The position numbers were made by a program, and so were the translations under genes. From assembly GCF_007826885.1 (NCBI RefSeq), contig NZ_ML675579.1, positions 62,955 to 126,954 of the forward strand: DNA of 64,000 nucleotides, given 5' to 3'. Of this stretch, positions 1 to 64,000 are shown in pieces (the first letter of the stretch is position 1; each line of letters opens with the position of its first letter). The notes under the pieces are model-generated. The model was given only the letters and a program-made list of their open reading frames with translations. It was not told where the DNA came from and ran no database searches. Origin of the DNA: Candidatus Nitrosocosmicus arcticus. GTDB lineage: Archaea; Thermoproteota; Nitrososphaeria; Nitrososphaerales; Nitrososphaeraceae.

Positions 1-1135
1 GACTGGTTTGCCTCTTTTTGAACAGGACAAACAGACAATCATAATCGATTTCTCAATTATTACTTTCTTGCTTATCTCGGTATGTTTTCCGCATAATTCA
101 CAAAAAGAAACCATGTATGTAATTAGTCGGGTCTAATTTATTAGGATTTGTTGGCGTCTTTGGCGTCTTTGGCGTCTTTGGCGTCTTTGGCGTCTTTGGC
201 GGCCTACTCGTCTTTGCTGCTCATGTCTAGCAATCTTACAAGCATTGAGAATTGTAGACAACTTGGTGATTTCTAGGAATGTACTTGAGTTTGATTCCTG
301 ATGCTTCATCTAATAGGCTATCCGTTTATGGCTAGCCGAAAATAAGATCTATAAGTTGATGATTACTTCTAACCTTTTATCTATCCAAACTGTTTCTGAT
401 AAAATTAAAGGAAAATTGATCTATTAGTTCACATCTCGCAGAAGGTGGTCTATCAAAAGAAGGGATTGATATTGGTTTTATTTCTCTTCTTGTTTGCTGT
501 AACAAAAACGTTAGACATTTTCCCAACTGATCTATTGTAATTTGGGTATATGTTTACACCATCGAACCTATCTTTTATATGACTGTCAAAATCCTAATTC
601 TATAATGGTATAGGGCATATATCAAGCAAGATGACGCCACCTGAACTTATCCACCTTGCCTTATCCACCTTGCAGACCTTTTTAAATAGTTTAATATATT
701 ATCTATTGGACCTGTATCCCACATCCTTTTCCATATTTAATGAAAAGCGACACAAAGGGTTACAGGTAATGTCATAATAAACCAAAATATATCTGTACAT
801 ATCAAGGAATTGCTTATATAACAGTGGTTTTGCATTGGGTCTAAAATATAATACGAAAGGAGCAGGCAAACAGTGAGCGTCTAAATGACCTTAATAGTCT
901 ATTATATTATTGTATGTATTGATATTTCTAAAAATGATGTATTAATGACCAGAACTTACGTCTTTTCATCCAAATATTACTAAAAATTATAAAAAATGAT
1001 AAAAAGTTGACGACTTTCAAGTTACAGGAGTGCCTTGTAAACTGGCAAAATGCCCACCTCGTACCTGTTGAGGTTTCTTAATTATTGGCCATCCAGATGG
1101 TTTTTATTCTGGTCATCTCTAGTTAGGTTGTTTAA
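1..1135. other. Intergenic stretch without a recognised gene
   Basis: I see no convincing coding frame on either strand. It holds a 9-bp tandem repeat at 153-197 and a doubled 12-mer (TATCCACCTTGC) near 648-671. The last 130 bases before the PUA gene are AT-rich and probably hold its promoter. Confidence 0.5.
153..197. repeat. 9-bp tandem repeat (GGCGTCTTT x5)
   Basis: Five uninterrupted copies of GGCGTCTTT run from 153 to 197, followed by a partial GGCGGCC. The unit length is a multiple of three, but no long open frame covers it, so a coding role is not supported. Confidence 0.85.
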
Positions 1136-1651
1136 TTGCAAAAGCTATTTCTAGATCCGTATCAAAAAATATGCTCTCATGTGGATTTTCTCTTTGGAAG
1201 GGACATCAGCTCAATTCTTCCAAAAGATTTAGAACTTGAATATTCTAGAAAAACTGGGAAGATCAAGAGTTTTAGCATAGATAGAAAATTAATCGGAACC
1301 TTTCGAACAGATGGGGGAATTGCATTAACGATTAACGGTGCCAACCTTTTTCTAAAACAACAGGGGTATCTATCCAACTGTGTTATACCAGTTGATGATG
1401 CCATACCTTTCGTATCAGAAGGTAGATCCCTCTTTGTAAAGCATGTGCTAAGATGTGGTGAGAACGTTAAAAGCGGGTCGGATGTTGCAGTAATAGACAA
1501 AAATGAATCTGTTCTAGCAGTGGGTCGATCTTTGTTGCCATTTTCGTACTATTCACAGTCAATAGATGATATTGCTAATCATCAAAGGGGCTCTCTTATC
1601 CGTGGTATAGGCGTAAAAATTAGAGAAGGAATAAAAAGCAGAAGTACTTAG
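1136..1651 (+). CDS. PUA-domain RNA-binding protein
   Basis: This 171-residue protein has a C-terminal PUA-type domain (about residues 85-165), recognisable from the stretch IPVDDAIPFVSEGRSLFVKH and the later DKNESVLAVGRSLL. PUA domains bind structured RNA in archaeal tRNA and rRNA modification factors, and this stand-alone form resembles the tail of archaeosine tRNA-guanine transglycosylase. The start is TTG at 1136. No ATG lies nearby upstream in frame. Its TAG stop shares one base with the GTG start of the NAC gene (TAGTG at 1649-1653), so the two are almost certainly co-transcribed and translationally coupled. The family is fairly clear, but the RNA target cannot be told from sequence. 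Confidence 0.85.
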   Translation: MQKLFLDPYQKICSHVDFLFGRDISSILPKDLELEYSRKTGKIKSFSIDRKLIGTFRTDGGIALTINGANLFLKQQGYLSNCVIPVDDAIPFVSEGRSLFVKHVLRCGENVKSGSDVAVIDKNESVLAVGRSLLPFSYYSQSIDDIANHQRGSLIRGIGVKIREGIKSRST

Positions 1652-1998
1652 TGGTTTCTATGATGCGATCGGGCAATAGAGATATGCGAAGAATGCTTGA
1701 CCGAATGGGTTTGGACATGAAAGATTTAGGATCGGTAGAGGAAGTTATTATAAGAACCGATATGAAAGAAATATTTCTTAAAAAACCCCAAGTTGTTGAA
1801 ATGAAAGGCAAAGATAGTACTATTTACCAAGTTATTGCTTCAGATATCGAAGAAACTAATAGGGATGTTCCTTCCTTTAAGGAAGAAGATATTGTATTAG
1901 TTATGCAACAGGCAAGTGTATCAAAAGAAAAAGCGATCGTTGCTTTGACAGATACTAAGGGCGATATTGCACAAGCAATACTTAATTTGACAGTTTAA
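1651..1998 (+). CDS. nac: Archaeal nascent polypeptide-associated complex protein (NAC)
   Basis: This 115-residue protein has the archaeal NAC architecture. A Met/Arg-rich N-terminus (MRRMLDRMGLDMKDL) is followed by a NAC beta domain at about residues 25-70 (EEVIIRTDMKEIFLKKPQVV) and a C-terminal UBA domain at about 78-115 (EEDIVLVMQQASVSKEKAIV). NAC homodimers bind ribosomes near the exit tunnel and contact emerging chains. The GTG start at 1651 overlaps the upstream PUA stop; ATG codons at 1660 and 1663 are alternative starts. The PUA-NAC pairing fits a translation-linked operon. Confidence 0.93.
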   Translation: MVSMMRSGNRDMRRMLDRMGLDMKDLGSVEEVIIRTDMKEIFLKKPQVVEMKGKDSTIYQVIASDIEETNRDVPSFKEEDIVLVMQQASVSKEKAIVALTDTKGDIAQAILNLTV

Positions 1999-2329
1999 CA
2001 CGCACTTTCTCTTATCAACTACTGGGGTGCGAATACTCCAAAAAATATTTAATAATATTATAATTTTAAAGAAAAATCTATAATTATTTGGAATTATTGA
2101 TGGTTATTACATTATCTTATTGATTTTTAAGGCATTCTATTTAAAATGTTGTTTTTATGTCAATTTCTATGACACGAATAATCTGATTTAACATGACCGG
2201 AAAGTGGCTATGTGATTACAGGAGGATTAGGGTGATATTGAAATCTACGTAATTCTTGCATTTTGGCTACCAGAAAATTATACGTAATCTTTAATAGGCT
2301 TATAACATCACGCTAAAGTAGCAATAGAA
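1999..2329. other. AT-rich intergenic region
   Basis: No open frame or structured RNA is evident. The region separates the NAC operon from the RuvC-like gene and presumably holds the former's terminator and the latter's promoter. Confidence 0.4.
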
Positions 2330-2980
2330 ATGTTCAACTTAACAAGTTGTCCACCTGTTATTGTTGCGACTGTTTCAGGCCGTTCCTATTATAAAATAAC
2401 AAGTGTATTAAAGTCACTTGATTTACGTTATTTGTCATTATCACCTGAAGAAGCGGCTCTATCAACCGGAAAAGTTATAATTACAACCATCGATGAATCC
2501 AAAATCGTAAATAGAGATAATGTGTATTTGGATACCCAATTAGAAAAATTTCCTCTGTCTATTAAAGCAAAAATTCTACAAAACTATATGGGCTACTTTG
2601 GTCCTTCTAAGGAACAATTGATAATCGGAATAGATCCTGGAAAAAGGATTGGCATTTCTATACTATACTGTTATTTCGAACTAGATAGGATAATTCTGTC
2701 TTCGGTTAATTCTACTGTTGAAAAAATCAGTTTTGTTTTATCCTCAATCGAGTCTCCAACTAAAATAGTTAGAATTGGTGATGGAAGTTTGGCTCTCTCT
2801 CATCAAATAGCTGGAAATCTGAAATCGTATTTTAAAGATGAGGTAGTTATTGAAATTGTAGACGAATATGGAACCTCTATAAGACAAGGTACGGAAAAAA
2901 ACCGTGGTGGGATCCGTGATATCAGCTCTGCTAGAAAAATTGCTTTTAGAAAGGGGAAAATATGGAATAGTTGTAAGTAG
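2330..2980 (+). CDS. RuvC/RNase H-fold protein, function unknown
   Basis: This 216-residue protein contains IIGIDPGKRIGISIL at about residues 99-113, the first beta strand and catalytic Asp of the RuvC/YqgF RNase H-like fold. A second acidic segment, VIEIVDEYGTS, lies near residue 185, followed by a basic tail. The fold suggests a nuclease or Holliday-junction enzyme, but I cannot see the full set of catalytic acids. The gene ends 42 bp before tRNA-Gly. Its last 63 codons are present again, diverged but still readable, at 21171-21359, which makes it the upstream flank of the integration site. Confidence 0.75.
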   Translation: MFNLTSCPPVIVATVSGRSYYKITSVLKSLDLRYLSLSPEEAALSTGKVIITTIDESKIVNRDNVYLDTQLEKFPLSIKAKILQNYMGYFGPSKEQLIIGIDPGKRIGISILYCYFELDRIILSSVNSTVEKISFVLSSIESPTKIVRIGDGSLALSHQIAGNLKSYFKDEVVIEIVDEYGTSIRQGTEKNRGGIRDISSARKIAFRKGKIWNSCK

Positions 2981-3022
2981 CATCATTAAGTTATTAATAC
3001 CGTTTGGTTAATTTCATGTCAG

Positions 3023-3097
3023 GCGAGGTTGGCCCAGCCTGGTTAAGGTACGAGCTTCCCAAGCTCGGGATCGCGGGTTCAAATCCCGCACTTCGCA
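3023..3097 (+). tRNA. tRNA-Gly (anticodon CCC)
   Basis: The acceptor stem GCGAGGT (3023-3029) pairs with ACTTCGC (3090-3096). The anticodon arm is CGAGC-TTCCCAA-GCTCG with anticodon CCC. The T arm is GCGGG-TTCAAAT-CCCGC (3073-3089), and the discriminator is A3097. No CCA is encoded. Its 3' end is the integration target of the island: a recombinase gene follows at 3251, a damaged second copy sits at 21405, and a 3' remnant lies at 26915. Confidence 0.96.
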
Positions 3098-3122
3098 CTT
3101 TATAACGATGAAAATCGACTAT

Positions 3123-3214
3123 TTGTTGACCAAATTGTTGACCTCCCGAAATCCTATGATTATCTTTGTTGACAATTGGCCTAAATTGTTGACATCTGCT
3201 CGTAAATTGTTGAC
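3123..3214 (+). promoter_or_regulatory. Five TTGTTGAC boxes between tRNA and recombinase
   Basis: Exact copies of TTGTTGAC start at 3123, 3135, 3166, 3186 and 3207; the second, fourth and fifth are preceded by AAA. The cluster fills the gap between the att site and the recombinase start at 3251. It could be arm-type binding sites for the recombinase, an operator for its autoregulation, or both. Confidence 0.7.
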
Positions 3215-3250
3215 GAAAAAGCTAAAGCTAAGTTTGTCTACACTCTACTT

Positions 3251-4348
3251 GTGAATAAACAAACTTTGTTTCAGAGTAAGAATCTACAGAAATGGAAAAG
3301 CGTTACTGTTAGACTTAAGGAAGATGAATTGGCTGTTCTAAATACTAAACTCGACTTGAATGGCTTTAAGACTTTCAGTGAATTCATTCATGCATGGGTT
3401 CGTGGCCAATATCCTCTCCATGAAAATAATGAACAAGTTGAAAAGTTGATACAGAATATAAGAGATAAAGGAGTTAGAGATCCACTAACTGGTGAATTTA
3501 ACCCTACCTTTTATAGAAATGTTGACTCTAAAGACATGTTAAGGGATCTTTCTACAAGGTACGTCTACCTCAAACATGCTAAAGATTTAGTACGGTACTA
3601 TGAAAGATATGTTGATATATTTTTCACAAAGCCACACCTCATAGCTTCTGAAAGTGGACACAAGCGCGCCTGGATATGTGACGCCATGCGAAAGTTCGGG
3701 ATGTATTATGATAGAAAGATGCATAATCCAGAACTTAAAATCCTGATTGAAGAAATAATCAAACGCTACGAACTAAATAAAAAGATGCGAATTCATGACC
3801 GCATATGGCTAGCGGATGAAGGTTTTATTGAAGCAATGGTCCACAAAGCCTTAGAGATCGATGGAGATATTGGAATAATCATCAAGTTTGCATTCTTTTC
3901 AGGATTAAGAGGAGAGGAGATTACCTACGCACATGAAACCCCTATTTGCGATTCTCTAACGGGCTGTAGCTGTAGCAAGTTACATATTACTCAAAAGAAG
4001 AATGTTTCTATTATTGTCCTAAATAGAATTGTGGGTCAAAAGCATTCCTATTTTACAATTGTCCCGACTACACTTTGGAAGATGTTTAAAAATCTCAGTA
4101 AGGTAACAAAAGAAGAAAGAAATATTTCTCATATGATGATAAAGAATCATACGGAAAGTAAAGCAACATTAATGGATCTTAGAAAGTTTCACTATAATAT
4201 ATTGTGCCGATCCGAGATGGGAGAAATCGGGGCGGAGGTGTTAGCCGGTCGTGCGAAGTCTATTTCCGCAAAACATTACCTTATTCATGAACTGGATAAA
4301 ATAAGTGATCAATATTCTAGGTGTATGTTGAAAACTTATTTTGGATAG
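3251..4348 (+). CDS. Tyrosine recombinase (integrase) of the island
   Basis: This 365-residue protein starts with a ribbon-helix-helix-like segment (residues 17-55, SVTVRLKEDELAVLNTKL). The catalytic domain has box I at FFSGLRGEE (Arg220), box II at LMDLRKFH (Arg311) and the probable nucleophile Tyr343 in AKHYLIHEL. The usual His before the second Arg is Met here. These features identify a site-specific recombinase that integrates the element at tRNA-Gly next door. The start is GTG at 3251. Shortly after the catalytic Tyr the frame stops at 4348, while 4353-4436 continues one frame over with a plausible tail (QFYRPDINEIITKRIRPVLD). The gene is therefore probably missing its last ~30 residues through a frameshift, and activity is uncertain. 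Confidence 0.88.
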   Translation: MNKQTLFQSKNLQKWKSVTVRLKEDELAVLNTKLDLNGFKTFSEFIHAWVRGQYPLHENNEQVEKLIQNIRDKGVRDPLTGEFNPTFYRNVDSKDMLRDLSTRYVYLKHAKDLVRYYERYVDIFFTKPHLIASESGHKRAWICDAMRKFGMYYDRKMHNPELKILIEEIIKRYELNKKMRIHDRIWLADEGFIEAMVHKALEIDGDIGIIIKFAFFSGLRGEEITYAHETPICDSLTGCSCSKLHITQKKNVSIIVLNRIVGQKHSYFTIVPTTLWKMFKNLSKVTKEERNISHMMIKNHTESKATLMDLRKFHYNILCRSEMGEIGAEVLAGRAKSISAKHYLIHELDKISDQYSRCMLKTYFG

Positions 4349-4352
4349 TTGT

Positions 4353-4436
4353 CAATTCTACAGGCCTGACATTAATGAAATAATTACAAAAAGGATAAGG
4401 CCGGTGTTAGATGAGCTGAGGAGCGAATTAATGTGA
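4353..4436 (+). pseudogene. Frameshifted integrase C-terminal tail (copy 1)
   Basis: The frame reads QFYRPDINEIITKRIRPVLD and then ELRSELM-stop, directly after the shortened integrase frame. Related diverged tails occur at 9328, 9709 and 10463. A further fragment resembling the integrase end (ITKISARSILKTYF) lies at about 4560-4600. Confidence 0.55.
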
Positions 4437-5030
4437 GGATCATTGAGGGATATTGATTATATCAATCAAAAGACGAATTCAATAAATGCGTATATTGAAT
4501 AACAACTACCGTCGGTCAATACGGATGTTTTAAGAAAGGATAATTCAAGTCTTGGCAGAGATAACAAAGATCAGTGCTAGATCAATTTTGAAGACTTATT
4601 TTTTGCTAACGAAATTAAGTCATGGATTGTTATCATGTTCTGTAATTATGCTAGATATGGATATATTTTGCGTTTTATTATCAAATAAATTCAATGGTGT
4701 AAAGCCATGGTGCATATTTCACAAGTTATTCTAATATTTTGGATTTGACAGTATTGATTGATTGATTGTAATAAGATATCTGTTACTTGGGCTTAAAATA
4801 ATAGTCAAATTTGTTACTAATCTCCACGTGCCCAAACACAATCATCTGTCATTTGGTACTATTACAGAGCAAATAAAGTGAATATCCCTTAAAGATCTCT
4901 TCTAAAATAATAGATTTGATTTGAGAAAAAATAGGTATTGGTTACATTATCATGTTTATTGCTGCACTTACTCAAATAATTGAATCTATCTATCTACCTA
5001 TCTACAGCAAAAGACTAGCTAGCTATCTAT
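4437..5030. other. Intergenic region with integrase-end fragment
   Basis: Positions 4552-4600 encode a stretch resembling the integrase C-terminus (ISARSILKTYF against SDQYSRCMLKTYFG), in a short frame with no further support. The rest is AT-rich; short TCTA tandem runs lie near 4988-5030 next to the stop of the large secreted protein. Confidence 0.45.
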
Positions 5031-7706
5031 CTAACTTCCACCTACAGCTGCAGGTGGTTGTGATGCTAGTGTCGGTGGTTGTGTTGCTGTTGCTGTTGCT
5101 GTTATAGCACCCTGTTTTAGAGCAGCGTCCATATTTACTTTGTTGTCTGCACTAAGTTGAACATTCTCTCCGCCCAGATTCATCAGAAGTAATGCATTGA
5201 CATTGCCACCACCGAGATTCACAGGATTTCCACTCACAAGATCTAATCCTGTAGATTGTTCGGTCAGATCTATAAAATATTGTGCTTGACCGGGAGCAGT
5301 AGGAGCTATTCTCTGGATTGGGATTATAGCGGATTGTGTTGTTTGCCCATCTTGTATTTTAGCTCCTACAAGTTGAATTCCTTTTTCGTCTGGTAGATGG
5401 AGTAAGACTTTCCCACTAGTGAGAATACATGGATCAAATGCTGCAAGTATTCGTGCTTTCCCATTTTCCATTGGGGAGGGACCCAAGACAGTAGTTGCGG
5501 ACTGTGGAGGACAATCTGCAGTGGGTGTTACTGCTCCGTCAAGTGTTTTTACCGCCAATCCTCCATCATTTCTCACAGTGACTTGATCATTGTTAATATT
5601 TGTTTTAGTAACGATAACCGTCTTTGTAGTTGTACCAGGTGTTGTAGTTGTAGTTGTACCTGTTGGTGGTGTTGTAGTTGTAGTTGTACCTGTTGGTGGT
5701 GTTGTAGTTGTAGTTGTACCTGTTGGTGGGTTATCTGAAATGCATCTGGCACCGGTAGGTCCTACGCTCCCCTGCTTACCACCCATTCCTACCAAATGAG
5801 ATCCTGGCGGACATGATCTATCTGGATTCATACGTACTTCTCCTTCTACTGGTGCGTTTCGTAGTTTAGCTACTTCGTCGTTAAGTGCTTTACAGCTTGG
5901 CAATGTTTCGAGTGATTGACAAAGTTCCACAACTAATTCCTGTTTCCAAGGGTTTTTCGAAGGGTTTTTACATGTCTCTGTATCCTTATTCGTCTCTATA
6001 CCACAAAACGCTTTTCTAACATTCTCTGTCAGAGTCTGAAGTGGTGTTGTAGGTGTACCTGTAGCTGGTGGTGCTGGTGGGGTAGTTTGAGCTGGAGTTG
6101 TAGTTGTTTTCGCTGATGGGTTATCAGAAATGCACTTAGAAGCGGTAATAGGAAAAGCCTTTACGATATGAGATCCTGCTGGGCATGATCCATCTGGATT
6201 TTTGGGCACTTCTACTTCTTTTGGTATTGGTGTTGTAGTAGTACCAGGCGTTGTAGTAGTACCAGGCGTTGTAGTAGTACCAGGCGTTGTAGTAGTACCA
6301 GGCGTTGTAGTAGTACCAGGCGTTGTAGTAGTACCAGGCGTTGTAGTTTGAGCCGGTGGGTTATCAGAAAAACACTTTGAACCACTAGGAGCATTCGACC
6401 CTGTCTTTCCACCAAACCCTACCTCAGACGATCCTGGCGGACATGTTCCATCTGGATTTTTAGGTACTTCTACTTGTTTTGGGGCTGGTGTTTGGTTGGG
6501 TGGGTTATCAGGAATACAGCCTGAACCACCAACAGGTCCAACAAATCCTACGATATGAGATCCTGCTGGACATGTTCCATCTGAATTTTTAGGTGTTATT
6601 GACTTAAAAAATTCTTTACATTCTGGAAGATCTTTTATTTCGGGAGTATATGAGCATGGATTTTTACTAGTAAAAATTTGTGGTTCTCCTGTAGATGTGG
6701 TGCCACCTGTTTGACCTGGTGTTCCTATGAGTGTTGGATCTATCGATGGTGCTCCTGTTGTTGTACCAGATGGTGCTCCTGTTGTTGTACCAGATGGTGC
6801 TCCTGTTGTTGTACCACTAGTTGTCGATGATTTACAGAATGGAGCACCTGTAGATGTTTTACAAATATCATTCTTCACGGCTTCAGTATCTGCAGGGATG
6901 GAACCAGATGGTGCTCCTGTTGTAGCTGGTGCTCCTGTTGGTGTTGTACCACTAGTTGTCGAGAAACCACCACAAAATGGAGCATCTTGGTGTGTCGGAC
7001 AAAAACTATTCTGGAAAGCTTCGAAATCTCCAGTGGTGGAACCAGATGGTGCTCCTGTTGTAGCTGGAGTTGTAGTTGTTTTCGCTGATGGGTTATCTGA
7101 TACACATTTAGAACCGCTAGGAGCCCCTGTCTTTCCACCAAACCCTACCTCAGACGATCCTGGCGGACATGTTCCATCTAGATTTTTAGGTACTTCTACT
7201 TCTGTTGGTGTTGTTGGTGTTGTTGTTGGTGTTTTATTACATTCGGGAGGGGTGGGAGTAGATGCGCAAAGATAAAGCCAACCGAAATTAGTGGATGTCG
7301 GTTCTGTTGTTGCAGGTGCAGTTGGACATTCTTCAGTTGTAGCTGCTTGACTACCGTCTGGACAATTTACAAGTTCTGTTGGTGCTGTTGGTGCTGTACT
7401 ACATTCTTCAGTTGTAGCTGCTTGACTACCGTCTGGACAATTTACAAGTTCGGGCTCAGTTTCTTCTTCTGGTACTTCAGGTTCTGACTCTAATTCTGGC
7501 TGTTCTATTTCTGATGAGCCATCATCTGAACTACCTCCATCATCTGAACTACCTCCATCATCTGAACTACCTCCATCATCTGAACTACCTCCATCATCTG
7601 ATGGACTAGCAAAGATATTAGATGACATTATTGTCGCTGGGTTAGCAGATAGCATCATGGCTAGTGTCAAAATTATGGTGAAACTAGCCGCAACTTTCGG
7701 ATTCAT
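5031..7706 (-). CDS. Very large secreted Thr/Pro-rich repeat protein
   Basis: This 891-residue protein begins with a signal peptide (about residues 1-33) followed by five SDDGGS-type acidic repeats. The body alternates Thr/Pro/Gly linkers with about eight cysteine-containing modules of the form NPDGTCPPGS...VGFGGKTG...KCVSDNP; some modules carry an extra Cys-rich insert. Linkers include six PGTTTT units, three PPTGTTTTTT units and GAPSGTTT units. A non-repetitive C-terminal domain of about 170 residues follows (from about 720), possibly a beta-sandwich. A strong Shine-Dalgarno-like GAGGAG lies just upstream of the ATG at 7706. It is probably an extracellular surface or adhesive protein with disulfide-stabilised modules. 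I do not recognise a named family. Confidence 0.85.
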   Translation of the reverse strand: MNPKVAASFTIILTLAMMLSANPATIMSSNIFASPSDDGGSSDDGGSSDDGGSSDDGGSSDDGSSEIEQPELESEPEVPEEETEPELVNCPDGSQAATTEECSTAPTAPTELVNCPDGSQAATTEECPTAPATTEPTSTNFGWLYLCASTPTPPECNKTPTTTPTTPTEVEVPKNLDGTCPPGSSEVGFGGKTGAPSGSKCVSDNPSAKTTTTPATTGAPSGSTTGDFEAFQNSFCPTHQDAPFCGGFSTTSGTTPTGAPATTGAPSGSIPADTEAVKNDICKTSTGAPFCKSSTTSGTTTGAPSGTTTGAPSGTTTGAPSIDPTLIGTPGQTGGTTSTGEPQIFTSKNPCSYTPEIKDLPECKEFFKSITPKNSDGTCPAGSHIVGFVGPVGGSGCIPDNPPNQTPAPKQVEVPKNPDGTCPPGSSEVGFGGKTGSNAPSGSKCFSDNPPAQTTTPGTTTTPGTTTTPGTTTTPGTTTTPGTTTTPGTTTTPIPKEVEVPKNPDGSCPAGSHIVKAFPITASKCISDNPSAKTTTTPAQTTPPAPPATGTPTTPLQTLTENVRKAFCGIETNKDTETCKNPSKNPWKQELVVELCQSLETLPSCKALNDEVAKLRNAPVEGEVRMNPDRSCPPGSHLVGMGGKQGSVGPTGARCISDNPPTGTTTTTTPPTGTTTTTTPPTGTTTTTTPGTTTKTVIVTKTNINNDQVTVRNDGGLAVKTLDGAVTPTADCPPQSATTVLGPSPMENGKARILAAFDPCILTSGKVLLHLPDEKGIQLVGAKIQDGQTTQSAIIPIQRIAPTAPGQAQYFIDLTEQSTGLDLVSGNPVNLGGGNVNALLLMNLGGENVQLSADNKVNMDAALKQGAITATATATQPPTLASQPPAAVGGS
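6231..6350. repeat. 18-bp tandem repeat coding PGTTTT
   Basis: Six near-identical 18-bp units encode consecutive PGTTTT hexapeptides within the large secreted protein. Such an array can change copy number by slippage without breaking the frame. Confidence 0.9.
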
Positions 7707-8453
7707 CTCTATTACTCCTCCTCACTGTTGCAGTAATATTTTAAAATCGACTTAAAGTCACATACTAGTTTCAAATAATAAAATGAGATGAGTGCATTGT
7801 TACTCATATCTCTATTACCTCTTGTTTTTCTAATGCCCACGCTTCTATTCATAATTGGGCACGACTCGTACGCATTTTTGCTGTCAAGACACATTATCAT
7901 GGTTATATATCGGAATCAATATTGTGACTACTATATAACCATTCTATCACCTGTATTATCGATATTCTCAAAAAATGCAAAATATGTACTTCTGTAATAC
8001 ATTTAACAAATCGTTGATTATTTTATTGTTATACATATGGCATCTTAATTTAATAGAATAGGAACTATTTAGTGTATAATAAAATAACCTGATCCTCATA
8101 CTCTTTCGTTAATTTAATCATATCCAAGTTTGAGGAACATTAATGCAGTTCATAATAGCAACCAAAGGCTATCATATCCTTTTTATATAGTATCGATATA
8201 TTTTTTAGCCCGGATTATATTCAACCTTGAACCGTATCTCCACGAATGTATGCAACTAGAGATAAAATTTTTAGAAAGTTCTCGAACTAAAAAAATCATT
8301 ATAACTGTTGTGTTTTTAACAAATGATTTAGTATAATGATTGTTTTATGAAATTGAAACCTCGATATCACTATTTCTAAACTAATCTGATAACAGACTGA
8401 TACTATAATTCCCATAGTCCAAAATTAGCATTGCAATATCAGAATAGTTTTGT
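7707..8453. other. AT-rich intergenic region
   Basis: The first ~20 bases hold the ribosome-binding region of the large secreted protein. Frames at 7788-7997 and 8130-8336 have unconvincing composition, and I see no gene here. Confidence 0.4.
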
Positions 8454-8675
8454 CTACTTTGATTTCTTTGGGATTATTTCATCAATCAAAATAGCCATGA
8501 TTTTAGCACTCAAAATTAGTAAATTATCTTTATCAATAGCAAAGCCATCATGTACTATCTCTCCATCATCTTGATAGATATGCTTGGCTACAGAATACAT
8601 TCCTTCATAGCCTGATTTACCTGGATGCTTTTTAGCCAAGTCTGTAACAGTTATTTCTACCTTATCTGCCATCAT
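8454..8675 (-). CDS. Small conserved protein of a three-member local family
   Basis: This 73-residue protein has no recognised domain. It shares the pattern TDLAKKHPGKSGYEGMYSVA...DGFAIDKDNLL...KIMAILIDE with a broken copy at 12868-13126 and, more distantly, with 34531-34794. The repeated occurrence supports it as a real gene family of this genome. A TATA-like AGTATATAAATATAAG-type run just upstream of the start suggests a leaderless transcript. Function unknown. Confidence 0.7.
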   Translation of the reverse strand: MMADKVEITVTDLAKKHPGKSGYEGMYSVAKHIYQDDGEIVHDGFAIDKDNLLILSAKIMAILIDEIIPKKSK

Positions 8676-9327
8676 CCCTGAAGATAGAGTATATAAATAT
8701 AAGGTTTACGCAGTGTAACATTGAGTAGTCGCTTGTGCCTAACAAGTCTGTGAAAGAAACTTTAGAGGTCAAGAAAAGAAGTAAAGAATCCTTGATAGTG
8801 TTTTTCTATTTACTAATATATCAGTTGAATAGGGTTGCCCGGTCTGACTAATTGTTGTAATCATTTCGCATCGCCCAGTTAAGGCGGCGTCACAATCTTC
8901 ATATATAGAGAACGGTTTTGGAGGTTCCGATTACTCAAACGTGAGCAGTGGCAACAATGTTCTTTATATGGATGAATGAAGACAGGGGCTTCTCATATTT
9001 ACTGGGCAACGACATATATGATCCAAAGTCATCATCAGTTTCTAATTTCTTTTTCATATATTTGCTCCTTTTTACGTAAATCACAGTGACAATGCGTTTT
9101 AGAATTTGGTATTTATTATCCTAGATTTTTGTGAAATAAAAGTTAATACACAGATAGCATTCGAGTTTGATGGGTAGGTTGCCCCGTAGAAGATATTATG
9201 TTGTTTTCATGGACCTTACTATAGGGTCAGTCAGCGCCGCGCTTTAGAGCGCGGCGGGATTAACATTCCCTGGATTGAACCCATACCAAAGAGTAAACTA
9301 TACAGTAACGATATATTGATTTATAAT
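8676..9327. other. Intergenic region with GC-rich palindromes
   Basis: An imperfect GC palindrome lies near 8872-8889 and a perfect hairpin at 9235-9256. No gene seen. Confidence 0.4.
9235..9256. repeat. GC-rich hairpin (island family)
   Basis: The stem CGCCGCGCT/AGCGCGGCG (9 bp, perfect) closes a TTAG loop. Confidence 0.85.
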
Positions 9328-9435
9328 CAGTTCTGTCAGTTTGTCAACCACTACTGTAGACCCCACATTAACGAAATATAACAAAAAAGGATAAGGTCGG
9401 CTTTGGATGAGTTGCTGAAGGAGCTGATAAAATAA
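9328..9435 (+). pseudogene. Integrase-tail remnant (copy 2)
   Basis: The frame gives QFCQFVNHYCRPHINEI and, after a one-base shift, KRIRSALDELLKELIK-stop. This matches the frameshifted integrase tail at 4353-4436 and suggests a decayed earlier recombinase or a duplicated gene end. Confidence 0.45.
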
Positions 9436-9523
9436 TTACATATTTATTCCCACCAAAGATCCATCTTTCCCGTTCTAATCGGTATGAGTTGTAATGGAAT
9501 ATGCATAAGATATAAAGCAATAA

Positions 9524-9706
9524 GGAACCTCGAAATTCCATCCAGATATAAAGAAGGCCAAAAAAAGGTGTAGCATCTGTGAGATATTTATAAATTGGAA
9601 TGGAAATAATTGCTGTCCCTGCTGTAACTATAAACTAAGGACAAGATCATTCCGTGGCTGGGAAATGAGGAAAAAGTATAGAGAAGAAACCATAAAGCGG
9701 TATTAA
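9524..9706 (+). pseudogene. Small zinc-finger protein, N-terminus broken
   Basis: The open frame after a TAA at 9521-9523 reads SKFHPDIKKAKKRCSIC, then a short aromatic linker and CCPCC, and ends LRTRSFRGWEMRKKYREE. The arrangement C-x2-C...C-x2-C with a Lys/Arg-rich tail is typical of small zinc fingers in Nitrososphaerales. No start codon exists between the TAA and the conserved part, and the residues before the TAA still look homologous. A nonsense change is therefore likely. Confidence 0.5.
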
Positions 9707-9708
9707 TC

Positions 9709-9807
9709 AATCACCATTTTAGACCAAACTTTTACGAAGTAATCCCGATAAGGATAAGGCCAGTGTTAGACGAGTCGAGGAAGGATTTGATGACAAAAGC
9801 ATATTAA
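9709..9807 (+). pseudogene. Integrase-tail remnant (copy 3)
   Basis: The frame NHHFRPNFYEVIPIRIRPVL then DESRKDLM aligns with the integrase-tail copies at 4353 and 9328. It directly follows the zinc-finger remnant and has no start of its own. Confidence 0.45.
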
Positions 9808-9961
9808 TTAACTGACAGAAAAAAAATTTCCACTAAGAAAACTTTTTAAAGATATTCCCTTCTTGGAAATTAATGTTAAAGACCCTCAAAATAAAAAAAA
9901 ATCCGACAATTACTAACATCGTTTACTGTGCAAGCGATAACTCTAAAGGAGTGAAGAATTA

Positions 9962-10222
9962 GTGTACTCACGGACTTCCGATGTTTTAGTCGGTCGCGGA
10001 GTAATAGATTATCGATTTGTCGAAAGCGATGTTCATGCTAATTATAAGGTAGTTGCGTCGATTACTGAGGTTTCAGATCCTGGTGGACTACCAAAGATAG
10101 GTGCTGCGGGTTTGATGATCTATAGCGTATCACCGGGCGAGGGGGAGATTTGGGTCAAATTGGAGATTAAGTGGGTGCATGATTTACATTATAGGTTAAC
10201 ATTCTTTATTGAGACTCCGTAA
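9962..10222 (+). CDS. Small protein of unknown function
   Basis: This 86-residue protein starts at GTG 9962 with a purine-rich ribosome-binding sequence (AAAGGAGTG) about 8 bases upstream. It is predicted to be mostly beta strand (VIDYRFVESDVHANYKVVAS, IWVKLEIKWV), with no signal peptide or membrane segment. No family recognised. The ribosome-binding site and balanced composition support it as genuine. Confidence 0.6.
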   Translation: MYSRTSDVLVGRGVIDYRFVESDVHANYKVVASITEVSDPGGLPKIGAAGLMIYSVSPGEGEIWVKLEIKWVHDLHYRLTFFIETP

Positions 10223-10462
10223 GAAATATCAGTACAACTAAACTCCTCTTAGTTATCTTAGAACTCTGAGAAAAGCGATATTTGTTTCAAATGTATTTGA
10301 TATTATATTTAACTTCATTATGAAGCAGACTATATCTGATATATCTAATTTTATATATCTACAACTTTCGCACTATGAATGTTCACGTCTGCAGTTTAGA
10401 ACATCCTTGTATATCAGAGGCAAACATGGGTATGTTACTATATCTTATAGTCGTTATAATAG

Positions 10463-10556
10463 CAACAAAAAGGACTGCACTACTAATATCCAAAAAAGGA
10501 TAAGGTTAGTGATGGAAGAGTTAGGACGAAAACATGAAACTAGAATTCAAATCTGA
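10463..10556 (+). pseudogene. Integrase-tail remnant (copy 4)
   Basis: The last part of a 78-codon frame (10320-10556) reads NIQKRIRLVMEELGRKHETR, matching the KRIRPVLDEL core of the integrase-tail copies. The upstream part of that frame does not look like a protein I know. Confidence 0.35.
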
Positions 10557-10668
10557 AAGCGACAAGAAATAGTTACAACAAAGCACCGAATCGGATACAT
10601 ATCAGAAAAGTTAACAGAGGCCCAATCAAGTTATTCAAAAGTCCATTGCACTAATAGAAAATAATAAT

Positions 10669-12672
10669 CTAAAAACTCCTTCTATTATTTATCAATGTAA
10701 AATTTGCATGTACAAAATCCTCTGGGTCACCCTCACTAGTGTTTGTCACCTTTACGTCAATAACTTTTACTTGGTCTTCAGGAATACTTATTGTACCAGA
10801 ACCCGAACCGGCAAAGTCGTTTGTAAATCCGGTTGTTCCTTCATACAGAGCAATAGCGTACACTACGTCAACAGATGAATCGGTTTTCCAATCGAAAAAT
10901 AGATCCACTGTTGCTCTTATTTCACCTCCTACGGTTTCTTGCCAAGATGATGACCTATCATGTGTATCGAAAGGTCCTAATTGAAAAATTGTTTCTCTCT
11001 TTCCATCTATATAAGAGAAGGTGTCGGTTTCATTGTTACCGAATTTTTCATGATCATTAAGCGTCATCGTTCCTGAAAGTATTTCAACTGTTCGAAACCA
11101 GTGTATATCAGGATTAAAAGTTGATGCTGCAATTACGGCTCTCAATGTATTAATACGCCCATATCCCATTTCGTTATTCCATGTCCCATTTGGACGTGGA
11201 TGGTCCACATCTATGCTGTAATCTACATCACCAACTTTGTCTGTCGTATTTTCTATAATGTCACGAACGCGTACTGGATCTATACCTGGGCACACGCTAA
11301 AAATTAATCCCGCTAAACCAGATAAATGAGGGACTGCTGCGGATGTTCCAAAGAAACCGTCGATATAATCACCCGTTTTATTGTATCCTTTACTACCTAC
11401 AATATCAGTTGTAGGAATTGGAACACCTGGCGCCATAACTGATAATTCTTCTCCGAAATTTGATCCCCATGAATCTAATGGTGGATTAGCGATTTTACGC
11501 CTATCAGCCTGATTTGTAGCTCCGCAGGCCATAACAAGAGGATGATTTGCGGGATAGGATATTCCCTCCTTATCATCGTTCCCCGAAGAAGCACAGAAAA
11601 GGATAGAAGAGGATGCTTGGGAAATAGCCTCATCTACTCTAGTTGTATCCGGCAAACTAAGAGCAAAACTCATATTAACAACCCTAGCACTAAGTCCACC
11701 TGCTGCATTTATTCCTCTTATTAGTTCTTCTTCAGTCCAATTAACAAATGCAAACGGAAGGATCTTGCAACGTCCCGCCACACCGGCCACTCCTATAGAG
11801 TTGTTAATTCTAGCCGATATGATCCCTGCGACTGCTGTTCCATGTCCTATTTCTGTAACACCGGGGGGTTCTACCGGTGAACCATCATCTAACATTGTAT
11901 TCAGGTTTTTTCCTGAACCAGCAAGGTTGGGTTTGAGGTCAGGATGTGTTAAATCGCATCCCGAGTCGATGACACAAATGACGATACGCTTACTTCCTGT
12001 TGTTAAATCCCAGGTGGTACTTCCTACACCCCCTGCAGAAATCCTTTGCATATTCCACTGTTTATTATAATCTGCATCATCAGGAACATAAGTGATGGGA
12101 AGTAACATAGGCATATTTTCAAAGCTAATTAAACTATATTTATCTGGCTGAGATTCCAAAATGCTCTTAACTTTATAAGATGTGTAGGTATCAAGTTTAT
12201 CAAGGATAAAATATTTTGTGTATTCATCATAGTATTTTGAGTTTTCATCGACAACTTTCATAGAATAATTGGTCTTCAACTTCTCATAGTCCGGTGATAT
12301 GTCTGGTTTAAATTTGACCACAAGCACATTTGGTAACGGGCAAATTATTCCTTTCTCCCCTGGGATCTTCGGATTAGTATAAGCTGGGCCTACCCAATCA
12401 TAGGCCGGTCCAAGATAAATTTTTAGCGCTCCAATAAGATCAGCTACGGTCCAATCCAATTCCCTAGTAATCCAAAACCTTGTATTTGTATTATTTATGG
12501 GATTCTTAGATGAGGATTGTTTCAAACTAATCTGTGTCCCATTCAACTTATCTAGTAATTCCTGTGCTGTAAGAGGTGTCTTTAGACTTAATAACCAAGT
12601 TTTTGGCTCCAGAGAAACTGTATTTCCATTCGGATATATAATAGAAGCAGGAAAATAATCCATAAATTCCAC
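10669..12672 (-). CDS. Subtilisin-like serine protease (S8), no signal peptide
   Basis: This 667-residue protein has the full subtilase catalytic set: Asp236 in ICVIDSGCDLTHPDL, His277 in EIGHGTAVAGI, oxyanion Asn365 in CASSGNDD and Ser444 in GFFGTSAAVPHLSG. About 200 residues precede the catalytic domain. A C-terminal beta domain (about 520-667) ends LVHANFTL-like, consistent with a substrate-recognition module. No Sec signal or membrane segment is seen at the N-terminus (MEFMDYFPASIIYPNG), so it may act inside the cell or use another export route. It lies in the island between small genes with no clear operon partner. Peptidase activity is well supported; the substrate is unknown. Confidence 0.93.
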   Translation of the reverse strand: MEFMDYFPASIIYPNGNTVSLEPKTWLLSLKTPLTAQELLDKLNGTQISLKQSSSKNPINNTNTRFWITRELDWTVADLIGALKIYLGPAYDWVGPAYTNPKIPGEKGIICPLPNVLVVKFKPDISPDYEKLKTNYSMKVVDENSKYYDEYTKYFILDKLDTYTSYKVKSILESQPDKYSLISFENMPMLLPITYVPDDADYNKQWNMQRISAGGVGSTTWDLTTGSKRIVICVIDSGCDLTHPDLKPNLAGSGKNLNTMLDDGSPVEPPGVTEIGHGTAVAGIISARINNSIGVAGVAGRCKILPFAFVNWTEEELIRGINAAGGLSARVVNMSFALSLPDTTRVDEAISQASSSILFCASSGNDDKEGISYPANHPLVMACGATNQADRRKIANPPLDSWGSNFGEELSVMAPGVPIPTTDIVGSKGYNKTGDYIDGFFGTSAAVPHLSGLAGLIFSVCPGIDPVRVRDIIENTTDKVGDVDYSIDVDHPRPNGTWNNEMGYGRINTLRAVIAASTFNPDIHWFRTVEILSGTMTLNDHEKFGNNETDTFSYIDGKRETIFQLGPFDTHDRSSSWQETVGGEIRATVDLFFDWKTDSSVDVVYAIALYEGTTGFTNDFAGSGSGTISIPEDQVKVIDVKVTNTSEGDPEDFVHANFTLINNRRSF

Positions 12673-12867
12673 AAGTTCAGTTTAGTATGCTTGTTTTTAA
12701 GCTCTTTCATTAGATTGTTAATGATAATTTAATTAAACGTTCGATTTAACAGGACTTTAGCATGGAGAAACTGATAAATTATTCCATTTTCCTTTCATAA
12801 ATATGAGACCTGTTTGTAAACATAATGGCTATTGTTAATTATGACTTTCGTTTTAAGCAGTGAAATG
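12673..12867. other. Short AT-rich intergenic segment
   Basis: It contains the promoter region of the subtilase. A run resembling the beginning of a TATA element lies just upstream of its start. No gene. Confidence 0.3.
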
Positions 12868-13126
12868 TTAGAAAAGCTGTGTCTGCTTTGATATCTTTGG
12901 ACTTGTAGATTTACTTTTGGACTTTGGCAACTCATCAATAAAAATCGCCATGATTTTAGCTTTCAAGACTTCTAAAAGCCTCTTTGTCTAAAGCAAAACC
13001 TTCAGCTACTACTTCTCCATTATTTTGATATGTGCGCTTGGTAAGAGAATAAAATCCTTGGTAGGCTGGCTTGCCTGGATGCTTCTTTTCTAAATCTGTG
13101 ACTGTTACTACGGACTCATCAACCAC
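12868..13126 (-). pseudogene. Broken paralogue of the 8454-8675 protein
   Basis: The frame from GTG at 13126 encodes VTVTDLEKKHPGKPAYQGFY and on to GFALDKEAF, then meets TAA. One frame over it continues AKIMAIFIDELPKSKSKS and on to the stop at 12868. The paralogue at 8454-8675 has these parts in one frame, so a single-base frameshift near 12965 has split this copy. Confidence 0.65.
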
Positions 13127-13418
13127 GTTCGTTCAAAATTAATCCTAATTGCTTATTATTAAGATTTCACCATTAATAAAAATAATTTCTGTTCACCGAA
13201 ACAATCCAATTTGAACCTGTAATTAAAACATGATTAGACTGTTACCCGACGCCGTTAAGGCGGCGCTATAACCTTTGATAAATACCAGTTAATCAGCCTA
13301 AAGGCAACCTTACTACCAATGTGTTTTTTAGGCCCTTAAAATTAATTGAATGTGCATTAACTCAATTATCTAATAACAAAATGCTTTAATTACCAATATT
13401 GATCATGGATGAGATAAT
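13127..13418. other. Intergenic region with GC hairpin
   Basis: It contains the hairpin at 13250-13265 followed by CTATAAC, a follow-on sequence shared with other hairpins of the island. Confidence 0.4.
13250..13265. repeat. GC-rich hairpin (island family)
   Basis: The stem CGCCG/CGGCG surrounds TTAAGG and is followed by CTATAAC. Confidence 0.7.
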
Positions 13419-13922
13419 ATGCAACCAAATTTTGAAAAAAATGTATTACTCTATGGCTCATTCATAGCCATATTAGCTAGCTTAACCTTTGCTTTACTAC
13501 CTATAGGAGGAGAAAATGGCAACAATGTATTAGCTCAAGCTGGAGAACAAAATAATCAATCCTCCATTGCCCATAATGCAAAAGGACACGAGGCTCATCA
13601 AGTAATTATCTTCCAAAATTCTGGTGATGGATTAAAATATACGGGAATGGTTACATTCAATCTTTCAAAACCCGCAGATGTCATTTCATTTGAAGAGATT
13701 ACAAAGGAAGATCAGCCTGCAAACGCAACCAAAAAGATGTGGGAAGTCGGAGACAAAAAATTTGTACCTAGTACACTTTTAAAAAATGTAAGTGATGGTT
13801 CCATCAGCTTTAACGGAAGCGGCATATTGGCACACAGTACATCGGGAGATAAATACACTGGTACATTTACTCTTAATGATACCGCTATTAGCAACAACAG
13901 CAACAGTAGTGGCAATCAATAG
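13419..13922 (+). CDS. Secreted protein of unknown function
   Basis: This 167-residue protein has an N-terminal signal peptide (residues 1-40: basic start, hydrophobic LLYGSFIAILASLTFALLPI, cleavage likely near LAQA). The mature part opens with HNAKGHEAHQVIIFQNSGDG, then beta-rich sequence and an Asn/Ser-rich tail. The GHE-x-HQ motif and following strands resemble the secreted protein at 25632-26150 (GHEDHQIVMALPP), so the two are probably distant paralogues, one in each half of the island. Extracellular; no enzyme motif seen. Confidence 0.75.
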   Translation: MQPNFEKNVLLYGSFIAILASLTFALLPIGGENGNNVLAQAGEQNNQSSIAHNAKGHEAHQVIIFQNSGDGLKYTGMVTFNLSKPADVISFEEITKEDQPANATKKMWEVGDKKFVPSTLLKNVSDGSISFNGSGILAHSTSGDKYTGTFTLNDTAISNNSNSSGNQ

Positions 13923-13961
13923 ATCTTTTTGGTAAAAATACAGATTAGGAATACTCAAGGT

Positions 13962-13982
13962 TGCCGCCCTTAATGGGCGGCA
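13962..13982. repeat. GC-rich hairpin (island family)
   Basis: The perfect 8-bp stem TGCCGCCC/GGGCGGCA closes a TTAAT loop. It lies 40 bp after the stop of the secreted protein and could act as a terminator for it. Confidence 0.85.
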
Positions 13983-14100
13983 CTATCATATCTATTTTAT
14001 GACTAAAAAAACCAATCCGGCCTTATTCTGTTTAACAGTATTCCCAGGGTAAGTCCAGATATTATTGCACTCCCAAGATTAGTTCGGATGAGTTATTAGA

Positions 14101-14231
14101 TTTGCTTTTGGTTTAAACATAGGACGTGTTCCTACTGTAGTATTTTTGGCAACAATATTATTGTGATGATAGCAATATGAATACTATTGATATGTTACAG
14201 GGTTGCCCGAAAGTAGTTAATTTGTCATAAC
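14101..14231. repeat. Long dispersed repeat, copy 1
   Basis: The segment from TTTAAACATAGGACGTGTTC through the GGGTTGCCC box to GTCATAACT resembles 24143-24282 along its length, with many substitutions and small indels. Both copies are intergenic in the island. The second runs into a degenerate GC palindrome. Confidence 0.6.
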
Positions 14232-14387
14232 TCTCTGATCTGACGACTTTTTAAACTTGTCAGCCGGTCACAAATCAGACGGCATTTTGACAGAGCCTTT
14301 TTCATAATCTGTACCATTTGTTGATTATTTGCTGTTACAAAATCTTTGATAATGTTCATTATATACTATGTTAGACTAAATCAAGAA

Positions 14388-14618
14388 ATGTCAAACAATA
14401 GTGAAAGCACTAAATTAAAGAACTCTACTTATAATGTTCTTTCAGCATTAGGTAAAGAAGCAGACTTTCTGTATTCTACGGTTAATAAATTCATACAAGA
14501 CGCACAAAACGACGGAAACACCAAACTAGTTGAGCTTTGGAATGAAATAAAACAAGATAAACAAAGACACCTTGCCAAGTTAATAGAATGTCTGAAAGAG
14601 GAAGCAAAGAATGAATAA
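14388..14618 (+). CDS. Small helical protein
   Basis: From ATG 14388 the product is 76 residues, almost all helix (SALGKEADFLYSTVNKFIQD, LWNEIKQDKQRHLAKLIECL). The spacing of E, H and D residues recalls ferritin-like or four-helix proteins, but the family is not recognised. A TATATAC run about 25 bases upstream supports the 14388 start over an in-frame ATG at 14346. Confidence 0.6.
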   Translation: MSNNSESTKLKNSTYNVLSALGKEADFLYSTVNKFIQDAQNDGNTKLVELWNEIKQDKQRHLAKLIECLKEEAKNE

Positions 14619-14738
14619 TTGGCTGCTTAATGAAAGTTACTTTAATTATTTTTGAGTGATTCGTGTTTAGCAGTTTTGAACTATTATTGTATAGGTTTGG
14701 AGAGAATAAAAATACAATTTGTTATAGTTTTTAATACC

Positions 14739-14756
14739 GCCGCCTTTGAGGGCGGC
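14739..14756. repeat. GC-rich hairpin (island family)
   Basis: The 6-bp stem GCCGCC/GGCGGC surrounds TTTGAG. Confidence 0.8.
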
Positions 14757-14840
14757 TCTACCACTATGAACTGAATGTTATCTCATTGATGTTGGCCGTT
14801 GTTATTGTAGTAGTACATTGGTAGCTTTAGAATATCAAAT

Positions 14841-14861
14841 GCCGCCGCCTTAAGCGGCGGC
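14841..14861. repeat. GC-rich hairpin (island family)
   Basis: The perfect 8-bp stem GCCGCCGC/GCGGCGGC closes a CTTAA loop. Confidence 0.85.
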
Positions 14862-14916
14862 TACCGTAGTGTTGACAAGATCCAATTTAGCCAGGTTAGA
14901 AAGTAGATCCTATATC

Positions 14917-14937
14917 GCGCCGCACTCAGCGCGGCGC
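14917..14937. repeat. GC-rich hairpin (island family)
   Basis: The perfect 7-bp stem GCGCCGC/GCGGCGC closes an ACTCAGC loop. Confidence 0.85.
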
Positions 14938-15184
14938 TGCTATTCAAACGAATCAGATTAAGCCTTTTGGATTACGTTATACTTTACTAATAGCTTATAC
15001 AATTTAGGTTGTTCTTTTCTAAGGTTTTCTTTAGATGATGGAGGATATGGTTTAACATTCCTTAACCAGTTGTTAACCTCTCTGAGGGTTAAATTCTAAC
15101 TTTCTTACTTTGTCACACTTTTCCAGCTAGTCCCTTATGATATGGCCGCTTTGAAAAATAAATGGACCATTGCATAGCAATGAG

Positions 15185-15318
15185 CTGTCAGGGTTGTCAG
15201 GGTTGTCAGGGCATTTCCTATTGTTACTTTTTATTGAATTAAGTATGTATATACATACTTACAAAGTCTCCAAGAACAACAGTAAGAAGAACCTTGACAC
15301 CCTTGACACCCATGACAC
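15185..15318. other. Putative replication origin: inverted iteron clusters around a palindrome
   Basis: Three 9-bp direct repeats (CTGTCAGGG, TTGTCAGGG, TTGTCAGGG) start at 15185, 15194 and 15203. Three 9-bp repeats in opposite orientation (CCTTGACAC, CCTTGACAC, CCATGACAC) start at 15292, 15301 and 15310. Between them is AT-rich DNA with a perfect 20-bp palindrome at 15241-15260 (AAGTATGTATATACATACTT). The cluster lies about 155 bp beyond the 3' end of the PrimPol-helicase gene, as expected for a plasmid-type origin. No experimental support is visible. Confidence 0.6.
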
Positions 15319-15473
15319 ATAGTGAATCAAACATTTCTGTAAGAAATAAATCGATCCAAAAACCTCGGACAGTAGATGTTTTGAAACCCCCGGTGAAATA
15401 TTATCACGGTACAATGACACAGAGTTATGAGCTTAATTTTATAATTTTAGAAAAGGAAATGAATAGAAATACG

Positions 15474-17837
15474 TTAAGCTTGCGATATCCATTCAGTAAC
15501 TTGTTGTTGACGATTGGTACTTACAAATTCAGGCTTTAGTTTTTTACCTGTCCAGCAATTAGGCCTTTCATCTCCTATTGTTATTCTAGATTGTTGCCAA
15601 CCCATACTCTTTAAAACCTTCCCAACAGCTTCTGGAGATTTGGAGGCCAAAGAATGATTATTGATATATTTTTTAAATGCGTTATAAAAGTCCGCTTTAA
15701 TAGTATAGTCAACATCTGTAGAGTTCTCCGATATCGCTTCATCCACAAAGGCTTTTACTGGGTTAACAGCTCTATCGTGTTTTAGCCTCCTTTCGTCAAT
15801 GGTTTTTTCATTAAGATACATTCTCTTATTTTTTATTATAATTCGAAGGAATTTCATAAGAATGTTAAATATGGCTGATAATTCCTCTTTATTTGATAGT
15901 TTATCAATTAAATAGGGATCATCATTCTCCCCCTCAAACTTGTTTGGAAAACTGATTATAATCTCCCTACGATAGTAAGCATCCGTTTGATCTGGTGTAT
16001 TGGTTATAGCATTGGTATTAAAAAATAACTTGGCATAGATATAAGTGTCACATGCGTCTTTATACTTTCGCTCAATTCGATTTGGCTGCTTCCTACCTCC
16101 TGTCAATTTCTTTAGTAAAGAAGTATCCTTGATCATAACACCGGAAAGCTCTGTATCGATGTTGATATCTTTAAACTCCAGATCAGATAATGCAAACCTA
16201 TTATCAATCAAGGAAGAAAGAGAAACATTACTTACATTTTTCTCTCCGTGTAATTGTGTTAATAGGCTTGTAAAGACACTCTTCCCATTTCTGCCATCAC
16301 CAAATAATTTAAAATAGTATTCGAAGGGACAGTCTCGGTAAAATGTATAGGCCATTGCTTCGACTACAGTCCTTATATCAGTGGGATACAGCACTTGTTT
16401 TAGAAAGGTCCAGAACATCTTTGGCTTGGCATTTGGATCATACCAGATAGGTTCTTGAATAGTTGAATAGTATGATTGATGATGAGGTGTCAATTCATCT
16501 TTTTTCCAATTATATAATCCATTTTTCAGGTTTATGATGCTAAGATCCTTGTCAAAGTCACTTATGGAAACATAAGTTTTTCTTTTAATATGACCCTTAA
16601 TTTCTGAAAGATCGTAATTTGAGAGTTCATATTTAAATTCCGCTTCCGCCATCTTGTCGATTAGGATTTCACCCCCATTAACATATACTCCATCTTTGTA
16701 GAAGAGAATAGCTTGTGATTCTTCAATTGTTATAAAATGTACTTTCTCAAGTATCGATTCGGCCGCTATTTCAATCAACTCTGGTTTTTCTTTTATGTCA
16801 GAAGATGATTTTCTGATATGATTATCTAAATCAAGAGGATACGCAGATTTTGATACAAATTTAATCTGTTGAACCCATATAGATCTAAATTCGTTATCAT
16901 CTAATGGAGGTTCACAGTGATGTTGATTCCACCTATAAGCAATTTCTTTAATCTCGTCTTCTGTCATTACTGGTTTTAATCGAACTAAAAGAGAACCTAT
17001 AATTCTAAGTAACGATTTGTGTCTACTTCCTACAGTTACACGACAGTTTTCCTTGAACAGGTCAGCAATCAATACCTCACCGTTGTTCTTTTCACCTACA
17101 TGTCCATACTTTTTATATATCTGGTCTAAAGCATCCTCTAGCCCTTCTGATTGAGATATGTTCAATACTGATGGGATTATTCTTCCTACAATTTCATATT
17201 TACACCCCATTTTGTGAAGAGAAGGGGTGCATATCATTAACCCATGTCCTCCTTCTGATTTAACTTCAATAGCGGGCAACAATGTATTATGATCTCCAAA
17301 AGTTCTGCTTGTGGTATTGATACCACTTTTTTTTGTCAACGGTTTTTCAACTATAAAGTAAACGTGAGCTTTGTCCTCCTTATTATCAACGTGTTGTTCT
17401 ACTAATGTCTTGCTAGACAACTCATCCAATGTCTTTGTAGTTGGAAAGAAGGTAAGAAACTCATCGATGCCTTTTTTGTTATCAAAGTCAATACATGCAA
17501 GATACTTTTCCTTGTAGATTCCTCGCCATATCTTTCCCGCGATTATTGATATTCCTTTATCAAACTTCTTTTGATCTCTCCATTCTTTGTATTGTTCCTC
17601 AGGAACTGGTTTGTCTTGAAAGTCCTTCCATGCAATCAACGGAGTTTTGTTTTGAGAATCAGCCGGTATCACATTAACACCAAAGACATAAAACCAATAG
17701 TCCGCCCACTCATTAACATCAGCATAGAGTCCGAATAGACTTAATCGATCTAGGAGTCCGTCTCTATTAAAAGATGGTAATTCATTTACTTTTAAGAAAT
17801 TACATGATATTATATTATTAGATAAAGTGGTCATCAT
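15474..17837 (-). CDS. PrimPol / SF3 helicase replication protein
   Basis: This 787-residue protein combines an N-terminal bifunctional primase-polymerase domain (about residues 40-240; acidic CIDFDNKKG, with LPAIEVKSEGGHGLMICTPS further on), a linker or PriCT-like region (about 270-350), and a C-terminal D5/P4-type superfamily 3 helicase. The helicase has Walker A GDGRNGKSVF near residue 510, DINIDTELSG as Walker B region, and the sensor stretch AKLFFNTNAI. Such proteins prime and unwind plasmid or virus DNA, so this is the replication initiator of the element. It starts 11 bp after the stop of a zinc-ribbon gene on the same strand. A probable origin lies just past its 3' end. Confidence 0.93.
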   Translation of the reverse strand: MMTTLSNNIISCNFLKVNELPSFNRDGLLDRLSLFGLYADVNEWADYWFYVFGVNVIPADSQNKTPLIAWKDFQDKPVPEEQYKEWRDQKKFDKGISIIAGKIWRGIYKEKYLACIDFDNKKGIDEFLTFFPTTKTLDELSSKTLVEQHVDNKEDKAHVYFIVEKPLTKKSGINTTSRTFGDHNTLLPAIEVKSEGGHGLMICTPSLHKMGCKYEIVGRIIPSVLNISQSEGLEDALDQIYKKYGHVGEKNNGEVLIADLFKENCRVTVGSRHKSLLRIIGSLLVRLKPVMTEDEIKEIAYRWNQHHCEPPLDDNEFRSIWVQQIKFVSKSAYPLDLDNHIRKSSSDIKEKPELIEIAAESILEKVHFITIEESQAILFYKDGVYVNGGEILIDKMAEAEFKYELSNYDLSEIKGHIKRKTYVSISDFDKDLSIINLKNGLYNWKKDELTPHHQSYYSTIQEPIWYDPNAKPKMFWTFLKQVLYPTDIRTVVEAMAYTFYRDCPFEYYFKLFGDGRNGKSVFTSLLTQLHGEKNVSNVSLSSLIDNRFALSDLEFKDINIDTELSGVMIKDTSLLKKLTGGRKQPNRIERKYKDACDTYIYAKLFFNTNAITNTPDQTDAYYRREIIISFPNKFEGENDDPYLIDKLSNKEELSAIFNILMKFLRIIIKNKRMYLNEKTIDERRLKHDRAVNPVKAFVDEAISENSTDVDYTIKADFYNAFKKYINNHSLASKSPEAVGKVLKSMGWQQSRITIGDERPNCWTGKKLKPEFVSTNRQQQVTEWISQA

Positions 17838-17848
17838 CTTTTTATCAC

Positions 17849-18043
17849 CTACAATTTATTTTCCGTGACAATGTCATCATTACTACCTTTGTCATCTCTT
17901 TGTAACCAAATGTCAGCTATATGAGGAGTTTTTTTTATGAATACTGTAGACTTACATCGAGAACAGTTTGCGCAATAAGGATTAGAACCCTTGTAATTCC
18001 ATACGTTTGAACAGCGTTTGCATATTAAACGATACATGCCCAC
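17849..18043 (-). CDS. Zinc-ribbon protein upstream of PrimPol
   Basis: This 64-residue protein has two metal-binding knuckles, CKRC and CANCSRC (residues 9-12 and 24-30), forming a zinc ribbon in the N-terminal half; the acidic tail has no motif. It is 11 bp upstream of the PrimPol-helicase gene on the same strand and is presumably co-transcribed. It may be a DNA-binding accessory factor or regulator of replication. Its role is inferred from position only. Confidence 0.75.
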   Translation of the reverse strand: MGMYRLICKRCSNVWNYKGSNPYCANCSRCKSTVFIKKTPHIADIWLQRDDKGSNDDIVTENKL

Positions 18044-18220
18044 ATACTCATATTAAAAATAGATTTAAAAATCTATTTACTTAACAGTAGGCATATAGAA
18101 AAACTACTGTTTTCGTACATTCTCATAGTCTGCTTCCCTTATATAAACTAATAATCCTCGCTCCTATTGGATAAGAATAAGGTTACCTGGCTAAACCTAG
18201 TCGTGTATTGCTGCTATCCC

Positions 18221-18241
18221 GCGCCGCCTTTAAGGCGGCGC
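18221..18241. repeat. GC-rich hairpin (island family)
   Basis: The perfect 8-bp stem GCGCCGCC/GGCGGCGC closes a TTTAA loop and is followed by TATAAG. This copy is close to the family consensus. Confidence 0.85.
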
Positions 18242-18379
18242 TATAAGTTGCATCTAAATCCTATAGATGGAATGAAAGACGGGGTAGATAGAACAGAGAA
18301 GAAGTAACTTTGACATGTCAATCCTCCAAGTTCAACATATATACATTTACATCCGGGGGCATGAAGCATTGAAACGAGA

Positions 18380-18396
18380 CGCCCGCTGAGCGGGCG
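18380..18396. repeat. GC-rich hairpin (island family)
   Basis: The 7-bp stem CGCCCGC/GCGGGCG closes a TGA loop. Confidence 0.8.
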
Positions 18397-18458
18397 GGAA
18401 TCAAGGTTGAGGGAAAGGACAAGTAGAAAACTTTGATTGAAAATGCATCTAAAAAGGA

Positions 18459-19330
18459 TTAAAAGAAAATAAATTTTTTAGGACAACAATTGGCTTTTTC
18501 TTTATAATGATTCCTTTCAAGCTCTTGGACAATTTTATTCAATTCTTCTTCTATTTTATCTGATTTTTCTTGGATGTTTGAAACCTCGTTATAAAAAGTT
18601 GTTAGACTATTTATAATATTATTGTCAAATGGAATCTCTTTTAAAATATTTTTCATTTTTTCTGTGTTTAATTCTTCAATATTCCCAACTAGTTTACCCG
18701 CCATTGTTATATATCCGTCATCATTTCTTTTAAAAGGCAATCGCATGTTTTCCATTAACTCATTCAAACTAGAATTTTCTTTGATACATTGAACAATACT
18801 AGAAAATTGTATGTTCATCAAACCTTCATAATCATCGTTATAATAGAATCCTCTTAGTGGTTCTTCAGAAGGTATTATATTATTTTCTATAAACTTCTTT
18901 TCAACGAACAGTCTTAATCCATTTCTGAACTTGGTAGTTTTTTCATTATGGGCATCTATTTGGTGTTGTAAAGTAATTATATCTTCTAATAAATCCACTT
19001 CACTATCTTCTAATTTTTCTTTTTTTAAATGCTTTTTTAAATCCTCATGTAACTTTATTTTAATGGGAAATAACTCAATTTCTTGTCTCCATTGAGACAT
19101 ACCTTCAATATTCTTTTTTTTAATTTTTAAATCTTCTAAAAGATTGGATAAATCTGTTTTTAAAATTTGACGATGTTCTTTAAGTTCATTATCCTTTTGT
19201 TCAGTTTGCCGTTTAAAAAAAATTTGATTATTTCTCTTATAAACGCAGCAATCAGTATAGATATTATTATTGTTATAACCGAATCCCATACTGGATTACC
19301 TGTTATTACGGGTAATTGTAAATCTGCCAA
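18459..19330 (-). CDS. Coiled-coil protein, membrane anchor apparently lost by frameshift
   Basis: The longest single frame (ATG 19289 to 18459) encodes 276 residues. From about residue 25 on it is long charged coiled coil (QTEQKDNELKEHRQILKTDL, later IQEKSDKIEEELNKIVQELE), and it ends CCPKKFIFF. Its first ~25 residues (GFGYNNNNIYTDCCVYKRN) look wrong. One frame over, from TTG at 19330, the same DNA encodes ADLQLPVITGNPVW followed by the hydrophobic SVITIIIISILIAAF and then charged FIREIIKFF. The two frames meet at an A8 run (19214-19221). The native protein was probably a single-pass membrane protein with a cytoplasmic coiled coil. No family recognised. Confidence 0.65.
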
Positions 19331-19491
19331 ATGATCTTAAGTTTTCTGAGCTGTATTTAAAGTAATAGTTCGAAGTCAAAGCTTCTTCTATAAAGAACGT
19401 TATGGTATTTAGCTTTTGCTGCAATTTGTATGTCTAGATCAATACATACGGTATGAGCTTTTTAAATACTCGAAAACGCCCTATATATACT

Positions 19492-19611
19492 ATGGGATTT
19501 TGTAAGAAATGTCTTCATCAAGCACGTGACCACGGTGTCTATTTATTTCAAAGTCAAGACGAAGTTCACCCGTGTCATAAATGTGATTGTAATAATTATT
19601 GGTATAACTAA
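19492..19611 (+). CDS. Small zinc-binding protein (39 aa)
   Basis: The product carries C-x2-C (FCKKCLHQARDHG) and a second Cys cluster (HPCHKCDCNNYWYN), a typical small zinc knuckle protein of Nitrososphaerales. A TTTAAATA box about 30 bases upstream of the ATG suggests a leaderless transcript. Function unknown; DNA or RNA binding is possible. Confidence 0.7.
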   Translation: MGFCKKCLHQARDHGVYLFQSQDEVHPCHKCDCNNYWYN

Positions 19612-19784
19612 TATACCAATAATTGAACATCTGACGCTTTTTTACACTGTGCTGGTAAGCATTGATGTGTCGTTAATTTGCCGGAGCCCTTTAGAATAAT
19701 CTTTAAATAAAATACAGACATCTGACAGGTTTTGAATTGTAGTTAGTGAACAAATTATTTTCGCTGAATTAAAATAGTAACAGG

Positions 19785-20363
19785 TCATATATTTTGACTT
19801 TTTTCTATTAGGCTGACATCATATTGGTCTAATTCTTTTATTTCTTCCTCAATCTCATTTTCTAATTCAAACTTTTTAGAATTTAGTTTTCCTATCTGCT
19901 CACACAACTTTAACTCCTCCTCATCAAGCCTTGTCAATCTACCTGCCATTTCCACAAACCTGGATATCGCATCTTTGGTAGCTATACCTTCCCATTTCAT
20001 GTGATGAAATAAGTAGTCTAGTAGATAGATACCATCTCCTAGATCCTTGTAAATAGCCATCAACTTATCCAGATTCAATAACTGTATGTAATCTTCAAAT
20101 AAGGTAACTACATGATCGGATTCTAGATTTAGTGTAATAGCAACATCAACTCGGCTTTTGTTTTCTTTGAACATCTGAAAGGCTTTGGAGGTTAATGAAT
20201 GGGGATTGTTTTGGTAGTCCTTATCCTCACCTGTAAATCTCCTAATGATGATTCCAATGTCTTTAGGCGATACATGGGCGGCTTTAGCAATCTCACGAGT
20301 CGTCCTTCCCTGGGAAGCAAGCTGAATCACCAGGCTTTCCTTTTGTTTTCGAGTTAAAATCAT
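19785..20363 (-). CDS. HTH regulatory protein with coiled-coil tail
   Basis: This 192-residue protein opens with a helix-turn-helix of the Hin/resolvase or sigma-4 type (KESLVIQLASQGRTTREIAK and on to VSPKDIGIIIRRF, residues 8-45). A second helical, HTH-like segment lies at about 58-95 (MFKENKSRVDVAITLNLESD). The C-terminal third is coiled coil (LCEQIGKLNSKKFELENEIE). This is consistent with a DNA-binding regulator of element genes. Its ATG at 20363 is preceded by an AT-rich promoter-like run. Target unknown. Confidence 0.75.
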   Translation of the reverse strand: MILTRKQKESLVIQLASQGRTTREIAKAAHVSPKDIGIIIRRFTGEDKDYQNNPHSLTSKAFQMFKENKSRVDVAITLNLESDHVVTLFEDYIQLLNLDKLMAIYKDLGDGIYLLDYLFHHMKWEGIATKDAISRFVEMAGRLTRLDEEELKLCEQIGKLNSKKFELENEIEEEIKELDQYDVSLIEKSQNI

Positions 20364-20637
20364 TATATATTAAATTTAAGTCAAAAAGATTAAAAGCTCT
20401 TGATTCTTCTGATTCTGAATCAAGCAAATCATAAGTTCACTCATTACCGCCTCGCCATTTATTTATGATTTGGAATTGTCTTGCTATTTCAGGTATGCAC
20501 TAAATCTATTTTTAAAGCCAACTAACACAGTTACGCTAGATCAAGAGTTAGAAAACACATCAAAAGTATTGTGAAACAAGTGATACTATACTAAAAGTCC
20601 AAAAACTATTAATCAAGCTGTTCCCAGAACATGCTCA
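20364..20637. other. Divergent promoter region
   Basis: The segment separates the HTH gene (leftward) from the S26 peptidase-like gene (rightward). No gene or repeat seen. Confidence 0.4.
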
Positions 20638-21093
20638 TTGAAGATTGTAGACAATTCTAAAATTCTATTTTTGATCATAATAACTATGATTAATTCTATA
20701 TCCTTTTTGTATCAAAGTTCTTTTGCTTTAACCACATTCGTTGCCGCCTCTGATAGTATGGCACCATCCATAAGAACACACGATATAGTTAATACTGATG
20801 AAAATTTTTCATTTGATGATTTGAAAATCGATGATATAATTGTTTTTAGGGCTCCTGATCCTGCTGAAGAAAATAAGACTGTCGTATCAAGAATTACTGC
20901 GGTGATAGAAAATGGAAATAACGTCACAGGCAATGTTGTCCTTTGTGCACCCATTGCTATTAACAACCCCATACAAGAAAGAACCATTTTGACTAAGGGA
21001 GACGCCAATGAATGTTCCATACCTGGAATAGATTTTCCAATCGATGAACAAAATTACATCGGTAAAGTTGTTAGTGTTGTTATGGCCAAATGA
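20638..21093 (+). CDS. Signal peptidase I-like (S26) protein lacking the usual His
   Basis: This 151-residue protein starts at TTG 20638. An N-terminal membrane segment (residues 9-32) is followed by box B AASDSMAPSIRTHDIV with the expected nucleophile Ser40. The later GDAN box (KGDANECSIPG) supplies Asp122. In archaeal signal peptidases a His-Arg pair stands in the third conserved box. Here the matching sequence is TVVSRITAV, with Ser84 in place of His. The protein is membrane-bound with its catalytic domain outside. It might be an inactive or altered peptidase, or it could process element-encoded secreted proteins such as the large one at 5031-7706. Confidence 0.8.
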   Translation: MKIVDNSKILFLIIITMINSISFLYQSSFALTTFVAASDSMAPSIRTHDIVNTDENFSFDDLKIDDIIVFRAPDPAEENKTVVSRITAVIENGNNVTGNVVLCAPIAINNPIQERTILTKGDANECSIPGIDFPIDEQNYIGKVVSVVMAK

Positions 21094-21170
21094 TGATATT
21101 GGTATTATATAGTATTGATGAAGGGCTCTAGAGATATCGTCATATTTGTTTAGACTCATTATTATCGTGA

Positions 21171-21359
21171 GTACTTTCTCATCAAATAGCGGGGATTCTG
21201 AAATCATATTTTAAAGACGAGGTAATTATTGAAATTGTAGATGAATATGGAACCTCTATAAGACAAGGTGCGGAAAAAAACCGTGGCGGGATCCGTGATA
21301 TTAGCTCTGCTAGAAAAATTGCTTTTAGAAAGGGGAAAATATGGAATAGTGGTAAGTAG
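21171..21359 (+). pseudogene. Truncated second copy of the RuvC-like gene end
   Basis: The 63-codon frame (from LSHQIAGILKSYFKDEV to IWNSGK-stop) matches the end of the gene at 2330-2980. About 16 substitutions are spread over 225 bp including the following spacer, mostly synonymous, plus a short indel. Homology starts abruptly near 21173. It continues through the spacer into the tRNA-like sequence at 21405. The pattern suggests DNA from a related host in which the gene was functional. Confidence 0.85.
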
Positions 21360-21404
21360 CAGCTACATTAAGTTATTAATACCGTATGATTAATTTTATG
21401 TTAG

Positions 21405-21467
21405 GCGAGGTTGGCCCAGCCTGGTTAAGGTACGAGCGAAGTGCGGGTTCAAATCCCGCACTTCGCA
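21405..21467 (+). pseudogene. Damaged tRNA-Gly with acquired perfect hairpin
   Basis: The acceptor, D arm and T arm match tRNA-Gly at 3023-3097. The 17 bases TTCCCAAGCTCGGGATC covering the anticodon loop, the anticodon 3' stem and the variable region are replaced by GAAGT. The result is a perfect 12-bp inverted repeat (21436-21447 against 21455-21466) around the T loop. It has no anticodon and cannot serve as a tRNA. Confidence 0.92.
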
Positions 21468-21495
21468 TGAACTCGTGCGGAAAAACGAATATTAT

Positions 21496-21591
21496 TTAAC
21501 AAATTTGTTAACAAATAGGGGAGCGTGCGTATAAAACTATTAACATAATTGTATAGTTTGATAACAAATGCTCGTTTTTTTGCTAACAAAC
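21496..21591. promoter_or_regulatory. Cluster of TAACAAA boxes beside the second tRNA-like site
   Basis: TTAACAAAT occurs at 21496 and 21508 (the second within the palindrome TTTGTTAACAAA), ATAACAAAT at 21561 and CTAACAAAC at 21583. Read on the other strand these are TTTGTTA-type boxes, similar to the TTGTTGAC array after the intact tRNA. They may be recombinase arm sites of the second element. Confidence 0.5.
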
Positions 21592-21745
21592 TATATTAAA
21601 AAGTTTCATGACAGTTAATATTCCCATTTCTGATTAACTCAGTAAGATGTTTAGATTATTCTGTAAGGTGAAAAAGGTGGAATGAAAACCTAGCATTTAC
21701 AAATTTAAAGAAAATTGTTAAATTTGCATTTGTTGAATATGTGGT

Positions 21746-21973
21746 ATGAAGATAAGAGAATGTTGTGATGGAATGAAAACCATGATAAGGGAAAATACAT
21801 TTTGGATATCAAATATTAGTCAAAAAGGATGGATGAAGGTAATAGAACATGATGGCACCATGGAATTGGGAAAAGATCCTAAACTTCATAATTATGATAT
21901 AAAACATTGTCCATTTTGTGGAGTTCAGATAGAAGAACAAACGAATCCAGTTCCACATAAATACCATAATTAA
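21746..21973 (+). CDS. Small zinc-ribbon-like protein (75 aa)
   Basis: The protein has an N-terminal Cys pair (RECCDG) and a C-terminal CPFC knuckle (YDIKHCPFCGVQIEEQ). The second half is clearly related to the broken frame at 34391-34534 (YDITHCPDCGVEVEEQ). Probably cytoplasmic; function unknown. A 46-nt repeat begins 21 bp after its stop. Confidence 0.65.
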   Translation: MKIRECCDGMKTMIRENTFWISNISQKGWMKVIEHDGTMELGKDPKLHNYDIKHCPFCGVQIEEQTNPVPHKYHN

Positions 21974-21994
21974 AAACTGTCATCGCAAAATTTC

Positions 21995-22040
21995 GGGTTC
22001 AAATAAAGCGATTCGTCCTTGATCCCGCGGAAAGATCAAT
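21995..22040 (+). repeat. 46-nt dispersed repeat, copy A
   Basis: The copy starts GGGTTCAAAT and ends TTGATC...GATCAAT, forming a short stem. Copies B, C and D at 26189, 29289 and 31188 align over all 46 bases without gaps. Confidence 0.85.
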
Positions 22041-22158
22041 TTATGTAAATAATTTCATACAGATTCTTGCACTTATAATCAGTCCATTATGCTAATTCTG
22101 TACAAAAAACTCCAAAATTAACAATAGCCATTATATCTAAAATTCATAATCACAATTT

Positions 22159-22745
22159 ATGAATAATAAAGTCTTGACAGTCTTTTTCATCATATTAACA
22201 TTATCAATCGGTTTAGTCTCTGAAAATCTACCATTATCATCGTATGCACAAAATAATGCTTTATATCAAAATGGTAATGGGGATTCGGAACAGGAAATAG
22301 AGCAGTCACAACTCTCAGGACAGGATGATCAGGTTGTATCTGGTGATAGCACCATAGCATCGGGTAATAGTGCATTATGTCAAACGATGGAAAATTCTGT
22401 AGACGTCTCAAGTGTTTGTCCCCCTCGGGTAGGATACACCTGAGATCCTCACAGGAGAATTAAAAATAGAGATTACTCAAAGTATAATTCGTCTGCCACC
22501 TCCTCAGGATAATTCTTGCATCTCGCCTTATGGTGAGATTATGGTAACTGTTAGAGGAATTCCATCATATTTTCCTGCTATAAATTGTAACAAATTAACA
22601 TCTATATGACAATATTTTATTACGCGTGGGTGAACCCTATGAAATCAGGACGGTAGCAATGAATATTCCAACCGATTTATTTTATGTTGATGCCCGGATA
22701 ACAGATCAAAACGGGGGCATGATTGCTCTGGATTTAGTTTCGTAA
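22159..22745 (+). pseudogene. Secreted protein broken by two frameshifts
   Basis: The intact first frame (22159-22443) encodes a signal peptide (MNNKVLTVFFIILTLSIGLV) and ends RVGYT-stop. One frame over it continues TPEILTGELKIEITQSIIRL and on to YGEIMVTVRGIPSYFPAINC. After a second shift it reads NILLRVGEPYEIRTVAMNIP and on to the stop at 22745. Together this restores a secreted protein of about 190 residues with a beta-rich domain. The N-terminal segment resembles other small secreted proteins here (for example 38429-38695). Confidence 0.7.
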
Positions 22746-23240
22746 GGTGGGAATACAACTGTCATGACTTTAATATTATTTATAAGTAATTCAAGGTTGC
22801 TGGGCGATAAGACTTATCCAAGCTGAAGAGTATCTTATGCTAAATGATCCTATAGGAGAGACATTAGGTCTTCTCATGAGTTGAATTAAGATTGATCGGC
22901 AGTTGGATCGTTTTTGTTATAGTTGATGGTTGCATGTCTTTCACTGACCTGTAGTTAACGATTGTAGTTGTCATGGAGCTTAACGTTACTATGTTTTTTA
23001 CTCATTAAACAATATGCCTAACAAGTTGCAACAAAAGTAACTCGCTCTATAGTTCTATTGCTCATAACGCCATATGTATCCGTTAGAAATTAAATGCATA
23101 GCCTCTACTCCGCCCTCGAGTTGCTCGGGCGATCTTCACCTTCCATCATCATGATTGAAAGTGGTTCCTTTCAGTATCTTTGAGTTGAATATATGTAAGT
23201 ATATGCATCCAATAAAAAGCATGATGCATTAACATCAGTA
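22746..23240. other. Intergenic region
   Basis: It contains an imperfect GC palindrome near 23111-23131 (CGCCCTCGAG-TTG-CTCGGGCG). No gene seen. Confidence 0.4.
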
Positions 23241-23435
23241 ATGTCAGAAGAACCCATCAACAAAAAGGATGACTCACAACAAGCTGTAGGCGATGCAGCG
23301 GATAATAGTGAAATCATTTTGGATGAGACGGGCGACACCGTGAAGCCTGGGCCTAGAGGAATGGCAAACAAAACGAAAAACACCAACATCGACACAGAAT
23401 TAGACAAGGAAAACCTCGAATCTAATGGCAAGTAA
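23241..23435 (+). CDS. Small acidic hydrophilic protein (64 aa)
   Basis: The protein is rich in Asp, Glu and Lys with no hydrophobic core, probably intrinsically disordered (NSEIILDETGDTVKPGPRGM). A TATATG run lies upstream. No family recognised. Support comes only from composition and an undisturbed frame. Confidence 0.45.
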   Translation: MSEEPINKKDDSQQAVGDAADNSEIILDETGDTVKPGPRGMANKTKNTNIDTELDKENLESNGK

Positions 23436-23852
23436 TTTTTCCTTACATTTTATTCTTCTAGCAAAACGATATACCAAGTAGGACCACTTTAACGATAGTT
23501 ACAACGACAAACAAAGAATGCTTACATCCGTATACACATTAGAACTGATATACAGAGCTTAGATAGTTGGCGATATTTTTGGTTGCCATCTGTTTTTGAA
23601 CAAGGTTTATGATTACTCGCCGCCTCTTAAAGGCGGCGCTAGATTGTCTATACAATTAATTGCTTTGGACAATATTCAGTTGATATTAATTGTTAGATGC
23701 TGACTAATATTTACTTTATTGGATTGAATTCCTATTCATTGAAAAATCATAAATTAATACCCTGTAAGATATATCTTCCTAGAAAAGGAAAAGTTAGCAC
23801 TATTTTGTGATGTTGGCACTAGTTTATATATTAAATAGGCATTGTTAGTGAT
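23436..23852. other. Intergenic region with GC hairpin
   Basis: Apart from the hairpin at 23618-23638 the stretch is AT-rich and has no coding frame. Confidence 0.4.
23618..23638. repeat. GC-rich hairpin (island family)
   Basis: The perfect 8-bp stem CGCCGCCT/AGGCGGCG closes a CTTAA loop and is followed by CTAGATT. Confidence 0.85.
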
Positions 23853-24050
23853 ATGAACAAAAAATTAATAACAATGGGTTTGATATCTGGTACAGTAATG
23901 TTAACAGGTATAGGAATTGTATTTCCTGAACTACCGGTCGGCATAGGCAGTGTGATGATGGGAGGGACATCGATTGGATTCGCATTGCAAGTTTTGAAGG
24001 AATCTGCAAGAAGAAAAATTGACAAAATGATCTTGGAGGAGCTTAGATAA
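23853..24050 (+). CDS. Small membrane protein (65 aa)
   Basis: The protein has two short hydrophobic segments (LITMGLISGTVMLTGIGIVF and VGIGSVMMGGTSIGFALQVL) in a Gly-rich hairpin pattern and a charged C-terminal helix (ESARRKIDKMILEELR). Likely membrane-embedded; function unknown. Confidence 0.6.
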   Translation: MNKKLITMGLISGTVMLTGIGIVFPELPVGIGSVMMGGTSIGFALQVLKESARRKIDKMILEELR

Positions 24051-24535
24051 AAGAATTCTAACCAAATAGTAAATCTTGCACCAAATCTAACGGTAAGAGC
24101 ATTTTAAATTTTTTTGATTAGTTCTAAAATTTAGTAGAATGGTTTGATTTGTTTTAAACATAGGATGTTTCTATTGTAGCAATCTTGGCAACTATACTAT
24201 AGTGATGGTAAGGATATGAACGTTATCAAGAAGTTAGATAAGATTGCCCAATTAACTTAGTTAGTTTGGTTCGGTCATAACTATCCGCGCCGCATGTTAG
24301 AGGCGACGTTATAACTTTTGAACGATCGACAGTAACAGATTTTTTAATCAGTATTTTGCACCGTAGCTGATCAATGTCCAAATAATATATGATATTCACA
24401 TACAAAGGTAGTTAGGATATTCGTCGTTAATTTTCCTTGTCAGTTTTTATAAATCATACAAAATTTTTAATAATATGTCTGATGAGGATAAAATAATGAT
24501 AGTTTCTATAAATTCTTACTGGAGAAAGAACAACA
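24051..24535. other. Intergenic region with long repeat and degenerate GC palindrome
   Basis: It holds copy 2 of the long dispersed repeat (24143-24282), followed by a degenerate GC palindrome at about 24285-24307. A TAATATGTCTGATG segment precedes the small zinc protein. Confidence 0.4.
24143..24282. repeat. Long dispersed repeat, copy 2
   Basis: It matches 14101-14231 through TTTAAACATAGGAT, the GGCAAC box, the ATTGCCC box and GTCATAACT, with substitutions and indels. Confidence 0.6.
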
Positions 24536-24649
24536 ATGGAATGTGAACATAAAGAAGTAAAGAGGGTTGCCAACCCTTCAGGAGGTATCGCAAAAAAAGT
24601 GTGTGCTCACTGTGATAAAGTTCTAGATGATGACGTAGAGACAAGCTGA
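24536..24649 (+). CDS. Small zinc-knuckle protein (37 aa)
   Basis: The sequence ECEHKEVKRV...KKVCAHCDKVLDDDV has C-x-H and C-x2-C pairs that can bind one zinc. This is a common short type in this lineage; function unknown. Confidence 0.6.
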   Translation: MECEHKEVKRVANPSGGIAKKVCAHCDKVLDDDVETS

Positions 24650-24824
24650 TCTCTAATAACTGGTGATGCCGGTTTTTTTGGGCAACATTATTAATTACTC
24701 TAACTACGTCGGCTATAAATTAATGAAAACAAGAAAGGTGCTTATGTTATTTGTCTCTGTTCATATTAGCACACTGTTACTACTATAAAAACAATGCTGA
24801 AAAAATATCTTAATCAATCCTTTC

Positions 24825-25283
24825 ATGTATGTCAGCATTCCAGTGATACTATCTGTTTTATCTATTCAATTCATATTGTATCTGGATCCTCTTTCGATTG
24901 GCCCTGTTCAGTCGCAGTCGGGGGATGGATTGGAGATTACTCCTGCGGTTCAATGGACTGAAAATTTAGAAGGGACATTTAGTTATTGGGTATATGAAGG
25001 AACTGTTCCGCTTGATTCAGTTAATGATCCTCAAGCATTCTGTATCATTCCTACTGCGGATTTATCTTTTGCAAACATGCAATCTTTTGAAGATGACGGA
25101 ATTAATACATATGAATTAAATCCAATAAAGACTCCAGCCGGGTTGTTTAAAGATGGTGCTCCATATTCTGTGTGTGCTACATTTGCTCCACAATCGCAAG
25201 ATGCTGGATTTAATACGGCTGAGAGTTGCCAACAATTCACAAATAAAAAGGGTAGTCATCCTGAAGAACCATTATTAACTTAG
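24825..25283 (+). CDS. Secreted protein with four cysteines
   Basis: This 152-residue protein has a signal peptide (residues 1-31, hydrophobic IPVILSVLSIQFILYL, cleavage near VQSQS). The mature domain (AVQWTENLEGTFSYWVYEGT) has Cys residues in FCIIP, YSVCATF and AESCQQF, probably disulfide-bonded. Its ATG at 24825 follows an AT-rich stretch. Extracellular; no family recognised. Confidence 0.7.
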   Translation: MYVSIPVILSVLSIQFILYLDPLSIGPVQSQSGDGLEITPAVQWTENLEGTFSYWVYEGTVPLDSVNDPQAFCIIPTADLSFANMQSFEDDGINTYELNPIKTPAGLFKDGAPYSVCATFAPQSQDAGFNTAESCQQFTNKKGSHPEEPLLT

Positions 25284-25631
25284 ATGAAAGAGTATTATTT
25301 ACCAATAATCAGTAAAATTCATATTTTGCTTTGGCAAACTCCTATACAATTACTACGAAATCCCAACTATAGATTAAAAACATTAACAGCGAAATTACTA
25401 TAAATGAATAAGTGGGTTCGAGTTATAAATAACAAATCTCTAAACGAATTAAACGGTCACTTACTTCTACCAGCTTGTGAGAGTAGCATTAAAGAAAATG
25501 AGAAAAGAAGTTATTATTGATAGGGATGTGTTTTTGCTTTGAGTTTGCTTATTTAGATTGTGAGTATTACCATCATTCAATATTTTGCATTATTTTCACT
25601 CAAAAGATATTAATCCTAGAATCTTTTCAGT
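25284..25631. other. Intergenic region
   Basis: A 38-codon frame at 25404-25520 (MNKWVRVINNKSLNELNGHL) is possible but unsupported. Otherwise AT-rich. Confidence 0.35.
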
Positions 25632-26150
25632 ATGAACATGATTACTTACAATAAAACTACAATAGTAATTACTGGTATCCTGTCTATTGCTATGTTGACT
25701 GTTCTATACTCAGGAGAATCAGCAAAGGGACAAACATCAGTATCTGATGAACACTTTACATTACGAGAAACAGCCACATCTGTCCTTGGTGTTCCATCCC
25801 CTGGACATGAAGACCATCAAATTGTTATGGCATTACCCCCTAAACAAGATGATAAAATTTGGGTGGGAAAGGTATCATGGATTTCAAGCGAGCCAATCGA
25901 AGTGGGCTTCTTAATATCACATAATCAAAGTGCAGAAGATAGTAATCATAGTAAACTAGAAACATTAAAAATTAACAATTCAAGTGACTTTGTTTTTGCC
26001 TCCACAAATTTAACGGGTGTCACACCTGAATTGACATTTGGAAGCATGGATTTCGCAGTTGACCAATTGGTATTTCATTCTACCAACAATACCAAGTTCA
26101 CAGTGACGTTTGCAATAGATGCAGTTGCTAAAGATATAACTAACAATTAG
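25632..26150 (+). CDS. Secreted protein related to 13419-13922
   Basis: This 172-residue protein has a signal peptide (TTIVITGILSIAMLTVLYSG, cleavage near AKGQ). The mature part has SPGHEDHQIVMALPP followed by WVGKVSWISSEPIEV. The HE-x-HQ motif and the following strand order parallel GHEAHQVIIFQ in the secreted protein at 13419-13922. Predicted beta-rich and N-glycosylatable (several N-x-S/T). Extracellular; function unknown. Copy B of the 46-nt repeat starts 38 bp after its stop. Confidence 0.72.
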   Translation: MNMITYNKTTIVITGILSIAMLTVLYSGESAKGQTSVSDEHFTLRETATSVLGVPSPGHEDHQIVMALPPKQDDKIWVGKVSWISSEPIEVGFLISHNQSAEDSNHSKLETLKINNSSDFVFASTNLTGVTPELTFGSMDFAVDQLVFHSTNNTKFTVTFAIDAVAKDITNN

Positions 26151-26188
26151 TTAGTTACCATGATGGTAGTCTATTTTAGAAAGATAGT

Positions 26189-26234
26189 GGGTTCAAATAA
26201 AACGTTTCATCCTTGATCCAGCGCAAAGATCAAT
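26189..26234 (+). repeat. 46-nt dispersed repeat, copy B
   Basis: It aligns without gaps to copies A, C and D, with several substitutions (AACGTTTCAT and AGCGC in the middle). Confidence 0.8.
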
Positions 26235-26560
26235 CTCTAAACATTTTTGTTTATTTGATTTCTTTCTTTCTTAAAGCCAATACACCCTATTACATCTCCG
26301 TTTAGTAAGAATTTAAAATGCATTTTATGATAAAAATGGTAATGGAAATCCACTGGATCGACAAAATTAAAGAAAGTTACAAAATCTGTCTTTATTAGAA
26401 ACGAAATAAAATGAATAGGTAAATGTATTTTCGATCTCATTACTATTTTTACAATTATCTATATGAAATTCACTAATAATACCAATTTTGGTTGCTATTA
26501 ATTTAAAATATATATTGTTTAGAGAATATTTATAAAAAAGTATGATATAAAGTTGTAATA
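26235..26560. other. Intergenic region
   Basis: The leftward frames here have no protein-like character. AT-rich DNA with a TATATTG run precedes the gene at 26561. Confidence 0.35.
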
Positions 26561-26908
26561 TTGGAATACAATGAACTAGGAAAAACGATACTGGGTATGA
26601 ATTCTGCAATACGGTTTGTAACAGTATTCGATACCAAGGATGAAAAGATTCTGTACTCGGAACATAATCCTGGAACTACAAATTTATTATCAAAAGAAGA
26701 AAGTCAGGAATCCTTGCAGTTGGCCATAAATGCATGGAAAACAAGAAGTAAATTGGCTTCAAAGATAGGAAAAGGAAAATATGTTCTAGCGGAGTACGAA
26801 AAGATTAAACGTATAACCATGCCTTTTGACGAGAGTCACTTGCTCTATATTACAACTGACGTTGGATCTAATTCACTTGATCTAATTGACAAGATAAGGA
26901 AATTATGA
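26561..26908 (+). CDS. Roadblock/profilin-like small protein (possible DUF6659)
   Basis: This 115-residue protein starts at TTG 26561. It has the alternating helix-strand pattern of a profilin/roadblock-like fold (SAIRFVTVFDTKDEKILYSE, later LLYITTDVGSNSLDLIDKIR). Similar stand-alone proteins are frequent in ammonia-oxidising archaea. I believe they are annotated DUF6659, but this is from memory. The stop lies only 6 bp before the tRNA 3' remnant that bounds the island. Function unknown. Confidence 0.6.
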   Translation: MEYNELGKTILGMNSAIRFVTVFDTKDEKILYSEHNPGTTNLLSKEESQESLQLAINAWKTRSKLASKIGKGKYVLAEYEKIKRITMPFDESHLLYITTDVGSNSLDLIDKIRKL

Positions 26909-26914
26909 CATAGA

Positions 26915-26937
26915 CGGGTTCAAATCCCGCACTCGCA
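26915..26937 (+). repeat. tRNA-Gly 3' remnant (distal att site)
   Basis: CGGGTTCAAATCCCGCAC followed by TCGCA matches the T arm and acceptor end of tRNA-Gly, with one T missing in the acceptor strand, and the match continues into CTTT. It is the outermost trace of integration into the tRNA and is taken as the right limit of the island. Confidence 0.8.
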
Positions 26938-27005
26938 CTTTTAGATTTTATAAATAGTATTTTCTTTTATAAGCAAATTCATCTATAGTATACATGAAGA
27001 ATTAG

Positions 27006-27149
27006 TTGAAAGACTCTGTGCTATTTAGAAAATTAGGAAAGTTTTGGAAAAGGACAAGCAATGACACCAAGGCAGACAAAAGATTGATAAACAACTTGAA
27101 AGAGGCTGAAGAAAATGCCGATATAAGCGAGAAATCACAAGGCTCATAG
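27006..27149 (+). CDS. Short Lys-rich ORF (47 aa), doubtful
   Basis: TTG at 27006 opens a frame KDSVLFRKLGKFWKRTSNDT and on to EAEENADISEKSQGS. The charged helical composition is protein-like, and a TTTTATAAATA box lies about 60 bases upstream. No homologue recognised. Confidence 0.3.
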   Translation: MKDSVLFRKLGKFWKRTSNDTKADKRLINNLKEAEENADISEKSQGS

Positions 27150-27303
27150 AAAGCGGTGATTGTTCTCCTGATAGTAAAAGCAAAAACTAGACTGAGTATT
27201 AGTAAGAATTTGTAAAGCCCCTCCCAATTTATTCAATATTATTGGACTAGTCGACCATATTTCTTATTTCCAAAATGTGATTTCTTATGTTCATGATAAT
27301 ATT

Positions 27304-28284
27304 CTAATTGTTTTTAATAACTTCAAGGCTCATTACTTCGTTCCAGTGCTTCTCAAACATTATTTGCTGGACTAAGACATTGTGTCCTTCATTTGAGAAA
27401 GTTGCAATCAATTTGTTGTCGTGACCGGATTGAATATGAAGTAAGTATTTGTTGTCTGATATTATTGTCATTTCATCTAAATCGCCTAGTTTGTCTGTGT
27501 ATCCAAATTGAATTGCGTTGGCTGGATTTGACTTATTGAACTCAGTAATTTCTTTTATCAAATATTCATCCACATTGTCGGTAAGGATTTTGATCATCAC
27601 GTGTTTTTTAATCAATAACGGGAAATAGTTCATAAATTTACTCATGTTTAATGTGCTACAAAGGATTCTGTTGGATGAAAAAAATATCAGTTCCTTTTTA
27701 CAGGTTAAAACTAAAGATTCAATCTCGCTTAGTATGTTGTCATACTCTGTTATTGTTCTCTGAGTGTTTGTTTTATCTTCATACTCTATCTCTTTTCTTC
27801 TTATGGCTAGTGGTATAGCCATTTCCCAAAGTTTATTGAAGATAGATTGTTGTTTATCTACTAATGCTTTAGAATTACTCCACAGAGTTTGGTCAGGTCT
27901 ATCGCTTTTGGTATGAAATATGTATACCATATACGCTCTATTATCAAAAATTCCGAAGTTCCCGTTAATGTCACTAAGGCAACGGATTTCATGACTTCTT
28001 ATAGAATTGATAAAATCAATGTTCTCTTTAGTTACTTCGACAATCAACCTTAACTTAATGCCCTTTTCTCTAACTAATTTTTCCACAAATGCAATGCCAT
28101 CTGTAAAATATCTGGAATTAAAGTTTATCATATTGGAATCCCAAACGGTATCATAACCCTTTTTAACAATAGTCATAGAATGCACAACCATCTCAAGCAT
28201 CATATCATGATCAAACATAACTTCAGTCAGTATAGGATGATAGTACTGTGACTCCTTTAACTGTCTAAAGGCCGAATCATCCAA
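27304..28284 (-). CDS. Tandem sensory-domain protein without kinase
   Basis: This 326-residue protein consists of two copies of a sensory domain that normally forms the N-terminal half of Nitrososphaerales histidine kinases. Copy 1 (residues ~25-165) shows GIKLRLIVEVTKENIDFINS and on to NGNFGIFDNRAYMV, then LVDKQQSIFNKLWEMAIPL. Copy 2 (~180-320) shows MIKILTDNVDEYLIKEITEF and VLVQQIMFEKHWNEVMSLEV. No phosphoacceptor His or ATPase domain follows. It may be a ligand-binding partner for kinases in trans or the residue of a former kinase. The fold recalls phospholipase-D-like sensor domains of archaeal TrmB regulators; that link is uncertain. Cytoplasmic. Confidence 0.65.
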   Translation of the reverse strand: MDDSAFRQLKESQYYHPILTEVMFDHDMMLEMVVHSMTIVKKGYDTVWDSNMINFNSRYFTDGIAFVEKLVREKGIKLRLIVEVTKENIDFINSIRSHEIRCLSDINGNFGIFDNRAYMVYIFHTKSDRPDQTLWSNSKALVDKQQSIFNKLWEMAIPLAIRRKEIEYEDKTNTQRTITEYDNILSEIESLVLTCKKELIFFSSNRILCSTLNMSKFMNYFPLLIKKHVMIKILTDNVDEYLIKEITEFNKSNPANAIQFGYTDKLGDLDEMTIISDNKYLLHIQSGHDNKLIATFSNEGHNVLVQQIMFEKHWNEVMSLEVIKNN

Positions 28285-28431
28285 TGATTGTATTAAATGC
28301 CCATTTTATTAAAAAGTTATCATGGATTTGTCTCTTAACTTTGGTCAATTTCTCTATAATTAATAAGAATTCTCCATCAGATTTCATTTAAAAAAAAGGA
28401 TTTTGTGTTTGAGCACAGATTAGTTCCTTCA

Positions 28432-28984
28432 TTAAAACTTTGGTTTCATAGTGCAGTCTGGAGATATTGGTCCTTGTTTTGGACATTCTGGAGGCGTTGG
28501 TGAGTTCTGGCCATTTCCTTTCTTTGAGAAACTCGTTGTTTGCTCCGGATTAGATATTTCTGATGATGCTGACGAGTTTTCTGATTGCGTTAAAATTTCT
28601 GCATTATTTGAGGTACCCGTGTTGTCATTATCGTCGTATGTAAAAGTTTGATCCAGTACCCACTCATTAATTGGTGCCCTGGTTTCATCAATATTTCCTT
28701 TTGGAGGTTTGGGTGGTGTTGTTGGGTCCTCGGCTGCTACTGGTCCATCTTTGATCTTACAATGTGCCTATGTTCCATCACCCATATCAATACATATCTC
28801 ACAGCGTTCATGAATATACTCTCCATCGTCATCTTATCCAACAACAGGTTCGGGAGAAAAAATCTGAGATGCATTTTTTTTCACCCGCTGGTTCCCATAC
28901 TGGTTTACCCATTATAGAAAAGTCAAATATTCCAGATGAACTTAAGATCAATGATACTGCTAACAATGCTATGGTGGCAAACAT
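28432..28984 (-). pseudogene. Secreted protein, multiply interrupted
   Basis: From ATG 28984 the frame encodes a hydrophobic leader (MFATIALLAVSLILSSSG), then KPVWEPAGEKK, and stops. One frame over it reads EPVVG-stop-DDDGEYIHERCEICIDMG, a second stop, then KIKDGPVAAEDPTTPPKPPK. It continues undisturbed for about 110 codons to PDCTMKPKF-stop at 28432. A signal-peptide protein with Cys pairs and a Ser/Pro-rich tail has thus collected at least two stops and one frameshift. Confidence 0.65.
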
Positions 28985-29537
28985 GATTATTTGTTTGTTT
29001 ATCTTTACTCTCCAGTTCTCCCAAATTCATGAAGAATGTTTGGTTCATTTTCCTTGACCAATGTTTTTGTATGGTTTTGGATATTTTTAGACTCGATCAT
29101 ACCTTAGCCTCGGTAATATAATTATTTAAAATTTGCTCGATCATTGGAATACTCTCAAATTCTTATAATTATGAAAGAAACTATGTTGGTATCTCTTATT
29201 TTGATGTGAAATAAATTCTGCCTCGTGAACTGAAATTTTTATCCGTTATGATGCTTTGCGCTCTGTTAAATCTGATATCCGTAGTATCGGGTTCAAATAG
29301 AGCGATTCATCCCTGATCCCACGGGGAGATCAATACTTTAAATTTTCTTGGTTTGTGAGACTTTTCTATTACCCTGTGTTGGATTTCAAAACAATAGTTG
29401 ATGATAATCTAAATGATATTCATAACCTTGAGACTTCTTTATCTGTTATCAAATACAATATCTTTGAGAATCGAAATAAATCAAAATGGCATGTCTGCTT
29501 CAACAGACCTTAAAATGCTTTTATATACCCAAATTAT
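28985..29537. other. Intergenic region with 46-nt repeat copy C
   Basis: Apart from the repeat at 29289-29334 and the TATATA promoter box at about 29518-29527 for the next gene, no feature is seen. Confidence 0.4.
29289..29334 (+). repeat. 46-nt dispersed repeat, copy C
   Basis: It aligns gap-free with the other copies. The inner palindrome is ATCCCACGGGGAGAT. Confidence 0.82.
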
Positions 29538-29804
29538 ATGAACAATTTAATGGATACTAATATAAAGATACTTGTAATAGCACTCGTTGTAACATCACTT
29601 GCTCTATCTCCATCATTGATTATGAATAAATCTGTAGATGCTGCAACGCATTATTGCACAGATTACAAGGGAAAGTCCCAGAATTGGATAAACGGATGCC
29701 AACAAGGCTGGTGGGATCATAATCATTGCTGGGGATATTCTCCAGGATCAGGGGATTATGCCAAAGGATACAGTGTCGGCTGGTCAAAAGGTCACTGCAA
29801 GTAA
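29538..29804 (+). CDS. Small secreted aromatic-rich protein (88 aa)
   Basis: A signal peptide (IKILVIALVVTSLALSPSLI, cleavage near VDAA) is followed by a mature part of about 53 residues rich in Trp, Gly, His and Cys (NGCQQGWWDHNHCWGYSPGS). Four Cys could form two disulfides or bind metal with the His residues. A TTTATATA box 14-20 bases before the ATG indicates leaderless transcription. Function unknown. Confidence 0.72.
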   Translation: MNNLMDTNIKILVIALVVTSLALSPSLIMNKSVDAATHYCTDYKGKSQNWINGCQQGWWDHNHCWGYSPGSGDYAKGYSVGWSKGHCK

Positions 29805-29964
29805 ATAATCTATTTCATCTATTTTATTTTTTCTTACCATTCTTAGCGGTCTCCTTAATGATATCTTTTCACAAATACAATTGTTCTAGATAATCATAAC
29901 ATTGGAATGGACTCGACATTAAGAACTATTCCATCCTGAAATTTCAGGTTAAATATCAAATGAA

Positions 29965-30558
29965 TTAAGGAATTCTTGGTTTCCTTAGCATAGGGAAGAT
30001 GGGTGGAAACGTGTTTACTTGAATTGTACCAAGCAACTCGAAACCATGTCGTTTGTAGAATGGAATATTCGTTGGGTTTGAGGATTCGAGATATGCCAAT
30101 GTGTTATCTTTATCCATCACAGTCAATGCATGTACCATAAGCTTGGAACCCAACCCTTTACCATGATGAAAGGGATCCACTCCAAGAAGCGGTAGATACC
30201 AGTGTGGTTCATTCGGATGAAAGCTGCTCATTTTCTCAAATACTTCCGGTCCATCCTTTTGAGCCTCTTCAGAAGCGGTATCTTGCAGCAATGTAATCAG
30301 TGCATCTGAATCAGGATGAACGTTTGGGGGGAGCCAGAGAGCTGCACCAGAATAATTTCCAATGTAGTGGGCACTCTTATGTGTGAATGCTTTTCCTCCA
30401 AAAGCCTGTACAAAACTAGGAAAATGTGAAAGATATTTCTGCGGATCTGGCCACACCCAACGAGTAGCAGGATCAGCTACAAAAGCTAGCTTTAAGGCAT
30501 CAATAACACCTGCTTCATCTGATTCTATAGCCGTTTTGACATCTGGGTTGTTCATCAA
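29965..30558 (-). CDS. GNAT-family N-acetyltransferase
   Basis: This 197-residue protein shows the acetyl-CoA-binding motif A as HHGKGLGSKLMVHALTVMD (about residues 130-148), preceded by WYLPLLGVDP and followed by LAYLESSNPTNIPFYKRHGF. These are standard GNAT motifs A and B. The N-terminus IESDEAGVIDALKLAFVADP is also typical. Substrate unknown; similar proteins acetylate small amines or antibiotics. Cytoplasmic and probably monocistronic. Confidence 0.9.
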   Translation of the reverse strand: MMNNPDVKTAIESDEAGVIDALKLAFVADPATRWVWPDPQKYLSHFPSFVQAFGGKAFTHKSAHYIGNYSGAALWLPPNVHPDSDALITLLQDTASEEAQKDGPEVFEKMSSFHPNEPHWYLPLLGVDPFHHGKGLGSKLMVHALTVMDKDNTLAYLESSNPTNIPFYKRHGFELLGTIQVNTFPPIFPMLRKPRIP

Positions 30559-30932
30559 AATACTTCATTATATATAATATTATAACATTTTAACATTTAT
30601 TTAATACATGAGTATCGATATTAGTAACGCTTGGGCAAGCTCCTACTCAGGCAAGTAAATCATTCGTATAGATATACCAAGCATCGAATTTAGGTATACT
30701 TCTCTTTTTCTTTTGACCTAATACCAATAAATTACATATATAATATTTGATTCCACCACTCAACTTTAAATTTCTATAAAATGAATTTGCAAATAGAGTA
30801 TTGTTTTCCTTAAACTGCGTAAATATTCCAGTATGGCATTTAGTTAGCAATTTCAATATAATTATTTGTCACGAAAAATAGTATGAGAATATCAAATCTC
30901 GAAAATAAAAACAAGCATTGCGAAACAATTGA

Positions 30933-31151
30933 CCGCAGAGACAATGTCCATCTTGTAGCACTACAGGTGAGTGTCACTATGACTGTCGACGATGCTGCGG
31001 CAACTGGGATCAAAACATGTCCAGATAATGGACCTTTCTACTTGATGGTCTAAATCCAGATTACTTTAATTGTAGAAATGATGCTGAAAACTCAAACGGC
31101 AATCTTGAAGATCTAGTTCCTCCCTCTCAAGAGGCTCAGTCAAAATATAAA
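30933..31151 (+). pseudogene. Small zinc-ribbon protein with in-frame stop and no start
   Basis: The frame RQCPSCSTTGECHYDCRRCC-GNWDQNMSR meets TAA at 31026-31028 and continues in the same frame WTFLLDGLNPDYFNCRNDAE to the stop at 31151. Several Cys pairs suggest a former zinc protein. A TGA lies immediately upstream and there is no start codon. Confidence 0.5.
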
Positions 31152-31187
31152 CTACAATAAATCATAGCCATAAATAACTTTGTATCA

Positions 31188-31233
31188 GGTTCAAATAAAG
31201 CGATTCATCCTTGATCCCGAGGGAAGATCAATT
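31188..31233 (+). repeat. 46-nt dispersed repeat, copy D
   Basis: It begins 36 bp after the stop of the zinc-ribbon remnant and aligns gap-free with copies A-C. The inner palindrome is TTGATCCCGAGGGAAGATCAA-like with one mismatch region. Confidence 0.83.
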
Positions 31234-31391
31234 ATTTAATATTATTGGACTAGTCTACTTTATTTTTACCTTTTATTGTTATTCGAATAATTGCGCTTTT
31301 TTTGTAGATTCAAGCATACTCTAGGTCTTGCTGGGATAACCCTTTTTGATTTTTAGTACTTGCTTAAATAATATATTATTATTATAATTAC

Positions 31392-31961
31392 ATGTCTTCT
31401 GATAATTCCCCGCAGTCTCCTAAATTGCTGATTATATATTGTACTTTAGCCGGTTTTATTGCATCTTGGGGAATATCAGGCTTATTAGTTAGTATAGATT
31501 TAATTTCTAATACTCCAGTAGGTTCTTTTTTCGGAGTAATAGGAATCTCTCTAGGGCATTATGATCCTCTTACCGCACAATTAATTGGATTTGGTTTGCA
31601 TGTATTAACAGGTACTATAGCAGGGAACATATTCGGACAAATTTCATTATTTTGGAAACGCATATCCCCTTATAATTCTAAACATGGGTTAAAGATGGGT
31701 GTAATTGTTGGAGTAATCTTGTGGGCAGTACTATTCGTTCCAGTAGCTACCTTTGTTATCCAACCAATGATTGAATCATTTAATAGATCTGTAACACCGA
31801 ACCAGTATGTGTTCTCTATTGCTTCAAACTTTGGTGGTTTATCTAGTATAATCCTTGTAGGTTCTCTCATTTTCCACTTAATATATGGAGCTTTATTGGG
31901 ATACATGTCCGGAAGGATGGTGGAAATAAGAGCATTTACATCTCCTCAAAATGCTTTATAA
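31392..31961 (+). CDS. Polytopic membrane protein
   Basis: This 189-residue protein has about five hydrophobic segments (LIIYCTLAGFIASWGISGLL, IGFGLHVLTGTIAGNIFGQI, MGVIVGVILWAVLFVPVATF, LSSIILVGSLIFHLIYGALL). The pattern recalls YHS-less DUF1440-like or small transport-associated membrane proteins, and the GxxxHLIYGALLG motif recurs in 49111-49569 (GHLLYGAILS). It precedes the SDR-membrane gene on the same strand by 70 bp, so an operon is possible. Function unknown. Confidence 0.7.
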   Translation: MSSDNSPQSPKLLIIYCTLAGFIASWGISGLLVSIDLISNTPVGSFFGVIGISLGHYDPLTAQLIGFGLHVLTGTIAGNIFGQISLFWKRISPYNSKHGLKMGVIVGVILWAVLFVPVATFVIQPMIESFNRSVTPNQYVFSIASNFGGLSSIILVGSLIFHLIYGALLGYMSGRMVEIRAFTSPQNAL

Positions 31962-32031
31962 TTGTAAAAGAGATACTGTATTTTACCGTTCAGTGATTTG
32001 AAAATGACAAAAAATATTCATACTTGAGGAC

Positions 32032-33462
32032 TTGAAAATGGAATATCAACAAGAGATTCTAGAAAAGACCAATACTGATAACAATAACGAATTAACAATA
32101 TTAGTAACAGGGGCTAGTGGTTTTATAGGTAGTAGATTATTAGATGAATTAATTTATGCTCAAATAAATCACAACAATCATTATTCCATACGTTGTATGA
32201 CAAGAAACAAAAACTCGATAGCTTCTCACAAATTAAAAAATTTGCAAAAACCTGTTGAAATTATAGAGGGCGATTTGAGTAATTACGATGATTGTTTGAG
32301 AGCTCTAAAGGGCGTAGACATCGCTTTCTATTTGGTTCATTCAATGGAAGGATCTTCAAGAAATTGGAAAAAATTTTCGGAGAAAGAAAAAGTAACTTCT
32401 GAGAACTTTGTAAAAGCATCTAATGAATGTAACGTGAAAAGGATCATCTATCTGGGTGGATTAACTTATGGTAAGGATGATGAACTATCCCAACATATGC
32501 AAAGTAGGAAACAAGTAGGAGATATATTAAAGAAATCGAAGTCTCAGGTAACAATATTCCGTGCAGCAGTAATTTTAGGCAGTGGTGGAGGGTCATTTGA
32601 AATGTTAAGATATTTAGTGGAAAGATTGCCCTTAATGATATGTCCTAAATGGGTATTGACAAAGTGTCAGCCCATATTCATAGGCGATGTAATAACATAT
32701 CTTTCTAAATCTATAGAGAAAAAAGAAACGGAAGGAAGGACCTTCGACATCGGAGGTCCAGATATACTTTCGTATTTAGACATGATGAAGATCTATGCCA
32801 AAATTATTAACAAATCTATTAAGATACTAATAATCCCTTTTTTGACTCCAAGATTGTCTTCATACTGGGTAGATTTGGTAACACCGATAAAAGCATCATT
32901 AGCTAGACCACTGATTGACAGTCTAAAGCATGAAGCTGTAGTTCAAGATAATTCAATCATTGATATCATACCTGTTGAATTAAAGTCGTTCAAAGAATCT
33001 TTACAATATTGTATAATTGAGGAGAAGAAATCCAAAAAAAACCCCATTAAAACTAAGGTAATAAAAGAAAGGACTACTATGTCAATCAACTATAAGATTC
33101 TGTTAGTTTCCTTATTGTTGCTCCTAGTTATAGGCACTACATACTATTTTCTAGACGATAGGACGGCTTTCCTGGAACCTTTTTGGTTATCCATAGCGGT
33201 TATTTGGTACCTTTTAATTTTTGTGTCCATCTACTTTGTACGCTTTGGAGCTAGGCTGGGCGCCCTAATTGCCGGTATACTAGGATGGGGAAGTATGGTA
33301 TTTTGGCTTCTTGATAATTTGTACATCGTTATAGGCTATCCCCTAATAGCGACAATACCAGATAGCGATGAGATTTGGAGAGACATAGTTGGTATGATAG
33401 TTGCATCTTTTACTATTATATCCTCCCATAATATTTTTAATAAAATACGTCTGCATACTTGA
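32032..33462 (+). CDS. NAD(P)-dependent SDR/epimerase-like protein with C-terminal membrane domain
   Basis: This 476-residue protein has an N-terminal Rossmann domain with the dinucleotide motif TGASGFIGSRL (about residues 22-32) and FYLVHSMEG near 90, a pattern of extended/atypical SDR proteins acting on NAD(P)-linked substrates or as regulators (NmrA-like). The C-terminal ~120 residues contain four membrane helices (ILLVSLLLLLVIGTTYYFLD, LSIAVIWYLLIFVSIYFVRF, LGALIAGILGWGSMVFWLLD, a final segment near 450). Similar fusions occur in bacteria with a DUF2867-type tail, but the tail here is a membrane domain. The substrate is not predictable. Confidence 0.85.
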   Translation: MKMEYQQEILEKTNTDNNNELTILVTGASGFIGSRLLDELIYAQINHNNHYSIRCMTRNKNSIASHKLKNLQKPVEIIEGDLSNYDDCLRALKGVDIAFYLVHSMEGSSRNWKKFSEKEKVTSENFVKASNECNVKRIIYLGGLTYGKDDELSQHMQSRKQVGDILKKSKSQVTIFRAAVILGSGGGSFEMLRYLVERLPLMICPKWVLTKCQPIFIGDVITYLSKSIEKKETEGRTFDIGGPDILSYLDMMKIYAKIINKSIKILIIPFLTPRLSSYWVDLVTPIKASLARPLIDSLKHEAVVQDNSIIDIIPVELKSFKESLQYCIIEEKKSKKNPIKTKVIKERTTMSINYKILLVSLLLLLVIGTTYYFLDDRTAFLEPFWLSIAVIWYLLIFVSIYFVRFGARLGALIAGILGWGSMVFWLLDNLYIVIGYPLIATIPDSDEIWRDIVGMIVASFTIISSHNIFNKIRLHT

Positions 33463-33969
33463 CCCCTATTTTATTATCAATGATCAACCATGATTTCATT
33501 TCAATGCTGTCCATTTTTTCTAAGTTGAATTACAGTCATTTGTCCCCTCATTATTTTTCAACTTATTTGCCTCTTAAATTAACAAGTTTTATTTTCTTGC
33601 TATGGTCAAGAGATAACACCGTCTTATGCCATTTTCTATAATATATAGATCTATTGCAGTTAGAAATCATTTCTAAGCAAATTGATTTGATTTCCCCTAT
33701 CCTGATTCTTTATCGTTTCTATAATTCTAACCAACTAACCATACTTTGTACTCATATGTTACCAAAAGTGACCTTGACTAAGAACAGAACATATTGTTGT
33801 TCCTCTTTCAAAATAGATTATTGGAATCCCAATTAATCGCTTTTCAATTATGTCGAGAATTCCCCAAAGTATAGGTGAGGGAGGTGCCTCAGGATTTTTC
33901 GGCAAATATTTACCATTTACTCTAAATATTGATCCGATAGCAATCTCGCGCTAACGTGTCTTCTAACAT
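33463..33969. other. Intergenic region
   Basis: Rightward frames at 33459-33641 and 33654-33836 have poor composition. No feature supported before the response-regulator remnant. Confidence 0.35.
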
Positions 33970-34329
33970 ATTAATAATAATTGATGACAATGGGGTATCC
34001 TCTTTACGTTTAAACCATCATTCATAGTGAGGGTTATCATGTCGATAGTTATTCAAGCCCTTATGAGGCCTTAGGTCATTTTTCTCATATAGATCCCTAT
34101 TTTTACGATCTGATTATAATGGATATACGTATGCCAGAATTAAACGGTATTTTATTGTATTCAAAAATCTAGGCCATTAATCCAGAGTGAAGGTGATTTT
34201 CTTTTCTGCACTAAATGCAGTTGATGAAGTGCTTGGTACATTTCCTGAGATTAGACACAGTGAAATTATTAGAAACCAATTGAACCTGATGTATTACTTT
34301 CAAAGATGATCTCTATTTTACAACCCTAA
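33970..34329 (+). pseudogene. Response-regulator receiver domain, decayed
   Basis: Parts of a CheY-like domain are readable in different frames: LIIIDDNGVSSL (acidic start), DPYFYDLIIMDIRMPELNGI (phospho-Asp strand), VIFFSALNAVDEVL (Thr/Ser strand) and KPIEPDVLLSKMISILQP-stop (Lys-Pro end). At least three frameshifts or stops separate them. Confidence 0.8.
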
Positions 34330-34390
34330 GAACTGATGAGATTTATCTTCGACGAGTTTAAATTAGTAGCAAAAATTTGCCACCTACAAA

Positions 34391-34534
34391 AATTGCTTAT
34401 ACCAAGCCAAACTACCATTGAGAAAGAATCCAAACTATTTTACTTATGATATAACGCATTGTCCGGATTGCGGAGTTGAGGTAGAGGAACAGGACCATGA
34501 AAATAGAGATCGTTATTGGTATACACATAAATGA
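34391..34534 (+). pseudogene. Truncated zinc-ribbon gene related to 21746-21973
   Basis: The frame ends YDITHCPDCGVEVEEQDHEN and RDRYWYTHK-stop, matching YDIKHCPFCGVQIEEQ of the 75-aa protein. The N-terminal half with the first Cys pair is missing and there is no start codon. Its stop overlaps the ATG of the next gene. Confidence 0.6.
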
Positions 34535-34794
34535 AGTTTTACAATGTTTTAATTTCATTGGCCCACTCTACAGAAAACACAATAGGAGACAAAAATAGAA
34601 TCCGTTGGATTATAGAAGTTAATGATCTTTACAAACAACACAAAGGAGAAGCTAAGTATGAGAATCAGTATTCAATAGTTCATAAAGTATATGATGGTGA
34701 AAACCTCATAGAATCTAATAGTATTACCGTCAATAGAAAAAATCTTTTTCAAATAAAGGACAAAATAGATATGGTTTTAAATGAATGCATGTAG
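34531..34794 (+). CDS. Small protein distantly related to 8454-8675
   Basis: This 87-residue protein contains EVNDLYKQHKGEAKYENQYS, VHKVYDGENLIESNSITVNR and KNLFQIKDKIDMVLNE, aligning with the TDL-KKHPGK-YEGMYSVAKHIY pattern of the 73-residue protein at 8454. The ATGA overlap with the upstream zinc-ribbon remnant suggests both were once an operon. Function unknown. Confidence 0.55.
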   Translation: MKFYNVLISLAHSTENTIGDKNRIRWIIEVNDLYKQHKGEAKYENQYSIVHKVYDGENLIESNSITVNRKNLFQIKDKIDMVLNECM

Positions 34795-34931
34795 TAGCGA
34801 ACCAATTCGATATTTCTTTTACTTTTTTTAAGTATTTTGGAGATAATATCTATAAGCTTCTTACTTGAATAAAGTAAAGTTGATCCTTGTATTTCGTCTT
34901 CTAGATTCATATTATATGCTCTCCTATCCAA
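34749..34931 (-). pseudogene. N-terminal fragment of a sensor histidine kinase
   Basis: The 60-codon frame reads LEDEIQGSTLLYSSKKLIDI followed by ISKILKKSKRNIELV, the usual opening of Nitrososphaerales sensor kinases (compare IKIITGSENITNFILESYKR at 38946). It then degenerates and stops, overlapping the end of 34531-34794. Confidence 0.45.
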
Positions 34932-35098
34932 TGGCCAATTACACTAAATAGTAATCATTTATAGGATAGATATTAGTTGTTCTTAAATCCTACACTTCAC
35001 TTGAATAGATTATTTAGAAACAACATTTCTTTTATAAAAAATACTTATCCCGGAAAAACTTGAATCAGCTACCCAAGATATCGCAACAAATCAGTCTA

Positions 35099-35260
35099 TT
35101 ATATTACTGGTAAATTGAATGAGAATGTGGCACCTTCGTCATCTTGATTGTTTTTACCCCAAATCATGCCATTATGCCTTTGGATATTTTTTTAGAAGTG
35201 TACCGTCCTAATCCTATTCCATGGGCTGATTTGGCTGCTTTGTGTGTTTTGCGAATCAAA
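35099..35260 (-). pseudogene. C-terminal fragment of a histidine kinase ATPase domain
   Basis: HGIGLGRYTSKKISKG (G2-type box) is followed, one frame over, by HNGMIWGKNNQDDEGATFSF and NLPVI-stop. These are the last motifs of a HATPase_c domain with one frameshift. The rest of the kinase is absent upstream. Confidence 0.75.
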
Positions 35261-35653
35261 TTAAGATAACAGAAACGGATTTAAGATAAAAAAGCTTTGA
35301 TTTTGAAAGCGATAATTTACTTCAAAATCCTATATATAGATAGAGTAAAATAATTATTATAACATTTTTTTTAAATCAGAGAATCTATCTCCTCACGAAA
35401 CAAACTATTGTTAGAAGATCATGCGAATATGATAGTCAATTATGAAGAAACTAAATAACCTAATTGTCTAATTCGAGGGTAAAGTAGCAATGTCAATCTT
35501 GTCCAATTTTTTAGATACATAATTAACAAATTAAAGGATAAAAAGAATCATAGGGGATATTAAAAAATCAGGAGTTGATCGAAGGGTGGAATTTTCTTGT
35601 AGAATTGTATTTTGTTTCTATACATGAATTGTTGTTAAAAAATTCATCCAAGT
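35261..35653. other. Intergenic region
   Basis: AT-rich, with no gene; further kinase sequence is not recognisable here. Confidence 0.35.
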
Positions 35654-36367
35654 TCATTCTAATATTTGCACTTTATCAATTATTTGCCCTCGAATTTCTC
35701 CTGGAGAATGAGACTTTGTCTCTACATTTATAAAAACCAATCCAGATTCAAACAATCCTGTCAAGTTATTCGACTTGTTATTAGGAATCAAGATTTCGAT
35801 TATAGGGATATTACTATTTAAAGTATCACTGGGATCGTCATCGTCTACTTGCAATGAAATACCACTTTTGATCAAATCTAATGGTGTTATGTTAATATCC
35901 TCTTCTACTATTCCATTCAAATAAAAATTTCCAGGTTCAGATGCTTCTAATGATAGACAACAGAGATCAGGAATTATTGGATTACTATAAATCTCTTTTA
36001 GTGGAATAGTGTTATTATATTCGATATATATGCCCGTAATGTCTTTTATGTCATTTAAAATTAATTCATATTCTAGGGTGCCGTTTTTTAACAAACTGTC
36101 TTTAAATAGTGCAGTGCCAGATGCCTCTGTACTTACAAATGGTATTTCTTGACTGCCAGTCAGTTTTGCAATGAATACTTGCTGGGATTGATGGTCAATA
36201 TCATTATTAGTGCTTTCAATTACATTTGTTGTTGCATTTGATATATTTATAGATAAATTAGAAAAAAATAGAATTACAACTGTAAATCCAAGCAGCCATA
36301 GCCAAACATGTGATGTTTTTTTTGTAAACATGATTGTTAAATAATCTCTACATCTTGAAATAAACAT
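35654..36367 (-). CDS. Membrane-anchored CHRD-domain protein
   Basis: This 237-residue protein has an N-terminal hydrophobic segment (HVWLWLLGFTVVILFFSNLS, residues 21-40) acting as signal or anchor. A CHRD (chordin-like) domain spans about 65-235. Its start VFIAKLTGSQEIPFVSTEAS and its end SPGEIRGQIIDK are diagnostic, as is GTALFKDSL. CHRD domains occur in secreted archaeal and bacterial proteins. The domain is probably outside the cell; ligand unknown. Confidence 0.85.
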   Translation of the reverse strand: MFISRCRDYLTIMFTKKTSHVWLWLLGFTVVILFFSNLSINISNATTNVIESTNNDIDHQSQQVFIAKLTGSQEIPFVSTEASGTALFKDSLLKNGTLEYELILNDIKDITGIYIEYNNTIPLKEIYSNPIIPDLCCLSLEASEPGNFYLNGIVEEDINITPLDLIKSGISLQVDDDDPSDTLNSNIPIIEILIPNNKSNNLTGLFESGLVFINVETKSHSPGEIRGQIIDKVQILE

Positions 36368-36707
36368 TTTCTAATAAAGCAAATATCTTTGATAAAATAG
36401 ATGACCTGCTAGCGGATCAGGATCATACGAGATAATTAAATGCATTCAATAAATCGGGGATGGGGAAGGTTAGTTTATAAAAATAGACCTTGGTTCGGAT
36501 TTAGAAAGCAACTCTAGTTCACAATTTATCCCGTATACTCCCTCCCAGTAGGAGGTATGGCTCCTTTCACAGCTGAAAGTTAGTTACATTGAGTATACAT
36601 TCTTATTCGATATTTCTTTCCATGTAAAAGACTTGATTGAATTCATTGTCGTTAAAGTATAGCACATAGACTTACTATTTATTTAAATACGTGTGGTTTC
36701 AGATGTG
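36368..36707. other. Intergenic region
   Basis: No gene seen; inverted sequences around CTCCCTCCCAGTAGGAGGTATG at 36540-36560 could form a weak hairpin. Confidence 0.3.
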
Positions 36708-36880
36708 TCAATATTTTAAATTAAACTGTTCCTTAATGAAGTTTTCAAATTCTTTAACTGAAGGGTTTTTACTTTTTCAATAGTCATACTAGAGTCCTTT
36801 CCAACTACATATCCAAATTCGGGAGTGTTATTTATTGACACAAATCCATTTAGTACTTTGTATACTGTCCTTCCGTACAT
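36708..36880 (-). pseudogene. Small protein with single-base frameshift
   Basis: From ATG 36880: MYGRTVYKVLNGFVSINNTP, EFGYVVGKDSSMTIEK, then a shift in a short A run (forward T5 at 36773-36777), after which SKNPSVKEFENFIKEQFNLK runs to the stop at 36708. Adding one base restores a 57-residue protein. No family recognised. Confidence 0.55.
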
Positions 36881-36988
36881 TCTAATAATCTTAAATTCGG
36901 ATTGGTGATAAAAAATATTAAAAAAAATATATTAGAGTTGATTCATTCAATTATGACGAATTTGTTATATTTCGAACTTTATAACTCA

Positions 36989-37318
36989 TTAGCCAGTTGC
37001 ATTTACTAATAGTCTATCTAACTCATCATCAGCATTCTGACAATCAGCTAAGGCTTCATCAGTGTTATCACTTTCTAGTTCTTGAATACAAGCTTCCAAA
37101 TGAGTGTCTACAGTTTCTAAACTTGGTTGTTCGTTGGCAGTTTGGCTAGTGTTAGACTCATCTGAGTTAGACTCATCTGAGTTAGACTCATCTGAGTTAG
37201 ACTGGTCCGTGCTAGCAAATGCCGGATTAATTGAACCTAAAGTAGATGCGGCTGATGCACCAATCATCAGTACGGAAAATGCTACAATAAAGATGCTTAA
37301 ATTAGTTATTTTGTTCAT
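36989..37318 (-). CDS. Small secreted acidic protein with SNSDE repeats
   Basis: This 109-residue protein has a signal peptide (LSIFIVAFSVLMIGASAAST, cleavage near AFAS), three SNSDE repeats, and a C-terminal helical part with two Cys (ACIQELESDNTDEALADCQN). The repeats are 15-bp DNA units, prone to slippage. Extracellular; function unknown. Confidence 0.7.
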   Translation of the reverse strand: MNKITNLSIFIVAFSVLMIGASAASTLGSINPAFASTDQSNSDESNSDESNSDESNTSQTANEQPSLETVDTHLEACIQELESDNTDEALADCQNADDELDRLLVNATG

Positions 37319-37666
37319 CAGGGTTTATCCAACCGCTAGGTAATTAAGTATTTTCATTAATAACACCATTTCATCTACTCATTAGTATACTATAATAAGT
37401 AAGATTTGGAAAAATCAATTAAATATCATAATTAAACCTTTTATGATTATTTTTCTGGCTTTCTGGGGACCTAAAAACATGATTACATTGATAAAATGAG
37501 TATTGTTTCAAAAAACTAGATGTCCATTTTTGGTCTTTTTTGAATTAATGCTTATAGTTTGAACTACGTAACCATTGTACTGGAGATACATCAGATAATG
37601 ACAATAATGTTGAAACGATCATAAATACAAAGAATGGAATTTAAATATACATTATGTTGCCAATTA

Positions 37667-37906
37667 CTAACTCTGTTTTAGCGTTGCATCAAAGCGCATT
37701 CCTGTTTCAAGCTTAATTTTCTTATTTTCACCTAACAATTTGCTCTTCTTCCTCTTTTTATCTAAAATCAGGTAGATATTGTAGGCAAGAGATGAAAACC
37801 CAGCTAATTCCAATAATTCAGATGCAGTGATGGTATACTTATCCAGAACAATTACTTTATCATTTACATACACTTTATTTTCTCTCTCAACTTTCGTTAA
37901 TTCCAT
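37667..37906 (-). CDS. Ubiquitin-like beta-grasp protein (multiubiquitin-type), candidate
   Basis: This 79-residue protein reads VYVNDKVIVLDKYTITASEL, then LELAGFSSLAYNIYLILDKK, then a polar loop and KKIKLETGMRFDATLKQS. The strand pair, the ASELLELAG helix, the YNIYLI strand and the final GM-x-F turn match the single-repeat pattern of the bacterial Multiubiquitin/E2-binding beta-grasp family as I remember it. No E1-, E2- or JAB-like gene is adjacent. Small and cytoplasmic. The family assignment needs a profile search. Confidence 0.55.
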   Translation of the reverse strand: MELTKVERENKVYVNDKVIVLDKYTITASELLELAGFSSLAYNIYLILDKKRKKSKLLGENKKIKLETGMRFDATLKQS

Positions 37907-38428
37907 TGTATGATATTGTATTGTGATCGTAATTTATAAAACTAGCATGCGGGGTTTCAGATTAGTAATAGTGAAACCTAAAAAATTGGCTTCCTACCAT
38001 TTTACTTTTCCTTGGTAGAATAGTTAGATAGGTGTAACTAATCGATATATCCTCTTTGTAATTCTGTATATTTATAACATCATAAACCAATTTTGATGAC
38101 GATTTTTCTAAGCGGTATTAAAGAGTTTTTTGCATTCTTTTGATCGTCATAACCCTCTCTTGCATTCAAAGTAGGGGGAATAAACGAGAGTAGTACTTCT
38201 TTCTTAGTGTCTATTTTTCAACTAACTGATCTAACTTCAATATCGTTTTACCCATGTAACCCAGAGTTAGGTTGCATAGATAATTATTAACAAGGTTATG
38301 CAATTATCTAATATTTTCATAAAATTGTATATCAGAATATTTTACTGGCTGAGCATTTCATAGAAATATGACAGGAATATGTATCCAAACTATGATATAA
38401 TAAATTTAACCTATACATTATGATTATA
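37907..38428. other. Intergenic region
   Basis: No gene seen; AT-rich with a promoter-like stretch before 38429. Confidence 0.35.
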
Positions 38429-38695
38429 ATGAGTAACATAACAAAAACTAGTAAGATGGGAATATTTGCAATGATGTTTATTGCAGCAGCCTTAATTGGT
38501 TCAGTCGTAGCCCTCGGTGATAACATGGCCTTTGCAACAGGTAAACATAACGAAGCAGAGCAAGGAATTGAACAAGAACAAGAAAGTGAACAGAGTGCAC
38601 AATGTGTATCTGGTGAAGTCACATTCGCATCGTGTAACAATGTAGGAATACAATTGCAAGAACAATTGGGCGACTTGGCATTAGGCCAACAATAA
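38429..38695 (+). CDS. Small secreted Gln/Glu-rich protein
   Basis: From ATG 38429 (an in-frame ATG at 38420 is possible) the product has a signal peptide (MGIFAMMFIAAALIGSVVAL, cleavage near AFAT). The mature part is KHNEAEQGIEQEQESEQSAQ followed by CVSGEVTFASCNN. The same EQ-rich plus Cys-x7-9-Cys layout is seen at 22159 and, less clearly, at 44494, so this is a recurring secreted-protein type here. Function unknown. Confidence 0.7.
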   Translation: MSNITKTSKMGIFAMMFIAAALIGSVVALGDNMAFATGKHNEAEQGIEQEQESEQSAQCVSGEVTFASCNNVGIQLQEQLGDLALGQQ

Positions 38696-38945
38696 ATCTT
38701 TTTTTGTTTTTACTATTTATTAAAAAACATCGATCCTTGTATTTATAATGAATTAACAGGCCAACAACAATAGTTGACTATTTCTAAAAAATAGAACCCA
38801 AAATGTTTGGATCCAATATGCCAATTTATAGCTAACAACTAGTGGTTCAATCGGGACAAAATCATGAATCTACTATACCTGCTACTAAATCTAAATATAG
38901 TTTTATACGATTAGCCCTTATTTAATAAGGAGATGGATTGTTTCT

Positions 38946-39290
38946 GTGTTGGATCAAGATAATATTTCCAATGATAACAGGATAAAAATAATTACTGGAT
39001 CTGAAAATATTACCAATTTTATACTCGAAAGTTACAAACGAGCAAATAGAAATATGGATACTTGCTTGGATTTTGTAGGTCCATCGTTAGTTGCTACGGA
39101 TCATAGAATAATGAACGGTGTTTTTGAAATGTTACAAAGGGGCATCAAGATACGGTTCATCACCGACGTTACTAAAGAGAATATTTATTATTGTAAGGAT
39201 GTAATGGAAGTATGCGAGATTCGACATATAGAAGGTATTAAAGGGAATTTCGGTATTTTAGATGAAAATGAATACAATCTACTTGGATGA
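38946..39290 (+). pseudogene. Truncated sensor domain of a histidine kinase
   Basis: The 114-residue frame from TTG 38946 holds the first sensor domain (ITGSENITNFILESYKRANR; GIKIRFITDVTKENIYYC; KGNFGILDENEY) and then stops. The matching segment in 27304-28284 continues past this point, and no kinase domain follows. A one-base shift (TIYLDDPGIFQGIFNC) gives a possible but short continuation. Confidence 0.65.
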
Positions 39291-39366
39291 TCCGGGAATC
39301 TTTCAAGGCATATTTAATTGCCTAAACCTTAAAAATCGATCATTATTTTCTTTTTATCCATCCCTC

Positions 39367-39717
39367 TCATCCCTCATTATCTTTATTTGTTTCTATCAAG
39401 GGCAACTCAGGATCTACAATATATTTCACTAACTTTTCTTTATCTATTTTAATAGCTGAAGTGTCACTTTTTTTTTCATGATCAGAAATGATTATTTTTC
39501 TAACTTTCATCCATTCAATGTTTTTGTCAAATGTATCTAATAGTTCCTTTCTATGATAACTTGATTCTTCGGTTTTATTATAGGGTTCAAGTCTAGCATC
39601 TATTTTATCGTACAACTCTTGTATGGAGTCAAAAGTGTGATTTTTTTCAGGTGCGTTTCCTAGGATCAGATAAATATGAGTCATTATACTTTTTGTTATT
39701 TCTAAATCTTTATTCAA
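39367..39717 (-). CDS. Small helical protein of unknown function
   Basis: This 116-residue protein is mainly charged helix (SIQELYDKIDARLEPYNKTE, DKNIEWMKVRKIIISDHEKK). Small helical proteins of this kind often flank signalling genes in this lineage. No domain recognised. Start at ATG 39717. Confidence 0.55.
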   Translation of the reverse strand: MNKDLEITKSIMTHIYLILGNAPEKNHTFDSIQELYDKIDARLEPYNKTEESSYHRKELLDTFDKNIEWMKVRKIIISDHEKKSDTSAIKIDKEKLVKYIVDPELPLIETNKDNEG

Positions 39718-40338
39718 AGACCTAAGTTATTTTGGTGATCCACACATAATTATTTATCTTATTAGGCGGTTATTTTTTTCCATCCAATTGTAGAGTATAT
39801 GTCTAGAATGGAAAAAATATCTTATATGTTGGTTCAATTGATGTATTTTCATCAATTTTATCATGTTTGTTAGAATTTGGAGTTATCAAGAATGTTTGTA
39901 TATCTAGAATAAAAATGAAATCCAAATTTATAAGTATTTGTAATAATGGCCGTCTGTATGGACGTCGTCGTGAATCAAATTATAATCTTTTTTACTACAA
40001 CGCCATTAAGTTGGTGTAAACTTTATTGACATTTCATGCGAAAACTATTCTTTACCTTTGGATTAGACACATTAGTTTGCTAGTGTTATTCAAATGAGGC
40101 ATTAAAATGCTTATTAGTTTCTCTTTATAGATCGTGAAATTGATGCTACCTTGTAGATCTGGTCGGGATGATTATGATGCAATAAAGATCATGTCAAACA
40201 TTTTGGAGGATGGTATTTACTGACTGTGATCTTGAAAGAGAACTCGCCCTTTAGCAATATATGGCTACAAAAAAATTATACAATTTAAACCTAAAGCGAT
40301 GTATTTAAGCTATGTTAAGTATTTCTTTATAGCCTCAG
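39718..40338. other. Intergenic region
   Basis: A short frame at about 40155-40223 (RSGRDDYDAIKIMSNILEDG) resembles the opening helices of archaeal winged-helix regulators but stops at once, possibly a gene remnant. Otherwise AT-rich. Confidence 0.35.
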
Positions 40339-40941
40339 GTGAATGAAACGGTCATGAACATTATACAATGTGAATTCCAGCAGGAACACAACTCTGCACA
40401 GCCTGGGGGTAAACTGTACAAAAAGTACGTTGAAATTGGTGGTACTAAGGAAAAAGCATGTAGTTCAGCCGCAACTATTACAAATTCCAACATACCTCAT
40501 GATTATAAGAGGGCATCAAACAAATTTGAAAAAAGTAAGACCGATAAATTCTTATCAAAAGAATCAGACCAAGCCCAAATCTTAATTGCAGAGCCCGAAC
40601 CCGATATACTATCCTTGTTTCATGCATTTTTAGAAACCCTGGGAATAAAGTCAGCTACAGTTGCTAATGGCGAGGAGGCCCTTAATGTTTTCCTTGAGAA
40701 GAAAAACAAGGGAAGACCATATGATGTGGTCGTTTTGGATACTCATCTGCAAGGTTTAGGCGGTCTTGATCTAGCAAAAATGATACGCGGTATAAGCCCT
40801 ACCCAACGAATAATTATGGTTACAACTACTCCAATGGAATATTTACCAAAAAATCTCTTAAAATCTGCAATGATTGATGAAGATGATATTCTAACCATGC
40901 CATTTAGACTTTCCACTTTAATTTCCAGATTGAAACAGTAA
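40339..40941 (+). CDS. Response regulator (receiver domain) with non-standard acidic pocket
   Basis: This 200-residue protein starts at GTG 40339 (ATG 40354 alternative). Residues 80-200 form a CheY-like receiver: ILIAEPEPDILSLFHAFLET, phosphoacceptor Asp134 in VVVLDTHLQGLGGLDLAKMI, then IIMVTTTPMEYLP. The usual Lys before Pro at the last strand is Met (LTMPFRLSTLI), and the acidic pair is Glu-type. About 78 N-terminal residues with no recognised domain precede it. No kinase is adjacent. It may be phosphorylated atypically or serve as a scaffold. Confidence 0.78.
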   Translation: MNETVMNIIQCEFQQEHNSAQPGGKLYKKYVEIGGTKEKACSSAATITNSNIPHDYKRASNKFEKSKTDKFLSKESDQAQILIAEPEPDILSLFHAFLETLGIKSATVANGEEALNVFLEKKNKGRPYDVVVLDTHLQGLGGLDLAKMIRGISPTQRIIMVTTTPMEYLPKNLLKSAMIDEDDILTMPFRLSTLISRLKQ

Positions 40942-41090
40942 GAATAAACCCGGGACTTAATTTATTTTATGTCTACATACGTACATGATCATTAAATTTC
41001 ATTCTTTAGATATGTTAGATCTTTTATTGAAGAAAAGAATCCATATTGGTTGCCATCAATTTTAAATATTGGCATATGACTATTTATATA

Positions 41091-41300
41091 ATGAATAATC
41101 CAAAAATTTTAGGGCTTGGCCTTTTGGCAGTCGTGATATTGTTCTCAATAGTTGCAGTAACCCCAGGAGCAATCCATGTATCTTCTACAATTCAGCAAGT
41201 AAATGCAGTAGAAGGTGATGGTGCTGAGAGGGAATGTCTATCTTCTTCGTCGGCTCTATTTTTTGTTAGTCAACCCGCAGTAACTACTGCCTCTGCATAA
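41091..41300 (+). CDS. Small secreted protein (69 aa)
   Basis: From ATG 41091 the sequence is a signal peptide (ILGLGLLAVVILFSIVAVTP) and a short mature part ending REC-LSSSSALFFVSQPAVTTA. TATA-like runs (TTTAAATATT; TATTTATATA) lie 5-30 bases upstream and support this start over the longer in-frame extension. Function unknown. Confidence 0.6.
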   Translation: MNNPKILGLGLLAVVILFSIVAVTPGAIHVSSTIQQVNAVEGDGAERECLSSSSALFFVSQPAVTTASA

Positions 41301-41568
41301 TTTTTAGATCAGAAAAAGTTCATAGATCTAATTCTTTTTAACTTTTCTTATGCTGACAAATCATCGTTTATATCTGATTGCGCCTGCGTCTATTTTTGTT
41401 CTATCTAATTGAGGGTTCATCTCTACATTAGGTCCAAAGTATTATCATGGTGTAGATTATGTTTGTCTAGATTTTGCATGTAAGATTTTTAGAATAATTC
41501 TATATGCGTATTGATATTGATAGGTTGTTGTTATTGTTGCTATTGTACTTTAAGCTAAAGTCTATTCT

Positions 41569-42099
41569 TTAGCTCACGGTTCCCATTTTTTCAAAGGCTT
41601 CTTTGGCAGCACTTTCTAATTCTTCTTTTGTCATGTCTTTTTTGTGAGTGGCAACCTCCCAAACATGTCCAAACGGATCTTTAAATTGACCATATCTATC
41701 TCCCCAAAACGCATCCATTAAGGGCATAATCACAGTTGCTCCCTCCATTTTAGCTCTTTCAAAGATATCGTCAACGTTCTCAAAATACATGTTAAGATAT
41801 AATGAATTTCCTCCTACTGTGCTAGGGGCCCCTATTTTTTCACCCGCTTTGACGTACCCGTCACACATTTCTGGAAATTCATCAGCCAGCATGATTTTTG
41901 ATCCTCCTATATTTATTACCGCGTGAACAATCTTTTCTTTATTTCCTTTATTCTTATCTTCAGGAAGCGAGTGACGGTACTCTTCAACTGCACCGAATAC
42001 CTTTTTATAAAATTCAATAGCAGCTGCGGAGTCTTTCACAATAATATGGGGAATTATCCTGTCGTATCGTATCCTTTCGGAATAGGGTTTATTTTCCAT
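41569..42099 (-). CDS. VOC-family (glyoxalase/PhnB-like) protein
   Basis: This 176-residue protein shows the PhnB/VOC pattern. PHIIVKDSAAAIEFYKKVFG (residues ~14-33) opens the first beta-alpha-beta-beta-beta module. IVHAVINIGGSKIMLADEFP holds a metal-binding-type strand, and DAFWGDRYGQFKDPFGHVWE with the C-terminal GHVW-x2-A supplies the second module. Metal ligands typical of VOC enzymes appear at His58-like, Glu and His in GHVWEVATH. Substrate unknown; enzymes of this group act on small lipids, antibiotics or phosphonates. Confidence 0.85.
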   Translation of the reverse strand: MENKPYSERIRYDRIIPHIIVKDSAAAIEFYKKVFGAVEEYRHSLPEDKNKGNKEKIVHAVINIGGSKIMLADEFPEMCDGYVKAGEKIGAPSTVGGNSLYLNMYFENVDDIFERAKMEGATVIMPLMDAFWGDRYGQFKDPFGHVWEVATHKKDMTKEELESAAKEAFEKMGTVS

Positions 42100-42594
42100 G
42101 TAATATATAGACTTGACACCTTAAATTTTGGTTTGTCATATAATTTTCACAATGCCTAATCAACTTTTAATAAAAAATTGTTAAAAGAATTTTTCTCCGT
42201 TAGAATCATCAAGACCAGATCCAATTGATGATGTTTGAATAGTTCTGGGATGACGTAAACGGGTCTGATTCTTGATGGATAGGAACGCTATAGAATCCAA
42301 CAAGATTAAAGAGAATCCACCCTTTCGGAATTTGATATTTATCCCATTTCTCGAGCATAAAAATTTTTTAAACCAATATTATCGTCTTATTCTTTTTAGT
42401 ATTACAAAAATAAAATAGATAAGGAGGGTGGATGGATTTGGTATCAACATAAACAACCACCTGGCTCTAAAGAGCATCCATCGACAGGATCTTTGCATAG
42501 GCGTTGGAGCGTTATGCTACATGGAAATTTTAAATGGTACTAAATTTCGATACTTATTTTTGCACTCAAAATCAAAAGAATTGGTTTCTTTTGA
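42100..42594. other. Intergenic region
   Basis: The rightward frame starting 42428 is mostly a shadow of the DUF308 gene. No independent gene seen. Confidence 0.35.
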
Positions 42595-43152
42595 CTATAT
42601 ACCTACGTTATTTTGTTTTACGCCTCGGTGCCCTGATATTCCTTCTGATATAATCTGGAAGCTAGTAATAAGCAGTGCTATACCTATTAATATTCCAGCA
42701 AATACGAGGCCGATTCCAGGGAAAACGATCACAGCTATTGCAAATATGATGGAAAGTATTCCTACCCCGATACTAAAGAATTTTGACCAACTTTTACTAT
42801 GCTTGTCTCTAATTCCATGGATAATTCTAGATATGCCGTCAACAAGTAACGCAATACCCAGCAGTAATACTATAAATACACTTGCCTCGACAGGATATGC
42901 TAGTGCGATCAATGAAATAATTATTACTATAATGCCTAAACCTATGTTAGCAAACCGGGATCTCCCTGATCTGATTAAGCCACTTATCACCTTTTCAATT
43001 CCAGCAAACAACAACAGGAATGCCAGGAATATGATAACCGATATCGCACCAAAAATAGGATTGATCAATACCATTATTGATAGGACTAAAATTATGATGC
43101 CTAGCCCAATTTGGACCGCGCGTAACCAAGTGGGTGATTTCTCAGTAATCAA
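42595..43152 (-). CDS. HdeD-like (DUF308) membrane protein
   Basis: This 185-residue protein has six hydrophobic helices in the DUF308/HdeD pattern (IGLGIIILVLSIMVLINPIF; ISVIIFLAFLLLFAGIEKVI; IGLGIIVIIISLIALAYPVE; IVLLLGIALLVDGISRIIHG; VGILSIIFAIAVIVFPGIGL; LIGIALLITSFQIISEGISG). HdeD relatives are linked to acid or membrane stress. Integral membrane protein; molecular role unknown. Confidence 0.85.
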   Translation of the reverse strand: MITEKSPTWLRAVQIGLGIIILVLSIMVLINPIFGAISVIIFLAFLLLFAGIEKVISGLIRSGRSRFANIGLGIIVIIISLIALAYPVEASVFIVLLLGIALLVDGISRIIHGIRDKHSKSWSKFFSIGVGILSIIFAIAVIVFPGIGLVFAGILIGIALLITSFQIISEGISGHRGVKQNNVGI

Positions 43153-43517
43153 ACTAGATGACCCCCCTTACAATGTTATCTAAACGGAAATATCTTTGTC
43201 TTATTGCGACTAATATGAATTGATTTACAAAAGTCATTCTCGTTTCTTATAGTATTAGCGGATAATAAATATATCTAAATATTCCATAAAATCTCCATTA
43301 TATGTGAATATTCCACATATCTGCTGTAACTACTACTACTACTACGAGTACTACTACTTGACAGAAAATAAACTGGTTAGTTCTGGTCCCATTAACATAA
43401 ACTTGTATCATGGATAAATACGGGAACAGTTTCAAAGTTTCTAAAAATACATTCAAGGTGGAGGATTATACCTGAAATAGTATATGCTTTTTATAAAATA
43501 ATGACTATTCAATATGT
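43153..43517. other. Intergenic region with ACT repeats
   Basis: Positions about 43331-43360 hold short ACT/ACG triplet repeats (CTACTACTACTACTACGAGT). No gene before 43518. Confidence 0.4.
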
Positions 43518-43658
43518 ATGAGCATTAGTAGACCTGAAGATTTTGTAACCTGTAAAACATGCAACCATCCGAAATCCGTTCATATTGCTATGGGCATGGG
43601 GAATGCTCCTCCCTTCTGCAAGGTTGAGGGATGTAATTGTCCTAGTTTTACATTATAA
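43518..43658 (+). CDS. Small zinc-binding protein (46 aa)
   Basis: The sequence VTCKTCNHPKSVHIAMGMGN...FCKVEGCNC has a C-x2-C-x4-H knuckle and a C-terminal CxxxxCxC cluster. This Cys/His layout recurs in many short Nitrososphaerales proteins. Function unknown. Confidence 0.65.
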   Translation: MSISRPEDFVTCKTCNHPKSVHIAMGMGNAPPFCKVEGCNCPSFTL

Positions 43659-43884
43659 TGTGATTCAGATCGGCCTAGAATTGCTAATACGATGATGATT
43701 GTTTTTTAATCTCGGAGTAGCGAAGACGATAGAAGTCAAGAAAATGATTAGAAAAAGCCATATACATTTTTTACGAACAAATTTGTCAAACGCCTGCTAA
43801 CTTTGAGATTCTTTTTTGATTTTCATTAACATTAAAAAATAGCTGTTGCTATCAGGCGAATGAAACTTCAATTCAAATGTATTT

Positions 43885-44295
43885 CTAGATTAATCTGTAT
43901 CCACTACAAGTGTATGATTTATTTTTAGAATCAAACACTCCATCTAAAAAACAGATCATACCGTCAAGATCTTTTAACTCATTATTGTGAGTAAAATATG
44001 TTCTTAGTACATAGTATTTGCCATTCTTACTCGTATCCTTTCCAATAAACGCAATTTCTCGTCCATTTTCAATCGTCAAAATACCTTGCCAGTTGGAAAT
44101 GGAAACGCCATTTTCAAAAATAAGTGAATTTCCATGACCCTCTACTGTACCATCTGGAAACGAGTCTATTCCTTTAATCTTACCCGTCCAGGTACTTTCT
44201 CTCTCAATTATTGATTTATCTTTATCCTCTGAAATCATTCTACTATTAGTTGGAACATCTACTTCATCAAATATCTTTTTTCCGATATTGAACAT
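43885..44295 (-). CDS. Small beta-rich protein of unknown function
   Basis: This 136-residue protein is predicted as a run of beta strands with Gly turns (KGIDSFPDGTVEGHGNSLIF, SNWQGILTIENGREIAFIGK). The tail has two Cys (MICFLDGV, YTCSGYRLI). No signal peptide. It recalls lipocalin- or YwmB-like barrels, but no family is recognised. Its second half is reminiscent of the end of the protein at 46144-46740. Confidence 0.55.
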   Translation of the reverse strand: MFNIGKKIFDEVDVPTNSRMISEDKDKSIIERESTWTGKIKGIDSFPDGTVEGHGNSLIFENGVSISNWQGILTIENGREIAFIGKDTSKNGKYYVLRTYFTHNNELKDLDGMICFLDGVFDSKNKSYTCSGYRLI

Positions 44296-44493
44296 TATTC
44301 AAATATCTTGTTTACACCTTTTAAAAGATGCGTTGTTACTCTAATAGAGACCTAAACTCCATTTACATAGCTGTTGGTCAGTTGTGCATATTAGTGTTAT
44401 TTTTAGAACTGCTTTTATGATCTAATACCAAAAAAAAGAAAAAGAAAATTAGGTCCCATTATTAGACGAGTAGGTCTTGTCCTTTTCCTATCT

Positions 44494-44820
44494 CTAATTT
44501 CTAAGACCTGGCACTGTTGAATCGCCAACAGGTGGTTGGTCTATAATTGGTAAACAATCGCCATTTTGTTGTGATTCAAAACCAAGGTTATTTCCATTTA
44601 AAGCATTGAATTCTGGTGAAACAGATTGAGCTCCAGTATCTCCTGCTAGTTCTTGATTGGTTTCTTGTTCTGCTGCACTGCCTCCGTCCTGGGCTCCTGC
44701 GCTATTTCCATTACAAATTTCCAATGGTGTGCCTAATGTTGCCAAAGCATTTGGGATATAAACACCCAGTATGCCTGTTACTATAAATACTGAAAGAATT
44801 CCAGTAATTAATTTACCCAT
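44494..44820 (-). CDS. Small secreted Gln-rich protein
   Basis: This 108-residue protein has a signal peptide (LITGILSVFIVTGILGVYIP, cleavage near ALAT) and a mature part with two Cys flanking AGAQDGGSAAEQETNQELAG. It shares composition with 22159 and 38429. Extracellular; function unknown. Confidence 0.68.
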   Translation of the reverse strand: MGKLITGILSVFIVTGILGVYIPNALATLGTPLEICNGNSAGAQDGGSAAEQETNQELAGDTGAQSVSPEFNALNGNNLGFESQQNGDCLPIIDQPPVGDSTVPGLRN

Positions 44821-45098
44821 GTTTTCATTTGAAAAGTTATGATATTTACCACTTGCCTCAAATAGTTATCTAGCTTTCTTATTACAAAAAGATGATTAAT
44901 CTTCTATTTTCTATGATTATTTTAGTAATGTTTTATTAATCCTTTGCCATTCGGTCAATTTTTTTTTCATTATTTAGATAGTTTATTACTTTATTTGTAT
45001 TATTTTATGTTAATCTATACTATTACATTACATTGCTAAAGTATAAGGAAATTGTATGACCTATTCTACATATATTTCAAATTTAGTATGAATTTATT

Positions 45099-45815
45099 AT
45101 GTATAAAGTAAGTAGAGATACATTAAAGAAATCGACAAAACATCTAATGGTGATACCTATCATTGCGACATTACTTATATCCGCTATGGGAATAACAACT
45201 ACCCCGAATGCTAATGCATTCAATTTTGGTTTATTATCCAAAGATGTTAACACGGGAAGTATTGACACAAATGGTCTTTTTAGTTGTGTTGGTGCAGCAA
45301 TAACCTGTATTAATGAAAATGAATAAAATAATAATGTAATCGCTAACAATAACGAAGAAACACCAATTCCACCGCCGCCAGAAGTACCAGGTAACCTTAC
45401 AGTCTTTAAAGAAGTTGCATGTGATTCAAATAATGGAAACCCAAGTGATACAGCAGTTTGTGCATTTGCACTAGCTTCCGCTAACTTCCCTGAACCATCT
45501 GAATATACGATATCTGTGACTGGTAATGATCCGAACCCATCTGACTTTCCGGGAAGTTCCACAGGAACTCCAGTTGCTATTGGTCCTGGTGCTTATGACA
45601 TAACTGAAGATTTAGCAAGTACAGGTGCACTTCAAGCCGAACTAAGTGCTACTTCTATTATAACTACTACAACAGCTACTGGAGATTGTACCGCTAACCT
45701 TGGCCCTAACCAAAACTTCTTGTCTGCCTCAGGCACCATGACTTCTGGTGGTTCTCAAGAATGCACCCTAATTAATACTGTTACCATCAATGGAGGAACA
45801 GTGCCAACACCATAA
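45099..45815 (+). pseudogene. Secreted protein interrupted by one in-frame TAA
   Basis: The frame from ATG 45099 encodes a signal peptide (LMVIPIIATLLISAMGITTT) and runs to TAA at 45324-45326. It then continues in the same frame for 163 codons without another stop (EETPIPPPPEVPGNLTVFKE; SEYTISVTGNDPNPSDFPGS) to TAA at 45813-45815. Restored, it is a 238-residue secreted protein with a proline linker and a beta-sandwich-like domain with several Cys. The otherwise clean frame points to a recent nonsense change, readthrough, or a sequence error. Confidence 0.75.
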
Positions 45816-46143
45816 GGCTAAAGACTATTGTTTAGCAAAAACACCTTTTTTATTTAATTATTTTTTTTTGAATAATGGTTTACTGTATCAATTTGATTTA
45901 GATTCTAACTATTTAGTTTGATCACTTTCTTATAATTTCAAAATTCGAAATTATTGAACAAAAATAAAGGTTCTTGAACTTTTAGTTTATAGCATAATAT
46001 TTAGATCAACCTCATAAATGAGGATAATCTATGAGAAATTGATCCGCTTTAGCTTTATGAACAAGAAGTAAAAAATATATTAGTTCTCTTCAGACAAACA
46101 TAATCCTTTCTCTCTATTTTAAATAACTTGTCAGTAATCTTGG
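45816..46143. other. Intergenic region between convergent genes
   Basis: A T-rich run at 45844-45870 follows the stop at 45815 and may terminate transcription. No gene. Confidence 0.4.
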
Positions 46144-46740
46144 CTACTCCCATAACCATGTTTTTGTCCAATCAGTACCGTTACTATCTTTCCAGTAAAG
46201 ATATAGACCTACCTTTCCATTAATACTTTCCATTTTCTTATCATCTGATTGGAAGAACATAGTTCCTTTCAATAGTAAATTACCCTCGCTATCATATTTC
46301 CCGGTATCTTCAGCAGTAAATGTTGCTACATTATCATTTTGAACTATCATTCCTTTACCAACGCTGGTAATATCAGGCGATGAATAAGTTGATATATATG
46401 TACCATATTCAGTAACATTGTCTATTCCATTCATAATGCCTTGAGCTATGTAAGAGTCCTTGGTTTGTTGTGGATCAATACTTAGTACTTCTTTACCTGT
46501 ATCTTTCGCATCCGTTAGTTCATAAAATGGCGATCCAAATGCCGAAGTTAGGGTATTAGTTTCACGTGCCGAATCATGAGAGAATGTATTATTCAAAGCA
46601 GATGTGATGGCCGTAGTAGTAGAAGCAGGAGGAGTCGGAGAAGTCGGAATGGAGGTGGTAATAATGTTTGAATTATCTTGTGTCACGGTTGTCGCACCTG
46701 CTTCTTCTATTACAATTGGATTTTGAAACAACAATACCAT
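46144..46740 (-). CDS. Membrane-anchored or secreted beta-rich protein
   Basis: The 198-residue frame starts at ATG 46740. The DNA upstream continues open for 14 codons with hydrophobic residues (PLLIVTIIIGTG), so the natural start is probably a little upstream at a non-ATG codon, giving a signal anchor. A Ser/Thr/Pro linker (SIPTSPTPPASTTTAITSAL) leads to a beta domain ending GLYLYWKDSNGTDWTKTWLW. Function unknown. Confidence 0.6.
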   Translation of the reverse strand: MVLLFQNPIVIEEAGATTVTQDNSNIITTSIPTSPTPPASTTTAITSALNNTFSHDSARETNTLTSAFGSPFYELTDAKDTGKEVLSIDPQQTKDSYIAQGIMNGIDNVTEYGTYISTYSSPDITSVGKGMIVQNDNVATFTAEDTGKYDSEGNLLLKGTMFFQSDDKKMESINGKVGLYLYWKDSNGTDWTKTWLWE

Positions 46741-47149
46741 CCCTGTTCCTATAATTATTGTGACGATAAGTAGGGGGGATATCGATTAAAATTATCTTTG
46801 CAATTCATTACACATAGCAGACTCAAATCTCTATTTAAGATTTTACCATCTATTGATTCAATCTAGATTAAATTGAAACTAGTGTCTTATGGAGTTCCAC
46901 GTCCATCTGCTGGTTTCAATTGGGATGCGTTATTCATTTATTATTAGCGCTTTTGAAAAAAATGTATCAATTGAAATCTTGATTGCAATAAACTACAATC
47001 AGGGTATATTTTTACACAACATGATAGCAATATATAATAACCTACAATTAGTATTTCGATTTTGTAAGTTATCTTCATTATTGTACTTTTACTAGTTTCT
47101 TGATGAGCATTCCAAATATACCCAAAACTGTGTTGGATTATAGATTACT
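46741..47149. other. Intergenic region
   Basis: The small rightward frame at 46889-47095 lacks protein-like character. AT-rich promoter-like DNA precedes 47150. Confidence 0.35.
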
Positions 47150-47875
47150 ATGAATTCACATAAACAAACTTTAGTAATAATTTTATTAGCAGCATCTTTG
47201 CTGACCGCTTGGATATCTCTAAACAGTATTCAATTCTTGTCTGCTCAATTATCTGGACTACCAGGGTTAGAAAAAATTCCAGGATATAGCTTGTTTGAAG
47301 AAGCCATTAACGATAAATCTGATGCTTCGGTTGCTGCCGCCCCTACTCCGGATTATAGAATACTTGATAAAGCTGTGGTTTCCAAAGATCCCAATAGAAT
47401 TCAGGCCGTTCTCAAAGCCCATGGACACATCCCCACAGATGGGACTGGTGGAGCTTTTGGATATGGAATAATAACAGCAAAGGGCTTGGACGCTGTCAAG
47501 GTTAGTACGACCCATAAGGGAGTACTGGATAGTATAAAACAGACAAACAAGAACGATGCCGTATGGCACAATCACTACGTATCATTGGGTTCTGATTCAG
47601 CTTGTAGTAATAATCCTGCGGTTAAACAGATAACCTATGAATCCCCAGGCGGTGTAATAATAAACGACAAAACTTCAGTACTTTCTAATTTGCCAGCAAC
47701 TTTCACCGGAACCGATGCTTTAACAAAAGCTAAATTGACCTTAAGCCCGGGAACCGATGCTAAAAGAGTAGTCTCTTTCGCTCTCGAACCCGTGTTTGAT
47801 ATATCTGGGACAAAATTAAAAGCTGTCTGTGTTACAGACATTCATGATGCAGTACAAAAAATCATCAATCCATAA
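47150..47875 (+). CDS. Secreted protein of unknown function (241 aa)
   Basis: A signal peptide (LVIILLAASLLTAWISLNSI, cleavage near FLSAQ) is followed by a large mature domain (YGIITAKGLDAVKVSTTHKG; NDAVWHNHYVSLGSDSACSN; VVSFALEPVFDISGTKLKAV). Two Cys could form a disulfide. The HNHYV segment with nearby His residues might bind metal. I do not recognise a family, but related secreted proteins occur in soil ammonia-oxidising archaea as far as I recall. Confidence 0.7.
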   Translation: MNSHKQTLVIILLAASLLTAWISLNSIQFLSAQLSGLPGLEKIPGYSLFEEAINDKSDASVAAAPTPDYRILDKAVVSKDPNRIQAVLKAHGHIPTDGTGGAFGYGIITAKGLDAVKVSTTHKGVLDSIKQTNKNDAVWHNHYVSLGSDSACSNNPAVKQITYESPGGVIINDKTSVLSNLPATFTGTDALTKAKLTLSPGTDAKRVVSFALEPVFDISGTKLKAVCVTDIHDAVQKIINP

Positions 47876-48044
47876 TTCATAACGTAATTAAAAATTTTTC
47901 AAAATTTTTAATACTATTCTTTTAATTTCAATTGTACCTTCTATTTCGAATTATATATGTGACAGGATATCCAGATTCTTTTCTTATCTGTTAATTTGCA
48001 TATATAGATAAATATCGAGAACTAATAACTACAATGAAATCTAT
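47876..48044. other. Short intergenic segment
   Basis: An inverted run around AAAAATTTTTCAAAATTTTT (47889-47912) just after the stop at 47875 may act as a terminator. Confidence 0.35.
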
Positions 48045-48203
48045 TTGGTTGGCTGGAGCTATATTGTTATTTGTGAAAAATGTGGTTATATTTCAACAGA
48101 AAAATTACCAGAGGAAAAAGCAAAAAAGCTTTTGCATGAACACGAAGAGGGTTCAGAAACCTGTACTACTGGTCATATAAAACTAATGAAAGTTCGAACC
48201 TAA
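48045..48203 (+). CDS. Small zinc-binding protein (52 aa), TTG start
   Basis: From TTG 48045 the product is VGWSYIVICEKCGYISTEKL, then EEKAKKLLHEHEEGSETCTT. C-x2-C and a later H/C cluster form a zinc site. The stop overlaps by four bases the convergent gene at 48200-48403, which supports both ends. Function unknown. Confidence 0.55.
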   Translation: MVGWSYIVICEKCGYISTEKLPEEKAKKLLHEHEEGSETCTTGHIKLMKVRT

Positions 48204-48403
48204 ATTGCGTTGACTACGCCTGCACTCTTGTAGAGCATTTTAACCATTTCAGAATAAGTTCTATATTTAAATTTAATTTCATTAATCGGAATATCCTCAT
48301 CAAGATGTTCTTTGGATGTATCAATTTGATACTTTTTAGATATGTCATCTAAAATTGTGTTTATTGTCGAGTTGGTGTAGGATTCGACTATCAGGCGGTT
48401 CAT
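48200..48403 (-). CDS. Small protein of unknown function (67 aa)
   Basis: The sequence is charged and mixed alpha/beta (STINTILDDISKKYQIDTSK; EIKFKYRTYSEMVKMLYKSA), with no motif recognised. It ends within the stop region of the zinc protein coming from the other side. Confidence 0.45.
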   Translation of the reverse strand: MNRLIVESYTNSTINTILDDISKKYQIDTSKEHLDEDIPINEIKFKYRTYSEMVKMLYKSAGVVNAI

Positions 48404-49110
48404 ACTAAACTATTAATTTCCTAGTATTTATTCTTCTATATTACTTTCATATTTGTTCACCTGTGATACTATTTTTTGCTTTACTATTGCTTTTGAATTT
48501 ACTTTATGTTCATATCATATTTAATTATCGCTAAAACTTGATTTAGTAGACACGTATTTATTTTCAATACTCCTCTAGTACTCTAGTACTCTAGTACTCT
48601 AGTACTCTAGTACTCTAGTACTCTAGTACTCTAGTACTCTAGTACTCTTGGGACGCCCACAAAATATACAATAGATTGTACTTTTAAAAGCCTATAGAAA
48701 GTATTAAAATTCTGATTCTGGCCATTTCTGTTGTACATACCAAGTTAATGGTGATATCAAATACCCTCTATCAAACAAAACTGTGTGGTTTTTGTTGGTA
48801 CGGTTGATTCAAATGGAATCAAACATTTCTCCGATTTGTTTTTTCTTGGGTCATTGATATGGACAAGTCAAGTTTCTATTTCCAGACGCATTTTATGATA
48901 AAACTTTACAAACAAAAAAAAACTATACTATCTCACGGTCCAAAGTTACCATTGCAATTTCAACCATAATGTTTTAGATGCTATACGTACTCTAAATCTA
49001 AATCAACAATAGGTAGCGGTGTTTACTTGTATCCTTTATTTTCTATCTAATGCTAATTAATTTGAATTAGTATAATACGTTATATTCCATAAAACCTGGG
49101 GTATAATTGC
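48404..49110. other. Intergenic region with 8-bp tandem array
   Basis: Apart from the CTCTAGTA array at 48573-48644 the stretch is AT-rich and has no gene. Confidence 0.45.
48573..48644. repeat. 8-bp tandem repeat (CTCTAGTA x9)
   Basis: Nine perfect copies of CTCTAGTA run from 48573 to 48644. The unit contains CTAG, a tetramer avoided in many genomes, and its length makes it prone to slippage. It is not in a coding frame. Confidence 0.95.
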
Positions 49111-49569
49111 ATGGTGGATTATTATTCTGTGTTATTAAGTCTATTGGGAGGATTATTTTCTACACTAATGATGTCTATTTTCGAATTTCCTTTTTGGAGA
49201 AAGTGGGGTCTAGAAGGAGTCCTTGAATGGCATGAAAATCAGGCGTTATACAGCAAATTTTTTAAAACTGATAGATCGCAGATTAATTTTCCTGGAATTT
49301 TTTTTCTTCATTTTGTAAACGGCGGATTGGGGGGAATTGGTTTTTATTTTTTATTGACTTTGGTTCCATTTTTGAGCACTATGGTGTTATCCGTAGGCAT
49401 GCTATATGGTTTGGTTTTATGGGTTCTAACACTGCTACCAATTCACAAGCCCATAACTGGGATTGATCCGTTTAAACACCCCTTAGGACTTGGTCCGGTC
49501 ATCACAAGTTTGGTTGGGCATTTACTGTATGGTGCTATTCTATCCGTTCTTATGATGTTAATTTTCTAA
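49111..49569 (+). CDS. Polytopic membrane protein (152 aa)
   Basis: About four hydrophobic segments are seen (VLLSLLGGLFSTLMMSIFEF; GGLGGIGFYFLLTLVPFLST; LSVGMLYGLVLWVLTLLPIH; VITSLVGHLLYGAILSVLMM). The GHLLYGAI motif also occurs in 31392-31961 (FHLIYGALL). Function unknown; integral membrane protein. Confidence 0.7.
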   Translation: MVDYYSVLLSLLGGLFSTLMMSIFEFPFWRKWGLEGVLEWHENQALYSKFFKTDRSQINFPGIFFLHFVNGGLGGIGFYFLLTLVPFLSTMVLSVGMLYGLVLWVLTLLPIHKPITGIDPFKHPLGLGPVITSLVGHLLYGAILSVLMMLIF

Positions 49570-49707
49570 ATTTTTTTCCTTTCCTTTCTTATTTATCTTG
49601 CTTATTCTAGAGCATTTCTTATCCTTTTGAATTAATCTCTGTCCCAAGATTCCTCTATCTAAAAATACACATCTTAGAACTTGATGATTTACTCAACTAT
49701 TTTCTTT

Positions 49708-51180
49708 TTAGACGTACTTTTTGATATCAATATTATCCGCACCAGGTATTTTAGCAATCTCAAATCTCTCTTTATCCTTGAGAAAAGAAATCGTAGCGTC
49801 TATCCCTAATTTTGTGGTTAATAGATTGGTTTGATCACTCGAAGGATCTAAACTTGACCCCTTTGCGTTTGTTATTATTAGAAAATCTTTATCGGCCTGG
49901 GTTCTTGTAGAAACGGCATAGTCTACTTCTACAGGATTCAAGGGATTGATATCTTCGTCAACTATGATTGCAGTCTTAAGAGATGGATGCGCAGCAAATG
50001 CAGTTATAATTGCATTTTTTGGTTCACCCTCTAGTCTCTTCTTAATTTGTACTACGGCGGTTAACCAGTTACTTCCTCCGTCGGACAAGTGTACCATTCT
50101 GGTAGAGGGAACGGTATTTTTGACGTAACTAAAAATTTTGGCTTCGATGGGCAATCCCATTAATAATCTGTGTTCCGTGTATCCAGGCAATATGTCATAA
50201 TATATGGGATTATCCCTGTACCAAATTTTATTAATTTCAAAAACTGGTTGCTTTCGTTTAAAGTCATAGGTCCTTAGCATCTCGACCATCCATTCTTCGG
50301 ATACTTCGTCATGAAGTATTTTGCCTTCTATTACTATTTCGCTGTGTTTTGGTATCATTAAATTAGAATAATTATTATTTGCAAGCTTTAAATTACCATT
50401 TAAGAGATAATTTGCAATTGCAATTTCATCAATTCCGTATGATGCTTGATATGCTGCTGCAATGTTCAGGGCTGGATGCACTCCAACTACAACATTAATT
50501 TTCAAGTCTTCTTTATGTTCTTTAGCGTAAACGAAGCATTTATGAAGATGCCTACCCTCTACCATTCTTATTACCATTTGACTATTATTAAGTAGTAACA
50601 TCCTGTGAACTGAAGAATTTTGATTTCCATTTTCTTGGTCCTTTACATACACTGTAGATGATGTTATAAATGGACCTGCATCCTTTTCAAAATGACTTAC
50701 GATTGGTAGATCATAAAGATTTCCAGTACTATTGTTATAAAATGGTGCTTCATTAGAAAATTCTTTTGGATAGTATTCTGATCCTATGTTTCCTAAGTTA
50801 GATAAGTCAATCTTGCTATTTGGGGTTGATGACTCGATCCCATAAAAAAACCGTTCCCTAGTTCCCAAAATGTTTGAAACAACTTTGAATTTAGATTCGT
50901 CAACGTTCGTAAATATTACCGCTTCTTTCTTATCAAATTTACTTGTTATTGCTGCAAGTTCAAACTTCTTTTTTACTTTTTTATGTATGGTTATTAATTC
51001 ACCTCTTTTTTCAAGGGTTGCTAAAAAGCTTCTTAAATCATAATCGTGTTTAATTTCTGAATCCTCTTTTCTGGTGCTATTATCAACATTCTTTTTTTGT
51101 TTGGACTTGGAATCAGAGTTTCTAGTATTGTTGTTTTTCAAAATTCTCTTGTGATCCTTGTTGCTTTCTTTTTTGGCCAT
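49708..51180 (-). CDS. ubiD: UbiD-family decarboxylase (prenyl-FMN dependent)
   Basis: This 490-residue protein has the UbiD fold after a basic N-terminal extension of about 40 residues (KKESNKDHKRILKNNNTRNS). DLRSFLATLEKRGELITIHK opens the N-terminal domain. HRMLLLNNSQMVIRMVEGRH is the conserved Arg/prenyl-FMN region, IAIANYLLNGNLKLANNNYS and HSEIVIEGKIL belong to the catalytic middle, and YAVSTRTQADKDFLIITNAK GSSLDPSS lies near the end. UbiD enzymes (de)carboxylate aromatic or enoic acids using prenylated FMN. In archaea one branch decarboxylates trans-anhydromevalonate phosphate in isoprenoid synthesis; that role here is an inference. A 112-aa gene ends immediately before its ATG on the same strand. 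Confidence 0.9.
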   Translation of the reverse strand: MAKKESNKDHKRILKNNNTRNSDSKSKQKKNVDNSTRKEDSEIKHDYDLRSFLATLEKRGELITIHKKVKKKFELAAITSKFDKKEAVIFTNVDESKFKVVSNILGTRERFFYGIESSTPNSKIDLSNLGNIGSEYYPKEFSNEAPFYNNSTGNLYDLPIVSHFEKDAGPFITSSTVYVKDQENGNQNSSVHRMLLLNNSQMVIRMVEGRHLHKCFVYAKEHKEDLKINVVVGVHPALNIAAAYQASYGIDEIAIANYLLNGNLKLANNNYSNLMIPKHSEIVIEGKILHDEVSEEWMVEMLRTYDFKRKQPVFEINKIWYRDNPIYYDILPGYTEHRLLMGLPIEAKIFSYVKNTVPSTRMVHLSDGGSNWLTAVVQIKKRLEGEPKNAIITAFAAHPSLKTAIIVDEDINPLNPVEVDYAVSTRTQADKDFLIITNAKGSSLDPSSDQTNLLTTKLGIDATISFLKDKERFEIAKIPGADNIDIKKYV

Positions 51181-51519
51181 TTATTTCTCCTCTATTGCTG
51201 AAAGGATCTTTTCATTAATTATTTTCATGTCATCTAAGTGTAATTTATTTTTGGTGAACATTGATATTATGCAGATACCATTTTTCATCAGGGAGATCCT
51301 GGTAGAAAGAGTGTCTATGAATAACTGATCATTCTTGTCTTGGATCACTCTGGCAGTGTTTGATTTATTTGTAACAGCTAATGATACCGAAATAGATCCA
51401 AGCTTTGATTCATTCTCTGATATTGAGATAAAATAACCGTTATCAAATCTTAGTATATTTAAGAGAAATTTTCTACCCCGTGTATTCGAATAAATCTCTG
51501 TAGGATTATTAGTCGACAT
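51181..51519 (-). CDS. Small protein co-transcribed with UbiD
   Basis: This 112-residue protein is mixed alpha/beta (RRKFLLNILRFDNGYFISIS-like; LGSISVSLAVTNKSNTARVI; LDDMKIINEKILSAIEEK). Its stop abuts the UbiD ATG with no spacer, implying a joint transcript. No family recognised. It could assist UbiD or belong to an unrelated process. Confidence 0.65.
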   Translation of the reverse strand: MSTNNPTEIYSNTRGRKFLLNILRFDNGYFISISENESKLGSISVSLAVTNKSNTARVIQDKNDQLFIDTLSTRISLMKNGICIISMFTKNKLHLDDMKIINEKILSAIEEK

Positions 51520-51626
51520 TATTTATGATTTATAAGGTAAACCATATTACTGTTAAATCTTTCTTTGAATGGACGCACGTGCAAATCTATATCTATAATT
51601 AAATTCTCAAGATAGTCTGGGTAGAA

Positions 51627-51800
51627 ATGAGAAATCTGCAAATTGATGACATTACTTATAAAAGACTTCAATCATTGCTAAGCGAGTATATTTCCTCAAA
51701 ACAACAAGATAAGGATATCAATGATTTGTTAAATGAGTTAATTGATAATTATCAAGAAGTTCAATGGGGTACATTAGGGGGCGGAGCAGGTGGAGGTTAA
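51627..51800 (+). CDS. Small helical protein with Gly-rich tail (57 aa)
   Basis: The protein is two charged helices (LQIDDITYKRLQSLLSEYIS; DINDLLNELIDNYQEVQWGT) ending LGGGAGGG. The layout recalls short antitoxin or DNA-binding helices, but no partner toxin is seen. It lies 66 bp upstream of mre11 on the same strand. Confidence 0.55.
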   Translation: MRNLQIDDITYKRLQSLLSEYISSKQQDKDINDLLNELIDNYQEVQWGTLGGGAGGG

Positions 51801-51866
51801 AAAGCATCTTTTAAAAAATTATGTCAGTGAATATATAAAATATGGCATTGATCATTTGAATTAGAG

Positions 51867-53129
51867 TTGCTTATATCTCATATTTCAGATCTCCATTTGG
51901 GCTATGCTCAATTCAATCTCCAAGAGCGAGAAGAAGATTTATACGAAGTTTTTGGAGAGGCTATTGAAAAATCCATTAATGAGCATGTAAAAGCTATAAT
52001 TTTAGCGGGAGATATATTTCATAATCCTAAGCCAACTGGTGCGGCCATTATTAGACTCGCCAGAGAACTAAAAAAACTAAAAGAAAAATCAATACCCGTA
52101 TTTTTTGTATTAGGCGAGCACGATATAAGTAGATCTAGTGATGTACCGCTGCCGTACCTATTTCATAATTTGGGATTAGCAAAAAGGCTCAAGCCCGATT
52201 CGCCCGTACAAATTGACAATCTATTAATCTATGGGTTCAATAAGGAACGTCGTTCAAATATTGATAACGGTTTGATCAGACCATTTAGAAAAATAGAGTC
52301 TATCCTAGAAAATGACACCCAAAAACAGACCGCTCAGAATCATTGGTTAAAAAAGATACTTGTTCTTCATCAGGGCCTTTATGATTTTAACAAATTTGCA
52401 GGTGAAATTTTTTCTAATGATTTACCAATCGGATTTGATTATTATGCTATGGGTCATTATCATGACCACATTGAAAAGCGATTTACTACTCTAAACGAAG
52501 GTTTGGTGGCTTATCCAGGTTCCATTGATCTAGGACATAATGAAGCCATTTCAGACGTGGAGAAGGGATTTCTGTTAGTAGATCTTTCAGAAGCCTCTGC
52601 AAACGTCAATACTCATTGGATAAAGCTTGAAAAGAGACGACATCAGTTTGAATACCAAATAGAATATCCCGATTTGGATGATAAATTAAGGTATATCGTA
52701 CAAGAATCTGCTCAATATGCAAAGAAACCTATTATTGACTTGAAAATAAGGGGAGCAGATATAGATCCTAAAATATTATCTAGACAATTATTACAATTAG
52801 AGACTTCGTTTTTATATTATAATTGGAATATTTTAGGTGAAGATTCCACCACTGGTGGCTTTTCTTATGATAATACAAGAGAGTTTGATATGGATAAAGA
52901 GATGTCTTCATTGATTCTAAAATCTCTCCATTCTGAACCTTTGACTCATCTGTCACTGGATCTAATCAATATGTTTCATAATGACGGTGATTCCAACGAT
53001 AACAAAAATATTGATAAAGATAAAAATAATCAAATTGCCAATTATCTTTGGAAGTTTTTTGAAAATAATAAATCAAACTATCAAACTTTGGATAATTCAA
53101 AAATAGATGGGAAAGATGATTCGAATTGA
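51867..53129 (+). CDS. mre11: DNA double-strand break repair nuclease Mre11
   Basis: This 420-residue protein has the Mre11 phosphoesterase motifs: Asp8 and His10 in SHISDLHLG, Asp49 in LAGDIFHNP, His85 in VLGEHD, a His in LVLHQGLYD and the GHYHDHIEKR pair. Residue 84, an Asn in most Mre11 proteins (GNHD), is Glu here. A C-terminal Rad50-binding region follows (to residue 420). The start is TTG 51867. The stop overlaps the TTG start of rad50 (TTGA), so the subunits are translationally coupled. Mre11-Rad50 processes DNA ends. Confidence 0.96.
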   Translation: MLISHISDLHLGYAQFNLQEREEDLYEVFGEAIEKSINEHVKAIILAGDIFHNPKPTGAAIIRLARELKKLKEKSIPVFFVLGEHDISRSSDVPLPYLFHNLGLAKRLKPDSPVQIDNLLIYGFNKERRSNIDNGLIRPFRKIESILENDTQKQTAQNHWLKKILVLHQGLYDFNKFAGEIFSNDLPIGFDYYAMGHYHDHIEKRFTTLNEGLVAYPGSIDLGHNEAISDVEKGFLLVDLSEASANVNTHWIKLEKRRHQFEYQIEYPDLDDKLRYIVQESAQYAKKPIIDLKIRGADIDPKILSRQLLQLETSFLYYNWNILGEDSTTGGFSYDNTREFDMDKEMSSLILKSLHSEPLTHLSLDLINMFHNDGDSNDNKNIDKDKNNQIANYLWKFFENNKSNYQTLDNSKIDGKDDSN

Positions 53130-55279
53130 TAAAGAGGATAATTTTAAATAACTTTTTATCACACACTGATACTTCTCTTGAGTTTCATCCTGGGATTACT
53201 GTTTTCGTAGGACATAATGGTTCAGGTAAATCCAGTATTATTGATTCTATAACTTTTGCCCTGTTTGATGAACACACTCGCAAATCTGACAAAAATCTGT
53301 TAACAAGAGGAATGGGTGGGTATGTTAATAATGAAGCGGGATCATTTGTAGTATTGGAATTCTCTGTAGGACCTACAAATTATAGGATCAGAAGACAAAT
53401 AGATAGTCAGGGGCGACTGACTTCGGTTAGATTAGAACAGCTGCTCAAAAATAGCAACAATACTTTAGGGACAGATCAAGATAATAAATCTGTCTACAGA
53501 CCAATCATCTCTGGCGAACGAAAGCAACTGGGCGAATCAGTAATCCGTGAAACGGAGTCTATTATGGGGATTAACTACACTAAATTGCAGATAGCAGGTA
53601 TTATTCAACAAGGTGAAATTAGTAAAATAATAGATTCACAGCCTAAGGAATTTAAAGAGTTATTAAATAACATGATTGGATTAGATAGATTAGATAGATC
53701 TTTTAATAGTATGCATAATGTTATAGAAGGATTTAGAAAAATCCTAAGGGAAAAAACCCAGGGTTATGACGATAATCAAATAAATATTCTCATTAAGAAA
53801 ACCAAAGATAATGAATCTAGACTTTTGCAATCAAAACAAACATTGGATACCGTCCTTGTGCATTTATCTCAAAAAACAGAAACATTAAATGAATTGGAAA
53901 AACAAATCGAAATTCTTGAGCCAAAAATAGCTAAACTCTCTGAAATTAGATCCTTAGAAAATACTTTATTAAAATATTTCAGAGAACGATCGAATTCTTT
54001 GAAATCCGAAATTGATAAATTACAAAGAATGATTGTAGATATAAAAAATGCTGTTAAATTCTTGAGGGACAAAGATGAAGTCTTTATCACTATTCAGATG
54101 ATAAATGCCGAATTAGATGAATTAAACAATAAAGTTATCAAAGTGGAGGGGGAGATAGGAAAGCTGGAAGGATTTACCGAATGTGCACAAAAAATCCAAA
54201 TTAAAGATGGTAGGTGTCCTGTTTGCGACTCTGAAATCATCTCACTTAACCAAATGTTTGATATTTCTCATATCACTTTTGAACTCAACAAGAAGATCAA
54301 AGAGAAGCAGGTTCTACTCTCTGAAATTTCAAAACTAAACAAAGAGGAAATGGAATTCAAAGGGAAGGAGAAAAATATAATATCTGCAGAGCGTACTCTA
54401 TTGAATTATGATTTTGATATTGATGACAGTACCGATACCTTAGAACATAAACTAGACAATCTAAAAAAAGATCACCAGACCATATCAAAACTAAATTTTG
54501 ATACTTTAGTAAATATCGATTTATCAGATTACAAATTAGATGAATATTCTGCAAACTTGATCGATATTATTCAAAATATGAGAATTGATGTTATCGAGGT
54601 TGATTTAGACTCTTATCAGCAAAAAAAATTAATCAAAAACAAGCTTTCAGTGGAAATGGTTAATATTCACAATCAAAAAGCAATATTGGAAAAAACAGTT
54701 GTAGACATTCAAAGAGAAAATTCTGAATTTCGATCCTTGATCTCAGAGTTATCGTCTGCCTCCAAATTTATTTCCGATCTTGAAAATATTCGTTCAATGG
54801 TCTTTAACAGAGATGGCATTGTAAGTTCAAGTTTAAGAACCCGAGCGCTAAGCTTGATTTCTGCTAAAGCCTCAGAATACATCAACATTTTCAACGTTGG
54901 GCTCTCAAGAATTACATTAATTGAAAAACCAAGAGAAATAAAGGTACTATGTTATGGAAAACGGGGAGAAATTGATACTATATCATTGAGCGGAGGCGAG
55001 AAAGTCGCTGTATCATTGGCTATTAGGATGGGGATTGCTTTCTTGATGGGATCATCAAAAATTGATTTTATAGTGTTAGATGAGCCTACGACTAATTTAG
55101 ATGAGGAAAGACGTCGATCGTTTGTAAAAATTATTTCTAATGTCTTTAGCAAAGGAATGAGTCCTTTGTCCCAAATGATAATTATTACTCATGATGAAGA
55201 GATATTTGAAAATTCTGAGGTTGAACAAGTGTATAAATTCAAGATGACTGAAAAGGGTTCCAGTGTGAGTATTGTCTAA
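53126..55279 (+). CDS. rad50: DNA double-strand break repair ATPase Rad50
   Basis: This 717-residue SMC-like ATPase shows Walker A GHNGSGKSSIIDS (about residues 29-41) and the Q-loop region near 150 (AGIIQQGEISK). Long coiled coils flank a zinc-hook CPVC (Cys364, Cys367). The signature is LSGGEKVAVSLAIRMG, Walker B is FIVLDEPTTNLDEE, and the switch His is in IIITHDEE. The protein is shorter than euryarchaeal Rad50 (about 880 residues), mainly in the coiled coils. It forms the complex with Mre11 encoded just upstream. Confidence 0.96.
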   Translation: MIKRIILNNFLSHTDTSLEFHPGITVFVGHNGSGKSSIIDSITFALFDEHTRKSDKNLLTRGMGGYVNNEAGSFVVLEFSVGPTNYRIRRQIDSQGRLTSVRLEQLLKNSNNTLGTDQDNKSVYRPIISGERKQLGESVIRETESIMGINYTKLQIAGIIQQGEISKIIDSQPKEFKELLNNMIGLDRLDRSFNSMHNVIEGFRKILREKTQGYDDNQINILIKKTKDNESRLLQSKQTLDTVLVHLSQKTETLNELEKQIEILEPKIAKLSEIRSLENTLLKYFRERSNSLKSEIDKLQRMIVDIKNAVKFLRDKDEVFITIQMINAELDELNNKVIKVEGEIGKLEGFTECAQKIQIKDGRCPVCDSEIISLNQMFDISHITFELNKKIKEKQVLLSEISKLNKEEMEFKGKEKNIISAERTLLNYDFDIDDSTDTLEHKLDNLKKDHQTISKLNFDTLVNIDLSDYKLDEYSANLIDIIQNMRIDVIEVDLDSYQQKKLIKNKLSVEMVNIHNQKAILEKTVVDIQRENSEFRSLISELSSASKFISDLENIRSMVFNRDGIVSSSLRTRALSLISAKASEYINIFNVGLSRITLIEKPREIKVLCYGKRGEIDTISLSGGEKVAVSLAIRMGIAFLMGSSKIDFIVLDEPTTNLDEERRRSFVKIISNVFSKGMSPLSQMIIITHDEEIFENSEVEQVYKFKMTEKGSSVSIV

Positions 55280-55287
55280 AAATTTGT

Positions 55288-55348
55288 TAGTGTACGTATA
55301 CACATCATTCGCGTCGGCAAAATGGAATTTCAGTAATAGTGTACGTAT
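55288..55348. promoter_or_regulatory. Pair of TAGTGTACGTAT direct repeats
   Basis: Identical 12-mers TAGTGTACGTAT lie at 55288-55299 and 55337-55348, 49 bp apart, in the promoter region of the zinc-ribbon gene at 55377. They may be operator sites. Confidence 0.55.
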
Positions 55349-55376
55349 CGAAAAGATTAATAGATCATGAACAAAT

Positions 55377-55628
55377 ATGGTAGATGTCGTAAAAACCATG
55401 AAATTATCTCGTTTGCCCCGAGAGGCACGAAGAACCCGTAAACCAAAGCAAGAAAACTGGTTGAAGGGTCCAAACAAGACATTTTGGATTCAATGTATGT
55501 ACCAAAAGTGTAATTATTATTGGCGATACTCTGGAGGAAAAAACTGGGCTGAATGCCCGATATGCCACTCCATAAGCAAGGTTTCGCTAGCTAGAAAATG
55601 TTTTAGATTTAATAATCCTGAAACGTAG
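55377..55628 (+). CDS. Zinc-ribbon protein (83 aa)
   Basis: A basic N-terminal half (LSRLPREARRTRKPKQENWL) is followed by a zinc ribbon with IQCMYQKCNYYWRY and AECPICHS (C-x4-C and C-x2-C). It is likely a DNA- or RNA-binding factor; similar short proteins occur near repair genes in this lineage. Function unknown. Confidence 0.65.
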   Translation: MVDVVKTMKLSRLPREARRTRKPKQENWLKGPNKTFWIQCMYQKCNYYWRYSGGKNWAECPICHSISKVSLARKCFRFNNPET

Positions 55629-55680
55629 AAAATAAATAATTATTTAGTATTTCCTGACCTTTTGTCAAGGAAAAAGTTGT

Positions 55681-55974
55681 CTATTCCTGTATAAAATAGG
55701 AATTCTCATCCTTGGCCAGTAAAAGCTTTACATTGTGGTCATAATCTTCTAGATCTGCCTCTTTATCAGATAGGTCCCCAACGTTGCTTGTTTTTTCCAG
55801 ATCATTAAAAATCAAAAGCGTCTTGTCTTGACCAAAAGTTTTTGGTATGGTTTGTAAGAAGAAATTCAATGTGTATATATCCTCAAAAATCTCATTAGTC
55901 AAAATTTTTAGATTTTCATCGTACAGCTTTAGATTTATTCTTTCCCTAGTTTTGGTAATCATGGCAATGTTCAT
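55681..55974 (-). CDS. Small protein upstream-linked to HerA region (97 aa)
   Basis: The charged alpha/beta protein (RERINLKLYDENLKILTNEI; DKTLLIFNDLEKTSNVGDLS) has no recognised motif. It lies 53 bp after the HerA stop on the same strand, possibly in one transcript. Unknown. Confidence 0.5.
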   Translation of the reverse strand: MNIAMITKTRERINLKLYDENLKILTNEIFEDIYTLNFFLQTIPKTFGQDKTLLIFNDLEKTSNVGDLSDKEADLEDYDHNVKLLLAKDENSYFIQE

Positions 55975-56027
55975 TATTATAGATAGGAGATTAAATCTAA
56001 CAAATTTATGTATTTAACTCTATCATC

Positions 56028-57629
56028 TTATTCTATGTATTCTTCTTCTATGTAACCCTCTCTCATATACATCCGACTGTCCTCAACTGACATATCTTTT
56101 TTCTCTTTGATGTTTTTCCATTCGTTTACTGGTTCTGGATCCTTACCCATTGTCCTTTCTACTATTTCGTCTATTCTTACAAACGAAGGTAAATTTACCC
56201 ACTGTCCTACTAACAATGCTTCTCCGGGATTGAGGGATGGCAATTGTTCAATAATTTTACCGTTTATTGATTCACTAGATGATTCAATTTGTGATTGATC
56301 TTCTTGTTGAACCAACTTCATTATCGCCAGGGAGCCCATTTGACTTAATACATTTGGATCCAAAGTTCTTGGTCGTTGAGACACGATTATTAATCCTACC
56401 CCAAATTTTCTTCCCTCTCTTGCAACCTTTGAGGCAATATACTTTGTATCGGTATTCTCATTTTTTGGCATGAATACATGGGCTTCTTCAATTACCACAA
56501 TGACTGGACTATGAAATAATATTCGGTCCGTGCTTTCATAATTTGATTTCAAGCTCTGGCTCTTTGAGAGCTTTCTTTGATACAAGATTGATTCGAGGTA
56601 AAAAGATATCGCCACATTAGCTTGTTTCTCAGTAAATTCTATCAGATTTATTATATTTATACAACCTTCTCTGATTTGGGAAACAGGATCTGATGCATTG
56701 GGAATCAAAATGCTGTCAAATCTTCTCCTTGCTTCCTTGATCTTGTCCGCTACTCTGTCTGCAGAACTTGCAAATCTCTTCTCCCTAAAACCTATGTCTT
56801 TTACATTTTTCTCTAATTCCTCCCAAAAGTCATCTCCTATCTTCTTCTTCAGGTCATCGTTATCATAGGCCTTTAGTAATATTGTGTTTTGAATGTCTGC
56901 GTTTTCTCTTATTTCTATGACTTCTCCAAACTTGTCGGATGTTAATAATCTCGGGTTTATCTGGGCTTGCACAAAATTAATGTTCTCTCCCTGTAGGAAG
57001 CGATATTCATCATGATAGTCAAAGATAACCATTGTGCCAGGAATTTTTGCTATCGATTTCGCGATAACACTGACTAAATTGCTTTTTCCCATACCTGTCA
57101 TTGCCAAAATTCCTAGATGTCTAGTTGTAAGTCTATTGATGTTGACTCTGACATTCACATTTGTATTTCTTAAAAGAGTACCTATCTTTAGCCATGATTC
57201 TTCATCAGAATCAAAAATGTCCTTTAGATCATCTTTTTTTGCCCTGCATACCTCGGTTCCTGGTAGCGGTGGTATTTCAGGTAAAAAGGCTTTTGATTTT
57301 TTTAGCATATCAAGCATACCGAGAATTTTTACATTAACTTTAAAGCTCTTATCTCTCTTGTTTATTTCAGCTACAATCTTACTCTCTAGAGCTTCTTCAA
57401 AATTAGAAATCTCGTCTAGTGCATCGCTCTTAATGGAGCATGATTCTACCACCCCTAGAATCCTCTTTTGAAAACCATCAGTTATTGTGATGTATTCTCC
57501 TAATCCTACGGGTTCTTTACCTTCAAAAGTAATGTATCCCGGTTTAGTTACGCCTATGACGACACCCAAAAGCTCCTCATTTGTCGTCGTGGTGGAATCA
57601 CTCTGTAATTTATTCAGCTCCCTGTGCAT
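56028..57629 (-). CDS. herA: DNA repair helicase/translocase HerA
   Basis: This 533-residue HerA/FtsK-like ATPase has an N-terminal HAS-barrel (GVVIGVTKPGYITFEGKEPV). Walker A is MTGMGKSNLVSVIA near residue 180, and Walker B is PVIVVIEEAHVFMP near 380. The arginine-finger-like region includes VAREGRKFGVGLIIVSQRPR. HerA forms hexamers that pump DNA ends for resection with the nuclease NurA. The neighbouring Mre11-Rad50 pair fits this role. No NurA gene is recognised in the window. Confidence 0.95.
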   Translation of the reverse strand: MHRELNKLQSDSTTTTNEELLGVVIGVTKPGYITFEGKEPVGLGEYITITDGFQKRILGVVESCSIKSDALDEISNFEEALESKIVAEINKRDKSFKVNVKILGMLDMLKKSKAFLPEIPPLPGTEVCRAKKDDLKDIFDSDEESWLKIGTLLRNTNVNVRVNINRLTTRHLGILAMTGMGKSNLVSVIAKSIAKIPGTMVIFDYHDEYRFLQGENINFVQAQINPRLLTSDKFGEVIEIRENADIQNTILLKAYDNDDLKKKIGDDFWEELEKNVKDIGFREKRFASSADRVADKIKEARRRFDSILIPNASDPVSQIREGCINIINLIEFTEKQANVAISFYLESILYQRKLSKSQSLKSNYESTDRILFHSPVIVVIEEAHVFMPKNENTDTKYIASKVAREGRKFGVGLIIVSQRPRTLDPNVLSQMGSLAIMKLVQQEDQSQIESSSESINGKIIEQLPSLNPGEALLVGQWVNLPSFVRIDEIVERTMGKDPEPVNEWKNIKEKKDMSVEDSRMYMREGYIEEEYIE

Positions 57630-58000
57630 TTATACATTAGATAGGATATTGGAGTTTTTATTATTTGTCATCCGGTTCTAATTAGGATAGTTTTCAGACA
57701 AAAGTTGCCCTTTCACATTCATCTATTCATCTATTCAGAGACTACAATCATTTAGTAGAATCTAGAATCAGGAATCTCATATGAGATGCATTTTACAATT
57801 TTATTCTCATTTGATGTATATAGTATAATATTGTAATTGATGATAAGAATATATTATAATTATGAGGTTAAATAATATATAATTACATGTCTTGCTCAAA
57901 CTTATATTCATTGTGTAACATTCTGGATTCTTTGTTTAATCTCTAATCTGGATTTCATAGTTTTTATTTGCTTGCTAAAATAATATTATTGTGATTCAAT
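57630..58000. other. Divergent intergenic region
   Basis: It contains promoters for herA (leftward) and the phosphatase gene (rightward). Short CATCTATTC repeats lie near 57717-57737. Confidence 0.4.
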
Positions 58001-58801
58001 ATGCCGATCTTAGATATATTAAAAGAATGTGCTGTTAATGTTCATAAGAATACCCATGATTTGATAGGAACCGTTGAGGGACGAGAAAAGTTTGAAATGG
58101 GTGCAGGCGGTGATGTATCCACTAAAATTGACTTACTTGCGGAAAAATCTGTTTTTGAGATTTTAAAGAAGAATTCTTTTGACCCTGATGTTGTGGGAGA
58201 GGAATGTGGTTTCATAGAAGGCAAAGATAATGGACTAGTTGTTATGGATGGGGTTGATGGTACAACCAACGCCAATTGTGGATTACCATTTTACTGTTGT
58301 TCGCTCGCATATTCTCCAGATACCAATTTAAAATCCGTTACTGATGCTGTGGTATTTAATCTAGTATCTGGGGATTTATACCATGCTTCCCTGTCCAAAG
58401 GCTCATTTATGAATGAAAAAAAAATACAAACTGCAAAGGAGCCATCACTTTCTATAAAGGAAATGGTAATTGGATTAAATATTTCTGGATTATCGGAACA
58501 CCATTTTTTATCTATTTCAAAATTGGTTTCATCAATTAGTCACGTTAGACACCTAGGTGCAAATGCATTAGAGTTATGCTATTTTGCACGTGGTGCTATA
58601 GATGCCTATATTGATATCCGAGACAAGATAAGGGCAATAGATATGGCCGCCTGTTATCTTATAGCTAAAGAAGCCGGCGGGTTAATTTTCGATACTTCTG
58701 GAAAGGAATTAAATACTGATCTTTCAGTGAACTCTAGGATGTCTTTCATAGCTGTTGCTAATATTCCTATGTATGATTGGATAATTAACCTGATAAGGTG
58801 A
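58001..58801 (+). CDS. Inositol monophosphatase/FBPase-family phosphatase
   Basis: This 266-residue protein has the IMPase metal motifs: Glu in VVGEECGFIEG (about residue 67), GVDGTTNANCG (about 87-97; the usual DPIDGT is DGVDGT here) and AIDMAACYLIAKEAGG (about 212-227). In archaea such enzymes hydrolyse inositol-1-phosphate and/or fructose-1,6-bisphosphate with Mg2+. Which substrate is used cannot be told. ATG 58001 follows an AT-rich TATATAATTA promoter region. Confidence 0.9.
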   Translation: MPILDILKECAVNVHKNTHDLIGTVEGREKFEMGAGGDVSTKIDLLAEKSVFEILKKNSFDPDVVGEECGFIEGKDNGLVVMDGVDGTTNANCGLPFYCCSLAYSPDTNLKSVTDAVVFNLVSGDLYHASLSKGSFMNEKKIQTAKEPSLSIKEMVIGLNISGLSEHHFLSISKLVSSISHVRHLGANALELCYFARGAIDAYIDIRDKIRAIDMAACYLIAKEAGGLIFDTSGKELNTDLSVNSRMSFIAVANIPMYDWIINLIR

Positions 58802-59024
58802 TCCTTTATCCATTATAGTAATCTTTTAGAATATTGTAAATTCTTATTTTATTAGGATGCTTGTCTTACTTCATTTGCAAATGCTCTTTATTCCCAATTC
58901 ATGAATTTGTCAAATCTATTATTATAAAACGATTCAATTCTTTAGATTGAAATATAACGATAATACTTTTTTCTTATTGCTATACTGATACAAATTACAT
59001 AATAAAAGAATTTAATAATATCTA
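58802..59024. other. Short intergenic segment
   Basis: AT-rich; no feature beyond the promoter of 59025. Confidence 0.3.
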
Positions 59025-59327
59025 ATGGCTAGTAGATGTGTGGATTTCTTTCATAAAAAATATTCTTGCGAAGTTGATGGAGAAAAGTTTAGCTCTGAGG
59101 AAGATTTGATGAATCATTATAGAACAGTTCATCATAAGTTGATCTTAAAATGCCAGAAATGTGGGAAAGAATTCATTCACGAAAAGGATAGGTTACATCA
59201 TGTACGTGAAGAACATGAAAAAGAGATGGACGCTAGGGTCCATAAAAGTGAACATAAACATACAGAGACTGGAAATCCTCAAGACCGGGTAGATTCCAAT
59301 ATGAAAAATTTTGGTGACAATTTCTAA
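59025..59327 (+). CDS. C2H2 zinc-finger protein (100 aa)
   Basis: Two Cys/His fingers are seen: YSCEVDGEKFSSEEDLMNHY (first, degenerate) and LKCQKCGKEFIHEKDRLHHV followed by REEH (second, C-x2-C...H...H). C2H2 fingers are rare in archaea but recur in Nitrososphaerales. Probably DNA or RNA binding. The C-terminus is polar and His-rich. Confidence 0.8.
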   Translation: MASRCVDFFHKKYSCEVDGEKFSSEEDLMNHYRTVHHKLILKCQKCGKEFIHEKDRLHHVREEHEKEMDARVHKSEHKHTETGNPQDRVDSNMKNFGDNF

Positions 59328-59568
59328 TCTTTTGTTTGTTTTTAGTTGCAAAATATTATTTGCGATTAATAAGAAAAAGACAATGAAAGGTCGATACTTG
59401 TATTCTAATCTGTGTATGCAATTGAAGACATTTTTTATGAATTATATACCTGATAATTATTTTTATTGACCTATGATTGAAGAAATATTCATTAGCTAAT
59501 TTTTGATCCATTTTATTTTACTTTTCTTTCTATTGTCCATTACGTGTCTTGTTGAAAGGATTTTTTAT
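59328..59568. other. Short intergenic segment between convergent genes
   Basis: A polyT run near 59333 after the stop of the zinc-finger gene may act as a terminator. No gene seen. Confidence 0.3.
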
Positions 59569-60486
59569 TCAAACTACCAACTCATGTTCAAAATTCTTGA
59601 TATTTCTTGTGTCATTACCCTTGGCTATGCCTTTAATAGTTTTTACGATTACATTTAATGGAGAGTTTACAATTATTCTAACGTTAGGACTAATAGATTC
59701 TATATTTTTTCTTTCCATGTCGCTGCAATAATTTATGGCTAGTCCTCCCACTAAAATAGGAATGCTAAACATTGTACTGATCTTTTTTACGAGCCTTATT
59801 GCTGAACCTATGTTATCTTGGAGAGTAACTGAAATAAGTACCATACATGGTCTAGTTCCATCTATATAGTTAATCATTGAATCAGTAGGAATTGATGGTG
59901 ATATGTTATTAATTTGAAACCCTTTTTCAAATAGTACGGATTCTATGATATTACATGCTATATTATGGAGCTCTCCATCAGGAGTACATATGATTATACT
60001 CTTCATTTTGTCGTTAGGCTTGATTGAACTTGTGATCTTATGAATTGTTTTGTTTGCCATATTGCTACAGACATGTTCCATTCCAATATCTAATTTATTT
60101 TCCTGCCAGAGATACCCAACATCGTATAGAACAGGTTTTAGAATCTCATCATAAAATTCAGTCAAACCTGCCTGTTCTTTATATTTTCCAGCAACATTCA
60201 CTATCTTTTCAATATCCCCATTCTTTAACGCATCAAAAACCTTTTTTTTCAACTCTGCTGTTACGACCACTTTCTTTTCATGTTCTTGTGTAACTGATGC
60301 TAACAGAGAGAGGATTCTTGGGTTATTTTTATATTCTAAAGGGATACTGTCAATTGTTACGTCGGCAGCCTTTCCCAAATATTTTATTGTATGCTGCATC
60401 GATATCTTTCTTTTCGAGTCCCATTGGCTTTTAACTAGATAATAGTAATCTAAGCCTTTTACCTTTTTTACTCGTATGAAAACCAT
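59569..60486 (-). CDS. B12-binding-like regulatory protein
   Basis: This 305-residue protein has an N-terminal basic beta segment (FIRVKKVKGLDYYYLVKSQW) common in archaeal regulators. A helical cap (YDEILKPVLYDVGYLWQENK, the MtbC1-like four-helix domain) is followed by a Rossmann-like domain. Its first loop is SIIICTPDGELHNIACNIIE, with His at the position of the cobalamin-ligating D-x-H-x2-G motif, although Asp is Glu and Gly is Ala. The architecture recalls light- or B12-sensing regulators. Whether it binds cobalamin is an open question. Confidence 0.75.
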   Translation of the reverse strand: MVFIRVKKVKGLDYYYLVKSQWDSKRKISMQHTIKYLGKAADVTIDSIPLEYKNNPRILSLLASVTQEHEKKVVVTAELKKKVFDALKNGDIEKIVNVAGKYKEQAGLTEFYDEILKPVLYDVGYLWQENKLDIGMEHVCSNMANKTIHKITSSIKPNDKMKSIIICTPDGELHNIACNIIESVLFEKGFQINNISPSIPTDSMINYIDGTRPCMVLISVTLQDNIGSAIRLVKKISTMFSIPILVGGLAINYCSDMERKNIESISPNVRIIVNSPLNVIVKTIKGIAKGNDTRNIKNFEHELVV

Positions 60487-61055
60487 ATTCTTTTGTGCTA
60501 ATACCTAGATATTAACATGGTGCTAAATATTGTGACTAGTGCTAACTCAAGCCCCAAAAAAGTGATATTTATTGGGACGGCAATTCAAAATAGATTATGA
60601 TATTTATTAATTCTAAAACCTCTGTTCAGACCCAAAGTTTCGTGAAAATGAAATTAGTTATGTCATCTTTTCATAATCCCTATTTATGACTACAATTAGT
60701 GGTGATAAGCTAAACTTTTGATAAGATTACCACCTTTTTGTTCTTGTTACCACTATTAACTAAGTTTTTGATACAATACAAAATTAACAGATATTCGTCT
60801 TTTTCTGTATTATTAGTGTATTTCATTTCTTCTTTTTTCTCTATAGATGCCCTTTTAAACAGTCTAATCCATTCTCTTTTAGAACGTGAATTTATGATCC
60901 TTGGGTGTTTCATCATTTGGTAAGATTTGATATGAGAAACGATACTTGACTACTTGTCACTAAAGTACCGGTTTAATAGATTTGACATTTTCTTGATGGG
61001 TCCAAATACACTATCTCATGATAAATCCTAATCCTGTTTCTAAAATGTAATGGAA
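60487..61055. other. Intergenic region with one doubtful small ORF
   Basis: A leftward frame at 60710-60916 (RSKREWIRLFKRASIEKKEE; 68 aa) has plausible composition but no other support. Otherwise AT-rich. Confidence 0.35.
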
Positions 61056-62324
61056 TCAACTTGGATTTTGCATCAAGATATATTCCTTTAATGATTTTGT
61101 AACCACTGGAAGTAGCCTTGGATCGTTTATTTTTGGAATGATGAATTCTTCGTTTAAATGCTTGATGTCAACTAGATCTGCTATGGATTTGGATACAGAT
61201 ATCAATATGTCTTCATCAAGATTTCTTATTCTTAAGTCTAAGAGTGCTCTAAATATTGATGGGAAAACTACTGCGTTATTAATTTGATTTGGAAAATCCG
61301 ATCTACCTGTAGCCATAATTCTAGCCCCTGCACTTTTTGCTTCATCGGGTAAGATTTCCGGTGTTGGATTGCTCAATGCAAAAATGATTGGGTCTCTTTT
61401 CATCGATCCTACCATTTGTGAATTCATGAGATTTCCGATCCCAGATGTTCCAATAAATATGTCTGCTCCTTTGATTGCTGTTTCTAGATTACCTGCTATT
61501 TTGTTTAGATTTGTTTTTAAAGCTATTTCTCTCTTAAAGGAATTCAAGCTAATACTATCGCGCTTTGGATTGTTTTGTTTGTTTGATTGGAGGTCTCTTA
61601 ATTTTTCGTTATTTTCGTTATTATCTCTTCCATCGTAAATGGCTCCTTTCTTGTCTATTACTGTTATCTCTTTAAAGCCTGCCCTAGATAGAATCTTAAA
61701 AATGCCATACCCTGCAGACCCTGCACCTGCAATCACGACTTTAACACTCTCTGAGTTCTTTTGTATTATTCGTAATGAATTTATTAAAGCTGCAAGAGTG
61801 ATTACTGCTGTACCATGCCTATCGTCATGAAAAATTGGGATTGACATTTCTTTTTGAAGCCGTTCTACTATTTCTAGAACCTTGGGAGATTCGATGTCCT
61901 CTATATTTATGGCACCAAATGAAGGTTCAATAGCTTTGACAAATTTGATAATTTCTTCTTTATCTTTTGTAGATATACAAAGCGGAAATGCATTTACATT
62001 TCCAAGGGTCTTAAATAAGACTGATTTTCCTTCCATTACGGGCAATGCGCCTTCTGGACCAATATCGCCTAGTCCTAGGACTCTTGTTCCATCACACACT
62101 ATCGCTATAGTGTTCCATTTTGAGGTGTAATCATATGCCAATTCTTTATTCTTTTGGATTTCATTTGATACATATGCTACGCCTGGAGTATAGATTGAGC
62201 TTAAGGTTCCTTTGCCTTCTTCCTTTGAATTTTCAAAAATATTATCTGAAGATATCCTACTTGAAATCTCTATTTTCCCTCTAAGTAATCGGTGTAAATT
62301 TATTGCGTCTTCCTTTAATGTCAA
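61056..62324 (-). CDS. NAD(P)-dependent malic enzyme
   Basis: This 422-residue protein matches the malic enzyme family. YTPGVAYVSNEI and NTIAIVCDGTRVLGLGDIGP (about residues 45-100) hold the N-terminal domain. IPIFHDDRHGTAVITLAALI carries the metal/substrate-binding acidic pair, and VKVVIAGAGSAGYGIFKILS is the NAD(P)-binding Rossmann motif. IFALSNPTPEILPDEA lies near the end. It oxidatively decarboxylates malate to pyruvate, linking the TCA cycle and gluconeogenesis. A polar insert of about 30 residues (after DKKGAIYDGRD) is unusual. Confidence 0.93.
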   Translation of the reverse strand: MTLKEDAINLHRLLRGKIEISSRISSDNIFENSKEEGKGTLSSIYTPGVAYVSNEIQKNKELAYDYTSKWNTIAIVCDGTRVLGLGDIGPEGALPVMEGKSVLFKTLGNVNAFPLCISTKDKEEIIKFVKAIEPSFGAINIEDIESPKVLEIVERLQKEMSIPIFHDDRHGTAVITLAALINSLRIIQKNSESVKVVIAGAGSAGYGIFKILSRAGFKEITVIDKKGAIYDGRDNNENNEKLRDLQSNKQNNPKRDSISLNSFKREIALKTNLNKIAGNLETAIKGADIFIGTSGIGNLMNSQMVGSMKRDPIIFALSNPTPEILPDEAKSAGARIMATGRSDFPNQINNAVVFPSIFRALLDLRIRNLDEDILISVSKSIADLVDIKHLNEEFIIPKINDPRLLPVVTKSLKEYILMQNPS

Positions 62325-62488
62325 TCCTTCTTATGGATATCTCGAAAATTATTTAAACGAATCATTTGGTCAGTGTTCCAATAAATTTTTAGTACAAAAC
62401 AAATTATTATTAAAGGCTAAATTCTGTCATGAATTTATTTATTACAATATTTGAGAAAAAAATAAGGTTAAGCCACTAGAAGAAGACG
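62325..62488. other. Short intergenic segment
   Basis: No feature beyond the promoter of malic enzyme on the left and the stop of TFB on the right. Confidence 0.3.
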
Positions 62489-63400
62489 CTAATTAAGAAA
62501 TGATGCATTCACAATTACATTTCTGACTTCTGAAAGTCTTTTTCTTAAAGTCATTATGTTAATATTAGCTGCAGAAGCGATTTTTGCCTGCGAAATTTTT
62601 TGTTTATGCTTCCTACATGTTATGTAAAGAATGGCTGCCGCGATTGAGAGGGAGTTCTTTCCTGAGAATACATTCTCATTTTGTATAGCTAAAAGCAAAT
62701 CTATGGATTCTCTTGCTGCTCTCTCGGTAATTTCTGCCTCATCTGCTATCTTTCTTATAAAAATAGCTGGTTTGAATTGTACGTGGGTAATTTTCAACTC
62801 TCTCATTAAAAGACGATAGCATCTAGCTGCAAAGATTTCATCAGCTTCTACTATTTGGGAGATTTCAGACAATGTTCTTGGGATGTTGGTTTTCTTGCAT
62901 ACTAGATATACACATGAGACGATCATTTCCTTTATTGACCTTCCTTTAATTAATCCTCTTTCTAGTGCCTTCTTGTAGTAGGATAGTGCTTCTTCTATGC
63001 AGTACGAAGTCAAGGATAATTTATCTCTTATACGATTCAAAAGGTCTATGACTATTTTCAAATTTCTCTTTTTGTTTGAGCAACTAACGATTTTGTTTAA
63101 GAACTCTATCTTATTATGTTCTTTCCTATTCGAAAACCTTTTGGAGGTAGTGGTATCATAATCTGCAATTACTGTTGACATTCCTTTATCATTAAGAATA
63201 ATGGAATGAGGCAAAACAGTGTTAGTATCGCTCCTACCTTTATAAAAATCAGTATCTAACTCGGCATCATATATCTTATCTTGAACAACCATACCACATG
63301 ACTTACAAAGCTTTTCACCTTTCTCGTAGTCGTAGATAACAGCATGTATATGTAGCGGTGAATATGTTTCTATATTTTTAACTATTAAACTATTATACAT
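62489..63400 (-). CDS. tfb: Transcription initiation factor B (TFB), divergent
   Basis: This 303-residue TFB has two cyclin-like repeats (about 100-200: LSLTSYCIEEALSYYKKALE, SIKEMIVSCVYLVCKKTNIP; and 205-300: ERAARESIDLLLAIQNENVF, LSIAAAILYITCRKHKQKIS) ending in the TFB recognition helix region (AKIASAANINIMTLRKRLSE). The N-terminal zinc ribbon keeps only one Cys pair (LCKSCG, Cys32/35). The first pair is replaced by HIH (His17/19) in SPLHIHAVIYDYEKGEK. It recruits RNA polymerase with TBP. The altered ribbon suggests a paralogous, perhaps specialised TFB. Confidence 0.9.
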   Translation of the reverse strand: MYNSLIVKNIETYSPLHIHAVIYDYEKGEKLCKSCGMVVQDKIYDAELDTDFYKGRSDTNTVLPHSIILNDKGMSTVIADYDTTTSKRFSNRKEHNKIEFLNKIVSCSNKKRNLKIVIDLLNRIRDKLSLTSYCIEEALSYYKKALERGLIKGRSIKEMIVSCVYLVCKKTNIPRTLSEISQIVEADEIFAARCYRLLMRELKITHVQFKPAIFIRKIADEAEITERAARESIDLLLAIQNENVFSGKNSLSIAAAILYITCRKHKQKISQAKIASAANINIMTLRKRLSEVRNVIVNASFLN

Positions 63401-63520
63401 TGAAGGATGATATATTGCAGAATATAAGACGTCTATGTATACTATGTCGCATTTCTCTTACTTCGATTACAAATGGTTACAAATAGTTACAGTTTTAAGA
63501 TATGTGTGCTAAGTAATGCC
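63401..63520. other. Divergent promoter segment
   Basis: It separates TFB from the rightward gene at the window edge. No further feature. Confidence 0.35.
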
Positions 63521-64000
63521 ATGGGTGTCTCGTCGTCCACTGTCAGATCATTTCGTATCGATAAATCCCTTTCTGAGATTCTAAATTCCGAGGCAGAGCG
63601 AATGGGTATATCTGTAAATGCTATGATTAACTCAGTCCTTAAACAATATGCTGAATTTACGAGGTTTCAATCAAAATTGGACATGCTTATTGTAAATCGT
63701 GAAGTTTTCAAGTCTTTATTGTGCCGCTTAAATGACGATGAGGCATATAACTTTGGTCTTGAAATGGGCAAAGACATTCCGAATGATACTATACTATTCT
63801 GGAAAAAGGATATCACGTTTAGTGGGGTTTTGGAATATATTGAAAAAATAGTATGTACTTACGGATATATGGGAACCTACGATGAATTGAATACCAATGA
63901 GTACAAAATAATTGTGATTAGACATAGATTAGAAGGGAAGGGCTCAAAGTTCCTGTCAGGATTTTTTAAATCATTACTCAAACAAACTTTGATGATAGAT
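63521..64000 (+). CDS. Ribbon-helix-helix-like protein, 3' end outside window
   Basis: From ATG 63521 at least 160 residues are open to the window edge. The N-terminus VRSFRIDKSLSEILNSEAER followed by MGISVNAMINSVLKQYAEF is a ribbon-helix-helix-like DNA-binding segment. The following part (MLIVNREVFKSLLCRLNDDE; ILFWKKDITFSGVLEYIEKI) is alpha/beta and unrecognised. It is incomplete, so the family is open. Confidence 0.7.
   Translation, partial: MGVSSSTVRSFRIDKSLSEILNSEAERMGISVNAMINSVLKQYAEFTRFQSKLDMLIVNREVFKSLLCRLNDDEAYNFGLEMGKDIPNDTILFWKKDITFSGVLEYIEKIVCTYGYMGTYDELNTNEYKIIVIRHRLEGKGSKFLSGFFKSLLKQTLMID

Follow-up and report, generated by a model that had tools for sequence, protein, structure and literature searches.

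Facing arrays of 9-bp iterons beside a PrimPol-SF3 gene form a probable replication origin of an integrated archaeal element

The site at positions 15186-15318 of the 64-kb stretch of DNA analyzed here (the window) is very probably where an element integrated in the chromosome of an ammonia-oxidizing archaeon from soil, plasmid- or virus-like in kind, starts its replication. The winged helix of a PrimPol-SF3 protein would bind the site, and helicases placed head to head would replicate the element bidirectionally. An earlier note on this DNA had described three 9-bp repeats and three reverse-oriented ones flanking about 80 bp of AT-rich DNA, just past an operon of PrimPol-SF3 and zinc-ribbon genes, and had proposed a candidate origin from the conjunction of iterons, AT-rich core and initiator gene. 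We find the repeats at 15186-15318 around a core of 79 bp, with both genes where they had been placed, and the proposal gains support from the presence of such arrays at 11 of 11 close homologues of the initiator gene. The features of the site and of the adjoining operon are as follows.

15186-15212, plus strand: left iteron array, three 9-bp units, TGTCAGGGT TGTCAGGGT TGTCAGGGC
15213-15291, no strand: AT-rich core between both arrays, 79 bp, ~26% GC, candidate unwinding element
15240-15261, no strand: perfect 22-bp palindrome within the AT-rich core, TAAGTATGTATATACATACTTA
15292-15318, minus strand: right iteron array, three diverged units facing the left array, TGTCATGGG TGTCAAGGG TGTCAAGGT
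15474-17837, minus strand: initiator gene, 787 aa, with AEP PrimPol (PF09250), D5_N (PF08706) and SF3-type helicase (PF19263, DUF5906) domains and a C-terminal winged helix
15528-15785, minus strand: part coding for the RFX-type winged helix, about residues 685-770, the proposed iteron-binding domain
17849-18043, minus strand: zinc-ribbon ORF, 64 aa, upstream in the PrimPol operon

The site begins 156 bp beyond the stop codon of the PrimPol-SF3 gene, and its score for three plus three facing units of period 9 is 96.8, compared with 48.3 ± 2.7 for dinucleotide shuffles (z = 18); this comparison excludes a chance origin of the arrays. Facing-unit scores at periods other than 9 gave nothing comparable at 15186-15318. 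When the 64 kb were scanned in 254 stepped windows, the same site was the top facing period-9 place with a score of 97, and the second independent place, with a score of 70, lies in tandem-repeat coding sequence. The units TGTCAGGGT and TGTCAAGGG are identical at seven of nine bases, the share that had been noted for the facing repeats, and three copies of TGTCANGGN occur at only two loci in the 2.64-Mb genome, namely the window site, in both arms, and the locus of a second, paralogous PrimPol gene on contig C8 (the C8 paralogue). The window site has all the components of an iteron-type origin: short repeats in tandem at similar spacing, with AT-rich DNA and a gene for an initiator next to them. 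A single sub-threshold Rfam match, to a miRNA family (E 0.7), was taken as chance, and a structured RNA was rejected.

The palindrome TAAGTATGTATATACATACTTA is the longest perfect one in the window; it had been reported as perfect, which it is, and as 20 bp long, which is only the inner part of its 22 bp. A role for it in the conserved design of the origin is not borne out, as a notable inverted repeat is found in only 3 of the 11 homologous cores with which it was compared, and we rejected it as a core part.

Pfam, AF2 and Foldseek matches to ORF904, SaPI5 and RFX agree on an initiator architecture of AEP PrimPol, SF3 helicase and C-terminal winged helix, and the family profile matches the SaPI5 primase-helicase (7ola) with an E-value of 4.6e-15. 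The protein also shows the combination of D5-type helicase, C-terminal DNA-binding domain and downstream iterons that marks the SaPI/Cch2 class. Because the helicase is poorly modeled in the full-length prediction (pTM 0.34), our structural claims exclude that part. No HUH/RCR endonuclease domain was found in the initiator or in the scanned neighboring proteins, and a rolling-circle plasmid origin was rejected on this ground. An archaeal chromosomal oriC was rejected as well, since no orc1/cdc6 gene adjoins the site: the genome's one good match to cdc6 is on contig C16 and the window on C2.

We infer the binding protein, ring assembly, melting, priming and bidirectional replication as follows. 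Copies of the PrimPol-SF3 protein would bind both facing 9-bp arrays through their C-terminal RFX-type winged helices, and the inward-pointing arrays would place a pair of helicase rings on the AT-rich core, head to head. The core would then melt, the rings would move apart, and the PrimPol domain would prime both strands for the host replisome.

By analogy, the initiator most likely works like phage P4 alpha, SaPI Rep and Cch2. The SaPI5 primase-helicase/SaPI Rep and SCCmec Cch2 resemble it in having a D5-type self-loading helicase and a C-terminal domain that binds short repeats directly downstream of their own gene (PMC7581432); this downstream iteron binding is described for the C-terminal domain of Cch2, and SaPI Rep is thought to bind as two hexamers (PMC7581432). 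These systems differ in being bacterial, Cch2 has three 5-nt iterons, and SaPI is likened here by its published description. P4 alpha, likened by its description in PMC4234260, is likewise a single protein that acts as primase and helicase and uses a winged helix to bind the origin, where it binds repeats, but its primase is of the Toprim type and not AEP. The integrated elements of thaumarchaea with AEP-S3H proteins share the kind of host, the type of replication protein and the tyrosine integrases; the survey passages on these proteins mention no origin or iterons (PMC6563490).

The earlier note had raised the question of whether homologous PrimPol loci lack these repeats. Facing arrays of ~9-bp units are present at the gene 3' end in 11 of 11 close homologues (z 4.9-18) and at most of the distant ones, and on this sequence comparison the window site is one of a conserved locus type. 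The repeat sequences vary between the close loci (TGTCAGGGT, TGTCATAGT, GGCATAGGT, TTGGACAGT and ATCCATAGT) and each locus has matching arms on its two sides; at two of these loci, with 10-bp spacings, the units were assigned by eye. At the 3' end of the C8 paralogue (47% identity) there are five plus three facing units of the TGTCAGGG type, of which the gene-side ones overlap the stop codon; overlap of the arrays with the initiator stop codon is seen at L002 and L015. The third PrimPol gene, on C9, has three plus three facing 8/9-bp repeats at its 3' end (TTTGACAG TTTGACAG ... / CTTGACGG CTTGACAG; L011, ~8860-8995; z 7.5), and all three PrimPol genes of the genome therefore carry facing arrays. 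The C9 protein is 880 aa long, has no recognized D5/DUF5906 domain and ends in a zinc-finger-like tail. Further TTGACAG/CTGTCAA boxes lie near the C9 arrays.

Single-protein scans of genome and viral collections returned no homologues; alignment-based searches found them. Among the distant homologues, facing arrays were detected in Methanolliviera (z 14.7), an Anaerolineaceae bacterium (9.9), Methanomassiliicoccales (6.7) and several Nitrososphaerales loci (7-9), and among plasmids, viruses and islands in Salinibacter pSR11 (8.8), a Methanoculleus virus (6.1) and a Staphylococcus epidermidis island (7.1); viral contigs of IMG/VR show the same facing layout. A uniform test took in 45 of 54 loci, with diverse homologues. 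Downstream of the gene, 26 of the 45 had a z of at least 6; of 131 control windows drawn from those loci, one did. As the loci are related, these counts are non-independent trials. The same threshold was reached in 4 of 386 cases in an independent background. Offered four periods, 22 of the 26 positive loci preferred 9.

Period 9 is a rule rather than a law, and a few loci use 8, 10 or 11. A Streptococcus phage prefers period 8, and period 11 is preferred in one IMG/VR viral contig and an Alicyclobacillus plasmid (L074 and L104), with the same facing layout 3' of the primase gene. Around a third of the distant homologues have no clear downstream array; three of these have an upstream one. Nor is the rule universal: at the ends tested, no clear array of period 9 was seen in haloarchaeal plasmids, Thermaerobacter, Parageobacillus, a Proteus phage and a Streptococcus satellite.

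Among proteins of this architecture the best studied is that of pRN1. In this plasmid, two groups have shown that the 100 bp directly following orf904 are needed in cis for replication (PMC4234260; PMC3869888), and one of them that the origin region restores replication when moved (PMC4234260). This requirement supports the reading of the window site as an origin. The two systems share the PrimPol-SF3-winged helix architecture (ORF904) and the place of the origin, which directly follows the initiator gene, spans ~100 bp and is AT-rich in its middle (58 bp in pRN1). They differ in that each pRN1 arm consists of two clear units and is almost perfectly complementary to the other, compared with three plus three diverged units and a 79-bp core in the window, and in that the gene upstream is CopG (ORF56) in pRN1 and the zinc ribbon in the window. 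Berkner et al. describe the pRN1 origin as being without the usual iteron structure and the binding motif of the protein as unidentified; they saw no in vitro binding of the protein to the origin region, suggested a need for host proteins or supercoiled DNA, and rejected rolling-circle replication (PMC4234260).

In our analysis each stem arm of pRN1 (L097, 5077-5183) can be re-read as two tandem facing 9-mers, TGTCCATAG TGTCCAACT. This plasmid alone cannot separate the iteron from the hairpin reading because its arms are also nearly complementary. In pHEN7 (L107, ~4687-4780) the arms read GTCACCACT GTCACAACT vs GTCACCACT GACACCACT (z 10.2), pRN2 fits the facing 9-mer pattern with a z of 9, and pDL10 is weak. 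The tandem 9-mers are clearer in pHEN7 than in pRN1, and there are mismatches between its arms.

The pRN1 origin has been published as a stem-loop of 100 bp that must be intact (PMC4234260; PMC3869888), which raises the alternative that the window site is a stem-loop (cruciform) origin, in which the initiator would recognize an extruded hairpin and the repeats would be incidental. The window arms are indeed partly complementary and the core holds the 22-bp palindrome, but across 26 loci, a set that excluded the pRN plasmids, units have an identity of 0.69 in the hairpin register and 0.67 off register (Wilcoxon p = 0.35), and the in-register value equals the 0.69 found within arms. Repetition and not complementarity is what these loci conserve, because units that would pair in a stem are no more alike than units that would not. 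The window arms behave in the same way, with an identity of 0.78 both in and off register, and they do not form a long stem-loop. Furthermore, a stem needs no tandem period-9 repetition inside its arms, and the palindrome is unconserved. We regard a stem-loop origin as quite improbable.

Turning to the protein that reads the duplex repeats, models and sequence comparisons point to the C-terminal RFX-type winged helix of the PrimPol itself, and not to the zinc ribbon, as the likely reader. The model of the C-terminal domain has a mean pLDDT of 81, and the closest structures are the DNA-binding domains of RFX1 and RFX5 (1dp7, E 7.5e-4, TM 0.77 on the target); the C8 paralogue has a Pfam RFX match with an E-value of 8.7e-5, under the curated cut-off. 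RFX1 contacts the major groove mainly through its wing (PMC8998557). With helicase distance removed, iteron distance between loci correlates with wing distance (r = 0.32, p = 0.0015, 26 loci), and its correlation with recognition-helix distance is weak (r = 0.15, p = 0.06, 26 loci). The X-box half-site GYTRYY is present in the iterons of 13 of 29 loci vs 3.9 expected, a count chosen post hoc without correction for phylogeny and to be taken as a lead only. Many of the iterons hold this eukaryotic half-site. It can be seen, as GTTGTC or GTTACC, in the iteron arms of L001, L002, L014, L015, L061, L065, L063 and L101.

Binding of the iterons by the zinc ribbon rather than the PrimPol seems unlikely to a similar degree as the stem-loop. 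Such an ORF does precede both the window PrimPol and the C8 paralogue, the two TGTCAGGG-iteron loci of the genome, and the C9 PrimPol has a zinc-finger-like tail of its own. A crude two-CxxC search, however, found such an ORF upstream of these two loci only, with none seen at most array-bearing homologues; loci without it retain their iterons, and the zinc ribbon was rejected as a conserved partner. The winged helix, by contrast, is conserved and tracks the iterons.

Two further roles can be considered for the site itself. Iterons often act in autoregulation as well, which would suit an operator or another regulatory role, exerted on the PrimPol operon or on the convergent gene. But the site is 3' of the operon here and in most homologues, sometimes over the stop codon (L002, L015), and not at a promoter; sigma-70-type promoters are in no excess, a consensus type that does not test archaeal promoters; and the equivalent pRN1 site functions in replication and can be moved (PMC4234260), all of which makes an operator very unlikely. 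As repeat arrays near replication genes can serve as partition sites and the element encodes an integrase, a centromere-like partition site or the recombination site of the element might also be envisaged, but this is the least probable of the alternatives, since attachment takes place at the tRNA-Gly end, 12 kb off, the arrays accompany PrimPol-helicase genes across archaea, bacteria and viruses, and the pRN1 counterpart is needed for replication (PMC4234260).

The setting in an integrated element, which the earlier note had assumed, is borne out by an integrase and duplicated tRNA-Gly ends.

3023-3098, plus strand: tRNA-Gly(CCC), left attachment site, its 3' end duplicated
3251-4348, plus strand: archaeal tyrosine integrase (PF16795, PHROG 5127)
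21443-21467, plus strand: exact 25-bp copy of the tRNA-Gly 3' end, probable right attachment site, inside a near-copy (21219-21467) of 2840-3098
26915-26941, plus strand: third tRNA-Gly 3' fragment, a tRNA-end repeat, putative attachment site of an adjacent or composite element

Because of these features we place the PrimPol locus, on sequence grounds, inside an integrated mobile element, either one of ~18.4 kb or, if composite, one of ~23.8 kb. In related genomes this tRNA-Gly is likewise a hotspot of integration, in some with a homologous integrase adjoining it. Of this integrase family the genome encodes two members, one in the window and one near the C8 PrimPol paralogue. This copy of the element may be immobile. 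The duplication of 2840-3098 as 21219-21467 covers ~250 bp, among them the tRNA-Gly and the terminal part of a DUF460-like gene, and puts a second copy at the opposite end of the element; the tRNA-Gly in this copy is missing 12 nt around the anticodon, and the relative G008 has a similar, shorter duplication. The fragment at 26915-26941 suggests a tandem or composite element to the right.

Origins beside PrimPol/D5-type helicase genes are already known from pRN1, SaPI, SCCmec and P4. The earlier statement that the arrangement is not described must be narrowed, as an origin 3' of a PrimPol-SF3 gene is established in pRN1 (PMC4234260; PMC3869888) and for related helicases (PMC7581432); it holds to the extent that these are described as a stem-loop or with other repeats. 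No description of facing 9-bp iterons at PrimPol/D5-type genes was found in the literature searched, which covered few subscription papers, and the general facing-array rule is apparently new, as is our re-reading of pRN1. In its broadest form, to which we give even chances, inward-facing ~9-bp arrays around an AT-rich core 3' of the gene would be a general origin signature of PrimPol/D5-type initiators in archaea, bacteria and viruses, read as duplex by an RFX-type wing, and the pRN1 stem-loop would be one such site misread as a hairpin.

Replication of mobile elements in archaea and bacteria is commonly initiated by PrimPol-SF3 and D5-type proteins, for which few origins are known. If the signature is real, facing 9-bp arrays at the gene 3' end would allow origins to be found in plasmids, satellites and proviruses, including those of uncultured archaea. 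It would also offer a testable answer to the published dispute on pRN1, a base of Sulfolobus vectors: paired duplex iterons that load two helicase rings, and not a hairpin or rolling circle. The RFX fold together with X-box-like repeats suggests that a eukaryotic transcription-factor domain and the origin-reading domain of mobile elements share a mode of reading DNA.

Two other observations were made in the window. Short GC-rich hairpins (GCCGCCGCTTAAGGCGGCGGC and similar) are found in intergenic DNA at 14841-14861, 14917-14937, ~18220-18240 and ~18380-18400, and may be terminators or a dispersed repeat family. At 27304-28284 a 326-aa protein with no Pfam match belongs to a large paralogous family, with 15 matches in the genome and up to 26 in relatives.
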